Shown in pieces: positions 1 to 64,000 of a stretch of 64,000 nucleotides of DNA (its first letter is position 1; the number at the start of each line of letters is the position of its first letter). The notes under the pieces are model-generated. The model did no database searches. It worked only from the letters and a program-made list of their open reading frames with translations, and was not told where the DNA came from. The stretch comes from Gammaproteobacteria bacterium. GTDB lineage: Bacteria; Pseudomonadota; Gammaproteobacteria; Chromatiales; Chromatiaceae. Both the position numbers and the translations under genes were made by a program. The stretch is taken from NCBI GenBank assembly GCA_011390365.1, contig JAABSM010000004.1:23049-87048 (forward strand), given 5' to 3'.

Positions 1-1137
1 GACGAACCGCTGCTGACCGGCCAGCGCATCCTCGACTGTCTCTTCCCGGTGGCGCGGGGCGGCAAGGCGGCGATCCCCGGCGGCTTTGGCACCGGCAAGA
101 CGGTGATGCTGGAGACACTGGCCAAGTGGTGCAACGCCGACGTCATCGTCTACGTCGGCTGCGGCGAGCGGGGCAACGAACTGGCGGGCATGCTGGAGGA
201 ATTCACCCACCTGGAGGACCCGCGTACCGGCAGACTATTGGCGGAACGTACCGTGATCATCGCCAACACCTCCAACATGCCGGTGGCGGCGCGGGAGGCG
301 AGTATCTACACCGGCGTGACGGTGGCCGAATATTTTCGCGATCAGGGCCTGCATGTGGCGCTGATGGGCGACTCCACCAGCCGTTGGGCGGAGGCATTGC
401 GCGAGGTCTCGGGCCGCCTCGGCGAACTGCCCGGAGAGGGCGGCTACCCCGCCTATCTTTCCAGCCGTCTGGCGGACTTCTACGAACGGGCGGCGCTGGT
501 GCGCACCCTCAGCGGCCAGACCGGGTCGGTAACGCTGATGGGTGCGGTCAGCCCGCCCTCCGGCGATTTCTCGGAACCGGTCACCAGCCACACCCGGCGC
601 TACATCCGCTGCCTCTGGGCCTTGGACGCCAAACGCGCCCACGCCCGCTTCTATCCGGCCATCCACCCGCTGCAATCCTACAGCGTCGACGCCGACGGCC
701 TGGCCCACTGGTGGCACGCCGAAGGCTGCACCCGCTGGAAGGAGCTGCGCAGCCGTTTTTTGATCCTGCTAGAAGAGCAGGCGCGGCTGGAGCGCATGGC
801 GCGCATCATCGGCAAGGACGCCATGCCGGTTCGCCAGCGCTACACCCTGCTCTGCGCCGAACTGATCAACGAAGCCTTCCTGCGCCAATCGGCGTTTTCG
901 AAGATCGACCGCACCGCCTCCCCCGCCCGCCAGGCGGTGATGATGCGCCTCCTCGGCCAGTTCCTCGAACAATCGGAAAAGGCCATCGACCGCGGCGTAA
1001 CCCCCGAAACCATCCAGCAAACCCCCACCTTCCGCCGCCTCATGCGCATGAGCGAAGAGATCGGCGAAGGGGAGTGGGAGCGGTTTTCGGAGCTGAGCCG
1101 GGAGCTGGATCGAGCGCTTAACGCGCTCGAAGTTTGA
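1..1137 (+). CDS. V/A-type ATPase catalytic subunit A (5' partial)
   Basis: The reading frame is open from base 1, so the start lies outside the window; 378 codons are visible. It is the nucleotide-binding catalytic subunit of a vacuolar/archaeal-type rotary ATPase, acting on the cytoplasmic face of the membrane in ATP synthesis or ion pumping. The P-loop GGFGTGKT is visible near residue 30, followed by the subunit A blocks [30 protein letters not shown] and [13 protein letters not shown] helical C-terminal domain follows and ends ALNALEV. Subunits B and D, which often follow A, are not found downstream; repeats and a transposase fragment follow instead. Confidence in the family is high. Confidence 0.93.
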
Positions 1138-1424
1138 AGGGGGAAGTTTGAAGGGTGAAAGGGGGGGTGGAAGAGATCGTGGTTATTGCGGGTCTGCTGG
1201 TTTGGCCGGGCCAGGAGATAGGAGTTAGAAGTTAGGGTGCTATTTATAAAGGGTAACCGAGTGTCGATCATGATCGCTTTGCAAAAAATTCAATACACGT
1301 CTGGTTCCCACGCTCCGCGTGGGACCCCATCTCGGGGCGCTTTGCGCCCCCGCGGAGCGTTGAATCCCACCCCAGCGCTGCTATAGCACGCGGAGCTTGG
1401 GAGCGGGATCAAGCCTCCCACACG

Positions 1425-1484
1425 GCGGAGCGCGCGGCTTGACGCGCCCGTGCCTGCATTGGCGCGTCAAGCCGCGCGCTCCGC
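1425..1484. repeat. Palindromic REP-like element, complete copy
   Basis: Two perfectly complementary 24-base arms (1425-1448 and 1461-1484) flank a 12-base loop. The left arm begins GCGGAGCGCGCGGCTTGACG. Degenerate or half copies lie at 2917-2966, 54309-54330 and 62311-62369, so this is a dispersed family. No transposase is next to it. Confidence 0.8.
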
Positions 1485-1668
1485 GGTATGTGAGAACCAA
1501 TAGCCATCCCCTCGGTGCTCTCTATGTACTCTGTGGTTCATTCCCTTCCAGGAAAGCGCCGGTAGCCTGAAGCCATATTTTGACTGAAGTCAAGCCGTGC
1601 CAGACATTCCGCAGGCACGCTAACGTCAGAAGGGCATCCTTCATACTCTTGTTGACACTCCGTGGTCC

Positions 1669-1718
1669 TGGGAGCGAGGGCTTCCAGCCCTCACGAGGGC
1701 AGGATGCCCTCGCTCCCA
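1669..1718. repeat. Hairpin repeat (GGGAGCGAGGGC family)
   Basis: The outer arms TGGGAGCGAGGGC (1669-1681) and its complement (1706-1718) enclose an inner palindromic stretch built on CCCTC/GAGGG. It lies in the intergenic repeat cluster and is not followed by a T-tract on either strand, so it is listed as a repeat rather than a terminator. Confidence 0.65.
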
Positions 1719-1930
1719 AAGGAAAGTGTAAACTGCAATGGAAGGGATATGAAGGATGCCGTCAGAAGCCTAATTTTTTGCTCCCGATCGTAGCGCGTTA
1801 TCGAGAATACACAATTTTCCAACGTTTCCCCGCACACCCTGGAAAAAAGCGGAACACACAACACAAAATCCGGTACGCTATGCGTAAGCAGGCTGATTGG
1901 TAACCACCACTTTTTAAAGGTAGAATACCG

Positions 1931-2251
1931 GTGAGCCATCGGTTCGGAGCAGCCAGTGAGAAAAACAAGCAACCGATCACGGTCGCGCAGGTCAACCACC
2001 TGCCAATCGTCGCCGATTTCGCCAAGCGCTTGGGCCTGGTGGAAACCAGCAACCGGATGGTACCCGTCGAAATGGAGGTCGAGCCGGGGATTATCGTCTT
2101 GGGCATGGTGCTCGATACCCTGTCTGGGCGGTCGCCACTGTACCCCCTGGAGAGCGCCTTCTCCGATGGTGATCGCAGCGTACTGTTTGGCCAAGACCTC
2201 GCCGCCAACTACTTCAGCGATGACAACGCGGGGCGGGCACGCAGTCGCTAA
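1931..2251 (+). pseudogene. Truncated IS1634-type transposase N-terminus (DUF4277-like)
   Basis: A 106-codon frame starting at GTG contains the segments HLPIVADFAKRLGLVE, VPVEMEVEPG and IVLGMVLDTLSGRSPLY, which match my memory of the N-terminal DUF4277-type domain of IS1634-family transposases. Those proteins are several hundred residues long. Here the similarity fades after FSDDNAGR and a stop follows, with no DDE catalytic region downstream before the next gene at 2316. It is a dead fragment left after decay or deletion of an insertion sequence. No clear terminal inverted repeats were seen. Confidence 0.7.
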
Positions 2252-2315
2252 TTTTTCTCTCACGAAGGTGCGGAATGTCCGCTGAAAATCCTGTAATCCT
2301 GTCTATTCTTCACCC

Positions 2316-2903
2316 ATGACCTTTACCACCATCGACCTGCCGCCCCCGATCCCTACCCACTGGTTGCTGGAGGTACTGCGCGAATATCCCGATGGCGCGG
2401 GGGAGTACGAGCTGCTCAAGCGGCTGCGCGCGGAAGAGGTGGAGGGCTACGGGGTGGCGCTGTTCAGCGATAGTCTAAGCCTGTTTCGTGGCCATTTCCG
2501 GCTGTTTCATGCCCTCTACCAGTTGCGGGAGGAGCTGGTGGCGGAGGAGCGGGCGATGCTGGAGATCTCGCCGCTGTGCATTCGTCTCGGCCCCTGGAAT
2601 CCCCGTGAGAGCCACGCCATCGATCAGCACGACCCGATGCGGGATTACTATCTCGACATCGCCAATCTGGAGACCAGCCGCGAGGCGGTGGAGGCGATGC
2701 TGGGGGCCTTCTGGAGCGGTTTTCACGCCCGTCAGCGACGGCTGGCGGCGCTGGATGTGCTGGGACTACAGGATCCGGTGGATGAGCAGGAGATTCGCGC
2801 CACCTATCGCCGCCTGGCGATGAAGCACCACCCGGATCGGGGCGGCGACGGTAGCCGCTTCAAGGAGATCAAGACCGCCATGGAGCTGCTGCGGCGGGCT
2901 TGA
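2316..2903 (+). CDS. DnaJ-related protein with C-terminal J domain
   Basis: This 195-residue protein has an N-terminal DnaJ-related domain typical of gammaproteobacteria (about residues 8-140) and a C-terminal J domain that keeps the HPD triad in AMKHHPDRGG near residue 170. J proteins stimulate the ATPase of Hsp70 chaperones through HPD; the N-terminal domain is of unknown function and may select clients. It stands alone between a transposase fragment and a repeat, about 8 kb from the dedicated Hsp70 operon. The ATG at 2316 is the first start in the frame that gives a family-like N-terminus. Confidence 0.85.
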   Translation: MTFTTIDLPPPIPTHWLLEVLREYPDGAGEYELLKRLRAEEVEGYGVALFSDSLSLFRGHFRLFHALYQLREELVAEERAMLEISPLCIRLGPWNPRESHAIDQHDPMRDYYLDIANLETSREAVEAMLGAFWSGFHARQRRLAALDVLGLQDPVDEQEIRATYRRLAMKHHPDRGGDGSRFKEIKTAMELLRRA

Positions 2904-2916
2904 CGGCTTCCGGGCG

Positions 2917-2966
2917 GCGGAGCGCGCGGCTTGACGCGCCCGTGCCTGCCTTCGCGCGTCGCGCCG
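2917..2966. repeat. Half-degenerate copy of the 24-base-arm palindrome
   Basis: The left arm and most of the loop are identical to the copy at 1425-1484, but the right arm has decayed to a GCGCGTCGCGCC-like stretch. It sits between the 3' ends of the convergent DnaJ-related and alcohol dehydrogenase genes. Confidence 0.7.
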
Positions 2967-2974
2967 ACCTTCCG

Positions 2975-4162
2975 CTACAGCCGCCGCCTTAGCAACTGCG
3001 CCAGCTCATCATCATCGAGCACCAGCGGGTTGGTCTTCATGCTGCCGCCGCGGCTATCAGCGACCACGCGCGGGATGTCGGATTCGCCCATGCCGTAGCG
3101 CCCGAGGCGGTCGATTTCCAGGCGCTCGACCCATTCCCGCAGGCGCGCTATCAGCGCGTCGCAGGCCGCTGCATCGGCGAGCGAGGCATCTTCCAGCAGC
3201 ATGCGCCCGACGCGGGCATATTTAGCCAGCGCCCGATTTTCCGGTTCACGGCGGCGCATGACCTGGATATTGATGTCGGTGGCCTCCGCCAGCAGGGTGC
3301 CGCAGACGACGCCGTGGGGAATGGGGAACTGGGCGCCAAGGGGGGAGGCGAGGCCATGCACCGAGCCGAGGCCGGTCTGGGCGAGGCAGATGCCGGAGAT
3401 GAGCGAGCCATAGGCGATGCGGGCGTGGCCGTTGGCGTCGCCACCCAGGGCGGCGAAAAAGCCGTCGCGGAAGGCCTCCATGCCGGACCAGGCGAGGGCT
3501 TCGGTCATGGGGTTGGCGCGGGAGGAGACGTAGGATTCCAGCAGCTGGGTAAGGGCGTCCATGCCCTGGGCCGCCATCAGTCGCCGCGGGCAGGATTCGA
3601 GTAGCGACGGATCGATCAGGGCGATCTGGGCCACCAGGTCGTCATGACGAAAGGATTTCTTGTAGCCTTGCGATCCTCGCTCCGAGAGCACCGCGTTCTT
3701 GGTCGCCTCGCTGCCGGTGCCGGCGGTGGTGGGCACGGCGATGAACGGGAGAGCGGGTCCCCGGTAGGGTATTCCGCGGCCTACCCCTTCGAGATGATCG
3801 AGTACCTGGGTCTCCACCGGTAGCAGGCCGGCAATGGCCTTGGCGGCGTCGAGCACGCTGCCGCCGCCGATCGCGGCGACCGCTTGCGGGCGCCAGGGGC
3901 GCAGTTCCGCCACCGCCTGGTCGACCAGGGCTGGCGAGGGTTCGTCGTCGACCTTTACTTGTCGCCACTCGATGGCCGCCTCGCGCAACCCCGCGCTGAG
4001 CTTGCCCCAGTGCTCGGTGGCAACAAACGATCTGGCGCCGGTCACAAGCACCAGGCGATGGCCGAAGCCGGCGGCGATTTCGGGTAATTCGGCGATGCGC
4101 CCGTTGCCAAAACGGATTCGCGGCAGGCGGGCGATATCAAAGGCGGTGAAGGGTTCCGTCAT
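2975..4162 (-). CDS. Iron-containing alcohol dehydrogenase family protein
   Basis: This 395-residue type III (Fe-dependent) alcohol dehydrogenase is predicted to oxidise an alcohol or reduce an aldehyde with NAD(P). The nucleotide-binding GGGSVLDAAKA is near residue 95 and PTTAGTGSEAT near 140. The metal-site region has GMDALTQLLESY near 195, and two histidines appear in HGLASPLGAQFPIPHG near 265-280. In FucO-type enzymes the metal-binding sequence reads DALTH; here the histidine is Q, as I recall for a subgroup of the family, so metal content and substrate are uncertain. ATG at 4162 is preferred over an upstream TTG because it lies just after the stop of the preceding gene. The substrate cannot be named. 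Confidence 0.88.
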   Translation of the reverse strand: MTEPFTAFDIARLPRIRFGNGRIAELPEIAAGFGHRLVLVTGARSFVATEHWGKLSAGLREAAIEWRQVKVDDEPSPALVDQAVAELRPWRPQAVAAIGGGSVLDAAKAIAGLLPVETQVLDHLEGVGRGIPYRGPALPFIAVPTTAGTGSEATKNAVLSERGSQGYKKSFRHDDLVAQIALIDPSLLESCPRRLMAAQGMDALTQLLESYVSSRANPMTEALAWSGMEAFRDGFFAALGGDANGHARIAYGSLISGICLAQTGLGSVHGLASPLGAQFPIPHGVVCGTLLAEATDINIQVMRRREPENRALAKYARVGRMLLEDASLADAAACDALIARLREWVERLEIDRLGRYGMGESDIPRVVADSRGGSMKTNPLVLDDDELAQLLRRRL

Positions 4163-4168
4163 GAGCAA

Positions 4169-4711
4169 TCAAACCGTTCCCGCGGGCGCGGTCTCGGCGG
4201 GATCCTCCACCACCTCGGCCTCGGGGTTGGGATGGCGTTCGGCGAGGCTGTTTGGCATGCGGTTGTGGGCGGCCTGGTGCAAGGCATCGGACTCCATGAT
4301 GATCAGCACCAGCACCGTCACCATCACCGGCAGAATGACACCGCCGCCGATGATGGCGTAGACCGCCACCTCCATCATGCCCAGATAGGTGTAGCCGACC
4401 CAGCCTAGGGCGCAAATCGTGAGCAGCGCACTTAGCATGATGATGAAGACCTTGCTGCGGCGGGCCGCCAACTGCCAGTGACACATCACGAACCAATCGT
4501 CGCTACCGCGGGAGCGCCTTGCCCGCCACAGGATATAAGCGAGGGTGAGAATGGAGACCAGCGGAACCAGCGCGATGGGTTGCCAGTAGGAGCGGACCAC
4601 GCCGAGCGAGGCGACGAACCACAGGATGTGGTTGCCGATCAGGTTGCTGAGGAAGATCTCGTGGGGAATCTTGGCCTTGCGGCTCTGTTCGGCGGGGATA
4701 TTGAAGCGCAT
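4169..4711 (-). CDS. Four-helix inner-membrane protein, unknown function
   Basis: This 180-residue protein has four predicted membrane segments, near residues 27-43, 46-62, 88-107 and 113-138, and a charged, Glu/Pro-rich soluble tail. The stop lies six bases before the alcohol dehydrogenase start, so the two genes are probably co-transcribed. I do not recognise the family. It lies downstream of ccoH but is separated from it by a mobile repeat, so an oxidase role is not implied. Confidence 0.65.
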   Translation of the reverse strand: MRFNIPAEQSRKAKIPHEIFLSNLIGNHILWFVASLGVVRSYWQPIALVPLVSILTLAYILWRARRSRGSDDWFVMCHWQLAARRSKVFIIMLSALLTICALGWVGYTYLGMMEVAVYAIIGGGVILPVMVTVLVLIIMESDALHQAAHNRMPNSLAERHPNPEAEVVEDPAETAPAGTV

Positions 4712-4777
4712 CGGGCGGACCTGTCATCAAGTAACGGATCCGCCGGATGATAACCGAAAACGTCGCGAAGTTGTAAT

Positions 4778-4878
4778 CCAGTGCAGCACCCGCCAAATAA
4801 GCAACAACAGTATTTATATAAAAATCAATACCCTATGCCCCACATTATTCTATAGTCACTTGGTGGGTGCTGCACTAG
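4778..4878. repeat. CTAG-flanked terminal-inverted-repeat element, copy 1
   Basis: This 101-base MITE-like element has ends that are near-perfect inverted repeats (CAGTGCAGCACCCGC on the left). The AT-rich interior holds TATTTATATAAA and CAATACCCTATGCCCC. The left terminal tetranucleotide is CCAG (a decayed CTAG) and the right is CTAG. The right CTAG supplies the TAG stop codon of ccoH on the minus strand. Other copies lie at 18403-18502 and 34986-35085. It encodes nothing. Confidence 0.88.
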
Positions 4879-5366
4879 TCCGGCCGCGCATTGGCGCGAT
4901 AGTCGTCATGGTATTCGTCGCCATTATGCTCCACGGTCACCAGCACGTCCCAGGCGCCGAGCAGGGGGAAGGTGACATCCGCCTTCCATCTGCCTTGTCC
5001 ATCGGCGACCATGGGCAGCTCGAAGTCGGCCTTGGCGTCGGCCGGGCGATAGGCGCGGAACATCACCTCTCCGACTTCCACCGGCTGGCCCTCCTGGTCC
5101 TTGACGGTGAAGGCGAATGGCGCGGGCTGGTTGACCACGATACGTCGCGGCGGCAGGATCTTCAACTTCCAGCCCGGGTGCCGGGCCTTCTTCTTGAGCA
5201 TGTTCTGCTCGTAATCCTGGCCCCTTTCGTAGTAGTCGTCCACCACCAGCCCGGGGCGATCGAAGGCCAGATAGAGCATCACCCCGTTGGCGATAACGAA
5301 AACCACTAGCAGCCCGAGCCAGGCACGGATCCAGGGGCTGCGCAGGGCGGATTGTTTCTGCGACAT
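4875..5366 (-). CDS. ccoH: FixH/CcoH-type cbb3 oxidase assembly protein
   Basis: This 163-residue membrane-anchored protein has one N-terminal transmembrane helix (about residues 14-34) and a periplasmic beta-rich FixH domain. The conserved DDYYERGQDYEQ follows the helix. FixH/CcoH assists maturation and stability of cbb3 cytochrome oxidase, often together with CcoG, I and S. Here it follows ccoG on the same strand after a terminator-like hairpin. ccoI and ccoS are not in the window. The TAG stop is part of the mobile repeat at 4778-4878, so insertion occurred exactly at the gene's 3' end without altering the protein. Confidence 0.85.
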   Translation of the reverse strand: MSQKQSALRSPWIRAWLGLLVVFVIANGVMLYLAFDRPGLVVDDYYERGQDYEQNMLKKKARHPGWKLKILPPRRIVVNQPAPFAFTVKDQEGQPVEVGEVMFRAYRPADAKADFELPMVADGQGRWKADVTFPLLGAWDVLVTVEHNGDEYHDDYRANARPD

Positions 5367-5409
5367 TTGTTTAAGCCTCGTCTATGGAAAATTCTGATGC
5401 AATGATGTG

Positions 5410-5440
5410 AAAAAAGGGGCGCCCTTGCGCGGGCGCCCCT
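5410..5440 (-). terminator. Rho-independent terminator after ccoG
   Basis: Read on the minus strand, a GC-only stem (GGGGCGCCC pairing with GGGCGCCCC) with a short loop is followed directly by a run of T residues. It begins about 30 bases after the ccoG stop and lies before ccoH, so ccoH may depend on read-through or its own promoter. Confidence 0.8.
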
Positions 5441-5467
5441 CGAATGGCCATGATACCAGTAAACGAA

Positions 5468-6892
5468 CTACTTGGGTCCGATGAAGACACTCTCCCGCTC
5501 GCTAACCAGGGTTTCACCCTCGTCATTAATCGCGGTCGCCGTGAAGGTGATCGGCATGTTTTCGCCTTCCAGATGCGCCTTGGGGACCTTGACGAAAACC
5601 GTTCGCGCACTGACCTGGCCATGGACCGCCTCGATCGGCTCTTCGGTTCCGGTCAGGATCAACCCTTTGGGTCCACTGGCGGTGATGGTGGTCGACAGAT
5701 CCTCGGTCATCTTGTTGAGGATCTTGATGGTGTACTTGTTCTGGATCGAGCCATCACTCTGCATCACATAGAGCGGCGCACGAGAGTGAAGTACCTTGAT
5801 CTCGATGGCATCAAGGGTACTGAGGCCATAGCCTATCCCCATCAGCGCCAGCAACAGGATCGCGCTGTAGACCCAGACCCGGGGGCGGGCGTACATCGGT
5901 CGATTCTCCATGCCATTGAGCTGATCCAGGGATTCATAACGTATCAGCCCAGTAGGAAGGCCGACCTTTAACATCACTGTATCACAGGCATCAATGCACA
6001 GGGCGCACATGATGCAGCCTTCCTGCTGACCGTGACGGATATCCACCCCGGTCGGACAAACGGCGACGCACTGGGCGCAATCGACGCAGTCGCCTTTACC
6101 CTCCTGCTTCTTGCCCTTGGCCATGCGACCGCGGGGCTCGCCGCGATGAAAGTCATAGGTGGGCACGGCGGTGGTCTTGTCGACCATCACGCCCTGAATG
6201 CGGGCGTAAGGGCATAACCAGAAGCAGGTCTGCTCGCGCAGAAACCCGGCCAGCACATAGGTGCCGGCGGTAAACATGGCGACGAATACCAGCGACGCGC
6301 CAGAGAGGGTAAGGGAGAAGATCGCCGCCCACAGGTCGAAGACATCCACGAACCAGGAGACGAACGCGACGCCAGTAAGAAACCCGATTACGATCCACAG
6401 AAAATGTTTGATGGCCTTGATGCGGATCTTGGTCGCATCCCAGGGGGCCTTTTCCAGCTTGCGGCGTTTCTGGGGATTGCCTTCCAGCCACTCCTCGATC
6501 CAGGTATAGACATCGGTCCACACCGTCTGGAAACAAAAAAAGCCGCAATAGACCCGCCCCGCCAGCGCCGTTCCCACCGCCAGCAGGATCGCGAAGAACA
6601 GCAGCAGCAACGACAGCATCCAGAAATCCTGGGGCAGAATGGTTACGCCGAAGATGTGAAACTGGCGATTGGGGATATCGAACAGTACCGCCTGACGATC
6701 CCCCCAACGCAGGAAGGGGCCGAGGAAAAACAACAACCACACGCTGTTGGCGATCCATTTGTAGGTGCGCCATCTGCCGGGAATACGCTTGGCGTGGATG
6801 GTTTCGTCGCCGGTGTTGATATGCCAGTGCTCGGCTTCGGCATAGAGATCGGCGATCGCCGCGTCCTGTTTGCTTTGCTGGGTGTCGCTCAA
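5468..6892 (-). CDS. ccoG: CcoG/RdxA-type polyferredoxin, cbb3 oxidase maturation
   Basis: This 474-residue membrane Fe-S protein is implicated in copper delivery (Cu(II) reduction) during cbb3 oxidase assembly. It has several membrane helices, a membrane-proximal CGFFCFQTVW motif, and two ferredoxin-type clusters (CVDCAQCVAVCPTG and CIMCALCIDACD near residues 260-300). A C-terminal Ig-like domain ends VFIGPK. The longer frame extends upstream without family similarity. TTG at 6892, eight bases after an AGGAG ribosome site, gives the expected N-terminus beginning SDTQQSKQ. It follows the oxidase operon after a terminator, with a possible TATACT -10 box (rc 7061-7066). Confidence 0.92.
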   Translation of the reverse strand: MSDTQQSKQDAAIADLYAEAEHWHINTGDETIHAKRIPGRWRTYKWIANSVWLLFFLGPFLRWGDRQAVLFDIPNRQFHIFGVTILPQDFWMLSLLLLFFAILLAVGTALAGRVYCGFFCFQTVWTDVYTWIEEWLEGNPQKRRKLEKAPWDATKIRIKAIKHFLWIVIGFLTGVAFVSWFVDVFDLWAAIFSLTLSGASLVFVAMFTAGTYVLAGFLREQTCFWLCPYARIQGVMVDKTTAVPTYDFHRGEPRGRMAKGKKQEGKGDCVDCAQCVAVCPTGVDIRHGQQEGCIMCALCIDACDTVMLKVGLPTGLIRYESLDQLNGMENRPMYARPRVWVYSAILLLALMGIGYGLSTLDAIEIKVLHSRAPLYVMQSDGSIQNKYTIKILNKMTEDLSTTITASGPKGLILTGTEEPIEAVHGQVSARTVFVKVPKAHLEGENMPITFTATAINDEGETLVSERESVFIGPK

Positions 6893-7138
6893 GGTGTTTA
6901 CTCCTGACAAGAGAGGACGTCTCCGCCACGGGACGGAAGGCGCTGAAGTGAGACTGCGGAAAACCGCCGCGGTTCCCGGCGGCGACTGCGCCATTGCGGG
7001 CAACGCGTACGATACGGCTGACGGGCCGCGCAACGGACCGTTCGCTGGGATGATGGGGAAAGTATAAAAAACCGTTGACTTTCGACCAATGCGATATCGC
7101 AATACTCCAAACGTCTTCCTGAATCAAGGCGACCGAAA

Positions 7139-7166
7139 CAAAAAAGGGGGGATAAAATCCCCCCTC
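7139..7166 (-). terminator. Rho-independent terminator of the ccoNOQP operon
   Basis: On the minus strand, GGGGGG and CCCCCC arms around ATTTTAT form a hairpin followed by a run of T. It starts about 30 bases after the small gene at 7198-7317 and closes the oxidase structural operon. Confidence 0.82.
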
Positions 7167-7197
7167 ATGCTTTCGGCTGTGCTGGTTACCGAAAGGG

Positions 7198-7317
7198 TCA
7201 CTTCTTTTTCTTGGCATCCTCATCCATCAGTTTCTTGATCTTGTACACCAAGAAACCCAGGACCGCGATGGATCCAATGACGGTGATGTAGGCGCCGATG
7301 GCAACTGCGTCGGTCAT
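7198..7317 (-). CDS. 39-residue single-helix membrane protein in cbb3 operon (CcoM-like candidate)
   Basis: This short gene has an excellent ribosome site (AAGGAGG, six bases before the ATG). The peptide starts MTDAVAIGAYITVIG and has one hydrophobic helix (about residues 6-25) and a lysine-rich cytoplasmic tail ending DEDAKKKK. It lies between ccoP and the operon terminator. Small one-helix subunits such as CcoM (37 residues in Pseudomonas stutzeri) stabilise cbb3 oxidase. Position, length and topology fit that role, but I cannot show sequence homology. Confidence 0.75.
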   Translation of the reverse strand: MTDAVAIGAYITVIGSIAVLGFLVYKIKKLMDEDAKKKK

Positions 7318-7395
7318 TTCATCCTCCTTACTATAGGATATGGCGGAGGCGGAGCGCCATGCCCCGCCGCTCGCCGTTAGGGATTGAACTCTCCC

Positions 7396-8247
7396 TTATT
7401 GACCACCGCCCAGCTTGTGGACATAAACGGCCAACTTCTTGATGTCATCCTCGGACAGACGATCACCGAACGCAGGCATCACCGCCTCGCGGGTCATCGG
7501 GTCGCTGGCATCATTGACACCATGCTTGATGGTGTACTTGACGCTATCGAGCTGGGTCTGCCCCTCTCCCGGCACGAAGCGATAGATGCTGTCGGTCAGG
7601 TTCGCCGAACCGAGGATCTTCATGCCCTTGCCGTCGGGACCGTGGCAGGCGACGCAGCCCTTGGTCATGTACAGCGGCTCGGAGGTCGGTTTGCCGGCGA
7701 TGATGGCTTTGGCCAGCTTGTCGATCTCGGGATCCGAGAGGATCTTGCCGTGCGCCGTCATCACGCCCTTGCGACCATTGGCGATACTCGTCTTGATGTC
7801 GGCGATGGCGCCGCCAAAGAGCCAGTCGTCATCGGCGATGACCGGGAAGCCCGGACCGCCCATGCCGCCGACGCCATGACAGGCGGCGCAATTGTCGCCG
7901 AACAGCACCTTGGAAGAGGCGACCACGTAGGAGGCGAGCCCTTCATCTTCCAAGATCTGCGCCGCGCTCATCTTCGCGATCTTGTCTTCATTCGGTGCAC
8001 GAATGGTCTCGATCTCGGCCATGCTCTCGTGATACTCCTTCATCTGCGTCCAACCGGCGAGACCCTTGGTCGACTCATTACCGATGGGGTACATCGGATA
8101 GATAAAGCCATAGATCACGAACCAGGCGATGGAGGCCCAGAAGGCGATCATCCACCAGCGCGGTGGTGGATTGGCCAGTTCGCGCAGGTTGTCGTCCCAA
8201 ACATGTCCGGTATTATTTTCACCCGGAAAAGGATTGTTATCCGCCAT
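7396..8247 (-). CDS. ccoP: cbb3 cytochrome c oxidase subunit III (dihaem cytochrome c)
   Basis: This 283-residue membrane-anchored dihaem cytochrome passes electrons from soluble or bc1-linked cytochromes to CcoO and CcoN. It has a soluble N-terminus (GHVWDDNLRELANPPPRWW), one transmembrane helix near residues 33-52, and two CxxCH haem sites (CAACH and CVACH) in tandem cytochrome c domains facing the periplasm. The start ATG overlaps the end of ccoQ by 11 bases, so translation is coupled. Confidence 0.95.
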   Translation of the reverse strand: MADNNPFPGENNTGHVWDDNLRELANPPPRWWMIAFWASIAWFVIYGFIYPMYPIGNESTKGLAGWTQMKEYHESMAEIETIRAPNEDKIAKMSAAQILEDEGLASYVVASSKVLFGDNCAACHGVGGMGGPGFPVIADDDWLFGGAIADIKTSIANGRKGVMTAHGKILSDPEIDKLAKAIIAGKPTSEPLYMTKGCVACHGPDGKGMKILGSANLTDSIYRFVPGEGQTQLDSVKYTIKHGVNDASDPMTREAVMPAFGDRLSEDDIKKLAVYVHKLGGGQ

Positions 8248-8449
8248 TTTTCTCTCCAGATTCTATCTTGTCGTCGTCCATCGGGATATATTTCTGCTGT
8301 TCCAGCTTATCCCGACTCTTTGGACGAAGAACGATGACATAGAGGCCTACCATGAGGAGGAAGATGACCACGGTGAGGATCGTGCCGACCCAGTCACTTG
8401 TAGTCATCGCCTCCCAGTCGGTATGGAAGTAGTCGATAAAACTATTCAC
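8237..8449 (-). CDS. ccoQ: cbb3 oxidase subunit CcoQ
   Basis: This 70-residue protein has one membrane helix (about residues 20-42) followed by [13 protein letters not shown], typical of CcoQ/FixQ, which stabilises the oxidase complex. The start is GTG at 8449, overlapping the ccoO stop by eight bases; longer versions of the frame run back into ccoO and are rejected. Order N-O-Q-P is standard. Confidence 0.9.
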
Positions 8450-9152
8450 GGTAGACCTTGTTTTCGTCCAGGTCCGCCATGGTGCCCAGTACCTGCAAAT
8501 AGGCAACCATGGCATCCTCCTCGGTCTTGCCGTCCAACTGCTCGTTGGCGCCCTTGATATCGGAGTCCAGATAGGGGACGCCCAGGGTCTGCATGGCGCT
8601 CATGCGGACTTCGATATCCCAACTGATCATGTTCTCCGCCAACCAAGGGTAGTTCGGCATGACCGACTCGGGCACCACCGAACGAGGGGCGCGCAAGTGC
8701 TTGCGGTGCCAATCATCGGAGTACTTGCCGCCAAGACGGGCCAGATCCGGTCCGGTACGCTTGGAACCCCACTGGAAGGGGTGGTCATACATGGACTCGG
8801 AAGCCAGCGAGTAGTGGCCGTAACGCTCCTTTTCGTCGCGGAACGGACGCACCATCTGCGAGTGGCAGGTGTAGCATCCTTCACGCAGGTAGACGTCGCG
8901 ACCGGCCAGCTCGAGGGCGGTATAGGGACGGATCCCGTCACCCGGCTTCCAGTCGTCGAGGGTCTGCCCTGGTTCGCGTTGCCACACCAGCTCGTTGTGC
9001 TTGTTGTGCTCCATCGTGCTCTTCATGGTGAAGAGGGGCACGATTTCGACAATGCCGCCAATCGAGAGCGAGATCGCGAGCACGATCAACAGCGCCCATA
9101 TGTTGACTTCCATCTTTTCCTGGAAGTTCTTGGGTTTCACATCATTAGCCAT
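8442..9152 (-). CDS. ccoO: cbb3 cytochrome c oxidase subunit II (monohaem cytochrome c)
   Basis: This 236-residue membrane-anchored monohaem cytochrome c has an N-terminal helix near residues 18-38 and the haem site CYTCH in [15 protein letters not shown]. The conserved [22 protein letters not shown]-type region (written here only in outline) follows, with a distal methionine in VMPNYPWL. It relays electrons from CcoP to the catalytic subunit. The gene follows ccoN after a short gap with an AGGAG-like ribosome site. Confidence 0.95.
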
Positions 9153-9171
9153 GATTGCTTTCTCCTCCCGA

Positions 9172-10605
9172 TTAAGCGCCGGCGACCGCGGTACGGGCCT
9201 GCTGCAGATTGCCTTCGGAGACGGACTTGCGAACCGTCATGATGACGTTGACCAGCATCAGCACCGCGCCCAGCAGAAAGATCATGCCGCCGACGGCGCG
9301 CATGGCGTAGTAGGGGTGCATCGCCTCAACGGACTCGGCGAAGGTATAGGCCAGGGTGCCATAGTCGTCATAGGCGCGCCACATCAGGCCCTGCATGATG
9401 CCGGAGACCCACATCGCGACGATGTAGACCACGGCGCCGATGGTGGCGGTCCAGAAGTGGGCGTTAAGCAGCGCCTGAGAGGCCATGCGCACATGATAGG
9501 TCTTTTCGATCAGGTGGTAGATGGCGCCCATGCCGACCATGGCGACCCAGCCCAAGGCGCCGGAGTGGACGTGACCCACGGTCCAGTCGGTGTAGTGGGA
9601 GAGGGCGTTGACGGTCTTCAGGGACATGACCGGACCTTCGAAGGTGGACATGGCGTAGAAGGCCAGAGACATGATCAGGAAGCGCAGGATGTAGTCGTCA
9701 CGCAGACGATCCCAGGCCCCGGAAAGGGTCATCATGCCGTTCACCGCGCCACCCCAGGAGGGGATGATCATGGCCAGAGAGACGGCGGCGCCGAGGGAGC
9801 CGGTCCAGTCGGGCAGGGCGGTGTACTGGAGATGATGGGCGCCCAACCACACATAACCGAACATCAGCGCCCAGAAGTGGATCACCGACAGACGATAGGA
9901 GTAGACGGGACGACCGGCCTGCTTGGGCACGAAGTAGTACATGATGCCGAGGAAGCCGGCGGTCAGGTAGAAGCCTACCGCATTGTGACCCCACCACCAC
10001 TGGATCATCGCGTCCTGCACGCCGGAGAAGATCGAGTAGGAGTCGAACAGGGAGACGGGGATCGCCAGGGAGTTGACCACATGCAGATAGGTGATCATCA
10101 CCATCATGCCCAGGAAGAACCAGTTCGACACATAGATGTGGCTGGTCTTGCGAATGGAGATGGTCATGATGAAGTTGAAGAAGTAGGAGAGCCAGACCAC
10201 TGCGATGAGGATATCCAGCGGCCACTCCAGTTCAGCGTACTCCTTGCCGCCGGTCAGACCCAGGGGAAGGGTGATGACGGCGCCGACGATGATGGCGTTC
10301 CAGCCCCAGAAGGTGAACCACGCCAGCTTGTCGCTCCAGAGACGTACGCCGCAAGTGCGTTGAACGCTGTAGAAGGCGGTGGCCATCAGCACGCAGCCGC
10401 CAAAGGCGAAGATCACCGCGTTGGTGTGGAGCGGGCGAAGTCGCCCGAAAGTGATATACGGGCTATCGAAGTTAAGAACTGGCCAGGCCAGCTCCGAAGC
10501 GATATACACCCCGACCAACGCGCCTACCACGAGGTAGACGACTGACATGACGGCGAACCATCGTACAACGTCGAAGTTGTACTTTTGCTCAGCAGCGGCG
10601 TCCAT
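9172..10605 (-). CDS. ccoN: cbb3 cytochrome c oxidase catalytic subunit I
   Basis: This 477-residue polytopic haem-copper oxidase subunit reduces O2 to water at high affinity and pumps protons. Twelve hydrophobic helices are apparent. Haem and copper ligands appear in [29 protein letters not shown] and [11 protein letters not shown]-like context (here [16 protein letters not shown]). The ATG at 10605 with a GGGGG-rich ribosome site gives the N-terminus [11 protein letters not shown]; the longer frame adds non-family residues. It is the first gene of ccoNOQP. Confidence 0.96.
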
Positions 10606-10960
10606 GAGTCCCCCTTGAGTTATTCTGAGGTTAAACACACTTGTGAAGATAAAGCCTAAAACTCCCTGTACCCGCTAGAGAGACGGGTCGAAAGTGCGGC
10701 ATATGACATACTTATCTGTAACTTTTGTCAAGTTGCTTGGGGTTTCGAACAAAACTTAGCGCCGCGCTAGGAGAAAGGAACCAACAGATTATCAGGAAGT
10801 TATAATCTACCCCAAGGCGCGCTTATTGGGCCTATAAAAAATTTGCATCAAAGAGACCCTTGAAAATTTGATTACGGCGCACAAAGGATTGATTTTTGTC
10901 AATCGCTGAAGGGGCGGGCGCCCTTCTGGTCAAGTTCCCTACGACAGCCGCCACCGCGGC
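10606..10960. other. Upstream region of the cbb3 operon
   Basis: These 355 bases lie between the Hsp70 operon's last gene and ccoN. The stretch is AT-richer than its surroundings and contains no plausible gene. It should hold the oxidase promoter. A minus-strand TTGACA occurs near 10730, and an FNR-like site lies at 10889-10902. No terminator for the zinc-ribbon gene was evident. Confidence 0.5.
10889..10902. promoter_or_regulatory. FNR/Anr-like box upstream of ccoN
   Basis: TTGATTTTTGTCAA departs by one base from the TTGAT-N4-ATCAA consensus bound by FNR-family oxygen sensors, which commonly activate cbb3 operons. It is about 290 bases before the ccoN start, so the leader would be long. Assigned by pattern only. 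Confidence 0.4.
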
Positions 10961-11293
10961 TCAAAACCACCAGCGCCTCGGCTGAATAGGCGGGATTTCC
11001 CGCGCCACAGCGGTGTTGGCGAGGGCGGGAGCGACTCGCCGCTGCTCCCGCGCGCGCTGATGGCGAATCAGCGCCTCGACAAAACCGTGACCCGGATCCT
11101 CTCGCAGGGTCCGGGCGCGTCTCAACGACACCTCCGCTGCGTCGAGGTCGCCCCTCACCAGCGCCTCCAGCGCCCCGGCGACGGCGCGGCGCGCGCCGCG
11201 CTCGGCGCGCTGTACCAGGGTCAGGTCCGCCCCGCAGCGCGAACACAGGTTAAGGCCGCGCAGGCGCGCGCGACAGAAGGGGCAACGCTCCAT
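10961..11293 (-). CDS. Small zinc-ribbon protein at the end of the Hsp70 operon
   Basis: This 110-residue protein has an N-terminal four-cysteine zinc ribbon, CPFC and CSRC (residues 4-20). A helical TPR-like segment built of AAEVSLRRARTL and similar follows, with an Arg-rich tail ending RRWWF. Its ATG begins two bases after the Hsp70 stop, so it is translated with that operon. I do not recognise the family; it could bind the TPR protein or Hsp70. Confidence 0.7.
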   Translation of the reverse strand: MERCPFCRARLRGLNLCSRCGADLTLVQRAERGARRAVAGALEALVRGDLDAAEVSLRRARTLREDPGHGFVEALIRHQRAREQRRVAPALANTAVAREIPPIQPRRWWF

Positions 11294-11295
11294 GA

Positions 11296-13035
11296 TCAGG
11301 ATTCCAGGTAGTAGATCAGGTCGCTGAGCTCGGCCATGGCATCCTCAAGGGCCTGATCGTCCTCCCCCGCCATCGCTTCTTCCAGGTTTTCGACCAGCTC
11401 GATCAGGTCCTCGCGATCGTCCTCGCTGGCGCTGTCGAGCAGCCGCCGCGCCTTCTCGATCAACGCCTTGCCCTGGACCACCCCGCGATTGTGTTCCAGC
11501 GCCTCGCCATCCTCCGCCAGCTCGCCCTCGAACAGCTGCCCGATGCGGGCCTTGGCGGTTTCCATGCGGGCCTCGTCGAAGCGGTCGAAGGCGTTGTCGA
11601 TGGTGATGCTGTTCTCCAGGCCGGTCTTCTTTTCGCGGGAGGTGACGTTGAGGATGCCGTCCAGATTCAGCGAGAAGGTCGTGATGATCGGGTTGCCCGC
11701 CGGCGCCTTGCTCAGCCCTTCGATCTTGAAGGCCCCGATCAGGGTGTTTTCCATGGCGTCCCGCGCCTCGCCCTGATAAACCTTCACCTCCACCGCCTCC
11801 TGATCGTCGTAGACGGTGAAGAAGACCTCGCTCTTGGTGGCCGGGATCACCGTATTCTTGCGTATCAGGGGCACGAAGACCTCGGGATACTCGACGCCGT
11901 CGAGCAGGCTCAGCGCGCTGGTGCCGAAGGTGTAGGGGGTAATGTCGACCAGTACGCCGGAGGTCTTGACGCCGGCGATCACCGCCGCCTGGATCGCCGC
12001 CCCCGCCGCCACGCAGAGATCGGGGTTTAGCTCGCTGCGCGGCTGGAGCTTCAGAACCTCCTCCAGCCGCCGCGCGATCAGGGGCGTGCGGGTGGAGCCC
12101 CCCACCAGCAACACCTCGTCGATGTCCGAGGCCGCCATCGCCGCCCCCTTGAGGGCGATATGGATCGCCTCCAGGGTCTCCTCGACGAAGGGCTCGATCA
12201 TCTCTTCATACTCTTCGCGGGAGAGCTCCAGGGACAGGTGCAACGCGGCGCCGTCCTTTTCGAACAGGTGCTCCTCCTCGATCAGGGCGAAAGGGGCGTC
12301 GGAGAGGCGGATCTTGGCCTGCTCGGCGGCGCGCCGGATGCGCGCCCTGGCCCGTATCGGGATCTCCAGCTCCCCGCCGTGCTGATCGGCGAGATGCGCC
12401 AGGATGCGCTCGACGATCTTTTCGTCGAAGTCATCGCCGCCCAGGCGGTTGTTGCCGTGGCTGGCGACCACTTCCACCGTCTCGTCCTCCATGTTGACGA
12501 CGGAGACATCAAAGGTACCGCCGCCCAGATCGTAGACGAGGATCTTGCGCGCGCCCTGATGACCGCTTTCGTAGGTGAGGGCGGCGGCGGTGGGCTCGTT
12601 GATGATGCGCACCACCTCGAGGCCGGCGATGGCGCCGGCGTCGCGGGTGGCCTGACGCTGGGCGTCGGAGAAGTAGGCCGGCACGGTGATCACCGCCTTG
12701 CCGACCGGCTCTCCCAGGCGCGCCTCGGCGGCGCCCTTGAGGCGACGCAGGATCATCGCCGAGATCTCCTGGGGGGTGTACTCCTGCTCGCCCAGGGCGA
12801 GCTTGCGATCACTCCCCATCTCCCGCTTGACCGAGCGGATGGTGCGCTCGGGATAGAGCACATACTGGTTTCTCGCCGGCGTCCCCACCAGCAGCTCGCC
12901 ATTCTCGCCGAGCCCCACCACCGAGGGCAGTTGCTCGTGATCGTCGACCTTGAGGACCTCGACCTCGCCGTCGATGGAGATGGCGACCTCGGAATTGGTG
13001 GTACCCAGGTCGATGCCGATAATCTTTTCACTCAT
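11296..13035 (-). CDS. Hsp70 family chaperone (second DnaK-like)
   Basis: This 579-residue Hsp70 has phosphate-binding GIDLGTTNS at residues 7-15, the adenosine-binding VYDLGGGTFDVSV near 175 and LLVGGSTRTPLI near 315, so the ATPase domain looks intact. The beta substrate-binding domain carries the DITPYTFGTSALS region, and the lid is shorter than in DnaK, ending ELSDLIYYLES without EEVD-like acids. It is about 60 residues shorter than housekeeping DnaK, and is encoded with its own GrpE-like and J-like partners through four-base overlaps. This suggests a specialised chaperone rather than the general one. The ATG overlaps the grpE-like stop. Confidence 0.92.
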   Translation of the reverse strand: MSEKIIGIDLGTTNSEVAISIDGEVEVLKVDDHEQLPSVVGLGENGELLVGTPARNQYVLYPERTIRSVKREMGSDRKLALGEQEYTPQEISAMILRRLKGAAEARLGEPVGKAVITVPAYFSDAQRQATRDAGAIAGLEVVRIINEPTAAALTYESGHQGARKILVYDLGGGTFDVSVVNMEDETVEVVASHGNNRLGGDDFDEKIVERILAHLADQHGGELEIPIRARARIRRAAEQAKIRLSDAPFALIEEEHLFEKDGAALHLSLELSREEYEEMIEPFVEETLEAIHIALKGAAMAASDIDEVLLVGGSTRTPLIARRLEEVLKLQPRSELNPDLCVAAGAAIQAAVIAGVKTSGVLVDITPYTFGTSALSLLDGVEYPEVFVPLIRKNTVIPATKSEVFFTVYDDQEAVEVKVYQGEARDAMENTLIGAFKIEGLSKAPAGNPIITTFSLNLDGILNVTSREKKTGLENSITIDNAFDRFDEARMETAKARIGQLFEGELAEDGEALEHNRGVVQGKALIEKARRLLDSASEDDREDLIELVENLEEAMAGEDDQALEDAMAELSDLIYYLES

Positions 13036-13700
13036 GATTGATTTTCCCGTTTGTTAACCACCACCTCGGCGAGGCGCAGCAGGTTCTCTCCACGGACGTA
13101 GCCCTTGCGGATTTCGTGCAGCACGACCCCCTCGTCAAGGCTCGGATCCTCCTCGACGGCGGCGGCCTGCATCCGCTTGGGATCAAGCCGCTGACCAACC
13201 GCCTGCAGTGGCCGCACCCGGTAGCGGCCGAGCAGGCCGTCGATACGCCGCAGGCTGATCTCCAATCCCTGCCCCATGCTCTCCAGCAGTTTGCGGGTGC
13301 GGCCCCGGGGACGTTCGAGCAGCCCGCCCGGGACGAAGCCGTCGACGCTGGTCAGGCTCGCCGCCAGGCGATCCCGCAGCTCCAGCACCTCCAGCAACAG
13401 TTCCCGCTCGGCGTCGGCGCGCAGGCTGTCCTCGGCGCGACGCAGGTCGCCCAGTTCACGATTCGTGCGGGCGTTTTGCTCTTGCAGGGCATCGATCAAC
13501 TCCCGTGAGTGTTCCAACGCCTGCTTGACCTGCCGCGACTCCAGCCTGATCTCGTTGCGCAAACCCGCCAACTCGGTGAACAGGGTGTGCAGATCCGGGG
13601 CCTCGTCCCGGGCCTCGACGGTATCCGCCTCCGCCTCGTCCAGCCCATCCAGGTACTCGCCGAATCGTGTCAACAATTCCGCCTTGACGCTCTCCTCCAT
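13032..13700 (-). CDS. GrpE-like nucleotide exchange factor
   Basis: This 222-residue protein has a long central coiled coil (about residues 45-130) and a C-terminal GrpE beta domain recognisable from GQRLDPKRMQA and EGVVLHEIRKGYVRG. It is expected to release ADP from the neighbouring Hsp70. The gene overlaps the Hsp70 start (ATGA) and shares one base with the J-like gene stop (TGATG), showing strict translational coupling. It is divergent from housekeeping GrpE in its N-terminal half. Confidence 0.85.
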   Translation of the reverse strand: MEESVKAELLTRFGEYLDGLDEAEADTVEARDEAPDLHTLFTELAGLRNEIRLESRQVKQALEHSRELIDALQEQNARTNRELGDLRRAEDSLRADAERELLLEVLELRDRLAASLTSVDGFVPGGLLERPRGRTRKLLESMGQGLEISLRRIDGLLGRYRVRPLQAVGQRLDPKRMQAAAVEEDPSLDEGVVLHEIRKGYVRGENLLRLAEVVVNKRENQS

Positions 13701-14017
13701 CAGCGACCCCCTCGGGTTCCGCCCGTGCTCGGCATGCGCAATAGCGCCTGAAACTGTTCCAGGCTCGGGCGCCGCGGCGTCGCCGCCTCATCAAGATGCT
13801 CCAGCAGCGCGTCCGGGGTCGGCGCCTCGACGTCGAACAGCCGATGACCCAGCCGCTCGCGGCGTCCCTGGATCTGCTCGTAGGCGACGCGGATGCGCTG
13901 GAAGCGTCCCGGGTGGCGATCCGCGGGATAGCGTCGAACCTGGTCGAGATAGGCCTGGCGAATGGTCTGGTCGTCGGCGTCGACCGGCACGCCGAGGACG
14001 GTGAAGGGATCGATCAT
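13700..14017 (-). CDS. Short J-domain-like protein lacking HPD
   Basis: This 105-residue protein begins MIDPFTVLGVPVDADDQTIRQAY, written here in outline, which is a normal J-domain helix I-II start. The loop, however, reads RRYPADRHPGRFQ: the HPD triad that stimulates Hsp70 ATPase is replaced by PAD. The remaining 50 residues are short and unstructured-looking. It sits between the TPR protein and GrpE-like genes with overlapping stops and starts. It may recruit Hsp70 without canonical stimulation, or use the altered loop with this cognate Hsp70. Confidence 0.8.
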   Translation of the reverse strand: MIDPFTVLGVPVDADDQTIRQAYLDQVRRYPADRHPGRFQRIRVAYEQIQGRRERLGHRLFDVEAPTPDALLEHLDEAATPRRPSLEQFQALLRMPSTGGTRGGR

Positions 14018-16575
14018 CGTCTGTTGCGCCCCCGTTTCTTTTTGGGTTTCGGTTTTCGCCCGCCCGGGGAGGGATCGAAAGGCATATCAGGCAGGGCCCC
14101 TGGCAATCCGTCGGCTCCCCCGAAGAACAGGATGCGAAGGATTTCGCGCCTGTCGCGGATGCCAAATAATGCGCCGATCTGCTCGACGAGCGATTGGATG
14201 TCCGGCGGTATGCCCTCGGCGATCATCATGTCGAGGAAGTCGTCCTCGCTCATCCCTCGCGGCAAAGCGAGGCCCGACTCCTCGAAACCGAGGAACGGAT
14301 CTATCCCCTCTTCGTCCGGATCCTCGTCCCAGAGATCCTCGTCTTCATCGTCGTCGAAGCCGAACAGGCCGCCGAAGCCGCTGATTCGGTCGTCCTCGAT
14401 GAGCATTTCGGTGATCTTGTGGGCCAGTTTGTTGTCTCCGGCGGAATGGGCATCGTCAAGCAGGTTATGGAGGTGGGCGCGGTGCCTGTAGCCTAGCCTC
14501 TCCCCTTTTTCGACCTCCGACTCGATCACATAGAACTCGAAAACCGGCTTGTGCGGGAATTGGCTTCTCGCCCGTCTGGCATATTCCGACAGCAGCGCCT
14601 TGCGGGTTTGGGCGTGCCTGCGCCAGGTCTCGCACGCCCGGATGTACTGGGATTCGTCCAATTCCAGTTTGGCCGCGCCCTTGACAACCGGGACCATGCC
14701 GAAGAGGGCCAGATGCACAAAACCCCGCCTCTCCGGATCAGCTTTCGCGCGATCCAACTCCGAAAGCAGGTCCATCAGATCCGCCGGTTCCAGGCGTTCC
14801 GGCTTCTGGCTAATACCGCCCGCGCGCATCAGCGCCTTGGGATCGAGACCCAACCCCATCGCCTCCAGGTTCAGGATAAAACGGCCGGCCAACGGGCCGA
14901 GTTGATCGCAGCCATCCTTCAAGGGCTGTTTCGCCGCGCCCTTGTCGCCGGCGACGAAGGCGGTGATGCCGGTCAACAGGTTGACCCGCCCGCGGGAGGC
15001 TTCGCTCGACGCCCAGTCTCGGGCCTGCAGCAGCTCTCGTTCGGAAAGATGGGACTTGCCGGCTGCGATCTGCTTGCGGGCATGAGCCAGATGGGCGTCC
15101 AGCAGGATACCCTTGACCTCGCTGTTGACGGGGTCCAGCTCCAGCACCTTGCGAGAGATCGTCGCGGCCTTCTTGAACGCCCGGGATGCGATGGCGTTTC
15201 TCACCGACTGAATCCGTATCGCCGCGTCGTCCGGCCAGCGCTCTTCGGCGCGCGCGGCGACATCCCGCGCCTGTTTCATGCGGCCGGCGTCGCGATGGAC
15301 GCCAATCAACCGCAGATACCCCTCGCGGTCCCCCGGATCGTTTTCAACCGATTTGGCGAGATACTCGGCCAGCTCCCCCTCGAAAAACGTGTCCGCGGCG
15401 GCGATATCCGCCATGCGGCGATAGATGAGCGACCGCGCCAAGGTCTGATCCTCGCCGATATAGCATCGTGAAGAGGCGAGTTGCTCCAGGCACTTCTCCC
15501 ACGCCTCCAGCCTCTCTGCGGCGGGCTCGCACGCCTGTTCCTTCATCAGCGCGACCAGGCGATAACGCTCGAAGACCTCGGGCTGGCCAAAGACGCGATC
15601 AAACTCTCGCGTCGTCAAGACGTCATGCTCGCCGTCATCCTGTATGACCAGTCGCTTGCAGGCCGCTAGCGCGAACCCCTCCCCAAGCGCCTGGCGATGC
15701 CGGACGATCAACCGAAACAGGGCGCCAGAGGCGTCACCGCCCCGCCCCCGCGCCCGTGCGAAATCGGCGGCGGCGCTCGCCATCGCCGGGGAGCGGCCCA
15801 TCAGGGTGTTGGCGAAGGACTGCACCGGATCCTTCGGGTCGGCGCCCGCCGAACCCTCCAGCGCCCGCCGAATCGCCTCGACCAGCGCCTGAAAGGGGGA
15901 GGCGTCGTCGATACGGCGCAACTGGGCGAGGGCCGAATCCGGCGCTTCGTGAAGCTCCAGCAAGGCGGAGAGGATCATCTTCAGCTCACGAAAAGGAGAA
16001 CGGTATGGGATCTCCTTCAGCGCCCCGCGCAGGGCCTCGTCGTTGTCCGCGCAGTAGGCCTCCAGCGCCAGCTCGGCGTTGCGAAGATCCTTGCGCAGCG
16101 GGTCGTCCTCCGGCCAGGGGACCAGCAGCGCCTCGACACCGCCCAGGATCGGCGCGGCGCAAACCCGGCGGATCTCGGCCAGCCGTTTGGGCGAGTCGCT
16201 CAGCGCCGGCAGGTGCTCGTTGAGCCATGCCACCGCCTTGGCCAACTCGCCGCTCGCCAACAGCAGCTCAAGGTACCGCATATCATCAAGGGGTTTGGCG
16301 CATATCTCGGCGCGATTGCGCAAGATGGCGAGCGCCTCGGGAATCATCCCCTTGGCCGCCAACTCTTCGGCGCGACCGGCATAGGCCTCGGCCAGCCCCT
16401 CGACTCGCCGCGGCGTCGATTCTCGCCGCAGCAGTTCCTTGTAGTCCGCCACCGCCCGCTTGAACAGGCCCGCCCGCAAGTGTTCCGCCGCCTTGCCCTC
16501 AAGCGCCTCGGTCGTCAACTCCTTCGGCCCCGATGGGGCCTTGCGAGCGCGCTTGAGACGTTTCTTCCTGGCCAC
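14014..16575 (-). CDS. Large TPR-like helical protein heading the Hsp70 operon
   Basis: This 853-residue cytoplasmic protein starts with a basic segment (RKKRLKRARK). It consists mainly of paired helices of TPR type (for example AAEHLRAGLFKRAVADYKEL and RAFKKAATISRKVLELDP). A very acidic linker lies near 720-750, with runs of D/E and GLFGFDDD, and the tail is basic and Pro/Lys/Arg-rich, ending KKKRGRNRR. It overlaps the J-like gene (ATGA), making it the first gene of a five-gene chaperone operon. TPR scaffolds often hold clients or chaperones. I know no named family for it. Confidence 0.75.
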   Translation of the reverse strand: MARKKRLKRARKAPSGPKELTTEALEGKAAEHLRAGLFKRAVADYKELLRRESTPRRVEGLAEAYAGRAEELAAKGMIPEALAILRNRAEICAKPLDDMRYLELLLASGELAKAVAWLNEHLPALSDSPKRLAEIRRVCAAPILGGVEALLVPWPEDDPLRKDLRNAELALEAYCADNDEALRGALKEIPYRSPFRELKMILSALLELHEAPDSALAQLRRIDDASPFQALVEAIRRALEGSAGADPKDPVQSFANTLMGRSPAMASAAADFARARGRGGDASGALFRLIVRHRQALGEGFALAACKRLVIQDDGEHDVLTTREFDRVFGQPEVFERYRLVALMKEQACEPAAERLEAWEKCLEQLASSRCYIGEDQTLARSLIYRRMADIAAADTFFEGELAEYLAKSVENDPGDREGYLRLIGVHRDAGRMKQARDVAARAEERWPDDAAIRIQSVRNAIASRAFKKAATISRKVLELDPVNSEVKGILLDAHLAHARKQIAAGKSHLSERELLQARDWASSEASRGRVNLLTGITAFVAGDKGAAKQPLKDGCDQLGPLAGRFILNLEAMGLGLDPKALMRAGGISQKPERLEPADLMDLLSELDRAKADPERRGFVHLALFGMVPVVKGAAKLELDESQYIRACETWRRHAQTRKALLSEYARRARSQFPHKPVFEFYVIESEVEKGERLGYRHRAHLHNLLDDAHSAGDNKLAHKITEMLIEDDRISGFGGLFGFDDDEDEDLWDEDPDEEGIDPFLGFEESGLALPRGMSEDDFLDMMIAEGIPPDIQSLVEQIGALFGIRDRREILRILFFGGADGLPGALPDMPFDPSPGGRKPKPKKKRGRNRR

Positions 16576-16852
16576 CGGTTACGCCTCCCATGAATAATGC
16601 CTCCCCACCCGTAACGATTCGCCACGTCCCGCGATTGCGGCAACGCGTTACACAACCTACCTAGGGGGTTTAAAACGGGGGAGAGGCTTGCCCTCCCTGT
16701 TGTCGCAAGCAAAAACCGCATTCTCAATCAGCGGTCTGAGCAGCGATCGGAATAATCCCGCCATGTTACCAAATAACGACTACCCTTGGCGACAGCGGCG
16801 TGCCATGATTGGCGGTTAACAATACGCCCCGCGTCGTGTATCTTCCAGGGCA

Positions 16853-17584
16853 ATGAAACCACTCCTCCTATTCGCCCGACCGTTACTGGAAAGCTTGCGC
16901 GATCTGGCGCCAATCGTCGGTGTCATCGCGTTTTTCCAGCTGGTCGTGCTGCAACAACCCATCCCCAACCTGTGGAGCCTGCTCGGGGGGTGCCTGATGG
17001 TGGTCATTGGCCTGGCGCTGTTTGTTCAGGGTCTGCGCATCGGGCTCTTTCCCATCGGCGAATCCATGGCCCGGGATTTCGCCTATTCCGGAAATCCGGT
17101 CTGGCTGTTGGCCTTCGCCTTCGCGCTCGGCTTCGGCACCACCGTCGCCGAACCGGCATTGATCGCGGTCGCCGCCGAGGCGGCGGAAGTCGCGGCGAAC
17201 GCCGACATGATCGAGGACAGTGAGGAGGCTCGGGAATCCTACGCCTACGGGCTGCGCATGACGGTGGCGATCTCGGTCGGCGTGGCGATCGTGGTAGGGG
17301 TGCTGCGCATCGTCAAGGGCTGGCCGATACAGTATCTGATCATCGTCGGCTATCTGGGCGTGGTGGTAATGACCGCCTTCGCCCCCAAGGAGATCATCGG
17401 GATTGCCTACGACTCCGGGGGAGTCACCACCTCCACCATCACCGTGCCGCTGGTAACGGCGCTGGGGGTCGGCCTGGCGAGCAGCATCAAGGGCCGCAAT
17501 CCCATGACCGATGGCTTCGGGCTGATCGCCTTCGCCTCGCTGACCCCCATGATCTTTGTCATGGGCTACGGGATGTTATTGTAG
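16853..17584 (+). CDS. DUF1538 membrane protein, first of pair (UmpA-type)
   Basis: This 243-residue polytopic membrane protein has about seven helices. The DUF1538 signatures [16 protein letters not shown] and [20 protein letters not shown] are both clear. A two-gene DUF1538 pair has been reported as a Na+/H+ antiport system in a Halomonas, from memory; other roles are not excluded. The next gene starts directly after its TAG stop. The P-II-like and CBS genes downstream suggest control by nucleotide or metabolite sensing. Transcription diverges from the Hsp70 operon over a 277-base gap. Confidence 0.87.
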
Positions 17585-18406
17585 ATGTTCGCCTTCCTGC
17601 AGCAATTCCTCGATACCCTGCTAGTGACGATACGCGATGTGCTGCCCATCGCCGGTATCCTCTTCGGCTTTCAGTTCCTGGTATTGCGCCGCCCGCTGCG
17701 CAATCCGGGTCAGATTGCGCGCGGTTTCGTACTCGTCTTGCTGGGCATGGCCTTTTTCTTGCAAGGATTGGAACAGGCGTTGTTTCCACTTGGCGAATTG
17801 ATGGCGGAGCAGTTGACCGCACCGGAGTTTCTTGGTGTCTCCGCGGACAGCGGCATGGACACCGACCACAGCCACTATCTGTGGCTCTATCTGTTCGCCG
17901 CCGCCATCGGCTTCTCCACTACCATCGCCGAGCCCTCCCTGATCGCGGTGGCGATCAAGGCAAATCAGGTCTCGGCGGGGGCGGTGGGGGCCTGGGGGCT
18001 GCGTATCGCGGTGGCGATTGGTGTGGCCGCCGGCATATCCCTCGGCACCTATCGCATCATCATCGGTACGCCATTGCACTATTTCATCATCTGCGGTTAT
18101 GTGGTGGTGATCATTCAGACCATCTACTGCCCCAAGACGATCATCGCCCTGGCCTACGATTCCGGCGGCGTGACCACCTCTACCGTTACCGTGCCGTTGG
18201 TGACCGCGCTGGGGCTGGGGCTGGCGAGCAGCATCCCCGGGCGCAACCCGGCGCTCGACGGCTTTGGGCTGATCGCCTTCGCCAGCCTGTTTCCGATCAT
18301 GACGGTGATGGGCTACGCCCAGATCAGTGAATGGTATGCCGGTTACCGCAAGGCGAAGATCGCGACCGGCAAACCCTATCGCTCGGATAAACATTCATCA
18401 ACCTAG
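17585..18406 (+). CDS. DUF1538 membrane protein, second of pair (UmpB-type)
   Basis: This 273-residue paralogue of the preceding gene shows IGFSTTIAEPSLIAVAIKAN and the same [20 protein letters not shown] segment. It has a longer loop near residues 75-95 (SADSGMDTDHSHY). The two proteins probably form a heteromeric membrane transporter. Its TAG stop is the left terminal CTAG of a mobile repeat, which now separates it from the P-II-like gene. Confidence 0.87.
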   Translation: MFAFLQQFLDTLLVTIRDVLPIAGILFGFQFLVLRRPLRNPGQIARGFVLVLLGMAFFLQGLEQALFPLGELMAEQLTAPEFLGVSADSGMDTDHSHYLWLYLFAAAIGFSTTIAEPSLIAVAIKANQVSAGAVGAWGLRIAVAIGVAAGISLGTYRIIIGTPLHYFIICGYVVVIIQTIYCPKTIIALAYDSGGVTTSTVTVPLVTALGLGLASSIPGRNPALDGFGLIAFASLFPIMTVMGYAQISEWYAGYRKAKIATGKPYRSDKHSST

Positions 18407-18502
18407 TGCAGCACCCGCTAAATAAACAACAACACTATTTATATAAAACTCAATACCCTGTGCTTCGCATTATTCATGGTCACTTGGCGGGTGCTGCACT
18501 AG
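18403..18502. repeat. CTAG-flanked terminal-inverted-repeat element, copy 2
   Basis: This 100-base element has CTAGTGCAGCACCCGC at the left and its complement at the right, and an interior matching copies 1 and 3 with a few substitutions (CCCTGTGCTTCGC for CCCTATGCCCCGC). The left CTAG contains the TAG stop of the DUF1538 gene. The element splits what was probably one transcription unit. Confidence 0.9.
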
Positions 18503-18564
18503 ACAACTTTGCGACTTCACGTCCAATGCCGAGATTGGTATTATTTTTCAAGGGATCAGCAACG

Positions 18565-18915
18565 ATGCATTTCAAACTCATTATCGCCCTGGTCGAAGAC
18601 CGACAGACCGACTCGATTCTCGACGCGGCAAGGGAGGCGGGGGCCACCGGCTCGACGGTGATCAACCAGGCCCGCGGCGAAGGCATCACCCAGTCGCGCA
18701 CCTTCTTCGGCCTCAACCTGGAGACCCAGCGCGACATGGTGCTGCTGCTGGTGGAGGAGCACCTGAGCCGGTCGATACTCGAAACCATCTCCAAAGTCGG
18801 CGAATTCGACGATAAACCCGGTTCTGGCATTGCCTTTCAGATCGACGTCGAGGATGCGATGGGCATCAGCCACCAGATTCAGGAACTCACCCAGGTCGTA
18901 GAGGAGGAGATATGA
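18565..18915 (+). CDS. P-II family signalling protein
   Basis: This 116-residue protein follows the P-II fold order. A beta strand, FKLIIALVEDRQTDSILDAA, leads to a T-loop region (ARGEGITQSRTFFGLNLETQRD) given here in outline, then a second alpha-beta unit and a short C-terminal helix. Such trimers bind ATP/ADP and metabolites and gate membrane transporters. The usual uridylylation Tyr of GlnB is not evident in the loop. Coding is coupled (ATGA) to the CBS gene. Start ATG at 18565 is preferred because upstream codons lie within the mobile repeat. Confidence 0.82.
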   Translation: MHFKLIIALVEDRQTDSILDAAREAGATGSTVINQARGEGITQSRTFFGLNLETQRDMVLLLVEEHLSRSILETISKVGEFDDKPGSGIAFQIDVEDAMGISHQIQELTQVVEEEI

Positions 18916-19328
18916 TCAACATTCCCCGCAAGACACCGATTCGGGTACGTGACGTGATGAAGAAGGAGTTCGATATCTTCGACGGCATGGCCACCGTCGC
19001 CGAGGCCCTGGATCACATGACCCACGTCGAGACCAAGAGCCTGCTGGTCAAGAAACGCCACGACGATGACGAGTGGGGGATCGTGATGATCTCCGACATC
19101 GCCCGCGAGGTACTGGCCAAGGATCGCGCCCCGGACCGGGTGAATATCTACGAGATCATGTCGAAACCGGTGATCTCGGTGGACCCGGCCATGGACATTC
19201 GCTATGCCGCCCGCCTCTTCGCCCGCTATGATCTGTCCCGCGCGCCGGTGGTGGAGAAGGACGAGATCGTCGGCGTGGTCAGTCTTACCGACATGGTGCT
19301 CAAGGGATTACACCAGCCCCGCCCATGA
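18912..19328 (+). CDS. Tandem CBS-domain protein
   Basis: This 138-residue protein consists of two CBS motifs: VRDVMKKEFDIFDGMATVAEAL in outline, and IYEIMSKPVISVDPAMDI leading to LSRAPVVEKDEIVGVVSLTDMV. CBS pairs bind adenosyl ligands and commonly regulate transporters or enzymes. It overlaps the P-II gene upstream and ampD downstream by four bases each. With P-II and DUF1538 it likely forms a transport-control set. Confidence 0.86.
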   Translation: MINIPRKTPIRVRDVMKKEFDIFDGMATVAEALDHMTHVETKSLLVKKRHDDDEWGIVMISDIAREVLAKDRAPDRVNIYEIMSKPVISVDPAMDIRYAARLFARYDLSRAPVVEKDEIVGVVSLTDMVLKGLHQPRP

Positions 19329-19876
19329 GCGAAATCCGCGACGGCATCCTGGCGAACGCGCGCTATCTGCCCTCGCCCAATTGCAATGCCCGCCCCGCCA
19401 ACGCCGATATCGAGCTGCTGGTGGTGCACAACATCAGCCTGCCGCCGGGGGAGTTCGGCGGCGGCTGGATCGATGATCTCTTTCTCAATCGGCTCGATAC
19501 CAACGCCCATCCCGCGTTCGCCTCGCTGCACGGGCTGCGCGTCTCCGCCCACCTGTTGATCCGCCGCGACGGGGGCATCCGCCAATACGTGCCGTTCCAC
19601 CTGCGCGCCTGGCACGCTGGCGTCTCCCGCTACCAGGGCCGAGGCAATTGCAACGACTTCTCCATCGGCATCGAGCTGGAGGGGACGGATCACACGCCCT
19701 ACAGCGACAAGCAGTATGACGCTTTGGGCGAGACGATCGTTCGGTTGCTCAATCACTATCCGACGCTCCACCCTGATCGCATTACCGGCCACAGCGACAT
19801 CGCCGCGGGACGCAAAAGCGACCCCGGTCCCGCTTTTGATTGGCGACGGTTGTATAATCAGCTCTCGAATCCCTGA
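19325..19876 (+). CDS. ampD: 1,6-anhydro-N-acetylmuramyl-L-alanine amidase AmpD
   Basis: This 183-residue cytoplasmic zinc amidase cleaves anhydro-muropeptides during peptidoglycan recycling. The family pattern is clear: LLVVHNISLPPGEFGG holds the first zinc His, RAWHAGVSRYQGRGNCNDFS follows, and ITGHSDIAAGRKSDPGPAFDW carries the last ligands. It is translationally coupled to the CBS gene, an unusual partner. Length matches E. coli AmpD. Confidence 0.95.
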   Translation: MSEIRDGILANARYLPSPNCNARPANADIELLVVHNISLPPGEFGGGWIDDLFLNRLDTNAHPAFASLHGLRVSAHLLIRRDGGIRQYVPFHLRAWHAGVSRYQGRGNCNDFSIGIELEGTDHTPYSDKQYDALGETIVRLLNHYPTLHPDRITGHSDIAAGRKSDPGPAFDWRRLYNQLSNP

Positions 19877-19891
19877 TAAGGCGACCTCCGC

Positions 19892-20542
19892 ATGAGCGAA
19901 ACCCTCTCCAAAGCACTGTCCCCCTCGTCGGACGGGCCTGCGATAACCCTGGTCGACCTGTTGCGGCATGGCGAACCCGTTGGCGGTCAAAAATACCGGG
20001 GGGGCACGGACGACCCGCTCAGTGATGAGGGTTGGCGACAGATGCGCGCCGCCGTCGAAGGGGTGCAACCCTGGCAACGCATCCTCTCATCCCCGCTGCA
20101 TCGCTGTCGCGACTTCGGCGAGGAACTCGCCGCCAGGCTCGACATCCCAATGGTTGTGGAGCCGCGCATTCGGGAGATCGGCTTCGGACACTGGGAGGGC
20201 AAGACCGCCGCCGAGGTCACCGCCGAGGATCCCGACGCTCTGCGTCGCTTCTACCGCGATCCACTCGCCTACCAGCCGGTCGGTGCGGAGCCCCCCCGGA
20301 CCTTTGTCAAGCGCGTCGGCAAGGCGTTGGAAGAGGCGGTGGAGGAACACCTCGGCCAACACCTGCTGATCGTCGGCCACGCCGGGGTGATACGCGCCGC
20401 CATCGCCCATCTGCTGGAGATACCGTTGCACCGACTGTTTCAAATCAACACCGAATACGCCCACTTCACGCGCTTGCAGTTCGGCGGCCAACGCCCGCCA
20501 TCGGTGATCTTTCATAACCTTAAGCGGATACCACGGGAGTAG
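19892..20542 (+). CDS. Histidine phosphatase superfamily protein
   Basis: This 216-residue enzyme has the catalytic LLRHGEP near residue 24, the second Arg/His region SSPLHRCRDFGEELA, and the distal histidine in LLIVGHAGVIRAAIAHLL. It resembles CobC/phosphoglycerate-mutase-like phosphatases. The substrate is unknown, and no cobalamin genes lie nearby. It begins 15 bases after ampD, in the same direction. Confidence 0.85.
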   Translation: MSETLSKALSPSSDGPAITLVDLLRHGEPVGGQKYRGGTDDPLSDEGWRQMRAAVEGVQPWQRILSSPLHRCRDFGEELAARLDIPMVVEPRIREIGFGHWEGKTAAEVTAEDPDALRRFYRDPLAYQPVGAEPPRTFVKRVGKALEEAVEEHLGQHLLIVGHAGVIRAAIAHLLEIPLHRLFQINTEYAHFTRLQFGGQRPPSVIFHNLKRIPRE

Positions 20543-20641
20543 CCCTCAAAACCGGCCAGGAACTTTTCCCCAGGCCCTTTTCTCCTATACTAATGAAAGC
20601 GCGCCAAAGCCGCGAATACGAATAACCCAGGAATCCCCGTC

Positions 20642-21673
20642 ATGAACAAGCTAAGTTCACTCGTCCTCGCCGGCGTCCTGCTGTCCCTGATCGGCTGCGC
20701 CTATCAACCCACCATTCAGGACGACGACGTCGGCCGTGACAGTAGCTACGGCTATCATGACGACTACGCCGATTACTACTATGACGACTTGCGGCGCTAC
20801 GGCGATTGGATCGTGCATGTCGACTTCGGACGCGTATGGCAACCCTACAACGTGCCGCGCCGCTGGCGCCCCTACAGCGAGGGGCACTGGATATGGCGCT
20901 CCGGCGACTGGCACTGGAAATCGGACTATCTTTGGGGCGACAAGGTGTTCCACTACGGTCAGTGGTTCAGAGATCGCCACCACGGTTGGCTGTGGGTCCC
21001 CGGTCGCACCTTCGCGCCGGCATGGGTAAGCTGGCGCCATGACGATGACTGGGTCGGCTGGGCGCCCAAGCCGCCCCAGGGACGACGCGGATACCGGCAC
21101 GACCCCGACTACCACGACTACCTTTTCGTGGAACAGCGCCACTTGGATGCACACCGGCTGGGACCCTATCTGAAATGGGGAGAGGACCACCGCCCCCTCT
21201 TCAATGCAACTCGGCCAGGAGATCGCTACCGCGTACCCCCGGGATCGAGACGCGATTCAGACAACCATCGTGACGATGGGCACAGGCGGGGAGATGACCG
21301 TTATCGCGATGACGGACGCGACCAGCGCCCCCATGACGGACGCCGGGATGATGAACGGGGCCGTCCCGGACTCGCACCGCCCAGCTTCCCCGGCGAGGCC
21401 AAACCCCAACCGCACAGGCGGCCCATCACACCGCGCCCCCACCCCGGGGCGTCTCGCCCGGAACAGCGCCATCGTTCCGAACAGCAACGCCCGGATCGAC
21501 GCGAAGAACGGCGGAAACATAAGGAGCAGGAGGAGAAACAGAAACGCGCGCAAGAGGTTCTGGAGCGCTTGCAGCAGGTTGGAGATGACGGCGGCGAAAC
21601 CCCGACCCCGGCCGAACCGGAGGAGAGGCCCCGTTCCCTCCAGGAGAGGCTCAGGATGATGGGTACTCAGTAA
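20642..21673 (+). CDS. YxWxxG-repeat lipoprotein with charged tail
   Basis: This 343-residue protein has a lipoprotein signal (VLAGVLLSLIGCAYQP, Cys near residue 20). A Trp/Tyr/Asp-rich domain follows with repeated motifs such as GDWIVHVDFG, GHWIWRSGDWHW, YGQWFRDRHHGWLWVPG and DDWVGWAPKPP, typical of FecR-like or DUF6600-type proteins. The last 150 residues are low complexity, rich in Arg, Asp, His and Pro, with a coiled segment ERLQQVGDD. It is probably a cell-surface or periplasmic lipoprotein. The function is unknown. Confidence 0.75.
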   Translation: MNKLSSLVLAGVLLSLIGCAYQPTIQDDDVGRDSSYGYHDDYADYYYDDLRRYGDWIVHVDFGRVWQPYNVPRRWRPYSEGHWIWRSGDWHWKSDYLWGDKVFHYGQWFRDRHHGWLWVPGRTFAPAWVSWRHDDDWVGWAPKPPQGRRGYRHDPDYHDYLFVEQRHLDAHRLGPYLKWGEDHRPLFNATRPGDRYRVPPGSRRDSDNHRDDGHRRGDDRYRDDGRDQRPHDGRRDDERGRPGLAPPSFPGEAKPQPHRRPITPRPHPGASRPEQRHRSEQQRPDRREERRKHKEQEEKQKRAQEVLERLQQVGDDGGETPTPAEPEERPRSLQERLRMMGTQ

Positions 21674-21751
21674 TAATGCCTTACGATGGTTTGCGTAAAT
21701 CTATCGAGGCGTGGCGAACCACTCCATGATCGTTATAAAAGGACAACCGCC

Positions 21752-22702
21752 TTACTCGGAAGAACCCAATATCCGCTCCAGCAGCCCCGCCTCCGGCGGC
21801 GTAAAGACTCCAATCAGTCGCTCGTTGCGGGCGACGAAGAACCACTCCCCTTCATAGGGATCCTCAACCCGATAGTAGTCGCCATTGGGCGTCTCTTGCA
21901 GGGAATATTCAATACCATCCTGGTCGAGAAAGCCCAGCAGATCATCCCGGGTCTGCCCGATCTTGGCCGACTTGCCGGTGAGCAGAAAGGCGGTGATCTC
22001 CGCGCCGTTCCGTTCGAAGATCCGCTCCAGGACATTGTCGAGCACGCCAATACCGCGGTAATCCTCCTTGACGAAGTAGGTCTCCAGCGGCGTCCCCAAC
22101 TCGGGAAAACTCAGATCCAGCTTGTCGCCATCGCCGCGATGTTGTTGCAACAACGGGTCGAGTTGTCGCGCCGCCTGCTCCAGCGCCACGCCCTCATCGA
22201 AGGCGGATAGCTGGGCGTACCAGGGGCCGACGATGAGATTGATCCCCTGATCCACGGAAAAGCCCATATCCCCGGAGTCGACGGGCTGGGCGCTGTCCGC
22301 CAGTTCATCCATCAACGCCCCGAAGGCGTAGAGCGGCTCCCCCATGTGATAGAGGTTGAGCACCAGACTCGGCTGTTGCGCCCCGCCAGGGCCGTACTCC
22401 ATCACCGCCAAACCGGTGAAACCGGCGCTCAGGTAATACTCGGCGTGGCCGTTGATGTACTCGTAGAGATTATCCTTGTGATAGTTGCGCCCGCGGCCCA
22501 CCACCGCCAGACCCGCCATCTCGTTCGGCAGAAACGCCAGCGCATCCCGCCCCGGATCCGCCTCCCGCTTGAGGTCGATCAGACCATCATCGAAGCGCTG
22601 CCCCTCCAGATAGAGGGCAGCGGCGAACAGGGGCAACAGCAGCAACAGCAGCAGGCGTGCCCAGGCGGGGGCGGTAGGCGCGGGGAGGTCCTTGGCGATC
22701 AT
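21752..22702 (-). CDS. DUF6599-like membrane-anchored protein
   Basis: This 316-residue protein has one N-terminal hydrophobic helix (LLLLLLLPLFAAALYLEG) and a large exported domain. The segments YEYINGHAEYYLSAGFTGLAVMEY-like (shown in outline) and GINLIVGPWYAQLSAF resemble the DUF6599 family, which I remember as near Fe-S or redox proteins in several bacteria. The start ATG at 22702 gives a normal signal anchor; the longer frame runs into repeats. The next gene upstream is an Fe-S aldo/keto reductase on the same strand. Confidence 0.65.
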   Translation of the reverse strand: MIAKDLPAPTAPAWARLLLLLLLPLFAAALYLEGQRFDDGLIDLKREADPGRDALAFLPNEMAGLAVVGRGRNYHKDNLYEYINGHAEYYLSAGFTGLAVMEYGPGGAQQPSLVLNLYHMGEPLYAFGALMDELADSAQPVDSGDMGFSVDQGINLIVGPWYAQLSAFDEGVALEQAARQLDPLLQQHRGDGDKLDLSFPELGTPLETYFVKEDYRGIGVLDNVLERIFERNGAEITAFLLTGKSAKIGQTRDDLLGFLDQDGIEYSLQETPNGDYYRVEDPYEGEWFFVARNERLIGVFTPPEAGLLERILGSSE

Positions 22703-23020
22703 GATGCTGGTACCAGGAAAAAGGCGTTGCCACGCAACACCGGAAGGAAAGCCACCGAGCCAATGCGTATCGACCCGCCTCGGCGGAAACAATCGTACAA
22801 AGCCGGGAACACTCCCCCCACCCATACCCTCCTTTCGCAAATGGGGGTTAGGTCGGGGTTTCGCCCTTGCCGGGAATTGCGGGCATCAACCCCGACCGGT
22901 GCCGAAGAAATCGCCCCCAGCCCCCCTTTGCGACAGGGGGGAGCAGATCTGGAGGGCTTGTTCGATAGCAGAGACATCCCGAAGACTCCATTGAGAACCG
23001 CGACGCGGCTATCCCAGGGC
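22703..23020. other. Intergenic stretch with interspersed repeats
   Basis: These 318 bases contain two G/C-run repeats: 'cctttcgcaaatgggggtta' near 22832, and 'cccccctttgcgacagggg' near 22922 with a relative at about 54480. A short palindrome, CCCTTGCCGGGAATTGCGGGC, is between them in outline. No gene is apparent; a promoter for the downstream membrane protein may be masked by the repeats. Confidence 0.55.
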
Positions 23021-24223
23021 TCAGGAAAACAGACTCAAGGTCCGATGCGCCGCCTGGAGTTTGGCCGCTACCGGCACTCCATAGGGACAGGCCTGGTTGC
23101 ACGCCGCATCCCCGCAACCGGCGCAGATCGCGGCATTGGTCTCCAGCTCGGAATATTGGGCCATGGCACGCTTCTCCTCTTCATACTGCTCGAAGTACAT
23201 CTGATAACGCAGAATCGAGGCGATGGGAAGACCCGCGGGGCAGGCGGAGTGGCAATCGCCGCAGCCGGTGCGGCAGTAGTCGCTGCCGTGCTGGGCGGCG
23301 TAGCGATCCAGGGTCTCCAGGTCCGCCTTCTCCAGCGTCTTGCCGGAGGCGGGCAGGTAGTTGTCGAGATCGCTGACCCGCTTCATGGTCACCACCAGAC
23401 CCGCCACCTCGGGATGATTGAGCACCCACTTGAAGGCGGCCTGCTCGAAGGGCGCGCCCTTGGCGTCGAAATCCATGTCCCGGGCGCCGGCGAGGGTCTT
23501 CATCGCCACCACGCCGACCCCTTTCGCCGCCGCCTCCTTGAGCAGGTCAGGCACACGGGGAAATTTCATGAAGTTGAAGGCGGGCATGATGATGTGGTAG
23601 TGACCGGAACGCACCGCCTCCAGCATCAGCTCCTCCATGTGGTGGGGGCCATGAGAGGAGACCGCCAGATACTTCGCCTTGCCCTCCGCCTTGAGCTCAT
23701 CGAAGGCGGCCAGCATGTTCTCATCCAGCAGCCGCGCCCGCTCCGCCTCCTTGTCCGACTTTTCGCCCATGGCGTGGACGAATACGGCGTCGATGTATTC
23801 AGTGTTGAGCCGCTTCAGGCTCCCCTCCACCGCCGCCTTGTACTCCGCCTTGCTGGTGCCAGGCTGCAAGTGGCTCTTGCCGCTGACATAGGGGCCGGCT
23901 TCGCAGAACTTGGAGACAATGTAGATCTTCTCCCGCTCCTTGAAGCGCTTCATCGCCTGACCGAGATAGTCCTCACTGCGCCCATAGTCCGGCGCGGTAT
24001 CGAAATAGTTCACACCGCGATCAATGGCGCGCAGGGCCATCGCCGCCGACGGCAGCTTGCCCGCGCCAAACGAGATATCGCTCATGCGGATATCCGTCTT
24101 GCCCAGCTGACGGTATTGAACAATCTGCGCCTTGTCGTCACTGGCCTGCGCGACACCTGCCATACTGCCGGCGGCGGCCATCGGCAGAACGGCGGAAGAC
24201 TTGAGAAAATCACGACGTTTCAT
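23021..24223 (-). CDS. Tat-signal aldo/keto reductase with C-terminal ferredoxin domain
   Basis: This 400-residue protein starts MKRRDFLKSSAVLPMAAAG, a twin-arginine signal, so the folded cofactor-bearing protein is predicted to be exported. The aldo/keto reductase barrel (about residues 35-300) includes YFDTAPDYGRSEDYLG and VKTL-type strands (VVAMKTLAGARDM). The C-terminus holds cysteine clusters CRTGCGDCHSACP and CAGCGDAACNQACPYG, giving one or two 4Fe-4S centres. The physiological substrate is unknown. It is transcribed with the DUF6599-like gene. Confidence 0.88.
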   Translation of the reverse strand: MKRRDFLKSSAVLPMAAAGSMAGVAQASDDKAQIVQYRQLGKTDIRMSDISFGAGKLPSAAMALRAIDRGVNYFDTAPDYGRSEDYLGQAMKRFKEREKIYIVSKFCEAGPYVSGKSHLQPGTSKAEYKAAVEGSLKRLNTEYIDAVFVHAMGEKSDKEAERARLLDENMLAAFDELKAEGKAKYLAVSSHGPHHMEELMLEAVRSGHYHIIMPAFNFMKFPRVPDLLKEAAAKGVGVVAMKTLAGARDMDFDAKGAPFEQAAFKWVLNHPEVAGLVVTMKRVSDLDNYLPASGKTLEKADLETLDRYAAQHGSDYCRTGCGDCHSACPAGLPIASILRYQMYFEQYEEEKRAMAQYSELETNAAICAGCGDAACNQACPYGVPVAAKLQAAHRTLSLFS

Positions 24224-24492
24224 GAGAATGCTCCCGGTGGTTTGGTCTTACCCCTCAATTTGAGCATGGCTCGATGGGATATGCAACAGGGAGCGCAAAA
24301 TCCTGGAAAACACTTCCGCTGGAGGTCGCGGCTTTAGCCCGGCCGATAGCCGCTCGCGGCATTGAGATAGCTCGGAACCTGATGACATTGCGGTCCCGCC
24401 TTGGGTGTGAGGGGCCATCGCACGGCCAGGGCTCTACTCGAAACGGAGGCCGTATCAATATCCCGCTCCCAACGCAATGACGCTGGGTTTGG

Positions 24493-27400
24493 CTAAAAGC
24501 AGCTCACATCCGCGCCAATGGCCTGCATGTTGCTACCAGGTTGGGCGTGAAAACCCGGTAGGAAGCGAATCACAGGGGCGGTATAGACGACCGAGTCACC
24601 ATCCCGCAACTCCACGACCCCATCGGTCTCAATGGAAACTTCCGACTCAATGCTGGTGTATTCGAAGTAGGTTAATCGCACGTTATCCCGGGCACAGGCG
24701 ACCGTTGAAACAAACTTCGCCTCCACCATGCAATTGGAGGTGATTGCGCCCGTGGTGTAGGTCGTATCCACCAGACTGCCGTTGCAGCCCGTTACGCTCG
24801 CGATGCTGTAGCCGCTCTCGGGGGCCACCGTGAAGCTGGTGGTGTTGCCATGGACGATCGTCTGTTGATCGCTTGGGGAGAGGCCACCGCCAGCGCCGGC
24901 GCTGGGGGTCACGGTGTAGCTGTTCTGGCTGAAGGTGGCGGTCACCGTGCAGTTGGCGGTGATTTCGCCCGTGGTGTAGGTCGTATCCACCAGACTGCCG
25001 TTGCAGCCCGTTACGCTCGCGATGCTGTAGCCGCTCTCGGGGGCCACCGTGAAGCTGGTGGTATTGCCGTGCACTATGGTTTGGGCGGTATTCGGCGAGA
25101 GCGTTCCTCCAGTGCCGGCGGTGGGTGTTACGGTGTAGGTATTCTGGATGAAGATCGCTGTCACGGTGCAATCGGCAGTGATTTCACCTGTATCGTAGGT
25201 ATTACCTGAAAGGTTGCCACCACAACCGCTTACGCCGTCGATGGTATACCCGCTTTCGGAGGCTACCGTAAAGCTGGTGGTATTGCCATGGGCTACGATT
25301 TGCGCTGTGCTTGGGGTGAGACTACCGCCAGTACCCGCTTCAGGAGTGACAGTGTGGTAGACCGTGTCGAGCGAATCCGCCAGCAAAAAGGTACCGCTGG
25401 CGCTGATTCCAGATCCCGTCACCCAGATTGCGGCTCCGCTTCCACCGCGTGCCTGCGTCGTCTGGAGCGTCCATGACGCTCCCGAATCGAGATATACATT
25501 GGGGGCGTTATTACCGTTGCTTTCTGCCGAGCGGTAATAAAACGTCGCATCCGCGCTCTGGCTCACCGCGGGGGTGATCACATAGCATCGCTCCACCCCA
25601 CTCGCTGGGGTACCCGATACTTCGCATGTCTGATTTCCTCGAATCTCGACACTGGTTTCTCCCATGTCTCCGGTGTTAGGGGTTATTTCGACACCGAAGT
25701 ACTTATCGAGGGTGGCACCCGCGTTTTTTACGCGACCAAACGCTACGGTTGCGCCATTGGAGACCGTGCTAGTCTGCTTGATGCTCCCGTCGTTGATCAG
25801 GGTACCTTCAACGGAAACGACATTGCCGCCGAAGTCCGCCGTCGCATCCGCATGGATCAGCAGGTCATTAGCGATCGACATGTCCTCGGAAAAACTTGTA
25901 GTCCCCGATTTCACTTCGAGATCATGAAAACTCAACTTGGAGGCGCCGTCGAGTTGGACATCGTCCAAATACGACTGCCCGGCGCCATCGTGGTGAAACC
26001 CAATATAATAAGTGGCGGTGGATGGCACGCTAAACGAGAAACTTGCCTTACCCGTCGAGTTGACCGTCCCTACCGACTGGGAGGTACTGGTTGAGTCCGT
26101 ATCGACATCCAGATAGATTCGCAAGGTATCCGAGAGTGTGCTTCTTTGGTCAAAATAGAGGGAAAGACTGTAGTTAACGCCTTTATTTAGCGTCAAGGGT
26201 AATGAGTAGAGCCAGGCATCGCCGTTAGCATAAGCATTACCATCGGTATCACCAGAGGGTTGTCCCCCATACCAACCCCCGGGGTCGACCGCCGGATTAG
26301 ATGTCCAATCGGGTGGGAGATACGAGGTGCTACAGCAGCTTTGCCCATCCCCCTCGCTGAAATCCTCCATGACCAGGTTGGCCGAAACGATCTTGCTGAA
26401 TGACTGGGCCGCGCCATCGCAAATAATCCTGCCACTTCCAAATGCAAATCCCGTGGGATTGTTCTCCTGCCAGTCTCCGGCGAGATTGAGGGTGTAGGTT
26501 CCTGCGTCCAGGCTCGCGCCGGCGCTGATGGTCAGGTTGCCATCCACATCGAGATTGCTGGCTAGATAGGTTTGGGTACTACCAGTGCCGTCGCCAATGC
26601 GTACATCCTGAAAGGTCGAGGCAGAATCCACGGTGACACCGATAGGCCCGGAAAACTCTACGGTACCGCCGGTCGCGCTAAAGCCGCCGACATCCTCCCA
26701 CCGCCAACCCACCTGTAGCGTGCCGGCGGCCATCTCCAGTCGCGCACCGTCGGCGATGATCAACTCGCGGCCATAGTGGGTTCCCGAAGATATCATCGGG
26801 TAATGGGTCAGCCCCCCAGGAATATAGAGGTTATCGTAGGGACGAGGGACGCGATTGACGGCGGTGGTTGAACCGGGCGCCCCTTCGTTAATCGTCCAGT
26901 TCGCGGCATTGTTCCAGTCTGAGTCCACCGACCCCGTCCAGGTCAGGCGACTGTCCCGAAACTTCGCGGTGGTCGGGGCTTTATTATTGAACAGCGTGGC
27001 GGCATCCGCATCGCATTCGGTCGCCGGATGGGCGTCACCCTCGGCACAGCTGGAACTGGTACCCGCCGCGACGCCGGTGGTTTGTCCAGAGTAATCAATG
27101 CTCGGGTTGGAGAAATGAGCAATCCGACTACATGATTGCCCGAGTATACTACAACGATTGCTATAAGCCATGATGGTGCGAAAACCGCTGGCCAGGTCGA
27201 CATAGCCGTGGGCGATAGTGTCGGGCGTGGTTTCCGAATCCATATACCAGTCATGACGGCTCCCCATGTTGTGGCCCAACTCATGGGCGAAGACCGCCTG
27301 CCCTATTGAACAGGCCTCCATGGTCGAGTAAGCGTCGTCACTCCAGGAAAGGTCATCGTTAGTGTATTGAATAAATGCCAGACCTCCGCATGAGCTACCC

Positions 27401-28374
27401 GAGGAAGGAACAAAAAACATTACAAGATCAGCATGATATTCATCCCGCTTGGCATGGAGCCCGGACAGCGATCCATCTCTCGCCGCAAAAAGGTCATCGA
27501 ACAAGGAATCCGGGTCAGAATCGGTGTAATCATAGCCATCCACACTTCCCACCAACCAAACCCGCTGATCGATATTGCTGTTCTCATAGGCCTGATTGGT
27601 ATAGGCGATAAAGAGCTCGGCGAAGGCCTGGGCATCCGCCGCCGCCACGGAACCCCCGTCGGCATCCTGGTCATAGACCACATAGACATCGATGATGGAC
27701 CCATCGTCGCTTGAGGCCACCGCCCGTTGGCTTGATGCCGAGGAGGGTTTGCGGCTTGGCGGTATGACGAAATCACTCTCGCCGGACAGCAAGGCGCCCT
27801 CGTTCACCTCTTCGACGATGTGCGTCCCCTTGGGGGTTGGTCGAATCGAGAAGGCGCCGATGCCTGGTAACTCGGCAAGACCATATAGCGACTCCCCCTG
27901 CACCACGAATATTACCGTACTATTCGGTAGGGTCTTAGCCTCGCCGATCCAGGTGAGGCTCCCGGATCGATTCGAATGGTTCTTCTTGTGATCGACGGTC
28001 ACGACCACGTCATCAAACAGGTTCAAGGCGATCCGGCTTTGGGCCTGAGCGCCTTCCCGTTGACGTTGAGCCGGCGTCGAGCCGAGCAACAGGGAGACAT
28101 CCGTCTCCACATGTCGGCTCCTCAGGGTGCTGGATCCGGCGTCGTGAAGCGTGGTCGAGGATAATTTCGAAAACAGTTGATTTTCTGGCGTGGTTGCCGC
28201 GTGAATGGCGGACGCCATCAGCAGCAGGAACAGCAGCGTGAAAAGGGTAGGGATGCGCAGATGGGGTTGCCGTACCCTCCCCTCCCGTCTCTGTCGAATT
28301 TTACTTTCTGGTACGGTATTTTCTGGTTCGGGTTGACCCTTAGCCCGATTTGACTGCATGTTGAAACGGTTCAT
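24493..28374 (-). CDS. Giant secreted metzincin protease with C-terminal adhesin-like repeats
   Basis: This 1293-residue exported protein has a long basic leader and then a signal (TLFTLLFLLLMASAIHA, ends near residue 59). The zinc site HELGHNMGSRHD near residue 363 marks a reprolysin-like metalloprotease. A middle region holds beta-rich and lectin-like segments, and about three to four 73-75 residue bacterial (InlB-B/'YTVTP') repeats occupy roughly 1010-1225. The end, IRFLPGFHAQPGSNMQA, resembles C-terminal '3-coathanger' stack domains. Base composition is a little lower in GC than neighbours. It likely acts outside the cell on proteins or surfaces. Secretion route is unknown. Confidence 0.85.
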   Translation of the reverse strand: MNRFNMQSNRAKGQPEPENTVPESKIRQRREGRVRQPHLRIPTLFTLLFLLLMASAIHAATTPENQLFSKLSSTTLHDAGSSTLRSRHVETDVSLLLGSTPAQRQREGAQAQSRIALNLFDDVVVTVDHKKNHSNRSGSLTWIGEAKTLPNSTVIFVVQGESLYGLAELPGIGAFSIRPTPKGTHIVEEVNEGALLSGESDFVIPPSRKPSSASSQRAVASSDDGSIIDVYVVYDQDADGGSVAAADAQAFAELFIAYTNQAYENSNIDQRVWLVGSVDGYDYTDSDPDSLFDDLFAARDGSLSGLHAKRDEYHADLVMFFVPSSGSSCGGLAFIQYTNDDLSWSDDAYSTMEACSIGQAVFAHELGHNMGSRHDWYMDSETTPDTIAHGYVDLASGFRTIMAYSNRCSILGQSCSRIAHFSNPSIDYSGQTTGVAAGTSSSCAEGDAHPATECDADAATLFNNKAPTTAKFRDSRLTWTGSVDSDWNNAANWTINEGAPGSTTAVNRVPRPYDNLYIPGGLTHYPMISSGTHYGRELIIADGARLEMAAGTLQVGWRWEDVGGFSATGGTVEFSGPIGVTVDSASTFQDVRIGDGTGSTQTYLASNLDVDGNLTISAGASLDAGTYTLNLAGDWQENNPTGFAFGSGRIICDGAAQSFSKIVSANLVMEDFSEGDGQSCCSTSYLPPDWTSNPAVDPGGWYGGQPSGDTDGNAYANGDAWLYSLPLTLNKGVNYSLSLYFDQRSTLSDTLRIYLDVDTDSTSTSQSVGTVNSTGKASFSFSVPSTATYYIGFHHDGAGQSYLDDVQLDGASKLSFHDLEVKSGTTSFSEDMSIANDLLIHADATADFGGNVVSVEGTLINDGSIKQTSTVSNGATVAFGRVKNAGATLDKYFGVEITPNTGDMGETSVEIRGNQTCEVSGTPASGVERCYVITPAVSQSADATFYYRSAESNGNNAPNVYLDSGASWTLQTTQARGGSGAAIWVTGSGISASGTFLLADSLDTVYHTVTPEAGTGGSLTPSTAQIVAHGNTTSFTVASESGYTIDGVSGCGGNLSGNTYDTGEITADCTVTAIFIQNTYTVTPTAGTGGTLSPNTAQTIVHGNTTSFTVAPESGYSIASVTGCNGSLVDTTYTTGEITANCTVTATFSQNSYTVTPSAGAGGGLSPSDQQTIVHGNTTSFTVAPESGYSIASVTGCNGSLVDTTYTTGAITSNCMVEAKFVSTVACARDNVRLTYFEYTSIESEVSIETDGVVELRDGDSVVYTAPVIRFLPGFHAQPGSNMQAIGADVSCF
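24748..25062. repeat. Recent 219-base tandem duplication in the metzincin gene
   Basis: Bases 24748-24843 and 24967-25062 are identical over 96 bases, offset by 219 (73 codons), while DNA between them differs more. A third, degraded copy begins near 25186. Identity at synonymous sites points to recent duplication or gene conversion of the repeat domain. Confidence 0.85.
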
Positions 28375-28683
28375 CGTGGCGCCTCACTCCCCATGATCGG
28401 CATTGTTTCGCTTGTTGCAACGATTGTGCACAAGGATGCATTGTTTACGATGGAATTTGCCACGTTCGTCGGTTGATGTCCAGAGGTAAATAAAATAACA
28501 CTTCATATATATTTGTTATTATGCGTATGCGTCCTAGCCGAGGTTGGGCAAGCGGGCTACGCGACTTCTGACTTTCTCCTTCGCAATCGGTATACTAAGC
28601 CGTTTCTTGAATATGGTGTGGCGGGGTTGCTGACCTCCGACGCCAGTCTCCCCATTTACAGACCAATAACGGCCTAATTCCCC
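28375..28683. other. Divergent promoter region between metzincin and glyQ
   Basis: These 309 bases separate divergent genes. The stretch near 28490-28530 is AT-rich (ataaaataacacttcatatatatttgtt in outline), and a plus-strand TATACT-like box near 28590 could serve glyQ. No gene or hairpin is obvious. Confidence 0.45.
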
Positions 28684-29628
28684 ATGGAAAACACACCCCT
28701 CAAACCGGATGTCTCCACCTTTCAGGGCCTGATCTTCGCCCTGGAGCGGTACTGGGCGGATCAGGGTTGCGTCATTCTCCAGCCTTTCGACATGGAGATG
28801 GGCGCGGGTACCTTTCACTCCGCCACTTTCTTGCGTTCCATCGGCCCGGAGCCGTGGAACTGCGCCTATGTGCAGCCTTCGCGGCGGCCCACCGACGGCC
28901 GTTTCGGCAAGAACCCGAACCGTCTGCAACACTATTACCAGTATCAGGTGATCCTCAAGCCGTCGCCGGAGAATATCCAGGATCTCTACCTAGGCTCGCT
29001 GAAGATGCTGGGGATCGATCCGCTGGTGCACGATATCCGCTTCGTCGAGGACAACTGGGAGTCGCCGACCCTGGGGGCCTGGGGGCTCGGCTGGGAGGTG
29101 TGGCTCAACGGCATGGAGGTGACCCAGTTCACCTACTTCCAGCAGGTGGGCGGGCTGGATTGCCGGCCGGTCTCCGGCGAAATCACCTATGGGCTGGAGC
29201 GCATCGCCATGTATCTGCAAGGGGTGGAGAGCGTCTTCGACCTGATCTGGACCAACGGCCCCCAGGGGCCGGTGACCTATGGCGACGTGTTTCACCAGAA
29301 CGAGGTCGAGCAGTCCCACTACAACTTCGAGCATGCCGACGTGGACTTCCTCTTCAGTCAGTTCGACCATTGCGAAAAGCAGTGCATGACCCTGATCGAG
29401 AAGGACCTGCCGCTGCCGGCCTATGAGCAGATCCTCAAGGCCTCCCACGCCTTCAATCTGCTCGACGCCCGCCACGCCATCTCGGTGACCGAGCGCCAAC
29501 GCTACATCCTGCGGGTGCGCACCCTGGCAAGGGCGGTGGCCCAGGCCTATTACGATCGACGGGAGAGTCTCGGTTTTCCCATGTTGAACCAGACGCCAAT
29601 GCGGGCAGGGGAGGCGAACCATGGCTGA
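28684..29628 (+). CDS. glyQ: Glycyl-tRNA synthetase alpha subunit
   Basis: This 314-residue catalytic subunit of the alpha2beta2 bacterial glycyl-tRNA synthetase charges tRNA-Gly. Class II motifs are clear: [17 protein letters not shown] and [21 protein letters not shown] (in outline), [10 protein letters not shown] and [17 protein letters not shown]. It overlaps glyS by eight bases. Length equals the family norm. Confidence 0.98.
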
Positions 29629-31699
29629 GCAAGATGATCTGCTGATCGAGATCGGTACCGAGGAGCTGCCGCCCAAGGCGCTGCTGAAGCTTTCCCAGGC
29701 CTTTACCGATGGTGTAAAGGCGGGGCTGGAGAAGGCGGAGTTTCCCTTCGCCGGCATCAAGGGCTATGCCGCGCCGCGCCGGCTGGCGGTGATCGTCGAA
29801 CAGGTGGCGGTACGCCAGCCTGACCGTGAAGTGGAACGCAAGGGACCGGCGGTGAAGGCGGCCTATGACGGCGAGGGTAACCCGACCAAGGCGCTGTTGG
29901 GCTTCTGCCGCTCCTGCGGCACGCAGCCGGAACAACTGGAACGGATCGACACCCCAAAAGGGGAGTGGTTGATGTTCCGCAAACAGGAGATCGGCAAGAG
30001 CCTGGAGGAGCTGATTGCGGGCATCATCGAGGCCGCCCTCAACGGCCTGCCGATCCCCAAGCGCATGCGCTGGGGCGCGGGCGAGGAGGCCTTCGTGCGT
30101 CCGGTGCACTGGCTGGTGGTGCTGTATGGCGATCAGGTGATCCCCTGCACCATCCTCGGCCAGCAGGCCAGCAATCTGAGTTACGGCCACCGATTCCATC
30201 ACCCGGAGCCGTTGCAACTTGAGCGGCCGACGGATTACCCGGCGGTGCTACGCGAGCCGGGCAAGGTGATCGTGGATTTCGCCGAGCGGCGTGAACGGAT
30301 CCGCGAGATGGCGGAGCAGGCCGCCGCCGCGGAGGACGCCAAGGCGGTGATCGATCCCGATCTGCTCGACGAGGTGACCGCCCTCAACGAGTGGCCCAAT
30401 CCCATCGTCGGCAGCTTCGAGCAGCGCTTCCTTGAAGTGCCGCCGGAGGTGCTGATCGAGGCGATGCAGGATCACCAGAAGTACTTCCCGATGGTGGACG
30501 GGGAGGGCAAGCTTGCGCCCCGTTTCATCACCATCGCCAACATCGAGAGCCGCGAGCCGGCGCTGGTGGTGGCGGGCAACGAGCGGGTGATTCGACCCCG
30601 TTTTAGTGACGCCGCCTTCTTCTGGGAGCAGGATCTCAAGCATCCCCTGGAAGATCGGCTCGACAGCCTGAAGGGCGTGGTCTTCCAGAAGAACCTGGGC
30701 AGCCTGCTCGACAAGACCCTGCGCGTGCAAGGCCTGGCCGGGCGTCTCGCCGAGATGCTGGGGGCCGACAAAACCCGGGCGGAGCGGGCGGCGCTGCTGT
30801 GCAAGTGCGACCTGATGACCGACATGGTCTACGAGTTCACCAGCCTGCAAGGGATCATGGGGCGTTACTACGCAGAAAAGGGGGGGGAACACCCCGATGT
30901 CGCGGCGGCGCTGGACGAGGTCTACATGCCCCGTTTCGCCGGTGATGAACTGCCCGCCAGCGAGCCGGGTCGGATCCTGGCGCTGGCCGACCGCATCGAC
31001 ACCCTCACCGGCATCTTCGCCGCCGGCCTCAAACCCACCGGCGAGAAGGACCCCTTCGGCCTGCGCCGCGCCTCGCTGGGGGTATTGCGTATCCTGATCG
31101 AGACCCCCATCGATCTGGATCTGAGGGAGATGATCGTCCACGCGGTGGAGCAACTGCCTCAGCAACTGGCCAAGGGCGATACCGTGGACGAGGTGTTTCA
31201 GTATGTCATGGAGCGACTGCGCGCCTATTATCACGAACGGGCGATCAAGCCGGAGGTGATTGAGGCGGTAATGGCCCGCGGCCCGAGCCGGCCCATGGAC
31301 TTCGACCGTCGCGTGCTGGGCGTGTCCAGCTTCTTCGACCTGCCGGAGGCGGGGAGCCTGGCCGCCGCCAACAAGCGCATCTCCAACATCCTGCGCAAGG
31401 CGGCGGGGGAGGACTACCCGGATGTGGATCAGGGCCTGTTGCAAGACGCCGCGGAACAGGCGCTGTTCAAGGCGCTGCGCGAGGTCGAGACGGCGGTCAC
31501 CCCGCTCATCGATGAGGGCGACTACGCCGATGCGCTGGCGCGCATGGCCGCGCTAAGGGAACCCGTCGACCACTTCTTCGACGAAGTGATGGTGATGGCG
31601 GATGACGAAGCGCTGCAGAGCAACCGTCTGGCACTGCTGCACGCATTCTCGTCCCTGTTCATGCGCGTCGCCGATCTGTCGAAATTGCAGCACGGCTAA
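29621..31699 (+). CDS. glyS: Glycyl-tRNA synthetase beta subunit
   Basis: This 692-residue beta subunit is needed for tRNA recognition and activity. It starts with [16 protein letters not shown], contains [19 protein letters not shown] (shown in outline) and an HD-type region [22 protein letters not shown]-like, and ends with an anticodon-binding domain finishing [11 protein letters not shown]. It overlaps glyQ. The stop is followed immediately by a long palindrome. Confidence 0.98.
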
Positions 31700-31760
31700 C
31701 GATCATGGCGTTGCGCCACCCCGGATGATGAAGCATAGGTGGCGCAACGCCGTGATCGTT
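31698..31760. repeat. Long palindrome after glyS
   Basis: Arms of 23 bases (31698-31720 and 31738-31760, one mismatch) begin in the TAA stop of glyS and pair around a 17-base loop. No T-tract follows, so it may be a repeat element or transcript stabiliser rather than an intrinsic terminator. A 'ccctcacccc...gagaggg' REP-type sequence follows at 31761-31795 and recurs inverted at 49811-49847. Confidence 0.7.
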
Positions 31761-31983
31761 CCCTCACCCCGGCCCTCTCCCAGAGGGAGAGGGGGAATAA
31801 GGAATCGCTGCGCGATGTTTCACAGTAAGGCGGGGTGGGATTATCACAGAGGCGCCGAGATCACAGAGCGATTTCTACGAGGTTTGCCACCTCCCTGGGC
31901 ATCTGGCAGGTCAGTTCAGCGGCGGCAGTTACAAACCATCGGTCGATCTCTGTGTCTCGATGGCGATATTCAAGGGAGTTGCC

Positions 31984-32316
31984 ATGAACCAGGACTCGTA
32001 TAACGAAATGCTCGCCGCGGTGCAGGCCTTTCACGACAAGCACAACTTTCGTGAGAACGGCGGCGAGGAGATGACCTATCGCGTCGCCCTGATGGCGGAG
32101 GAGCTGGGCGAGATATCCTCCTGTGTCACCAAGGGAAAAGGCCGGGAGGAGCTGGCCGAGGAGGTCGCCGACCTGCTGATCCTGGTGATGGGCACCGCCA
32201 TCGCCGAGGACTTTGACCTCAATCACGCCTTCTGGGCGAAGATGGACAAGCTGATGAAACGGAAGTCTCGTATGGTGGACGGGCGGATTCGGGTATCCGA
32301 ATTTCGGGGGCAGTGA
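31984..32316 (+). CDS. MazG-like nucleotide pyrophosphohydrolase
   Basis: This 110-residue all-alpha NTP pyrophosphatase has metal-binding acids visible in AEELGEISS and EELAEEVADLLIL, matching the ExxE...ExxD pattern. These enzymes hydrolyse nucleoside triphosphates, often as housecleaning. Start ATG at 31984 follows a GGGAG-like ribosome site. The upstream 280 bases are repeat sequence. A seven-base tandem repeat begins eight bases after its stop. Confidence 0.85.
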   Translation: MNQDSYNEMLAAVQAFHDKHNFRENGGEEMTYRVALMAEELGEISSCVTKGKGREELAEEVADLLILVMGTAIAEDFDLNHAFWAKMDKLMKRKSRMVDGRIRVSEFRGQ

Positions 32317-32324
32317 CGAAAAGC

Positions 32325-32380
32325 CTAGTTGCTAGTTGCTAGTTGCTAGTTGCTAGTTGCTAGTTGCTAGTTGCTAGTTG
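32325..32380. repeat. Eight exact copies of the heptamer CTAGTTG
   Basis: Bases 32325-32380 are exactly 8 x CTAGTTG with no mismatch. Because 7 is not a multiple of 3, TAG stops fall in all three forward frames within three units. The array lies between the MazG-like gene and gmhB, whose start is about 60 bases downstream. Confidence 0.97.
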
Positions 32381-32439
32381 CTGTCAGTTTATCGTACTTT
32401 CTTAACGGTCAAGAAGGTGTTTTGAGGTATCTCGTAATC

Positions 32440-32994
32440 GTGAACCCACGCTGGTTGATCCTGGATCGGGATGGTGTGATCAATCGCGACTCCGATGACT
32501 ACATCAAGTCGCCGGAGGAGTGGGTGGCCATTCCCGGCAGCCTGCAAGCGATCGCCCGACTGCACCGGGGCGGATGGCGGATCGCCGTCGCCACCAATCA
32601 ATCGGGACTCGGGCGCGGTCTCTTCGATCTGGAGACGCTGAAGGCGATTCATGGCAAGATGATCCGAGCCGTGGAGGCGGCTGGAGGTCGCATCGACGCC
32701 ATCGCCTACTGTCCCCATCGGCCGGATGAACATTGCCGTTGCCGCAAACCCCAACCGGGACTGCCGCTGGGTCTCTCCGATCGATATGGATTCAGTCTTG
32801 GCAATACCTTCTTTGTCGGCGACTCGCGACGGGATTTGCAGGCCGCCTGGGCCGCCGGCGCCCACGCCTTGCTGGTGCGCACCGGCAATGGTGCGATGAC
32901 CGAGCAACAGATGGGCGACGACTGGCCGCCAACACCGGTTTTCGACGACCTCTCCAAGGTCGCCGATTATTTACTGAAACGGGAACACCCATGA
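32440..32994 (+). CDS. gmhB: D-glycero-D-manno-heptose-1,7-bisphosphate 7-phosphatase
   Basis: This roughly 184-residue HAD-family phosphatase dephosphorylates heptose bisphosphate for LPS core ADP-heptose. The nucleophile motif LILDRDGVINRD is at the N-terminus and the Zn-binding loop CPHRPDEHCRCRKPQPG follows. FFVGDSRRDLQAAWAAG is the acidic metal motif. The GTG at 32440 is chosen because the family starts just before this motif; a TTG at 32422 preceded by AAGAAGG is an alternative. It overlaps plsC by four bases. Confidence 0.93.
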   Translation: MNPRWLILDRDGVINRDSDDYIKSPEEWVAIPGSLQAIARLHRGGWRIAVATNQSGLGRGLFDLETLKAIHGKMIRAVEAAGGRIDAIAYCPHRPDEHCRCRKPQPGLPLGLSDRYGFSLGNTFFVGDSRRDLQAAWAAGAHALLVRTGNGAMTEQQMGDDWPPTPVFDDLSKVADYLLKREHP

Positions 32995-33731
32995 TTCTGC
33001 TGCGCTCCGTCACCTTCTACCTCTACCTGGGTCTCGTCACCCTGGTGATCAGTCTTGTCCTGGTCCTGGTCGGACCCTTCCTTTCCGGAGAGAAGAGAGA
33101 CCGTCTTGGTAATACATGGGGCAGGGCAGTTATCCGCGGCCTCGGCATCATCTGCGGCTTGCGCTACCGCGTCCAGGGTCTCGAACGCCTCTCGCAACCT
33201 GGAAATGCCGTCGTGTTGGCCAATCATCAATCGGCCTGGGAGACCATCGCCCTGCGTGGTCTGCTGCCGCCGAATCAGAGCTGGGTTCTGAAGAGGGAAC
33301 TGCTTTCGATCCCCTTTTTCGGCTGGGGACTGGCCATGTTCAGGCCCATCGCCATCGATCGGGGAAACCCCAATCAGGCGCTGCGCCAAGTGCTCAAGCA
33401 AGGGGTTTCGGCACTCAAGGAGGGAAAATGGATGGTGGTCTTTCCCGAGGGAACCCGCGCCGCGCCGGGTGAGGAGAGGCGTTATGGAGCCAGCGGCGCG
33501 ATGCTGGCCAAGAAATCCGGCATCCCGGTGATCCCCGTCGCCCACAACGCGGGGCTATTCTGGCGGCGCAACGGCTTGCGCAAATACCCCGGGACCATCG
33601 AAATGGTCGTCGGCGAGCCCATCGACACCTCCGCCAAGAGCGCCCAGGAGATCATGATGGTGGTTGAACAGTGGATTCGCGGTGAACTGGAAAAAATGCC
33701 CCAGGGGGCTGATTCTACCCCCGATTCCTGA
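32991..33731 (+). CDS. plsC: 1-acyl-sn-glycerol-3-phosphate acyltransferase
   Basis: This 246-residue inner-membrane acyltransferase converts lysophosphatidic to phosphatidic acid. It has an N-terminal membrane segment (LGLVTLVISLVLVLVGPF), then the catalytic HX4E in NHQSAWET and the acceptor motif FPEGTRAAPGEE. HX4E rather than HX4D is common in this gammaproteobacterial clade. It is translationally coupled to gmhB (ATGA). Confidence 0.95.
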   Translation: MILLRSVTFYLYLGLVTLVISLVLVLVGPFLSGEKRDRLGNTWGRAVIRGLGIICGLRYRVQGLERLSQPGNAVVLANHQSAWETIALRGLLPPNQSWVLKRELLSIPFFGWGLAMFRPIAIDRGNPNQALRQVLKQGVSALKEGKWMVVFPEGTRAAPGEERRYGASGAMLAKKSGIPVIPVAHNAGLFWRRNGLRKYPGTIEMVVGEPIDTSAKSAQEIMMVVEQWIRGELEKMPQGADSTPDS

Positions 33732-33831
33732 TACATTGAACGGCGAAATCCAGCGTGAGGATCCCTGCCGGGTGATCCGCCCTGAGCGTTATTTTATCAT
33801 ATATTTTAAATTACATTCGTAAGGTTTGAAC

Positions 33832-34985
33832 ATGGATAATGAACGAGCACTCAAGTTGATGAACGATCTGCTGCGCATGATGCTGAAAAAGGACGGCTCC
33901 GACCTCTTCATTACCGCGGACTTCCCACCCGCGATGAAGGTAAAGGGGACCATGACACAGATCGGCAAGCAGCCCCTGAAACGAGATGACGCCTCCGCCC
34001 TCACGCGCTGCATCATGAATGAAAAGCAGATCAAGGAATTTGATGAAACCCTTGAGTGCAACTTCGCCATTCAACCCGAAGGGATCGGGCGCTTTCGCTG
34101 TAATGCATTCGTGCAACGAAATTGCGAAGGGCTGGTCATGCGCACCATTACCACGGAAGTACCCACTCTTAAAAAGCTCGGCTTGGGGAAGGTGTTCCAG
34201 GACATCATCTCGTACAAGAACGGCTTGGTCCTGATGGTCGGCGGTACCGGATCGGGCAAATCGACCACCATGGCGGCGATGATTGATTATCGCAACGAAA
34301 CGAGCGCCGGTCACATCATTACCCTGGAAGACCCCATCGAGTATGTCCATCCGCACAAGAAAAGCGTGATGATGCAGCGCGAGATAGGCGTCGACAGCCT
34401 GGGGTGGGAAAACGCCCTTCACAATACCTTGCGGCAGGCGCCAGACGTGATTCTTTTGGGTGAGATTCGTAGTCAGGAGACCATGGAGTTCGCCCTGGAG
34501 TGCTCCCAGACCGGTCACTTGGCGCTCGCGACCCTGCATGCCAATAACGCCAACCAGGCCCTGGACCGCGTCTCCTCCTTCTTTCCGCCGGAAAAGGTAA
34601 AGAAGCTCTTTGCGGACATGTCTCTGAACGTGCGCGCTATCGTATCTCAGCGCCTGGTCAAGACCACGGACGGGGGGCGCTGCGCGGCCATCGAAATCAT
34701 GTTGAACACCCCATTGGTAGCGGATCTGATCCAGAACATGGATGTCGGTGGCATCAAACCGATCATGTTCAAATCGAAAGAGATCGGCATGCAGACCTTC
34801 GACCAGGCCCTGTTTGAACTGTACGCGGCGGGAAAGATTTCGGAAGAGACCGCCCTCGCCAATGCCGACTCGGCGAACGAGCTGCGTCTGAGGATCAAGC
34901 TCGAAGGGGGCAAAGATGGCACCGGAACCGGTATCGGTATCGACCACCTCTCCCTGGAGTCCTCCTCCGATGAAGAAGAGGAGCC

Positions 34986-34989
<4 letters not shown>
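33832..34989 (+). CDS. pilU: PilT/PilU family pilus retraction ATPase
   Basis: This 385-residue hexameric ATPase works in type IV pilus retraction. The Walker A is GGTGSGKST near residue 140, Walker B VILLGEIRSQETM with ASP box HIITLEDPIEYVH, and HLALATLHANNANQALDR is the His box. The acidic C-terminus (SSDEEEEP) is seen in PilU rather than PilT. Pilus genes are otherwise absent from the window. ATG at 33832 is preferred over TTG at 33826. Its TAG stop is the left terminal CTAG of the mobile repeat. Confidence 0.92.
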
Positions 34990-37484
<2,495 letters not shown>

Positions 37485-37525
37485 TCAATTTACCTCGGGG
37501 GGTTTGCACCGCTGTGCGTTGAAGA

Positions 37526-37541
37526 TGTTCCACGTGGAACA
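37526..37541. promoter_or_regulatory. parS site 1 (ParB-binding)
   Basis: TGTTCCACGTGGAACA is a perfect 16-base palindrome and matches the chromosomal parS consensus of Pseudomonas and relatives. It lies between dnaN and gyrB, flanked by GA and TC, which extends the palindrome to 20 bases. parAB is not in the window. Confidence 0.9.
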
Positions 37542-37564
37542 TCTTTTCGAAGGGACGAGAGAAT

Positions 37565-37580
37565 TGTTCCACGTGGAACA
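37565..37580. promoter_or_regulatory. parS site 2 (ParB-binding)
   Basis: This is a second perfect TGTTCCACGTGGAACA, 39 bases from the first (start to start) and ending one base before the dnaN stop codon. Paired parS sites near dnaA mark the origin-proximal partition region. Confidence 0.9.
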
Positions 37581-38675
37581 TCAGACGCGCATTGGCATGA
37601 TTACGTACCGGGAGTCTTCGTTGTTATAGCCTCTAAGCAGACAACTGCTTTGTGAATTGGCAATCCATAGTTGCACCTTGTCTTCGTCGATCGCTCCCAA
37701 CACCTCGATCATATAGCCGACGTTAAACCCGACCGAGAGTCGCTCCCCGTCATACTCCACCTCGACCTCTTCCTCCGCTTCTTCCTGTTCCGGGTTGTGC
37801 GCGAGGAGTTTCATGTTGTCCTTGGTGATCTCGATATTGATCCCTCGGAATTTCTCATTGGAGAGGATCGAGGTTCTGATCAGGGCCTGTCGTAGCGCTT
37901 CTCGATCCGCAGTGATGGGTTCGCCCATCTCTCGGGGTATGACCCGATTGTAGTCGGGATACCGACCATCGATCAGTTTCGAGATAAACGTCACGTTCCC
38001 GATCTGCAAGCGGACATGGGTCGCGGTGATATCCATCTCCACCATCCCCTTGCGATCCTTCAAGAGTCTGGTTATCTCAAGCACCGCCTTTCTCGGAACC
38101 AGGATCTGCCCAGGGGTCTCGTTGGAGCAAGCGGTTCGATTGGTGGCGAGACGATGACCATCCGTAGCGACAGTTGCAACAAGCTCTTCCTGGATATCGA
38201 CCAGCATGCCGTTGAGATAGTAGCGAACATCCTGAATCGCCATGGCGAAGTGGGTCTTCTCCACCATCTGCTTCAGGGTCGCCTCCTCCAGGGTGATGCG
38301 GTTTATGGGTGCGGTGGTCTCCAGCGACGGAAAATCGGAGGGATCGAGTACGCCCAGGGAAAAGCGGCTCTTGCCGGCATTCACCTTGGCGCGATCGGTT
38401 CCGACATCCACGCGTATCTCGTCACCTTCGGATATGGTCTTGCAGATCTCCGTGAACTTCTTTGCCGGCAGGGTGAAGGATCCCGACTCTCCACTGACCA
38501 GCGGAATCCGGGCGCGCATCTCCACTTCCGTATCGGTCCCGACGATCTCCGCCTCTTCACCGTCACAGATGAACAGAAGATTCGAGAGTATCGGCAATGT
38601 CTGCTTGCGCTCGATGACACCGGCGACAAGCTGCAGCGGCTCCAGGACCGCGTCTCTATTAATAACGATCTTCAT
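37581..38675 (-). CDS. dnaN: DNA polymerase III beta sliding clamp
   Basis: This 364-residue clamp tethers DNA polymerase III and other factors. It begins MKIVINRDAVLEPLQLV and ends with the family terminus RYVIMPMRV. Start ATG at 38675 gives the expected length; the longer frame adds unrelated residues. It follows dnaA with a 189-base gap containing DnaA-box candidates. Confidence 0.98.
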   Translation of the reverse strand: MKIVINRDAVLEPLQLVAGVIERKQTLPILSNLLFICDGEEAEIVGTDTEVEMRARIPLVSGESGSFTLPAKKFTEICKTISEGDEIRVDVGTDRAKVNAGKSRFSLGVLDPSDFPSLETTAPINRITLEEATLKQMVEKTHFAMAIQDVRYYLNGMLVDIQEELVATVATDGHRLATNRTACSNETPGQILVPRKAVLEITRLLKDRKGMVEMDITATHVRLQIGNVTFISKLIDGRYPDYNRVIPREMGEPITADREALRQALIRTSILSNEKFRGINIEITKDNMKLLAHNPEQEEAEEEVEVEYDGERLSVGFNVGYMIEVLGAIDEDKVQLWIANSQSSCLLRGYNNEDSRYVIMPMRV

Positions 38676-38864
38676 GTATATCTCTTTATGTTTATTAAGG
38701 GGCGTCCGAACTCTGGACAACTTCAATTTTTAGTGAAAACTCCGACAGTTAGTGTACCACCATTGGGCTAGGAACCTGTAGAGCCGAGGTTGGTAGCCTG
38801 TGCATAACTTGTCAGAAAGTCGCGGTTTCGGTAAGTTGCCGATGTTATCCACAGATTATCACCA
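38676..38864. other. dnaA-dnaN intergenic region, possible oriC
   Basis: It contains TTATCCACA (38845-38853), the consensus DnaA box, and TGTGCATAA (38799-38807), the complement of TTATGCACA. AT-rich stretches near 38690-38750 could serve as an unwinding element. Two boxes are few for a full origin, so this may instead regulate dnaA/dnaN. Confidence 0.45.
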
Positions 38865-40187
38865 TCAAGTCGACAAGATCCTAACCAGGTTGCCGTAGTC
38901 CTCATCCACCTTGCTATCCGTCTTGCGCAGTTCCTCTACCTTGCCGTTGGCATAGAGCACGGTGGTATGATCCCGGCCACCAAAGGCCTCTCCTATCTCC
39001 GACAGGCTCTTGTCGGTCAGCTCCTTGGCCAGCGTCATGGCCACCTGCCTGGGGCGCGCTATGGCGCGACTACGCTTCTTGGAGACCATGTCGGAGACCC
39101 GGATCTTGTAGTACTCGGCGACGGTCTTGACGATATTATCCAGGGTAACGATCTTTTCGTGGACCGCAAGCAGATCCTTGAGGGCATTGCGGGTAAAATC
39201 GAGAGAGATCGCCTCGCCGGAGAAATCGGCGTGGGCCTTGATGACACGCACCGCTCCCTCCAGCTCGCGGATGTTGGTCTTGATCCGCTTGGCGATGAAA
39301 AAGGCTACCTCGGGTAACAGGTGTGCGCCGAGCATGTGCTCCGCCTTGTTCTGCAGGATCGCGACCCGCGTCTCCAGGTCCGGGGCGTCGATGGAGACGG
39401 TCAGGCCCCAGCCGAAACGTGAGATGAGTCGCTCCTCCAGGCCATGGACCTCCTTGGGCAGGCGATCACTGGTAAGAATGATCTGCTGCTTGCTCTCGAA
39501 CAGGGCGTTGAAGGTGTGAAAGAACTCCTCCTGGGAACGCTCCTTGCCAGCGAAGAACTGGATGTCGTCGATCAGCAGCACATTCACCGAGCGGTACTTG
39601 CGCTTGAAGTCGTCGATGCGGTTGTGCTGGATGGAGCGCACCATGTCGCTAACGAACTTTTCGGAGTGGATGTAGAGCGCCTTTTTCGAGGCATCGAGAT
39701 CGACGATGCGGTTGCCGATGGCGTGCATGAGATGGGTCTTGCCCAGCCCCACCCCGCCAGAGATGAAGAGCGGGTTGAAGGCCTTGCCGGGGTTTGCGCT
39801 GATGCTAATCGAGGCGGAGCGGGCGATCTGGTTCGACTTGCCCTCTACGAAACTGTCGAAGGTGAATTCGTGGTTGAGGTTTGACTCCCAGACTTCCGCC
39901 GGCTTGCCGCTTCTTCTGGCCTGTGCGGGATCGTCTTCCTGGCGCGGGGCCTCCCCTACTCGGAAGTGAATTGCCGGCGCCCTGGGCAAACCCATGCCCT
40001 CCAGGCAGACGCTGATCAGCTCCTTGTAGTTGTCCGCCACATTATCCAGCACGAACTTGTTGGGTGCATAGATGACCAGGCTGTTGTCCTTGTGCTGGGC
40101 CTGCAAGGGGGTAATCCACTGATTGAACTCCACCTCGCTGATGGAATCCTTGAGAAACTCCTTGCACTTGCCCCACAAGTCGGTCAT
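38865..40187 (-). CDS. dnaA: Chromosomal replication initiator DnaA
   Basis: This 440-residue initiator binds DnaA boxes and unwinds the origin. The AAA+ Walker [11 protein letters not shown] is near residue 150, Walker B LLIDDIQF, and the DnaA-box-binding helix carries [15 protein letters not shown] and [11 protein letters not shown]. The N-terminal domain starts [12 protein letters not shown]. Upstream residues in the longer frame are not family sequence. It is the first gene of dnaA-dnaN-gyrB. Confidence 0.98.
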
Positions 40188-40501
40188 GGCGTTCTGTCGT
40201 CTCCGTTGTTGATGGAATCGGTAGGTTGCCGGCGAAGGAACCGGGGTAACGCCCTTCCAGCCCTCATCGCCCTCTATCCCGATGTGCGACGAGTTTGTAT
40301 GCTGGTTGCGGAAGCCACCCCTGAGGAGATCCGGCAACTGCCTATTATCTCACATTCGAGGCGACAAGTTATATCGGTTTTTCAATCAATTACCGACGGC
40401 AATACGAGTACAGCCGCGCCCAACTATCGGCAACAATCCTGCTGATACGGTTCATCCAAAGGCTTGACCTCCGATGTTGTCGTTACCTTGGCGCGGCTGT
40501 A
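40188..40501. other. Upstream region of dnaA
   Basis: These 314 bases separate dnaA from the NuoF-like gene transcribed toward it. The usual gammaproteobacterial neighbour rpmH-rnpA is absent. I found no consensus DnaA box here; the sequence near 40350-40400 is moderately AT-rich (CTATTATCTCACA, AAGTTATATCGG). No gene is evident. Confidence 0.5.
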
Positions 40502-41782
40502 TTAGCCGTTGTTGTCGAGACTGATATGCAGCGGAGTACGGTTCAGGGAGTTTTCGTACTCCTCCATGAAGTGATCGAGGGAGCTGCGCACCACGGTAAC
40601 CGCGCCATTGAGCAGTGCGCACTTGCCGGTACCGGGGAGAATCTTGCACAGGTTGATGAGGGATTCCAGGTCGGAACGGGTGCCGCAGCCGGTATCGATA
40701 CGGCCAAGAAGCTGCGAGATGTAAAAGGTGCCGGTCTTGCACGGCGGACACTGGCCGCAGGAGGAGGCGGCGAAGAAGTTGACGTACTCGGTCACCCGCT
40801 TGACGATGCCGGTACCCTTGGAGACCACGATCATCGCCCCGGTGCCCAGCGCCGAGTTGCGCGCCTTGACCGATTCGAAATCCAGGTGCACATCCAGATC
40901 CCTGGGGGTGAGGATGGTGTTGGAAGGACCGCCGGTAAACACCGCCTTGATCTCCTTGCCCCTGAGCATGCCGCCGCCGTGGTCGAAGATCAGTTCCCGC
41001 AGGCTGGTTCCCATTGGGAGTTCGTAGGCCCCGGGTTTGAGGACATCGCCGGAGACGCAGTAGATCTTGGTCCCGCTGGCCTGGTCCACGCCGATGTTTC
41101 GGTACCACTCCGCACCGTTGGCGAGGATGTGGCAGACATGGGCGATGGTCTCCACGTTATTGACCAGGGTCGGGTAGCCGTACACCCCGTGTTCCGAGGG
41201 AAAGGGTGGCTTGCCTCGGGGAAAGGGGAAATTTCCCTCTACCGACTCGATCGCCGCGGTCTCCTCGCCGCCGATATAGTGGCCGGAGCTGGGCATCACC
41301 TGGAGCGACAGCTTGCGCTCCAGGGCCTTCTCGATCTCCTCAATCCAGACGACGTTGCGCCACTGCTCGACCGCCCGGTTCATGGCGTAGATCGCCTCTT
41401 CCAGCTCCGGATTGATATAGAAGACGATGTGATCGATGTTGCAGGCGAGGGCGGTAATGATCGACCCTTCGATCACCTGGTGAGGCGTCTTTTCCAGCAG
41501 GATCTCATCCTTGAAGGTCCCGGGCTCATCCTCGTTACCGTTTACGATCAGGTATTTGCGTTTGTCCTTGGGATGGGCGGCGAGCAACTTCCACTTCTTC
41601 CAGGTTGGGAAGCCGCTGCCGCCAAGACCGCGCAGATCCGCATCCCGAATCGCGGCGATGATCTGTTCTGGCTTCGCCAGCGCCGCCTTGAGACCCCGGG
41701 TTCCTCCCTCCATCATCCAGGCGTCGAGATCGGCGCCGATCTGGATTCGTTCGGCGAGCAGGATCTGATTGACTTGTGTCAT
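40502..41782 (-). CDS. NuoF-like NADH dehydrogenase flavoprotein (third gene of a fumarate-reductase-like set)
   Basis: This 426-residue protein resembles the 51 kDa NADH-oxidising subunit of complex I. The FMN/NADH motif GLGGSGFPTWKKW near residue 52, NEDEPGTFKDEILL, the YIGGEETAAIESVEG segment, an SLBB region, and SSCGQCPPCKTGT with a further Cys provide a 4Fe-4S site. No other complex I genes are present. The gene follows an FAD protein and an Fe-S protein on the same strand, with a 172-base gap, so it may feed NADH electrons to them in the cytoplasm. Confidence 0.88.
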   Translation of the reverse strand: MTQVNQILLAERIQIGADLDAWMMEGGTRGLKAALAKPEQIIAAIRDADLRGLGGSGFPTWKKWKLLAAHPKDKRKYLIVNGNEDEPGTFKDEILLEKTPHQVIEGSIITALACNIDHIVFYINPELEEAIYAMNRAVEQWRNVVWIEEIEKALERKLSLQVMPSSGHYIGGEETAAIESVEGNFPFPRGKPPFPSEHGVYGYPTLVNNVETIAHVCHILANGAEWYRNIGVDQASGTKIYCVSGDVLKPGAYELPMGTSLRELIFDHGGGMLRGKEIKAVFTGGPSNTILTPRDLDVHLDFESVKARNSALGTGAMIVVSKGTGIVKRVTEYVNFFAASSCGQCPPCKTGTFYISQLLGRIDTGCGTRSDLESLINLCKILPGTGKCALLNGAVTVVRSSLDHFMEEYENSLNRTPLHISLDNNG

Positions 41783-41954
41783 GTTAGCTCCGAAAAATAC
41801 AGGGTGAATGAAACGATATTGATAGATCTCTTAGTGGTCGGTAACAGCCGGAAAACCAATGCGCGACCGTGCCAGAATGCCTTTTTGGTCTCTTTTCCAT
41901 CGCGAACACCCATCCGGGAGCGAGCGCGTCGCACCGCCGACGATCCCGGCTCGA

Positions 41955-43577
41955 TCACTCCCGCTTGCGGCTCTTGTGAAAGCCGTCGTAGTCGGAGTCC
42001 GCATCGAACTTGGCGCAAACGGGAAAGAGCATTGGGCTCTTGATATCCATGTCGAGACCGGCGAAGGTGAGGCGACGACGGTGATCGCTGAGATGATCCA
42101 TGGTTACCTTCTTGTGATTCCAGCCATGGGTGCGACCCGCGGCATGCAGCCCGGCGCGCCGCCCGAAACAGATGATATCCAGCAGCGCGTTGCCCATGAT
42201 GCGATTGCGCCCATGGATGCCGCCGCTCACCTCGCCCACGCAGTAGAGCCCGGGAATGGTGGAACGGCCATCCGCATCGATGCGCACGCCGCCATTCTGA
42301 TAGTGCAGGGTGGGATAGACCAGCAGCGGCTTGGTCTTGGGATCGATGCCGCTGCGCTCGCCCAGTTGTACCAGCTTGGGAAACTTCTTGTCGAGCAGCC
42401 CCGGTTGGATCAGCTCGATTCTGGGGGTATCCAGCCATACGCCGATCCCCTCCTTGCTCGATACCACCCCCCTCCCCTCCGCGCACTCGCGCAGGATCGC
42501 CGAAGAGACGAAGTCCCGCCCCTTGAGCTCGTCGATAAACCGCTCCCCTTGGGCGTTGAGGAGATAGGCCCCGGCGGAGCGAATCCCCTCGGTAATCAGG
42601 GAGCCCGCAAGATGGCGGGGATGGGCAAGACCGGTGGGGTGGTACTGAAAGGAGTCGAGGTCCCGCAGTTTCGCGCCCAGCCGATAGGCGAGCACCAGCC
42701 CGTCGCCGGTAGCGCCGAAGTGGTTGGAGGTGGGAAAGCCGTTGATGTGCATGCGGCCTATGCCGCCGCTGGCCAGGATTACCGCATTGGCCCGCACCAT
42801 CACGTGGGAGAAGCTCTTCAGCGACGACAACACTGCGCCAGCGCAATCCCCGGACTGGTCGGCGAACAGCTCCACCGCGGGTGAATACTCCAGCACCTCC
42901 ACATCGCTGTTGAACACCGCCTCTCGCAATACCCGCATCATCTCCAGCCCGGTGTAGTCGCGATAGAAGGCCACCCGGCTCTCGCTGGTACCACCGGCGC
43001 GACGCAGCATCACATCGCCGTATTTGTCGAGATCGAACTGCATGCCCTGCTGAATCAGCCAGCGGATCACATCGGGACCGTCGTTGACCATTGCCGCCAC
43101 CAGCTCCGGATCGCCCAGATTGTGGCCCGCCTTGAGGGTATCCTCGTAGTGCTGGCGTGGGGTATCGTTCTTGTCGATCGAGGCCTGAATCCCCCCCTCC
43201 GCCATTACCGTATTGCTGTCCCCCAGGCGTAGCTTGGTGGCCAGGGTCACCTTCGCCCCCATCTCCGCCGCCACCAGCGCCGCCGCGCACCCCGCGCCGC
43301 CGCCGCCGATTACCAGCACATCGGTTTCGACCACCGGCGCACCGGCCAGGTCCGCCTCCTCGATACGGGCGTCCGCTTGCAGCATCTCCGCCAGCGCGCG
43401 ATGGCAGCGATCGCCCTGGTTGGGCCCGATCTTGAGGTCCACCACCGAATCGGCGAAGTTATCCGGATGGAAGCGTGCCAGCAGCGCGGCCTCGTCCGGG
43501 TCGCCGTCTGGCAACGGCCGCTCCTCCACGGCCTGATAGCGTGACACGGCCTCGCTGTAGGGAATACCTTTGGTCAT
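41955..43577 (-). CDS. Fumarate reductase/succinate dehydrogenase-like flavoprotein, soluble type
   Basis: This 540-residue protein has an N-terminal helical extension of about 80 residues not seen in FrdA, then the dinucleotide fold LVIGGGGAGCAAALVAAEMGA. The usual covalent-FAD His region reads GDSNTVMAEGGIQAS, with Asn where SdhA/FrdA have His, so FAD is probably non-covalent. Active-site features include FQYHPTGL, the GRDFVSSAILREC region and the HYQNGG loop. It overlaps the Fe-S gene start by four bases. No membrane anchor genes follow. Confidence 0.88.
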   Translation of the reverse strand: MTKGIPYSEAVSRYQAVEERPLPDGDPDEAALLARFHPDNFADSVVDLKIGPNQGDRCHRALAEMLQADARIEEADLAGAPVVETDVLVIGGGGAGCAAALVAAEMGAKVTLATKLRLGDSNTVMAEGGIQASIDKNDTPRQHYEDTLKAGHNLGDPELVAAMVNDGPDVIRWLIQQGMQFDLDKYGDVMLRRAGGTSESRVAFYRDYTGLEMMRVLREAVFNSDVEVLEYSPAVELFADQSGDCAGAVLSSLKSFSHVMVRANAVILASGGIGRMHINGFPTSNHFGATGDGLVLAYRLGAKLRDLDSFQYHPTGLAHPRHLAGSLITEGIRSAGAYLLNAQGERFIDELKGRDFVSSAILRECAEGRGVVSSKEGIGVWLDTPRIELIQPGLLDKKFPKLVQLGERSGIDPKTKPLLVYPTLHYQNGGVRIDADGRSTIPGLYCVGEVSGGIHGRNRIMGNALLDIICFGRRAGLHAAGRTHGWNHKKVTMDHLSDHRRRLTFAGLDMDIKSPMLFPVCAKFDADSDYDGFHKSRKRE

Positions 43578-44215
43578 GTGTCATCTCCCGGGGCCACGGT
43601 GAGTTGTCCCTGGCGCATCTGCTCCAGACGCCGGATCAGATTGGAGGGGCGAAAGAGGAAATAGGCGGTGGCGCGGCGGGCGAACAGCCCCACATGATTC
43701 GGTGCGATGAACTCGGGACAGGCGGTCATGCAGAAGTTGCACATCACGCACTCCACGAACAGTTCTCCGGCCTCGCGAAAGCGCCCCTCGGTAGCCAGCT
43801 GCACCCCCCTCTCCACCTCGATATTCTTGGGGCAGGAGACGTCGCAACCGTGGCAGTGACGACACTTTACCGCCTCCGGAAAGATGCGATGAAACTCCGC
43901 CTGCACCTCCCAGGAGTTGGGGATCCCCTTGAGGTCATAGGTATGGTGAGTGGGATTGGGAAAAACCAGAAAGTTGATCTCCATCCCCTCCTCCACCAGG
44001 GTCTGGCAACCGAGGGCCATCTTCACCTCCGCCGTTCCCCCCTTGCGTACCAGTACCCGGCAGGATCCGCACACCCCCTCCAGGCAGCCGACGCTCTTTA
44101 CCCGCGGATAGCCGGCGTGCCACAACGCCTGGATCGCCGACAGCGTCGACGGCGCCTGGATCTGTTTGCCGTTGATCGTCACGTTGACGATTTTCTCTTG
44201 TACTTCTTCACTCAT
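43574..44215 (-). CDS. Succinate dehydrogenase/fumarate reductase-like iron-sulfur protein
   Basis: This 213-residue electron-transfer subunit has the 2Fe-2S ligands in SVGCLEGVCGSCRVLV with a later Cys in ALGCQTL, and a C-terminal pair of clusters CRHCHGCDVSCP and CVMCNFCMTACPEF. It bridges the NuoF-like and FAD subunits. Start ATG at 44215 gives MSEEVQEKIV; the longer frame is unlikely. First gene of the set. Confidence 0.9.
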   Translation of the reverse strand: MSEEVQEKIVNVTINGKQIQAPSTLSAIQALWHAGYPRVKSVGCLEGVCGSCRVLVRKGGTAEVKMALGCQTLVEEGMEINFLVFPNPTHHTYDLKGIPNSWEVQAEFHRIFPEAVKCRHCHGCDVSCPKNIEVERGVQLATEGRFREAGELFVECVMCNFCMTACPEFIAPNHVGLFARRATAYFLFRPSNLIRRLEQMRQGQLTVAPGDDT

Positions 44216-44422
44216 AACGATCACTTGGACTACACTTGAGGTGATGGGTCGCCACGCAGCGGTGGTTAGGGCTTCCCGTCTTCTCCCCCCGGACGGTCGG
44301 GATATGGGGCGACGGCGTGGCATCAATTGCCCATTTTATAAGAAATATTGGTTTTTGTAATAGCCCCTGCGTCAGGTTCGACCCGGGGCGAGGCCTGATA
44401 AACATCAGGAAGGTTGTAAGAG

Positions 44423-44962
44423 ATGAAGATTCCGGCGTTGCTGATGCTGTCCGTGTTGTTCCTTGGCGGCTGTGCCACCAATATCCCCAGTGCGATCGAA
44501 AACCCCCCGCCCGATGATATTCTCCCTGAGGCGGTGCAGCGGCAACCGGACAAACATCACCGCAGCCAGGTGCGCTGGGGCGGCGTCATCGTCGGCGTGC
44601 GCAACCTGGAGCAGGGCAGCGAGATGCTGCTCATGGCCCAGCCCCTCAATCGCTGGGGCGAACCCCTCACCAACGGTAAGAGCCAGGGTCGCTTTATTGC
44701 CTACTTCGACGAATTCATGGATCCCGCCGAGTACGCCGCCAAGCGCAAGGTCACCGTGTTCGGCGAGGTCAGCGGCGTAGAGAGTCGCAAGATTGGCGAT
44801 TATCCCTATGACTATCCCATCGTGCGCGCCAACCAGTACCACCTGTGGCCGGTTCCGGTCAATGGCATCCGCCAGCCGCTATGGGGTTGGGGCTTCCACG
44901 ACCGATTCGACCGCCGCGATCGCATCATCATCGTCCCGCAACCCAAACCCACGCCCAACTGA
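44423..44962 (+). CDS. Slp-family outer membrane lipoprotein
   Basis: This 179-residue protein has a lipobox LFLGGCATN and a Slp domain including VRWGGVIVGVRN, ESRKIGDYPYDYPIV and YHLWPVP, with an extra C-terminal YGWGFHDRFDRRD-like tail. Slp lipoproteins are outer-membrane proteins made in starvation or acid stress. It has its own upstream region of about 200 bases and no partner gene. Confidence 0.88.
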   Translation: MKIPALLMLSVLFLGGCATNIPSAIENPPPDDILPEAVQRQPDKHHRSQVRWGGVIVGVRNLEQGSEMLLMAQPLNRWGEPLTNGKSQGRFIAYFDEFMDPAEYAAKRKVTVFGEVSGVESRKIGDYPYDYPIVRANQYHLWPVPVNGIRQPLWGWGFHDRFDRRDRIIIVPQPKPTPN

Positions 44963-45047
44963 TGGCAATGGCCATGGCGCGGCTTGACACGCCTTGCGGA
45001 CCGGGCGGAATCCGGCGTATCCGGGTATAAAATATCCGGTAATCGCC

Positions 45048-48000
45048 TTATTCCTTGAACGGAATGTAACGCAGCTCGATCCCCGCCTCCTTTAACAGTC
45101 GCCGCAGGATGGGCCACAGCTCGGTCAGCACCTGGACCCGGGCCATGTAACTCTCCTCGGTGTGCCAGCGGGGTTCGAAGACGTTGAGGGTGGAGCCGTC
45201 GATGACCTTGACGCCGTTGATCATCACCTGGGTCGGTTTGTCCTGGCGGATCTTCTTGCATTGGCGCATCGCCTCGTAGATCAGCTCCCGCACCTGCTCG
45301 TTGTCGTAGGCGGGCGAGACATAGACCAGGGTGTAGTCGCGCACCAGCGGGGCATCCTTGGAGTAGTTGATCACCACCGACTCGGCGACGCGGCTGTTGG
45401 GCATGGTAATGTGGTAGCCAAGATTGTTGACCACCTGGGTAGTCCGCCAGGAGAGCCCCTGCACCTTGACGGTGGTGGTTTCGCCCAGCTCGATGGCATC
45501 GTTGATCTGAATTACATCGCCGATCTTGAACGGACGCTCGATGAAGATGGTGATGCCGCCGATGATGTTGGAGAGGGTCTCCTTGGCGGCGATCGCCACC
45601 GCCAGACCACCGATGCCCAGGCCGGCGAGGATCACGCCGATATCGAAGCCGAGGCTGTTGAGGGAGAGGCCGATGGCGGCGGCGATGATGGTCCAGCGCA
45701 GGATATTGCGAAACAGGTTGAGGGCGAAGACGATATGGGACGCATCGTCGCCATGCACATGTCGGGCGCGAGCGATCTTGCCCATGAAGATCAGGGCGTT
45801 GAGCCAATAGGCGAGCAGCGCGACGCTGAGGATCAGCAGGATCTCAATCCCCGAGCGGGTGGTCGACTCCAGCGCCGCCTGATAGCGCTCGTTGCGCAAT
45901 AGGCCGATCTCGCCGATGCGAAACTGCTCGATCGCCTCCGCCGTCTCCGGGCGCTGACCGGCCGGCAGGCTCGCGGGATCCACCCCCTGGTGGCCGCTAA
46001 GGCGCTGGATGCTGCGCTGCGCCGCCTCGCTTGAGGCGTCGATGGCCCCCTGCTGGTCCCGGTAGAGACCGATCTCGGCGCCGATCCCCCGATCCGACAG
46101 GCGCTCTTCCAGCAGCTCGATCCATTTGCGCGCCGCGGCGATGCGCACATGCAGGTCGAACAGCGCCTGGGTAGCCTGCTTGATGGCGGCGGGTTTGTTC
46201 TCTTCGGTAAGCGGCGGCCCCAGCGAGACCCGACGCCCCGTGCGTTGCTGGAATTCATCCAGCAACTGATTGGCCTGTAGCGGCTGCAAGCGCGCCTTGA
46301 TGGCAATCATCGCCGCCTCCTTGTCGATCTCGTACTGTTTGGCCTCCTCCTTGAGCAGCGGCAGCAGACCCTCCACCGAGCTACGCTCCTGCTGCGCCGA
46401 GGATATCAGGAAATCGAGCTTCTTGCGTCGCTCCGCGAGCAGGCCGAGACGCCGCTCCAGCTGCACCAGATCCAGGTTGTACTGGTTGAGCATGTCGGTG
46501 ATATCGCGGGCGCGTTCGGAAGGTACGTAATTGAGTATTGGCTCCCACCACTCGCCCTGTTTCTCGGTACGCTTCTCGGCCTGCTGGCGCAGCCGTCGCT
46601 GCTCAATGTCATCCAGCTCGGAAAACTCGGTATTGATGCGTTGATCCAGTTGCTCGATATCGGCGAACAGATCAAGGCGTTCGCCGGTATGCTCCCGGGT
46701 TGCGCTCAACAGCGTGCGGCTCTCCCGTTGCGGCTCCTTGTGGACATCCTCATCCGCCTTCTCGGCTTCCAGAGTCCGCTTTTGTTCCACCCGGTGCGCC
46801 AGCTCCTGCTTGAGCTGCTCGCCCTCCTCCTGCTCCAGCGCCTGACTCAGCACATCGCGCAAGCCGCCTTCGCCGCCCTCTTCACGGTCCATGCGCTTCT
46901 TCAGCTCCACCGCTTCGGCGTAGGACTGGGTGCGCAGGGTGCTGTTGCGTTGCAGGATATCGATGTAGTCGCCGAGCAGCGCGAGCAACTGGTCCCGGTT
47001 CTGGCGCAGCGCGAAGCGATCCTCGTTCATGCCATCGATGTTGGCGATGCGGGTCGAGATCAGATCCTGATAATCCGAGATACGCCGGGTCGCGAGTTGC
47101 AGCGGCGGGGTGTCCGGCGTCCCCCCCACGCCCTTCTCCGTCTCCCCGCCAGCATCCTTCTCACCCGCCTCCTGTACAGAAGCCGCCTCCCCTTTCTGCT
47201 TATCCGACTCCGGCATGGGAATATTGGCGAGGGTATAAAGGGTGGCGGCGATGCGCTGGCGTTCTAGGCGCGCCTCCACCTGGGCCTCCCGCGCCAGCGG
47301 ATCCTTGAGGGTATTAAGCCGATCACGGATCAGCGCCTGTTCCTTCTCCAGCACCTCCAGGCGGGCAAGCATGTCCTTGCGGCGCTGGCGCGCCTCGTTC
47401 AGGGCCTGGCGGGTGTCGCTGAACTGAGCGCTCAGGCCCTCACTGGCGACGTCGCGCAGGGTGGCATTGTGCTCCTCCGCCGCCACCGCCATCTGGTAGC
47501 CCTCCCTGAGGGTCGCCAGCAGATTCTCCGCCTGGGAGGCGTTGATCTGCTCATTGGCGATCTCGTTGGCGATCTCGTTACGCCGCTTCCTGGCCGACTC
47601 GGCGTAGGTCTGCGCGCTGCTCAGATGCTGATCGAGTCGACGATACGCCTCGAACAGATCGGAATGAGAAGGGAGTTTATCCAGCCCCATCTCCCGCTTC
47701 TCCAGGATCTCCGTCAGCATCAGCATCTGGCTGAACTGGTCTTGCAGGATGCGCCCCTCCGAGACGAACTGGGCGCTCGCCTCCATCACCAGATCCAACC
47801 CCTCCCGCAGCTTCCGCGCCGCACCCAGGCGTATATTGTGATAGTTGAGGGTGTTTTTCGCCAGGTCCAGCGCCTGCTGGGTGGCGGCGCTGTCAAGCAG
47901 ATCCTCCTGGGCCGGCTGCTCGACCCGCCAGGCCGGCAGAATCGCCAACTCATCGCTGAAATCCACCACCTCGCCCTGGCGCAACTCCACCAGGTCATAC

Positions 48001-48938
48001 AGATGTTCCGCGTTGCTCTGTAGCCAGCCCAACTCATGGTTCAGGGCGGCCAGCTCTTTCCGCAACCCCTCGGTACCCTTGTCCTGATAACGGGTCAGGA
48101 TCTCCTGTCGCTGCTGATGTTGCGCAAACTGGTCGCGATAGCCGTCGAGCACCGCCTGGGCCTCGATCACCGCCTCGTTGGCGCGCTCGAAACGGTGTTT
48201 GAGAGTGCTAAACTGGCGCCGGTAGGTCCCGATCTGATCGCCAAGGAGGGTGAAATCCCCCTTCAGCGCCGTTTGACGCTCCAGCAGCGCCCGCTGGGTC
48301 AACGCCTCGGGTACCGCCGCTGCCTCCAGCACCCCATCGGCGATCCGCAAACGGAACTCAAGCACCGCGCCGCCAAGCTGCTGCAACTCCCGCAGATAGG
48401 TCTCCAGCTCCAGCTCCACCTCGCTGGTGCGCTTCACCAACTCCTCCAGCACCTGCTTGCGATTCTCCAGCGCATCTCGTCGCTCGATAAGCTGCGCGAG
48501 CCGTTTCTCCGCGCACTCCGTGGGCGGCCGCTCGCCCACCGTGATCGCCTCACCCTTTTCATTGGTGCGATCCGCGCATGGGGTATCCACCTCCACCTCT
48601 TCATCGTCGCCAGTGAGCTGCCCGTAGAGTATCCGTACCTTCGCCAAGGAGCGTACCTTGGCCAGATAGCGCTCGCTCGCCTGACGGTAGCGGCTCAGGG
48701 TCTGCTCGATCAGGGATTCATTATCCAGTTGCGCCGAAACATCCCCCAATATCTCGGTGCTCAAGGGCAGAACGAACGCCCCCTGCGGCGCTTCCTTTGC
48801 CGATTCAGCCAATGCGCCGTTGGCTTGGGATTCCGCTTTGGGCGCCCCAATAGCGGCGACGCTGGCCAGGGCCAGCGAAAGAAGCACCGGGAGGAGCGGC
48901 ATCAGGGGGCGAAGCGGAAGATGTTTCGGATTGAACAT
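45048..48938 (-). CDS. MscK/KefA-type mechanosensitive channel
   Basis: This 1296-residue inner-membrane protein has a signal (PLLPVLLSLALASVAAIGA), a very long periplasmic coiled-coil region (about residues 60-960, rich in Glu/Gln/Arg), several membrane helices and a C-terminal MscS pore. The pore helix GLGIGGLAVAIAAKETLSN is followed by ITIFIERPFKIGDVI. It is longer than E. coli MscK (1120). It should open under membrane tension to release solutes. Confidence 0.9.
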   Translation of the reverse strand: MFNPKHLPLRPLMPLLPVLLSLALASVAAIGAPKAESQANGALAESAKEAPQGAFVLPLSTEILGDVSAQLDNESLIEQTLSRYRQASERYLAKVRSLAKVRILYGQLTGDDEEVEVDTPCADRTNEKGEAITVGERPPTECAEKRLAQLIERRDALENRKQVLEELVKRTSEVELELETYLRELQQLGGAVLEFRLRIADGVLEAAAVPEALTQRALLERQTALKGDFTLLGDQIGTYRRQFSTLKHRFERANEAVIEAQAVLDGYRDQFAQHQQRQEILTRYQDKGTEGLRKELAALNHELGWLQSNAEHLYDLVELRQGEVVDFSDELAILPAWRVEQPAQEDLLDSAATQQALDLAKNTLNYHNIRLGAARKLREGLDLVMEASAQFVSEGRILQDQFSQMLMLTEILEKREMGLDKLPSHSDLFEAYRRLDQHLSSAQTYAESARKRRNEIANEIANEQINASQAENLLATLREGYQMAVAAEEHNATLRDVASEGLSAQFSDTRQALNEARQRRKDMLARLEVLEKEQALIRDRLNTLKDPLAREAQVEARLERQRIAATLYTLANIPMPESDKQKGEAASVQEAGEKDAGGETEKGVGGTPDTPPLQLATRRISDYQDLISTRIANIDGMNEDRFALRQNRDQLLALLGDYIDILQRNSTLRTQSYAEAVELKKRMDREEGGEGGLRDVLSQALEQEEGEQLKQELAHRVEQKRTLEAEKADEDVHKEPQRESRTLLSATREHTGERLDLFADIEQLDQRINTEFSELDDIEQRRLRQQAEKRTEKQGEWWEPILNYVPSERARDITDMLNQYNLDLVQLERRLGLLAERRKKLDFLISSAQQERSSVEGLLPLLKEEAKQYEIDKEAAMIAIKARLQPLQANQLLDEFQQRTGRRVSLGPPLTEENKPAAIKQATQALFDLHVRIAAARKWIELLEERLSDRGIGAEIGLYRDQQGAIDASSEAAQRSIQRLSGHQGVDPASLPAGQRPETAEAIEQFRIGEIGLLRNERYQAALESTTRSGIEILLILSVALLAYWLNALIFMGKIARARHVHGDDASHIVFALNLFRNILRWTIIAAAIGLSLNSLGFDIGVILAGLGIGGLAVAIAAKETLSNIIGGITIFIERPFKIGDVIQINDAIELGETTTVKVQGLSWRTTQVVNNLGYHITMPNSRVAESVVINYSKDAPLVRDYTLVYVSPAYDNEQVRELIYEAMRQCKKIRQDKPTQVMINGVKVIDGSTLNVFEPRWHTEESYMARVQVLTELWPILRRLLKEAGIELRYIPFKE

Positions 48939-49107
48939 GGGGGATGGCTAGGTTGGACTCGGAACAAACTGTGAAGTTAGCCACAGAATATCCCCAAGAG
49001 CAAGCCCCGAAGCCTTCAATGTCCATTCAAATGGCTTGGGTAGCGTTACCAGACGGCGAACAACGGTTAGCAAAGAACCGGCAATGGCACAGCGTCCATC
49101 AGCGCGT

Positions 49108-49749
49108 CTACGCGATCCCCTTCAAAGCATCCACATCCCCCGCCACGATCAGCCCAAGATGGCGGGTAATGGTCTCGACGGGCCAATCCCACCAAGCCAG
49201 CGCCTCCAGTCGCGCCACGCTCTCGTCATCAAAGCGCTGGCGGATCGGCCTGGCCGGATTGCCGCCGATGATGGTATAGGCCGGCACATCCGACGCCACC
49301 ACCGAACGGGAAGAGATGATCGCCCCGTTGCCAATCTTCACCCCCGGCATGATCAGCGCGTCATAGCCGATCCACACATCATTCCCCACCACCGTATCCC
49401 CCTTGTAGGGCAACTCCCCCTCCCTCGGGAGAACTTTCTCCCAACCATTGCCGAAGATGAAGAAGGGATAGCTGGAGATCCCCGAGATCTTGTGGTTGGC
49501 CCCGTTCATGATGAACTTCGCCTCCCGGGCGATGGCGCAGAACTTGCCGATGATCAGCTTGTCACCGACAAAGGGAAAGTGGTAGAGCACGTTCCGCTCG
49601 AACCCCTCCGAATCCACCGGGTCGTCGTAATAGGTATAGTCGCCGACGATGATGTTGGGATTGGTGACGGTGTTCTTGATGAAGCAGACCTGGGGGAACC
49701 CCTCCATCGGATGGGCGTTGGCGGGGTCGGGGCCATGCATGGGTTTCAT
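49108..49749 (-). CDS. CatB/Vat-like hexapeptide acetyltransferase
   Basis: This 213-residue left-handed beta-helix xenobiotic acetyltransferase has catalytic His in MNGANHKISGISSYPF and hexapeptide repeats such as VVGNDVWIGYDALIMPGVKIGNGAIISS (outline). The family includes streptogramin and chloramphenicol acetyltransferases, but chromosomal members are often unlinked to resistance, so no phenotype is inferred. ATG at 49749 is chosen; upstream codons are repeat-derived. Confidence 0.88.
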   Translation of the reverse strand: MKPMHGPDPANAHPMEGFPQVCFIKNTVTNPNIIVGDYTYYDDPVDSEGFERNVLYHFPFVGDKLIIGKFCAIAREAKFIMNGANHKISGISSYPFFIFGNGWEKVLPREGELPYKGDTVVGNDVWIGYDALIMPGVKIGNGAIISSRSVVASDVPAYTIIGGNPARPIRQRFDDESVARLEALAWWDWPVETITRHLGLIVAGDVDALKGIA

Positions 49750-50125
49750 CCTTCTTTGGCTTGTTACACACCGGCTTCGGGAGCATAACCGTTCACACCC
49801 CCTTCCAAAAACTCCCTCTCCCTCTGGGAGAGGGTTGGGGTGAGGGCTCAAAACAGCTGGGGGTGTGAACGGTTACTCGGGAGCTGCGTCGCCCCCTCTG
49901 GTCCTCTCGCCTTCTTGTTACCAAGTTCTACTTGGTAATGCATGCAAGACAAGCTCTGCTTGTCGGACTGTACCGGGTATGGGGAGTCGAATGGGTTCGG
50001 TCTTTTCTGCGACAACTCTTGCCGGTGAATCCTCGTAGGTTGGGCTGAGGAACGAAGCCCAACACTCGAAGCTCAACCACATGGTGGAGGGTTGGGTATT
50101 TTTCTTCTGCCCGCAATGAAGCGGG
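49750..50125. other. Repeat-filled border of the accessory cassette
   Basis: These 376 bases hold an inverted CCTCTCCC/GAGAGGG REP copy (49811-49847), small hairpins (TTACCAAGTTCTACTTGGTAA region near 49918-49940; GACAAGCTCTGCTTGTC near 49949-49966) and a GGTTGGGCTGAGG/GCCCAAC palindrome near 50038-50065. Such repeat clusters often mark insertion boundaries. No gene is supported. Confidence 0.55.
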
Positions 50126-50821
50126 TCAGGAGGCCGTTGCGAAGCGAAGGCGACGCGTTTTAACTATTTCTGGAATGATGTTTTTGGTGACGTCCAGTCG
50201 CTTGTACACATCGCCCCCGATACCTGGCAAAACTTCACCAAGGCTATTGGTCTTATCATCCACCGCGAAATAAAGAAAATCAAAGCGATTTGAATACCTT
50301 GGAAACTCTCTTTTGAGTTCGTGGTCAGCACCTTCCAAAAGTACAGGTGCGGCAATGATAATGTTGTCGTCAGCGTGCAAATCATTCATGAGATTGGTCA
50401 TGTTGGTACGGACCGTACATCCGCTGGCGATAATGGACTTTACTACGACAAGCAAGTGATGTTTATCTTCTGAAAGGGGTTCGCGATACCTCTTTACAAT
50501 CGGAGAAGCGCTATCGTCGGTCCAGCGCTCGCCTGTGCTAACACGGGTATTCCAGAAGCAGACAAGGCGAATGGTCGAAAAAATCTCGCTATCTTCCGAT
50601 CCATCGACAATTCCTTTTGCCAGATAGTCGGCATCTTCAACGGTGCATGCGATAACCAGTTCGTCGTCATCTCCCGCTTTATTACCGATAATGGGCGCTA
50701 AGGCCAAACCGAGTTGATACATTGCTCTGCGATAGGCCTCGGTAGCGGTAGAGGATTCAGTCAGACAGTCTAGCAGTCTCTTGATATTGTCCGTCGAGTG
50801 TTCAGTCAATAGTCTGCTCAT
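50126..50821 (-). CDS. UPRT-like phosphoribosyltransferase-fold protein, altered PRPP loop
   Basis: This 231-residue protein follows the uracil phosphoribosyltransferase order: AYRRAMYQLGLALAP helix, an ACTVEDADYLAKGIVDG segment where UPRT has its RAGLG loop, VVVKSIIASGCTV (residues 125-137) at the PRPP loop, IIIAAPVLLEGADHELK, and FAVDDKTNSLGEVLPGIGGD near 185-204, matching the UPRT uracil-binding end. The PRPP-loop acids are lost (VKS for VDP), so it may bind rather than turn over ligand. The gene overlaps its nuclease-like partner by four bases and sits in AT-richer DNA. The family call is from pattern only. Confidence 0.7.
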   Translation of the reverse strand: MSRLLTEHSTDNIKRLLDCLTESSTATEAYRRAMYQLGLALAPIIGNKAGDDDELVIACTVEDADYLAKGIVDGSEDSEIFSTIRLVCFWNTRVSTGERWTDDSASPIVKRYREPLSEDKHHLLVVVKSIIASGCTVRTNMTNLMNDLHADDNIIIAAPVLLEGADHELKREFPRYSNRFDFLYFAVDDKTNSLGEVLPGIGGDVYKRLDVTKNIIPEIVKTRRLRFATAS

Positions 50822-51720
50822 AGCAATAACCCTTCCAGTTCACTGAAGCATGAGGGCGAGGAGTCCATCAAGATTTCCTGAAATTTCTTGAACCGAGGAT
50901 CCGAGCAGTCATAGGCGAGTGTCCCGCTTTCCAGTCCATCGTGCCAATTCCACGAAAAAAAGCCGTTGCTAGTAGAATAGCTGAAATCAGGGACCTTTCC
51001 AAGAATTTCTTTCACTTTATCGTTTAACGGGATAGGGTCAATAACGCCGCGGATATATGAAGGCTGTGTGCGTTTGGCCTTTCTCAGTAGTGCAGAGACT
51101 TCTGCTGGGGTATGGTTTGACGGAGATGCGTCCAGCCAAACAGATTGCAATATAATCGCTACCGCATCAAGCTTGTCGTCCTCCTCCGGGAAGGCACATA
51201 ATTTACGAATGGCGTAGTTGAACTCCGGAACCTGCAAGCGGAGTTCACGCATATTAGCTGCATGGGGAAAATGGTAAACTGATGAATATTCCGCGATTGA
51301 TTCAGGCATTGAATACCACAAAGAACGAGCGGAATTCAGGTCAGAAATTACGAGCTGGCAGGAAACTTTCCTTATGCCTGTGCAGGTGGATAGTTCCCGC
51401 TGAAATTCGAAGTCCAGGTATAGTGGATGTTTACCTGTGTCCCATTTGATTGCAGAAGAGTTCTTTAGCTGAAAGTACTGGACATCAGTATCGCTATTGA
51501 TGATCACAAAATCGTCAACAAAGCAGAAATGTTGCGAAATAAATTTACAATCGATTGATTTTTCTAGGAGATCTCTCGCTCGCTCGGCAAATTTAACAGT
51601 AGCGAAGTGACTCTCATAATCGGCCCCTTTTGCCCCGTGTGATCCACCACGGTGCTTGTTTGCCAAGTATTTGGCGACATCAGGCCCAAGCTTATCCGTA
51701 ACAATAGACAAAATAGACAT
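50818..51720 (-). CDS. Putative PD-(D/E)xK nuclease-like protein, first gene of accessory cassette
   Basis: This 300-residue protein has an N-terminal region like the DUF4297/Cap4 nuclease fold: GGSHGAKGADYESHFA (acid E36), FCFVDDFVII (D69 or D70) and DVQYFQLKNS (QLK at 84-86). The C-terminal 200 residues are alpha-rich and unrecognised (about residues 105-300). It is coupled by ATGA to the UPRT-like gene, so the two probably act together. The ATG at 51720 has no strong ribosome site. The DNA is markedly AT-richer than its neighbours by eye, suggesting transfer. Nuclease function is a hypothesis. Confidence 0.6.
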   Translation of the reverse strand: MSILSIVTDKLGPDVAKYLANKHRGGSHGAKGADYESHFATVKFAERARDLLEKSIDCKFISQHFCFVDDFVIINSDTDVQYFQLKNSSAIKWDTGKHPLYLDFEFQRELSTCTGIRKVSCQLVISDLNSARSLWYSMPESIAEYSSVYHFPHAANMRELRLQVPEFNYAIRKLCAFPEEDDKLDAVAIILQSVWLDASPSNHTPAEVSALLRKAKRTQPSYIRGVIDPIPLNDKVKEILGKVPDFSYSTSNGFFSWNWHDGLESGTLAYDCSDPRFKKFQEILMDSSPSCFSELEGLLL

Positions 51721-51816
51721 ATAAAAGACTAATAAAGAATATGTATTGGGGTTGGTTAAGAAAAGATCGCGCTTGGCAAATGGGTCTTAACCAGTTGCGT
51801 TACCGGGGGAATATTA

Positions 51817-53250
51817 TCATATATTTGAAGGATTTGATTTATTTGGGTGTTCTGTGTTTTCTGTGGTAATCCCCCCTCCCGCCTCATCCCGATAAAAAAG
51901 ATTCCAGGTCTCAAACGGATAGATCCGCCCATCCGGCTCGACGAAGTGGGTGCAGGATCGCTTGACGGCGCCGAGGTCGAAATCGAATCGATCCATGAAG
52001 GACATGATAACGATACGAAATATGTTTTCATAGCCCAGTCCCTCCGCTTCTACCCGGGGCAGGCAGCAGAGCAGGGTTTGCAGGTTGTCGGTGGTGGACT
52101 CGGCGCAGGCGTCGAGGGAGAAGAGGTTGAGGAAGGCCCGGCGCAGGGCGGGGCTCTTTTCGAAGGTGATGGTGTTTTCCACCCCCTTCAGCAACTCCTC
52201 CCGGGGCAGCAGTCCGGTGACGGGGGTGATGGTTTCGCCTTGCTTGATGCCGTAGCCGATGCAGATGTTCTCGGGGTGACAGGGGAGTGGGATCATGTCG
52301 GCGTCGCCGAAGGGGTTGTCGGCGTCGATGATGCGCTGGCGGATCTCGCTGAGGGTGATGCGCCGATTCGGCATCGCGGCGCCGGATTCGGTAGGGAAGC
52401 GTCCCGCCTCCTGAGCCGGCTGAAAGGTGACGCCGCGCACGCAGCGCCATTGGCGGGCGTGTTCGATGATCTCGCCGATTTCGTGATCGTTGACGCCCTT
52501 GCGGATGACGCAGACCAGGGTGGTGGAGATGGCGTGGCGCTCCAGTCGTTCCAGGGCCTGTTGGCGAATCCGGCGCAGGTCGCGACCGCGCAGTTTGCGC
52601 AGGGCGTCGGCGTTTAGGGAGTCGAATTGCAGATAGACCTCGAAGCCGGGCATCAGCTCGGCGAGGCGGGCGGCGAAGTCGGGCTCTTCGGCGATGCGGA
52701 TGCCGTTGGTGTTGAGCATCAGGTGACGGATGGGGCTCGCCTTGAGCCGTGCCATGATCTCGAAGAAGCGGGGGTGCAGGGTGGGCTCGCCGCCGGAGAC
52801 CTGGACCAGGTCGGGTTCCCCTTCGCTGGCGACGAGGGTCTCCAGCATGCGTTCGATCTCCGCCATGGAGCGGGGATTGCCCTGGCCGGGGCCGGAGTCG
52901 GCGAAGCAGACCGGGCAGCGCAGGTTGCATTCGTCGATGATCTCGAACAGGGCGAGACAGGAGTGCTGTTCGTGGTCGGGACAGATGCCGCAGTCGTGGG
53001 GGCAGCCGTTGGCGATTTCGGTCTGAAAGCGGCGCGGCATGTCGCCGGGCTTGAGGTACTCCTTGCAGCGCTTGAAGTAGGCGATGTCGGTGGAGATCAG
53101 GCTTTTTTGCACGCCATGTTCCGGGCAACGCTTCTGATACCAAACCTTGCCCTCGTCGAAGAGGATCTTGGTCGGAACCACCGCCAGGCACTCTTCACAC
53201 AGGGACTGGGTCTGGCCGTAAAAGATATAGGGGCGGGCTTTATTGGGCAT
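51817..53250 (-). CDS. Radical SAM protein of the tetraether-lipid-synthase-like group
   Basis: This 477-residue protein has Cys-rich N-terminal zinc-like motifs (CEECLAVVP, CPEHG), an auxiliary site GCPHDCGICPDH and the radical SAM motif IIDECNLRCPVCF (CxxxCxxC) near residue 105. VSGGEPTLHP and CHPENICIGYG are further family features. This layout resembles archaeal Tes (MJ0619-like) and relatives acting on lipids. The Lgt-like gene directly upstream (54273-53527, same strand) supports a lipid substrate. The last ~20 residues (ITTENTEHPNKS) come from an interspersed repeat. Confidence 0.83.
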   Translation of the reverse strand: MPNKARPYIFYGQTQSLCEECLAVVPTKILFDEGKVWYQKRCPEHGVQKSLISTDIAYFKRCKEYLKPGDMPRRFQTEIANGCPHDCGICPDHEQHSCLALFEIIDECNLRCPVCFADSGPGQGNPRSMAEIERMLETLVASEGEPDLVQVSGGEPTLHPRFFEIMARLKASPIRHLMLNTNGIRIAEEPDFAARLAELMPGFEVYLQFDSLNADALRKLRGRDLRRIRQQALERLERHAISTTLVCVIRKGVNDHEIGEIIEHARQWRCVRGVTFQPAQEAGRFPTESGAAMPNRRITLSEIRQRIIDADNPFGDADMIPLPCHPENICIGYGIKQGETITPVTGLLPREELLKGVENTITFEKSPALRRAFLNLFSLDACAESTTDNLQTLLCCLPRVEAEGLGYENIFRIVIMSFMDRFDFDLGAVKRSCTHFVEPDGRIYPFETWNLFYRDEAGGGITTENTEHPNKSNPSNI

Positions 53251-53399
53251 GGCTGGGGAGAGAAGATAAAACCACAGAGGGCACAGAATACACAGAGAAA
53301 CGGGTAGTAAGGAAAGAGGCTTTGTTATTCATGTTGGCTGTCATTGATGTACGGAAATGTTGTGATCCAGGGTAGTTGAGCCTTGCTGTGGATTTCGGA

Positions 53400-53432
53400 A
53401 GGACTGCCAGTCCTGCGAGGACTGGCAGTCCT
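53400..53432. repeat. 15-base-arm hairpin repeat
   Basis: Arms AGGACTGCCAGTCCT and its complement flank GCG (53400-53414 and 53418-53432). A close relative with loop TGA lies at 61850-61882. The surrounding 276 bases (53251-53526) otherwise hold a CACAGAG-type repeat (near 53270-53300) and no gene. Confidence 0.75.
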
Positions 53433-53526
53433 GAGTTGGATCCGTGTTCCGGGGTTGTTGTACCGCCACCATGAATGATAGGCGGGCTTTGGCGGATCCC
53501 GGTCTAAAGCCTCAACCTCCTGAACA

Positions 53527-54273
53527 TCACGAATGTTTCGGTTCAACAATCTCTGTGCCCTCTGTGTTCTCTGTGGTGAACCTATTCCGGGAAAAGCCCA
53601 TCATCCAGAGAGCATAGCCGATCAGCGCGAGGCAGAGCCAGTGAAAGAGATTCAGGCCGAGAAACAGGTCTGGATAGGGCTTGAGGAACTCCCAAACGAA
53701 GCGCTGGCTGGCGTAGACGAGGATGAAGAGGTAGAAGCCCTTGTCGATCCACGCCGAGCGGTGTCTCGGCCAGCTGACTAGCAGCAGGGCGAGAAAGCCG
53801 AACATGGCGGCGCTTTCGTAGAGCTGTACCGGGTGGCGTGGTATGCCGTCGCCGAAGTCGACGCCCCAGGGGAGGTCGGTGGCGATGCCGTAGGTGTAGT
53901 CGGGCAGGCCCGCGAGGAAGCAGCCGATGCGCCCCACGCCGATCAGCATCGCCACACCGGGGACGAAGACGAATCCCGTGGAGTGGCGGATGCCGGCGAA
54001 ATATTTGAAGGCCTCCGCCGCCACGATCGCCCCGAACAGGCCGCCGACGATGCTCTTGGCCAGCCCCGCCTGGCCGCCAAGATAGAGGTTGAGACTGCCG
54101 AAGAGCAGACTGCCGCCGCTCAGGCCCAGCAGCAGCGCCAGCAGATAGGCGTGGTAGCGGCCGGTCTCGCGCAACGCCGGCGGTCGTCGCAGCCGGTAAC
54201 GACGCGTAAAGAGATAGCTTGTAGCGGCGCTGGCGAGGAGCGCCAACAGGTCGAAGATCAGGTGAATGGCCAT
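53527..54273 (-). CDS. Lgt-like prolipoprotein diacylglyceryl transferase paralogue
   Basis: This 248-residue polytopic membrane protein has about seven helices. The Lgt-type motifs MLIGVGRIGCFLAG and PRHPVQLYES are present, but it is shorter than E. coli Lgt and lacks much of its C-terminal half. Pairing with a Tes-like radical SAM gene suggests modification of lipids rather than ordinary lipoprotein maturation. The tail FTTENTEGTEIVEPKHS derives from the same interspersed repeat as the radical SAM tail. Start ATG at 54273. Confidence 0.82.
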   Translation of the reverse strand: MAIHLIFDLLALLASAATSYLFTRRYRLRRPPALRETGRYHAYLLALLLGLSGGSLLFGSLNLYLGGQAGLAKSIVGGLFGAIVAAEAFKYFAGIRHSTGFVFVPGVAMLIGVGRIGCFLAGLPDYTYGIATDLPWGVDFGDGIPRHPVQLYESAAMFGFLALLLVSWPRHRSAWIDKGFYLFILVYASQRFVWEFLKPYPDLFLGLNLFHWLCLALIGYALWMMGFSRNRFTTENTEGTEIVEPKHS

Positions 54274-54681
54274 GGGTCAGGGTATGTTTGTGAAGAGCGC
54301 CTTTGCTTGGAGCGCGCGGCTCGACGCGCCAGTGATTACATCATATCCGTGCAGGTAACACCGCTTCAGCGGTGTTACCCATCCGGCGGCGCTCCCGCGC
54401 CGCATGGGTGGCTGTGGATGAGATTTGGTATCCATGAATTCGTTGCCGGCTGGCGCCTGGTTTGGGAAATCCCCCCCAATCCCCCTTTGCAAAGGGTGGA
54501 GTGGGTTCGATGGGGCAAACTGGATGGGGGTAAGTTTGTAGCGCCATGGTTTTGACCCAAGCATCCTCGGCGCGGGAGCGCCCTTGGATGGGTGACACCG
54601 CGGGAGCGGTGTCACCAGTCATCCTGGTGTCACCAGTCAATCCTCTGTGATCTCTGTAATTGATCTTCCCAAACAAGAAAC
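54274..54681. other. Repeat mosaic, no gene
   Basis: These 408 bases contain a half copy of the 24-base-arm palindrome (54309-54330) and a CCGCTTCAGCGG hairpin in a GTAACACCG/CGGTGTTAC context (about 54356-54380). A CCCCCCCAATCCCCCTTTGC repeat lies near 54470-54490, and GTGACACCGCGGGAGCGGTGTCAC, in outline, near 54590-54616. A CTCTGTGATCTCTGT remnant follows. No coding frame is convincing. Confidence 0.6.
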
Positions 54682-55023
54682 TCACCCGGCGATACGAAAA
54701 TTACCGAGGCCGGTGCTTTCGACAAAGATGCAGCCGCCGGTGGCGAGCAAAGGGATGGCGATAATCGCCAGCGCGAGCATCAGAAAGAGGGTGGAGGCGG
54801 GGCGGTCGTGGTTGTAACTATGCACCGCGCTCTTCCACAGCAAATAGCCGATACTCGCGCAAGTCAGGGTGCTGACCAGGGAGAGTAGAGGCGATTGTTG
54901 CAGCGTAATCATCAAGAACAGGGCGAACAGCCACAACACCACGCAGCCGATCAGCCATATCAGCCAGAACAGGATCTTGATGGGTGTGGAGTATTCATGG
55001 GTCTCCGGGTGGTCCAGGTTCAT
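54682..55023 (-). CDS. Small three-helix membrane protein, patatin partner
   Basis: This 113-residue protein has three hydrophobic segments, about residues 16-38, 42-60 and 75-95, and a short N-terminus (MNLDHPETHEYSTP). Its ATG overlaps the patatin gene stop (ATGA), so it is translated with it. I do not recognise the family; it may be an anchor or regulator of the membrane phospholipase-like protein. Confidence 0.7.
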   Translation of the reverse strand: MNLDHPETHEYSTPIKILFWLIWLIGCVVLWLFALFLMITLQQSPLLSLVSTLTCASIGYLLWKSAVHSYNHDRPASTLFLMLALAIIAIPLLATGGCIFVESTGLGNFRIAG

Positions 55024-57896
55024 GGCTTGTCTTCCGATTGTGGTTTGGCGATACCCCCGTCCCCGGTCGATGGCGGTCCGGCGTCGATGATCTTCGCGAC
55101 CCGCGCCATGGTCTCCTGGACCCATGCGGCGGTATTGGGATCGGCGATGGGGTCGGAGGCTTCACGGGGCAGCAGGATCTCGTCGCACAGCCGCTCGGCG
55201 GTGAGTTGCCCCAGGTGTCGGTAGGCCTCGAACTGATCCTCGTCGAACCACTGATCGGCGGTGGTCTCGTGGGGGAAGCCGGGATGGGCGTCGCGATACT
55301 GACGGATGTCGATGGGGGCGTCGGCGGTGATCGCGCTCTTGACATAGATCAGGTAGCCGGGGGTCTTGCCGTCCGGGTAGTGGATCCGCCCCATCGCCCA
55401 GGCGGTCTTGCTGAAGAGGCAGCCGTTTTCGTCGGTAACCGGGCGGATGGCGTTGAGGGGTTCGGCGTGTATCTCCAGATCGACGCCGAAGTCAATGGCC
55501 AGCTTGCGCTTGATCATCGCCAGGTCGTCGAAGCGATAGCCGCCGTCGGCGCCGATGTCGGTGACCAGAACGAAGCGCACCCGGCGTCGCACCAGTTCGT
55601 ACAGCCCCAGGTTGTCGAAGTGGCCGCCGTCGGAGACGTTGATCCAGTCGCTGTCGGCGCCGGTCTGGCCGAACAGTTCGGAAAAGAGCGGCGCGGCGGC
55701 GAAAAACGGCGTGGCGCGTCGCCACTGATCGAACTCGGGATTGGGGCACCAGCGCGCCAGGCGCAGGTTGCAAGCGGTGAGAAAGGCGGCCACCGAAGGC
55801 GCGGAGTGATAGCCCATGTTGGGGCTCGCCGCCGCGCCGCTTACCGCCATCGCCGTGCCCAGGGTGATACCGTCGCCATACTCGCGGGAGGGGCGATAGC
55901 CGCCCAGGGCCTTGCCCATGCTGGTGCGGGCGCTGTAGCCGCAGTGTTTCGGGGTAAACAGGAAACTCGCGCCGCGCCGGGTTTGCCAGGCGAACTGGTC
56001 GCCGCCGGTGATGTTGAGATTGGCGTTGATCAGGTGATAGGGGCGTTGCCCCTCCAGTTGCGCCAGCGGCAGGTCGTCGGCGGGATCGAATCCAGTGAAG
56101 GGGTGGGGCGAGCGCGTCGCTCGGGATGCGCCGAGAAAGGTGCGCGCCAGGCGGTTGTGATAAAAGCTGTGGGCGGAGAAGAGGTTGAGGTCGACGAACA
56201 CCAGCAGCGCCAGCGCCAGCGCCAGCGCGCCGCCGAAGATCTGCCAGGCGACTAGCGGTTCCAGCAACAGCAGGTGGGAGAGATAGGCGTAGACCAGTTC
56301 GAACAGGCGGGTGTTGGCGGCATCCTCCCGCCCCCAGGCGACCTGCGGCAGTACCGCCACGAAGGCCAGCGCGACCAGCCCCACCAGCGCGACGATGAAC
56401 AGCCAGGGGGCGACCTTGGCGGCGATCTCCTTCCAGCCGCCGCCCTTGCCGTTGCTGCCGCCCTTGGCGATGAGCGCGCCGACCCAGGTCAGCGCCGCCC
56501 ACAGGCCGCCGCCGGCGACGGTGTTTTCCGCCCCCGCATGGAGCAGCGGCGGCACGAAGATCAGCACCGAAAAGACCAGTGCCCAGGTCAGGCTGAAGAC
56601 CAGCCCCTGACCGCCGATGCGCGCCCACCACTCCCGTTGCTGTTCAGAAAAGGCGCTGCCGGCGATCGACTGATGCACGGTGATCACCAGGCTGTAGAGC
56701 AGGATCGAGATGAATGGCGCGAAGGCCAGTACATAGCCGATGGGGATCCACTGCAAGTGGGGCGAGAGGTGATCAATGGCCAGATCCAGGGTCAGGGCGA
56801 AGGTCGCCGCGCCGGCAAGCATGCCGAAACCGCCGTTGATCCAATAGCGTCGGTTGGCGAGCAGGTGTCGCCAGGAGGCGAGCAGCCACACCCCGGCATA
56901 CAGCAGGGCGGGAAAGAGCACCCAGTTGCCCGCCTCCATCATCATGTCGTAGCGGGCCGCCAGCCACATGCCCAGGCCGATGAGCACCCCCGCCACTTGC
57001 GCCATCACCAGAATCAGCAATCCCCACAGGTTGGGCTTTTCCAGCCAGTTGGTCAGTCGCTTGATGATGGGCGGACAACGATAGATACGCGCCTCCGGGT
57101 GCGCCCCTTCGGGCAGGCACTGGGAGGAGACGGCGAGAAACAGCGTCGCCGCGAGCAGCAGCAGCGCCGGCAGAATCAGCCATCGTCCGCCAGCCTCCAG
57201 GTCGACGGCAAACAGCTTGAAAAGCCCGATCAGCCACTCCGGCAGGGCGAACGGAGTGAAGGCGGGCAGGGTGATGGCGCTTACCATCAGCGCCAGAAAG
57301 AGGGCGAAGAGGCTCACCAGCATGGCGATGAGAATGAACTGCATCACCATCAGATTGCGCAGCACGATGGCGATCAACGCCAGGGTGTCGCCGGAGAGGC
57401 CCAGCTTCGGGGTCAGATAGTTGGCGTAGCGGCGCAGAAAGCGCACCGCCTTGCCCTCCGGTAGCGGAAAGCCGGAACCGCCGTCGCTGGGGGCGCCATC
57501 GGTCGGTGTGGCGAGAATGTGCTGTAGCTCTCTGATATCGGCCTCAACCAGGGACTCCTCGCCCCGCTCAAGCCCCTGACGATGGAGCAGCGAGGAGAGC
57601 CAGCCGCCGATATAGCCGCCGCCGGAGACGGTGGAGAGGTAGTCGAACAGGTGCAAGGCCCGCTTGTTGGCCAGCCCCTGAATGAAACCCAGGTTGTAGG
57701 TGGCGCTGCGAATGCCGCCGCCGGAGAAGGCCAGGCCCGTCAGCTTCATCGCCTCCGCCCGTTGCCGGGCCTTCTCTCGTTCGGCCTGTTCGTGGCTGCC
57801 TTCGGTAGCGCGCTCCCCTTCCCGGCTTGCTTCGATGAGATCCAGCTCCTCCCTCAGCACATCCTCGAACGAGACCGGTCGATCGTTATTGCTCAT
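55020..57896 (-). CDS. Multipass membrane patatin-like phospholipase
   Basis: This 958-residue protein has a helical N-terminus, then the patatin start LAFSGGGIRSATYNLG near residue 52-67, the nucleophile region STVSGGGYIGGW near 88 and the catalytic aspartate in VSDGGHFDNLGLYEL near 753. Between them, roughly residues 160-600, there are about ten hydrophobic segments, so the catalytic halves are split by a membrane domain. The GxSxG motif reads TVSGG. It likely hydrolyses lipid acyl chains at the inner membrane. Confidence 0.82.
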   Translation of the reverse strand: MSNNDRPVSFEDVLREELDLIEASREGERATEGSHEQAEREKARQRAEAMKLTGLAFSGGGIRSATYNLGFIQGLANKRALHLFDYLSTVSGGGYIGGWLSSLLHRQGLERGEESLVEADIRELQHILATPTDGAPSDGGSGFPLPEGKAVRFLRRYANYLTPKLGLSGDTLALIAIVLRNLMVMQFILIAMLVSLFALFLALMVSAITLPAFTPFALPEWLIGLFKLFAVDLEAGGRWLILPALLLLAATLFLAVSSQCLPEGAHPEARIYRCPPIIKRLTNWLEKPNLWGLLILVMAQVAGVLIGLGMWLAARYDMMMEAGNWVLFPALLYAGVWLLASWRHLLANRRYWINGGFGMLAGAATFALTLDLAIDHLSPHLQWIPIGYVLAFAPFISILLYSLVITVHQSIAGSAFSEQQREWWARIGGQGLVFSLTWALVFSVLIFVPPLLHAGAENTVAGGGLWAALTWVGALIAKGGSNGKGGGWKEIAAKVAPWLFIVALVGLVALAFVAVLPQVAWGREDAANTRLFELVYAYLSHLLLLEPLVAWQIFGGALALALALLVFVDLNLFSAHSFYHNRLARTFLGASRATRSPHPFTGFDPADDLPLAQLEGQRPYHLINANLNITGGDQFAWQTRRGASFLFTPKHCGYSARTSMGKALGGYRPSREYGDGITLGTAMAVSGAAASPNMGYHSAPSVAAFLTACNLRLARWCPNPEFDQWRRATPFFAAAPLFSELFGQTGADSDWINVSDGGHFDNLGLYELVRRRVRFVLVTDIGADGGYRFDDLAMIKRKLAIDFGVDLEIHAEPLNAIRPVTDENGCLFSKTAWAMGRIHYPDGKTPGYLIYVKSAITADAPIDIRQYRDAHPGFPHETTADQWFDEDQFEAYRHLGQLTAERLCDEILLPREASDPIADPNTAAWVQETMARVAKIIDAGPPSTGDGGIAKPQSEDKP

Positions 57897-58070
57897 GCTA
57901 TCGCCCCACCCTGTTTCCGCCCCTTGGTTTGCTCATTGTAATACTGTCGAGCGCTGGGTTGTACTCGGCAAAGGTGTATTCATTGAATGACGTGCTTGAG
58001 CCGAGTTCAGCCCGGCGATCCGCGATTGCTCGCCGTTTGTGTTTTTCGTGCCTTTCGTGGTTCAAACCCC

Positions 58071-59216
58071 TTATCCCTCCCGCCGAAACGGCAGATGCCC
58101 CAGCATGGATCGGCGATAATCCTCCACCGCCTCCCGCTCCCTGACCAGGTGGTTGCGGATGATCTCCCGAAACCCGGGATGGGCCAGCCAGTGGACGGAG
58201 TGGACGCGGGTGGGTTCGAAGCCCCGCCACACCTTGTGCTCGCCCTGGGCGCCAGGTTCGAAGCGGACCAGCCCTTCGCGGATGCAGTAGTCGATCCCCT
58301 GATAGTAGCAGACCTCGAAGTGGAGGCTGTGATGCTCCTCGTCGCAGCCCCAGTGACGCCCGTAGAGGGTATCGTCGGAGCGCATGCAGAAGGCCCCGGC
58401 GACGTTGCGCCCCTGCTCCCGGGCAAGCAACAGCACCACCCGATCGCCGATCTTTTCGGCCAGGTGGTGGAAGAATTCGAGGGTGAGGGTGGGATGGCCG
58501 CCGCGGCGGTCGAAGGTGGTACGATAGAAGCGGTGGATGTCGGCCCAGTCGGCGTCGCTGGCCTGGTCGCCGCTGACCACGACCGGCTCGATATCCGACT
58601 CCTCCACCCGCCGCCGTTCGCGACGGATCTGTTTGCGGCGGCGGGCGTTGAGGCGGTCGAGGAAGTCGGCGAAATCCCGGTAGCCATGATTGCGCCAGTG
58701 AAACTGGACATCGTGGCGGGGCAGCAGGTCCGGGGAGTGGGCTTCGAGTCGCTGAGCTTGCTCCGGATCGGGAAAGAGCCAGTGCAGGGAGGAGACGCCC
58801 TCTCTATGGGCCAACTCCAGGGCCTGCTCGATCAGCGTCTCTCGTATTGGTCCGGGATCCCGATCAGGGGCGACCAGCAGGCGCGGCGCGCTCACCGGGG
58901 TGTAGGGAATGGCGGAGACCAGCTTGGGATAATAACGCCCCCCGGCGCGCTGGTAGGCATCGGCCCAGGCCCAGTCGAACACCAGCTCGCCGTAGGAGTT
59001 GTCCTTGAGATAGAGCGGCATGGCGCCGATCAGTTCGCCTGCCTCCTGAATCAGCGGATGCCGGGGCCGCCAGCCCCAGTGCTCGCCGACACAGCGGTGC
59101 CGTTCCAGCCCCTGGAGAAAGGCATGGCTTAGGAATGGATTCGGGTTGCGGCCGAGAAGGTGGTCCCAGGCCTGCGGGGCGATATCGGCGAGGTTGTCGG
59201 TGATGCTGATTTGCAT
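58071..59216 (-). CDS. COG3146/DUF482-family GNAT-like protein
   Basis: This 381-residue protein matches the family once called peptidogalycan biosynthesis/recognition. It shows NPFLSHAFLQGLE near residue 26, PLYLKDNSYGELVFDWAWA near 67 and the SLHFEVCYYQGIDYCI region near 300. The fold is related to FemAB-type acyltransferases. The role is unproven. It is followed by other envelope genes on the opposite strand. Confidence 0.85.
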   Translation of the reverse strand: MQISITDNLADIAPQAWDHLLGRNPNPFLSHAFLQGLERHRCVGEHWGWRPRHPLIQEAGELIGAMPLYLKDNSYGELVFDWAWADAYQRAGGRYYPKLVSAIPYTPVSAPRLLVAPDRDPGPIRETLIEQALELAHREGVSSLHWLFPDPEQAQRLEAHSPDLLPRHDVQFHWRNHGYRDFADFLDRLNARRRKQIRRERRRVEESDIEPVVVSGDQASDADWADIHRFYRTTFDRRGGHPTLTLEFFHHLAEKIGDRVVLLLAREQGRNVAGAFCMRSDDTLYGRHWGCDEEHHSLHFEVCYYQGIDYCIREGLVRFEPGAQGEHKVWRGFEPTRVHSVHWLAHPGFREIIRNHLVREREAVEDYRRSMLGHLPFRREG

Positions 59217-59404
59217 GGCGTTCGGGTCAGTTTTTCAGTGCGTTAAGCTGGGATCCGGAGAAAAAGAGTGAATCTTTTCTGGAAGATCGAAAAAGCTTCT
59301 ACTATGATTGTTGAAGTTATGGATAATGGGCGCATTCGCCCCCCGTTCAACCGATGGCCGTGCAATCCCTGGCGCGGGCCGTCGACAGCTTTGGTTGCAA
59401 CATC

Positions 59405-61033
59405 ATGGTCAAGTATTTCAGGCGATCCTTTCGCTACGCCTCACCGCTGCTGCTGGCGGCGGCCCTAACCGCCTGCGGCGGCGGGGTGCAGGTCTACGAC
59501 GAAGAGAAGGCGCAACTCTCCAGCGCGGCGCAGGCGGAGTATCAGCAGAATCAATCCCTGACGCCGTTGCTCGACGCCCAGGAGCAGGCCCTGGATCGAC
59601 AGCTGGAGCGGGACCTGGCGGCGGTCAAGAATAGTCACCAGATCGAGCTCAAGAGCAGGCTGCTGCGGGTCGCCGAGGGGCTGGGCGAGGATGACAAGGT
59701 CGCCGCCTTCTGGGCCGAGGTGATGCAGGCGCGGTTGCAGGAACCGGAGTTGGGGATCTATTCCTCCGAGATCGCCGATCTGCTGGAGGCCATCGATCAG
59801 TATCGCCAGTTCCAGTCCCAGAGGCGTTTTCTGCAAAGCGATCTGGACAATTACCGCGCCTTCTCCGGCGGCGTCAACCCGCCCCCCTGCCGCAAGGATC
59901 GGCCGCTGCCGGATGAGATCTCCGCCAGTATGGTGGTCGGCGACGATCCCGGCATGGTCAATCTCATCTACGCCAAATACAAACGAGAGTGCGACAATCT
60001 GCGGGAACTCTGGAGCCACAACCGCTTCTCGGGGGAGCTGGCCCAGTCGCGGCTGGAGCTGGAGGAGCTGGAGTACGATGAATCCCTGCAACGCGCCCAG
60101 CTGGAGGCGGCCAGCGCCGAGTATGATCAGGCGATGGAGGATCTCGCCCGCGCCGGCGGTACCGAGGAGCAGATTCGCGCCGTGGCCCAGCGCTTCTCCA
60201 ACGCGGTCGAGAAGATCGCCGCCGCCCGCGGCGACGGGCCCCTGGCCCAGCGTCAGGCGATCGCGCTGCGGGTGCTGCTGATATCCGCCGCCAACGGCCC
60301 CATCGAGACCGGCATGGACCCCAAGCTGGACAAGGCCTCGATCCTGGTCGGGTCCATGCCCTCCATGGTCGGTCGCCTGGCCAACATGAAGGCGCGCGCC
60401 GAGATGCCCAGCGTCGGCCGGATGCTGATGGGCATGCGCCATCAACAGAGCCTGATCGACTACGCCAACCTGCGCAAGGGCCAGCTCGAACAGCGGGTGG
60501 CGCTGCTGGAGAAGGGCTCGCGCTCGATCCTGCGCGAGATGGAGGGCTGGCGGGATTTCCATAACAGCATGTGTAATCTGTTTTTCGCCATGAGCACCAA
60601 GATGACCCGCGGCGCGGGCGCGGGCTGCGTCGGCTTCGGCCTGACCCTGGATGGGGCATGCACCTATGACAATGGCCGCGAGGTGATCCGCATCGAACAG
60701 TGCCCCCTCACCGGCAGCTGGCGGGAGCTGTTTGAAATGACCGAGGGGAATGGCGACGCCAAACGCCACCTCTACGAGGCCCTCACCGGCCTGATTCGCG
60801 CCTGGAACCAGCAGGCGATCCAGGACGAGATCGAGGTGCGGTTGGTGGATCACGAACATCGTAGTGCCTTCGCCGCCAATCGTGCCGCCATCGAGATGTG
60901 GGACAACCTCATCGGCGTGCCCATCGAGCGAATCGCCGCCTACTATCAGGCGGGAATCAAACCTTCGGAGATCTTCGATCTGCTGGTCAAGGTGTATGGA
61001 ATGTCGGCGATCGCCGCGGGAGCCGCACAATGA
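59405..61033 (+). CDS. Large helical lipoprotein, unknown function
   Basis: This 542-residue protein has a lipobox (LLLAAALTACGGG, Cys near residue 24) and long amphipathic helices with coiled-coil stretches (for example QLERDLAAVKNSHQIELKSR and ELEELEYDESLQRAQLEAAS). Four clustered cysteines lie near 395-440. It is expected to be periplasmic, anchored to a membrane. Start ATG at 59405 gives the signal. It overlaps the next lipoprotein gene (ATGA). Confidence 0.75.
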   Translation: MVKYFRRSFRYASPLLLAAALTACGGGVQVYDEEKAQLSSAAQAEYQQNQSLTPLLDAQEQALDRQLERDLAAVKNSHQIELKSRLLRVAEGLGEDDKVAAFWAEVMQARLQEPELGIYSSEIADLLEAIDQYRQFQSQRRFLQSDLDNYRAFSGGVNPPPCRKDRPLPDEISASMVVGDDPGMVNLIYAKYKRECDNLRELWSHNRFSGELAQSRLELEELEYDESLQRAQLEAASAEYDQAMEDLARAGGTEEQIRAVAQRFSNAVEKIAAARGDGPLAQRQAIALRVLLISAANGPIETGMDPKLDKASILVGSMPSMVGRLANMKARAEMPSVGRMLMGMRHQQSLIDYANLRKGQLEQRVALLEKGSRSILREMEGWRDFHNSMCNLFFAMSTKMTRGAGAGCVGFGLTLDGACTYDNGREVIRIEQCPLTGSWRELFEMTEGNGDAKRHLYEALTGLIRAWNQQAIQDEIEVRLVDHEHRSAFAANRAAIEMWDNLIGVPIERIAAYYQAGIKPSEIFDLLVKVYGMSAIAAGAAQ

Positions 61034-61839
61034 AAACCCATAGCAAACTTCTCTTCACGCTGCCCCTGATCGCGCTGTTGGGCGGCTGCGCCTCCAACCA
61101 GGAGGTCACCACCCTGGCGCGGGAGACCTCCATCAACCTTGGCAATCTGGCCGGCCAGTACCAACGCTTCGCCGAGACCAATCAGGTCATCGCCGAGGCC
61201 CGGGAGCGGGGCAGCGAGACCCTTCAGGAGGTCAATCGCGAGGCGGCCAAGGTGTTGATGCTCGACATCGAACTGACCCGCAAGACCGACGGCGCCGCCA
61301 TCGCCCGTTATGACGAACTGGCCAACTGGGCCGACGAGGTGGTCAAGCTCGATGCCGAGCATTTCGACGGCGTCGGCTTGCAGGAGGCGGAGCACGATCT
61401 CGCCTCCCTCAGCCGGGATCAGGTCAACGGCCTGATGGCGGTCGCCGAGAAGCTCGCCCTGCTCGCCCGGGAAGAGGCAAAGGGGCAGCATGAAGGCGAT
61501 TCCGAACTGCTCGCCGGCGAGATCGCCAACCAGTCCGAGGCGCGCATGCAGACCGCCCTCAGCCAACTCGGGGATGCCCGGACCCGCCTCGACACCGCCG
61601 CCTATCTCAAGGCCGCCACCCAGCCCGAACTGCCGCTGGGTTCGCCGCCCAGTTACGCCGGCCCCATGCGCCAGGGCGACTCCAACCTCGCCGCCCCGGT
61701 CTACTACGATGAAAAGGACCCGCTAGTGGGAGAGCGGGGCTGGCTCGACTATCGCGCCGGCGCCTGGGAGCCGGTCAGGCAGCGCTACGATCAGACGCAA
61801 TCCTCCACCCGACACTCCCGGGGATTCGCCCGGCGTTGA
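61030..61839 (+). CDS. Second helical lipoprotein of the 59-62 kb locus
   Basis: This 269-residue protein has a lipobox LIALLGGCASN and is mainly alpha helical (residues 25-200), ending in a Pro/Tyr-rich tail. The ATGA overlap with the preceding gene shows joint translation. A hairpin repeat lies eleven bases after the stop. No family is recognised. Confidence 0.75.
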   Translation: MKTHSKLLFTLPLIALLGGCASNQEVTTLARETSINLGNLAGQYQRFAETNQVIAEARERGSETLQEVNREAAKVLMLDIELTRKTDGAAIARYDELANWADEVVKLDAEHFDGVGLQEAEHDLASLSRDQVNGLMAVAEKLALLAREEAKGQHEGDSELLAGEIANQSEARMQTALSQLGDARTRLDTAAYLKAATQPELPLGSPPSYAGPMRQGDSNLAAPVYYDEKDPLVGERGWLDYRAGAWEPVRQRYDQTQSSTRHSRGFARR

Positions 61840-61849
61840 TGAAAGACCC

Positions 61850-61882
61850 AGGAGTGCCAGTCCTTGAAGGACTGGCGCTCCT
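61850..61882. repeat. 15-base-arm hairpin repeat, second copy
   Basis: AGGAGTGCCAGTCCT and AGGACTGGCGCTCCT pair around TGA with one mismatch. It belongs to the same family as 53400-53432. Its position between two co-directional genes could affect transcript 3' ends. Confidence 0.7.
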
Positions 61883-61947
61883 CCGCTAACCCACAGCACC
61901 CTTCAACCTCGAACGGACCCGCTACAGCGTCCGCCAACGGAGCACAC

Positions 61948-62304
61948 ATGAAAAAGAAACACTTGATGGCCACCCTCGAATACCTGCTGGAAGCGGTCGA
62001 CGCAGTCGAAGACGCGATCATCATCACTGAGCAGGCAATGAATCATAACCCCACCCGGGACGAACGCAGAAAGCTCAACGAAGAGCGCCTCAACCTGGAA
62101 CGCCGCCGCTTCATGCTCAACAACCAGATTCGCCTGCTCGCCCGCAACAGCGCCGATATCGAACCGCCCAGCGATGAGCAGCTGGAAGAGCTCAAGAAGC
62201 TCTCAACCAAGGTGGACGACGCGACCAACCAGGCCCTCAACGCCTCCGATGCCATCGCACTGACCGGTGACCTGCTGGACATGACCCAGGCCATGGTGGG
62301 TTGA
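61948..62304 (+). CDS. 118-residue helical protein, unknown function
   Basis: It begins MKKKHLMATLEYLLEAVDAVED and is entirely helical, with a charged central stretch near residues 35-55. There is no signal peptide or membrane segment, so it is cytoplasmic. It follows the two lipoprotein genes on the same strand. No family is recognised. Confidence 0.65.
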   Translation: MKKKHLMATLEYLLEAVDAVEDAIIITEQAMNHNPTRDERRKLNEERLNLERRRFMLNNQIRLLARNSADIEPPSDEQLEELKKLSTKVDDATNQALNASDAIALTGDLLDMTQAMVG

Positions 62305-62310
62305 GGGACG

Positions 62311-62369
62311 GCGGAGCGCACGGCTCGGCGCGCCAACGTCGCCCGGTGGCGAGTCAAGCCACGCGCCCC
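62311..62369. repeat. Degenerate copy of the 24-base-arm palindrome overlapping jetD stop
   Basis: The left arm GCGGAGCGCACGGCTCGGCG... (62311-62334) and right arm GGCGAGTCAAGCCACGCGCC (62348-62367) are related to 1425-1484. The TGA stop of the JetD-like gene (minus strand, 62354-62356) is inside the right arm, so the protein's last residues are repeat-derived. Confidence 0.75.
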
Positions 62370-63511
62370 TCTCCCCGCCACTCCCGCACCGCTCGCACAA
62401 CCCTTTCGGATGGCAGAAACTCCTGTTCCAGACGACCACGGGGTATGTTGATAAGGTGTTGGTATAGCGCCCGTTCCGCCTCGTCCAATCCGTCCGGCGG
62501 GGTATCACCATGGACCACGGGCTCCGCCACCGCCAAATCTCCCGCCAGCGCCGCGAACACCTCCCGCCCCATCAACAGCGCCTCAGCATGGGGCTGACGC
62601 CGCCGCGCCTCCGCCAGCATCGCCAAGCCCCAGCTATCCATGTCCCCCCAATAGCCCAACCGCTTCTCCGCCAGCCACCCCGCCCCCATCCAGCCCAGAT
62701 TGAGCCCCGCGCCGAGGATGGCGATGGTGTCCGAGCAGCGCGGTAGCTGATACAACGCCCGTTCGTTCTCCACGATCAGGATATGCCCCGCCGGCAACGG
62801 CGTCCGCGCCAGCTCGCTGCTGCGCACCCGCAACTGCTCGAAGGGCAGCAAACCTTCATCCAGCGCGGCCACCAACAGCCAGTGCTCGCCCTCATCCAAC
62901 GCCCCCAGAAACGCCTCCAGACCGGGCTCTAACGCCTCGGGGCCGAAACGGACCTCCATCAGCTTGGAGATCAGGGTCCGGTTCCGCTCCAAGAACTTGC
63001 TGTCACAGCCCGCGATGGATAGCGCCCGCAACGGCCGCCCCTGGGCGCAACCCGGCTCGACGGCCTGGGCGACGCGGCAGGCCTGAATCGTCTCCTCGCC
63101 GCCGCGGGTCAGGATCAGCTGACGCTGGCGCACGATCAAGGGATGAAATCCCGGATCCGTCGCGGCGAGGATGCGGGCGATCAGCGCAAACTCCTGCCGC
63201 ACCGAACGGTCATGCGCCGCCTCCGCCCACTCCTCCGTCGACCGCAGAACCCAATGCAACGGCAACTCCACCGCCTCCGCCACGCTGCGATAATTCACCG
63301 CCCCCCACTCGACCTCGCCGATTCCGACCTCCCGCCAGGCGCGGATATGCTCCCGCACCCTCGCCAGCTCATCGGTGATCTGTTTGGGTGATGGCTTGCC
63401 GATGGGCAGACGCAACGGCCACTGCCCCGGATCCAGCAGCCGCCTCTCGCGGATCTCGCCGTTCTGCCATTGGCGCTGGAGTTTTTGGGAAAGCTGTTGC
63501 GGGGTTTTCAT
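62354..63511 (-). CDS. JetD-like protein (DUF3322/DUF2220), orphan Wadjet subunit
   Basis: This 385-residue protein has an N-terminal DUF3322 region, the AGCDSKFLERN stretch at residues 168-177, and a C-terminal Toprim-like nuclease domain with acid E at ILIVENERAL (247-250) and GDMDSW (289-294). In Wadjet systems JetD cleaves plasmid DNA loaded by the SMC-like JetABC. No JetABC gene lies on either side: upstream are repeats and a PIN fragment, downstream convergent genes. Start ATG at 63511 follows a GGGG stretch. Confidence 0.88.
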   Translation of the reverse strand: MKTPQQLSQKLQRQWQNGEIRERRLLDPGQWPLRLPIGKPSPKQITDELARVREHIRAWREVGIGEVEWGAVNYRSVAEAVELPLHWVLRSTEEWAEAAHDRSVRQEFALIARILAATDPGFHPLIVRQRQLILTRGGEETIQACRVAQAVEPGCAQGRPLRALSIAGCDSKFLERNRTLISKLMEVRFGPEALEPGLEAFLGALDEGEHWLLVAALDEGLLPFEQLRVRSSELARTPLPAGHILIVENERALYQLPRCSDTIAILGAGLNLGWMGAGWLAEKRLGYWGDMDSWGLAMLAEARRRQPHAEALLMGREVFAALAGDLAVAEPVVHGDTPPDGLDEAERALYQHLINIPRGRLEQEFLPSERVVRAVREWRGEGRVA

Positions 63512-63570
63512 GGTTACAGCCACAGAGGCACGGAAATCACAGAGGCATCTGATAAAATGCCACCTCAAAC

Positions 63571-63774
63571 GTAGGGTGCGTTAGGCGCGCAAACACCATT
63601 CTCCGATTCAACTCCGATCTTTCGCGCGCCGTAACGCACCATTGCCGGGGTGGCGATACAAGGCCATGGTGCGTTACGCCCCGCTGAGCCTTTCAAAGCC
63701 TGTGGCATTGTTCGGGATCGGTGGTTACTTCAGGTGGATGCGATCTTTTCAGGGCCGGGCTAACGCACCCTACA
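63571..63774. repeat. Interspersed GTGCGTTA repeat unit with inverted ends
   Basis: GTAGGGTGCGTTAG (63571-63584) and its complement (63761-63774) frame about 200 bases containing two more GCGTTA/TAACGC palindromes. The right end reaches into the broken PIN gene frame. Confidence 0.65.
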
Positions 63775-64000
63775 AAGCCGGCTCATCCATCTCTTCGGCG
63801 ATACGGCTGCAAATACGATCCGACAAATAAATTCCGCGGCCAGTACAATGGCCTCGGATTCGCCGCGGTCAAGGTGTTCCCGCAACGCCGCGACAGCAAC
63901 TTGGTTTTCTACTGATTGAATCTCGACCCAATCAGCGGTTGCTACCTCGCCACTGCCCGGCCAGGCCCTAGCATTGGCGTTTAGCTCTTGCAATACAGCC
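63760..64000 (-). pseudogene. PIN-domain (DUF3368-like) toxin fragment, truncated
   Basis: The minus-strand frame is open to the window edge: ...VLQELN, WVEIQSVENQVAVAALREHL and RGESEAIVLAAE resemble DUF3368-type PIN proteins of toxin-antitoxin pairs, including the acidic GESEA site. After that the sequence loses the family (FICRIVFAAV...) and ends in the repeat at 63571-63774. The missing catalytic end suggests it is inactive. The 5' end lies outside the window. Confidence 0.55.

Follow-up and report, generated by a model that had tools for sequence, protein, structure and literature searches.

A conserved pair of genes for a nuclease candidate and a UPRT-fold protein with rebuilt active-site loops: a possible bacterial defence module

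What is a nuclease-like gene doing next to a relative of uracil phosphoribosyltransferase (UPRT)? The question is raised by two minus-strand genes in a 64,000-nucleotide stretch of gammaproteobacterial DNA (the window). The original prediction, made from the sequence, described them as an AT-richer cassette, bordered by repeats, in which a UPRT relative might serve as a ligand sensor for a DNA-cleaving enzyme. Both open reading frames and their ATGA overlap are present as described (Table 1). The cassette is also AT-richer, with 46.6% GC compared to 60.7% for the window, and none of 1185 same-sized segments that do not overlap it is equally low. As for the repeats, there is a perfect inverted repeat on one flank, but the others are short and imperfect.

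Table 1. Features of the cassette, with positions counted from the first nucleotide of the window
Feature	Position	Strand	Remarks
Gene 1, Cap4/LmuA/DUF4297-type PD-(D/E)xK nuclease candidate	50818..51720	-	300 aa ORF
E36 codon, predicted nuclease active site	51613..51615	-	65 of 67 sequences in the alignment, a gap in the other two
D69-D70 codons, predicted nuclease active site	51511..51516	-	67 of 67 aligned sequences
Q84-L85-K86 codons, predicted nuclease active site	51463..51471	-	Q84 in 66 of 67, K86 in 67 of 67
ATGA stop/start overlap of genes 1 and 2	50818..50821	-	TCAT on + strand
Gene 2, UPRT-fold protein with rebuilt active-site loops	50126..50821	-	231 aa ORF
E62-D63-A64-D65 codons, replacing the UPRT Arg-Ala-Gly loop	50627..50638	-	E62, D63 and D65 in 205 of 205
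K128 to C135 codons, replacing the UPRT DPMLATG PRPP loop	50417..50440	-	K128 in 204 of 205, C135 in 205 of 205
P199-G-I-G-G203 codons, retained UPRT uracil-loop motif	50213..50227	-	P199 and G200 in 205 of 205, G202 and G203 in 204 of 205
Perfect 17-nt inverted repeat	49786..49875, arms 49786-49802 and 49859-49875		One side of the cassette

Two predicted folds

The residues that suggested a nuclease, E36, D69/D70 and Q84-L-K86, are located where they were said to be and are conserved across 67 aligned gene-1 sequences, the window protein counted among them. They supply, in the same order, all of the catalytic residues (E, D and Q/ExK) of the Cap4/LmuA/DUF4297 group of PD-(D/E)xK nucleases. 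The core fold of these nucleases is found in the predicted structure of gene 1, and both structure prediction and comparison support the PD-(D/E)xK assignment. The best structural matches are LmuA, Cap4, HerA-DUF, Hachiman and Avs3, every one of which is a defence protein. The LmuA/Cap4 match was obtained by a second structural alignment after Foldseek; Foldseek alone gave nothing at an E value of 0.001, its best hit being the nicking endonuclease Nt.BspD6I at 0.01, and PDB sequence searches with gene 1 and with the gene-1 profile gave no meaningful match. The Pfam Cap4_nuclease profile scores 17.3 bits against gene 1, which is below its cut-off of 26.2, and it matches three of 70 gene-1 alignment members at E <= 0.1 (best 9.5e-5). 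Gene 1 is classed as having the same predicted fold as Cap4_nuclease and not as a member of that Pfam family, and it would presumably cleave DNA. In both Pfam and NCBIfam the two window proteins fall below every curated cut-off. At one homologous locus (L079, 2195-3757) the upstream nuclease ORF has 520 aa rather than the usual 280-340, which may reflect a fusion or a start codon wrongly called.

Gene 2 contains both of the motifs attributed to it, VKSIIASGCT and VLPGIGGD, and its predicted model has the UPRT fold, so that structure prediction and comparison support a PRTase fold here as well. In a profile alignment, E62 is opposite the Arg of ILRAG and K128 is opposite the Asp of DPML, and all 23 UPRTs compared have these two residues. 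Of 205 sequences of the gene 2 family, 204 have Lys128 instead of the PRPP-loop Asp and all have Glu62 instead of the facing-loop Arg, and the PGxG motif of the uracil loop is retained, its P and G positions being kept in 204-205 of 205. The active site had been called degraded; however, the substituted residues are invariant or nearly so, and the site is more properly called rebuilt. The patterns used in the locus scan themselves include E62-D65 or K128-C135, and the possible selection bias was checked. Loci caught by the first pattern alone have K128 and C135 in 11 of 11 cases, those caught by the second alone have E62, D63 and D65 in 27 of 27, and among 76 further proteins from a profile search E62, D63, D65 and C135 are present in all 76 and K128 in 75.

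Because the PRPP-loop and facing-loop positions are occupied by Lys and Glu, gene 2, going by its sequence, is not expected to make UMP, and an ordinary UPRT enzyme was rejected on the strength of these substituted loop residues. The PGIGG loop contacts uracil in UPRTs. PyrR and PurR, which regulate via RNA or DNA, are precedents of PRTase folds turned into ligand sensors; both occur among the structural matches of gene 2 and are less similar to it than the UPRTs are. Relatives of gene 2 are numerous: a single-query search returned 224 proteins at E 0.001 and a profile search 1139 at E 0.01, with a Pfam domain in none of the best 120 of the 1139. A search of the host genome with PF14681 and TIGR01091 gave no UPRT (Upp) gene, and the host may be without uracil salvage via UPRT.

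Pairing, spread and neighbours

The two genes of the cassette form a conserved unit. Scanning species genomes yielded 87 confirmed stretches, of which 80 loci were retained, and a viral scan added six to give 86 loci. The upstream ORF is a gene-1 homologue in 73 of these (68 of at least 245 aa and five shorter pieces), and two additional loci show one by tblastn, in one case in two frames. The other 11 include one locus at a contig end and four viral near-copies in which no more than the end of the nuclease is left. The four-base overlap is present in 42 of the 83 loci that have an upstream ORF. Among the 67 complete pairs, mean pairwise identity is 29% for the nuclease and 43% for the partner, and conservation is higher for gene 2 than for gene 1 in 2204 of 2211 comparisons. 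The distances within the two families mirror each other closely (r 0.904, whereas 1000 permutations reached 0.142 at most), a correlation to which shared host history may contribute. No shared neighbours beyond the pair were seen across the loci, as judged from gene layout and partly annotated neighbours.

Some loci display patterns of their own. The viral contigs L082, L083, L085 and L086 share a gene-2 start region with viral contig L084; the latter has the whole nuclease, whereas in the other four unrelated DNA gives way to the final residues of the nuclease, as if the rest had been replaced by insertion or deletion. In L027 and L036, which are related loci of the Leptolyngbya type, what appears from the sequence to be a PIN-toxin/antitoxin pair is located directly upstream of an orphan gene 2, at the position of the nuclease.

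The pair is widely but patchily distributed. A tree of gene 2 covers seven phyla by record titles, with nine label changes versus a minimum of six. The full pair is counted in at least five phyla, given that the L025 contig is probably mis-binned and that L048 has a nuclease piece only. Gene 2 of L025 (a Paceibacterota MAG contig) is almost identical to that of L021 (Paraburkholderia), which suggests the mis-binning. Among relatives of the window genome, three of 56 genomes are positive, its own counted, and in cyanobacteria the cassette is present in about 5% of 388 genomes. The pair was rare in the two classes sampled outside cyanobacteria. In the class of G276 only the seed genome among 205 has both genes, and there is one additional nuclease match (E 9e-4); in the class of G274 only the seed genome among 395 is positive, for the nuclease only. 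GC is below that of the flanks in 56 of 61 pairs, and is 7.4 points lower on average over all 61. Gene 2 was found on two cyanobacterial plasmids, and in viral contig L087 the pair adjoins an ORF that reads as integrase-like. The INPHARED phage records gave no match. Neither did E. coli genomes searched by blastn with two distant members, a search to which relatives at 40% protein identity are invisible. An empty site was sought by way of the flanking radical-SAM gene, a true orthologue of which is present in only one of 37 other genomes, G049, which belongs to another family.

The original prediction raised the question of defence islands around homologues, and defence genes are present beside some homologue loci. 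Type III restriction enzymes are present at two Marinobacter loci, a Septu-like pair is beside a Pseudomonas homologue and STK_OB is beside a Parabacteroides homologue. In all, five of ten hand-picked neighbours matched defence genes and the other five had no match. A Pfam scan of five other neighbours identified an ETF-QO, an ADP-ribosylglycohydrolase and a KAP NTPase, with two giving no match. PADLOC at 1e-10 matched 241 families for 115 of 170 neighbour genes, whereas 19 arbitrary stretches with 92 genes gave 55 families, a contrast that is overstated by counting families and that involves simple ORF gene calls and taxonomically different control genomes. Conserved housekeeping contexts were not what the homologues displayed. 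However, the direct neighbours in the window are ordinary: a mechanosensitive channel, a hexapeptide transferase, a radical SAM protein, an Lgt-like protein and a patatin.

How the partner might control the nuclease

A pattern of losses was seen in the 388 cyanobacterial genomes. All 16 full-length nucleases adjoin a full-length gene 2; two of them have an internal stop (G438 and G421), and the uninterrupted ones have a partner in 14 of 14 cases. Gene 2 is complete or almost complete in 21 copies, and five of these are without an intact nuclease: it is interrupted in G413, not found within 1.5 kb of gene 2 in G600 and G323, reduced to its last 60 residues in G283 and missing in G347, where a contig end cuts gene 2. 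Counting G438 and G421, the nuclease is missing or broken beside seven of 21 partners. Fragments of the nuclease alone (G519, G520 and a second piece in G613) and of the partner alone (G294, G445, G493 and G580) also occur, and so both genes decay. This pattern, which is small in number and from one class, fits gene 2 being a restraining partner.

The reading we prefer, at slightly below even odds (about 0.47), is that the pair is a defence module in which the UPRT-type partner restrains the nuclease and frees it in response to a small ligand, probably one related to pyrimidines. Binding of a small molecule in the rebuilt pocket of the UPRT-fold protein, or its loss from there, would end the hold on the nuclease. 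The signal would most likely be a base, nucleoside or nucleotide of the pyrimidine type that becomes more or less abundant during infection; a pyrimidine-related ligand is favoured because the PGIGG motif is retained. Slow evolution and invariant pocket-loop residues are easier to reconcile with a sensor of a metabolite than with a sensor of a phage protein that evolves fast. We infer the cleavage of DNA, the restraint, the ligand and the timing with infection, and with them the role in defence; of these, the restraint is supported indirectly. A more specific version, in which a uracil-salvage enzyme became a metabolite sensor by a charge swap in two active-site loops and now keeps a Cap4-type nuclease clamped until phage shift the pyrimidine pool, is doubtful as a whole.

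The partner might instead be an activator that binds its ligand and then switches on cleavage, in the manner of the SAVED domain of Cap4; both proteins would be silent when alone or without ligand. LmuA and Cap4, to which the nuclease fold is closest, need another subunit or domain to become active, and the pocket residues of gene 2 are conserved. However, an activator predicts that intact orphan nucleases should be about as frequent as orphan partners, and none was seen among 16 versus seven partners without an intact nuclease; we consider this reading unlikely. As regards the CBASS-like effector and sensor analogy of the original prediction, the losses fit restraint better than a CBASS-like activator. 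Gene 2 could also be a new enzyme rather than a sensor, with a nucleotide or nucleic-acid base as its substrate; either this substrate or the product would control the nuclease. The presence of E62, D63, D65, K128 and C135 in 204-205 of 205 sequences despite 43% mean identity in the 67 paired ones is what catalysis predicts, and nucleotide-metabolism enzymes are present in validated defence systems (PMC13092281, section 5). A strict ligand pocket predicts equal invariance, however, and we rate this even lower than an activator.

Two other possibilities are improbable. In one, the pair would be a modification-dependent restriction system in which the UPRT-fold protein reads a flipped-out uracil or modified pyrimidine in DNA and the nuclease cuts nearby; the retained PGIGG motif would agree with this, as would the resemblance of the nuclease fold to restriction enzymes too, at lower Z, but the losses suggest restraint. 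In the other, the genes would be an addiction pair of mobile DNA, of the toxin-antitoxin type, with no defence role. The loss asymmetry in cyanobacteria, the low GC, the patchy spread, the plasmid copies of gene 2 and the pair in a viral contig are all in keeping with addiction. However, the antitoxin-like partner evolves more slowly than the nuclease and has invariant pocket-loop residues, which is unusual for a plain protein antitoxin, and the nuclease fold is of the defence type. That gene 2 is an ordinary pyrimidine salvage gene adjoining an unrelated gene is hardly credible: it has the UPRT fold and one source names a relative uracil phosphoribosyltransferase, but the key UPRT residues are substituted in all or all but one of the sequences and gene 1 is paired with it in 73 of 86 loci.

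Comparison with known systems

Defence nucleases of the Cap4/LmuA/DUF4297 fold work with cyclic-nucleotide sensing, SMC-like, ATPase or helicase partners. In Lamassu, LmuA works with the SMC-like LmuB, whereas the conserved partner here is a 231-aa UPRT-fold protein, and so the pair is not a Lamassu system. Cap4, a CBASS effector of the DUF4297 type, includes a SAVED domain as built-in sensor and is partnered by a cyclase; gene 1 has about 78 residues after the matched nuclease part and a separate UPRT-fold partner. CBASS membership was rejected as well, since the operon would have a CD-NTase cyclase and a SAVED/CARF sensor, and the partner is the UPRT-fold protein instead. HerA-DUF4297 has the HerA ATPase as partner and the Hachiman nuclease (8zue chain A, presumably HamA) has the HamB helicase. 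Uracil phosphoribosyltransferase itself has Arg and Asp in the two active-site loops (23 of 23), where gene 2 has Glu and Lys.

Type III-A retrons are alike in having a PRTase-like protein within a defence operon, and the PADLOC profile PRTase_III-A weakly matches 19 of 62 gene-2 family members (best E 6e-4). According to PMC12548924, these retrons consist of a reverse transcriptase and an ncRNA together with a winged-helix protein, whereas the conserved neighbour here is a nuclease, which makes retron membership improbable. No reverse transcriptase name is present among the 25 listed of the 241 PADLOC families for the 115 of 170 neighbour genes. The same profile weakly matched 20 of 185 genomes, the best match (E 1.2e-8) having two internal stops; these are presumably cross-matches to other PRTases.

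Among the papers listed by literature searches, with subscription papers mostly outside them, no title or abstract beginning described a nuclease and UPRT-fold pair. An E. coli defence system found by DefensePredictor includes a PRTase, according to a figure legend (PMC13092281), and may be an experimentally tested relative. The kind of nuclease is known and the UPRT-derived partner appears to be new. If the preferred reading is true, such a partner would be a new route of control for nucleases of this fold and immunity would be tied to pyrimidine metabolism; on the more specific version, a converted uracil-salvage enzyme would be a new kind of bacterial immune guard. The invariant loop residues allow direct and inexpensive testing.

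Elsewhere in the window, near the contig end, a minus-strand ORF (62354-63568) strongly matches Wadjet JetD (PADLOC E 8.7e-157). JetC was not seen in the 430 bases past it, which are closed in the one frame tried, and this JetD may be an orphan.
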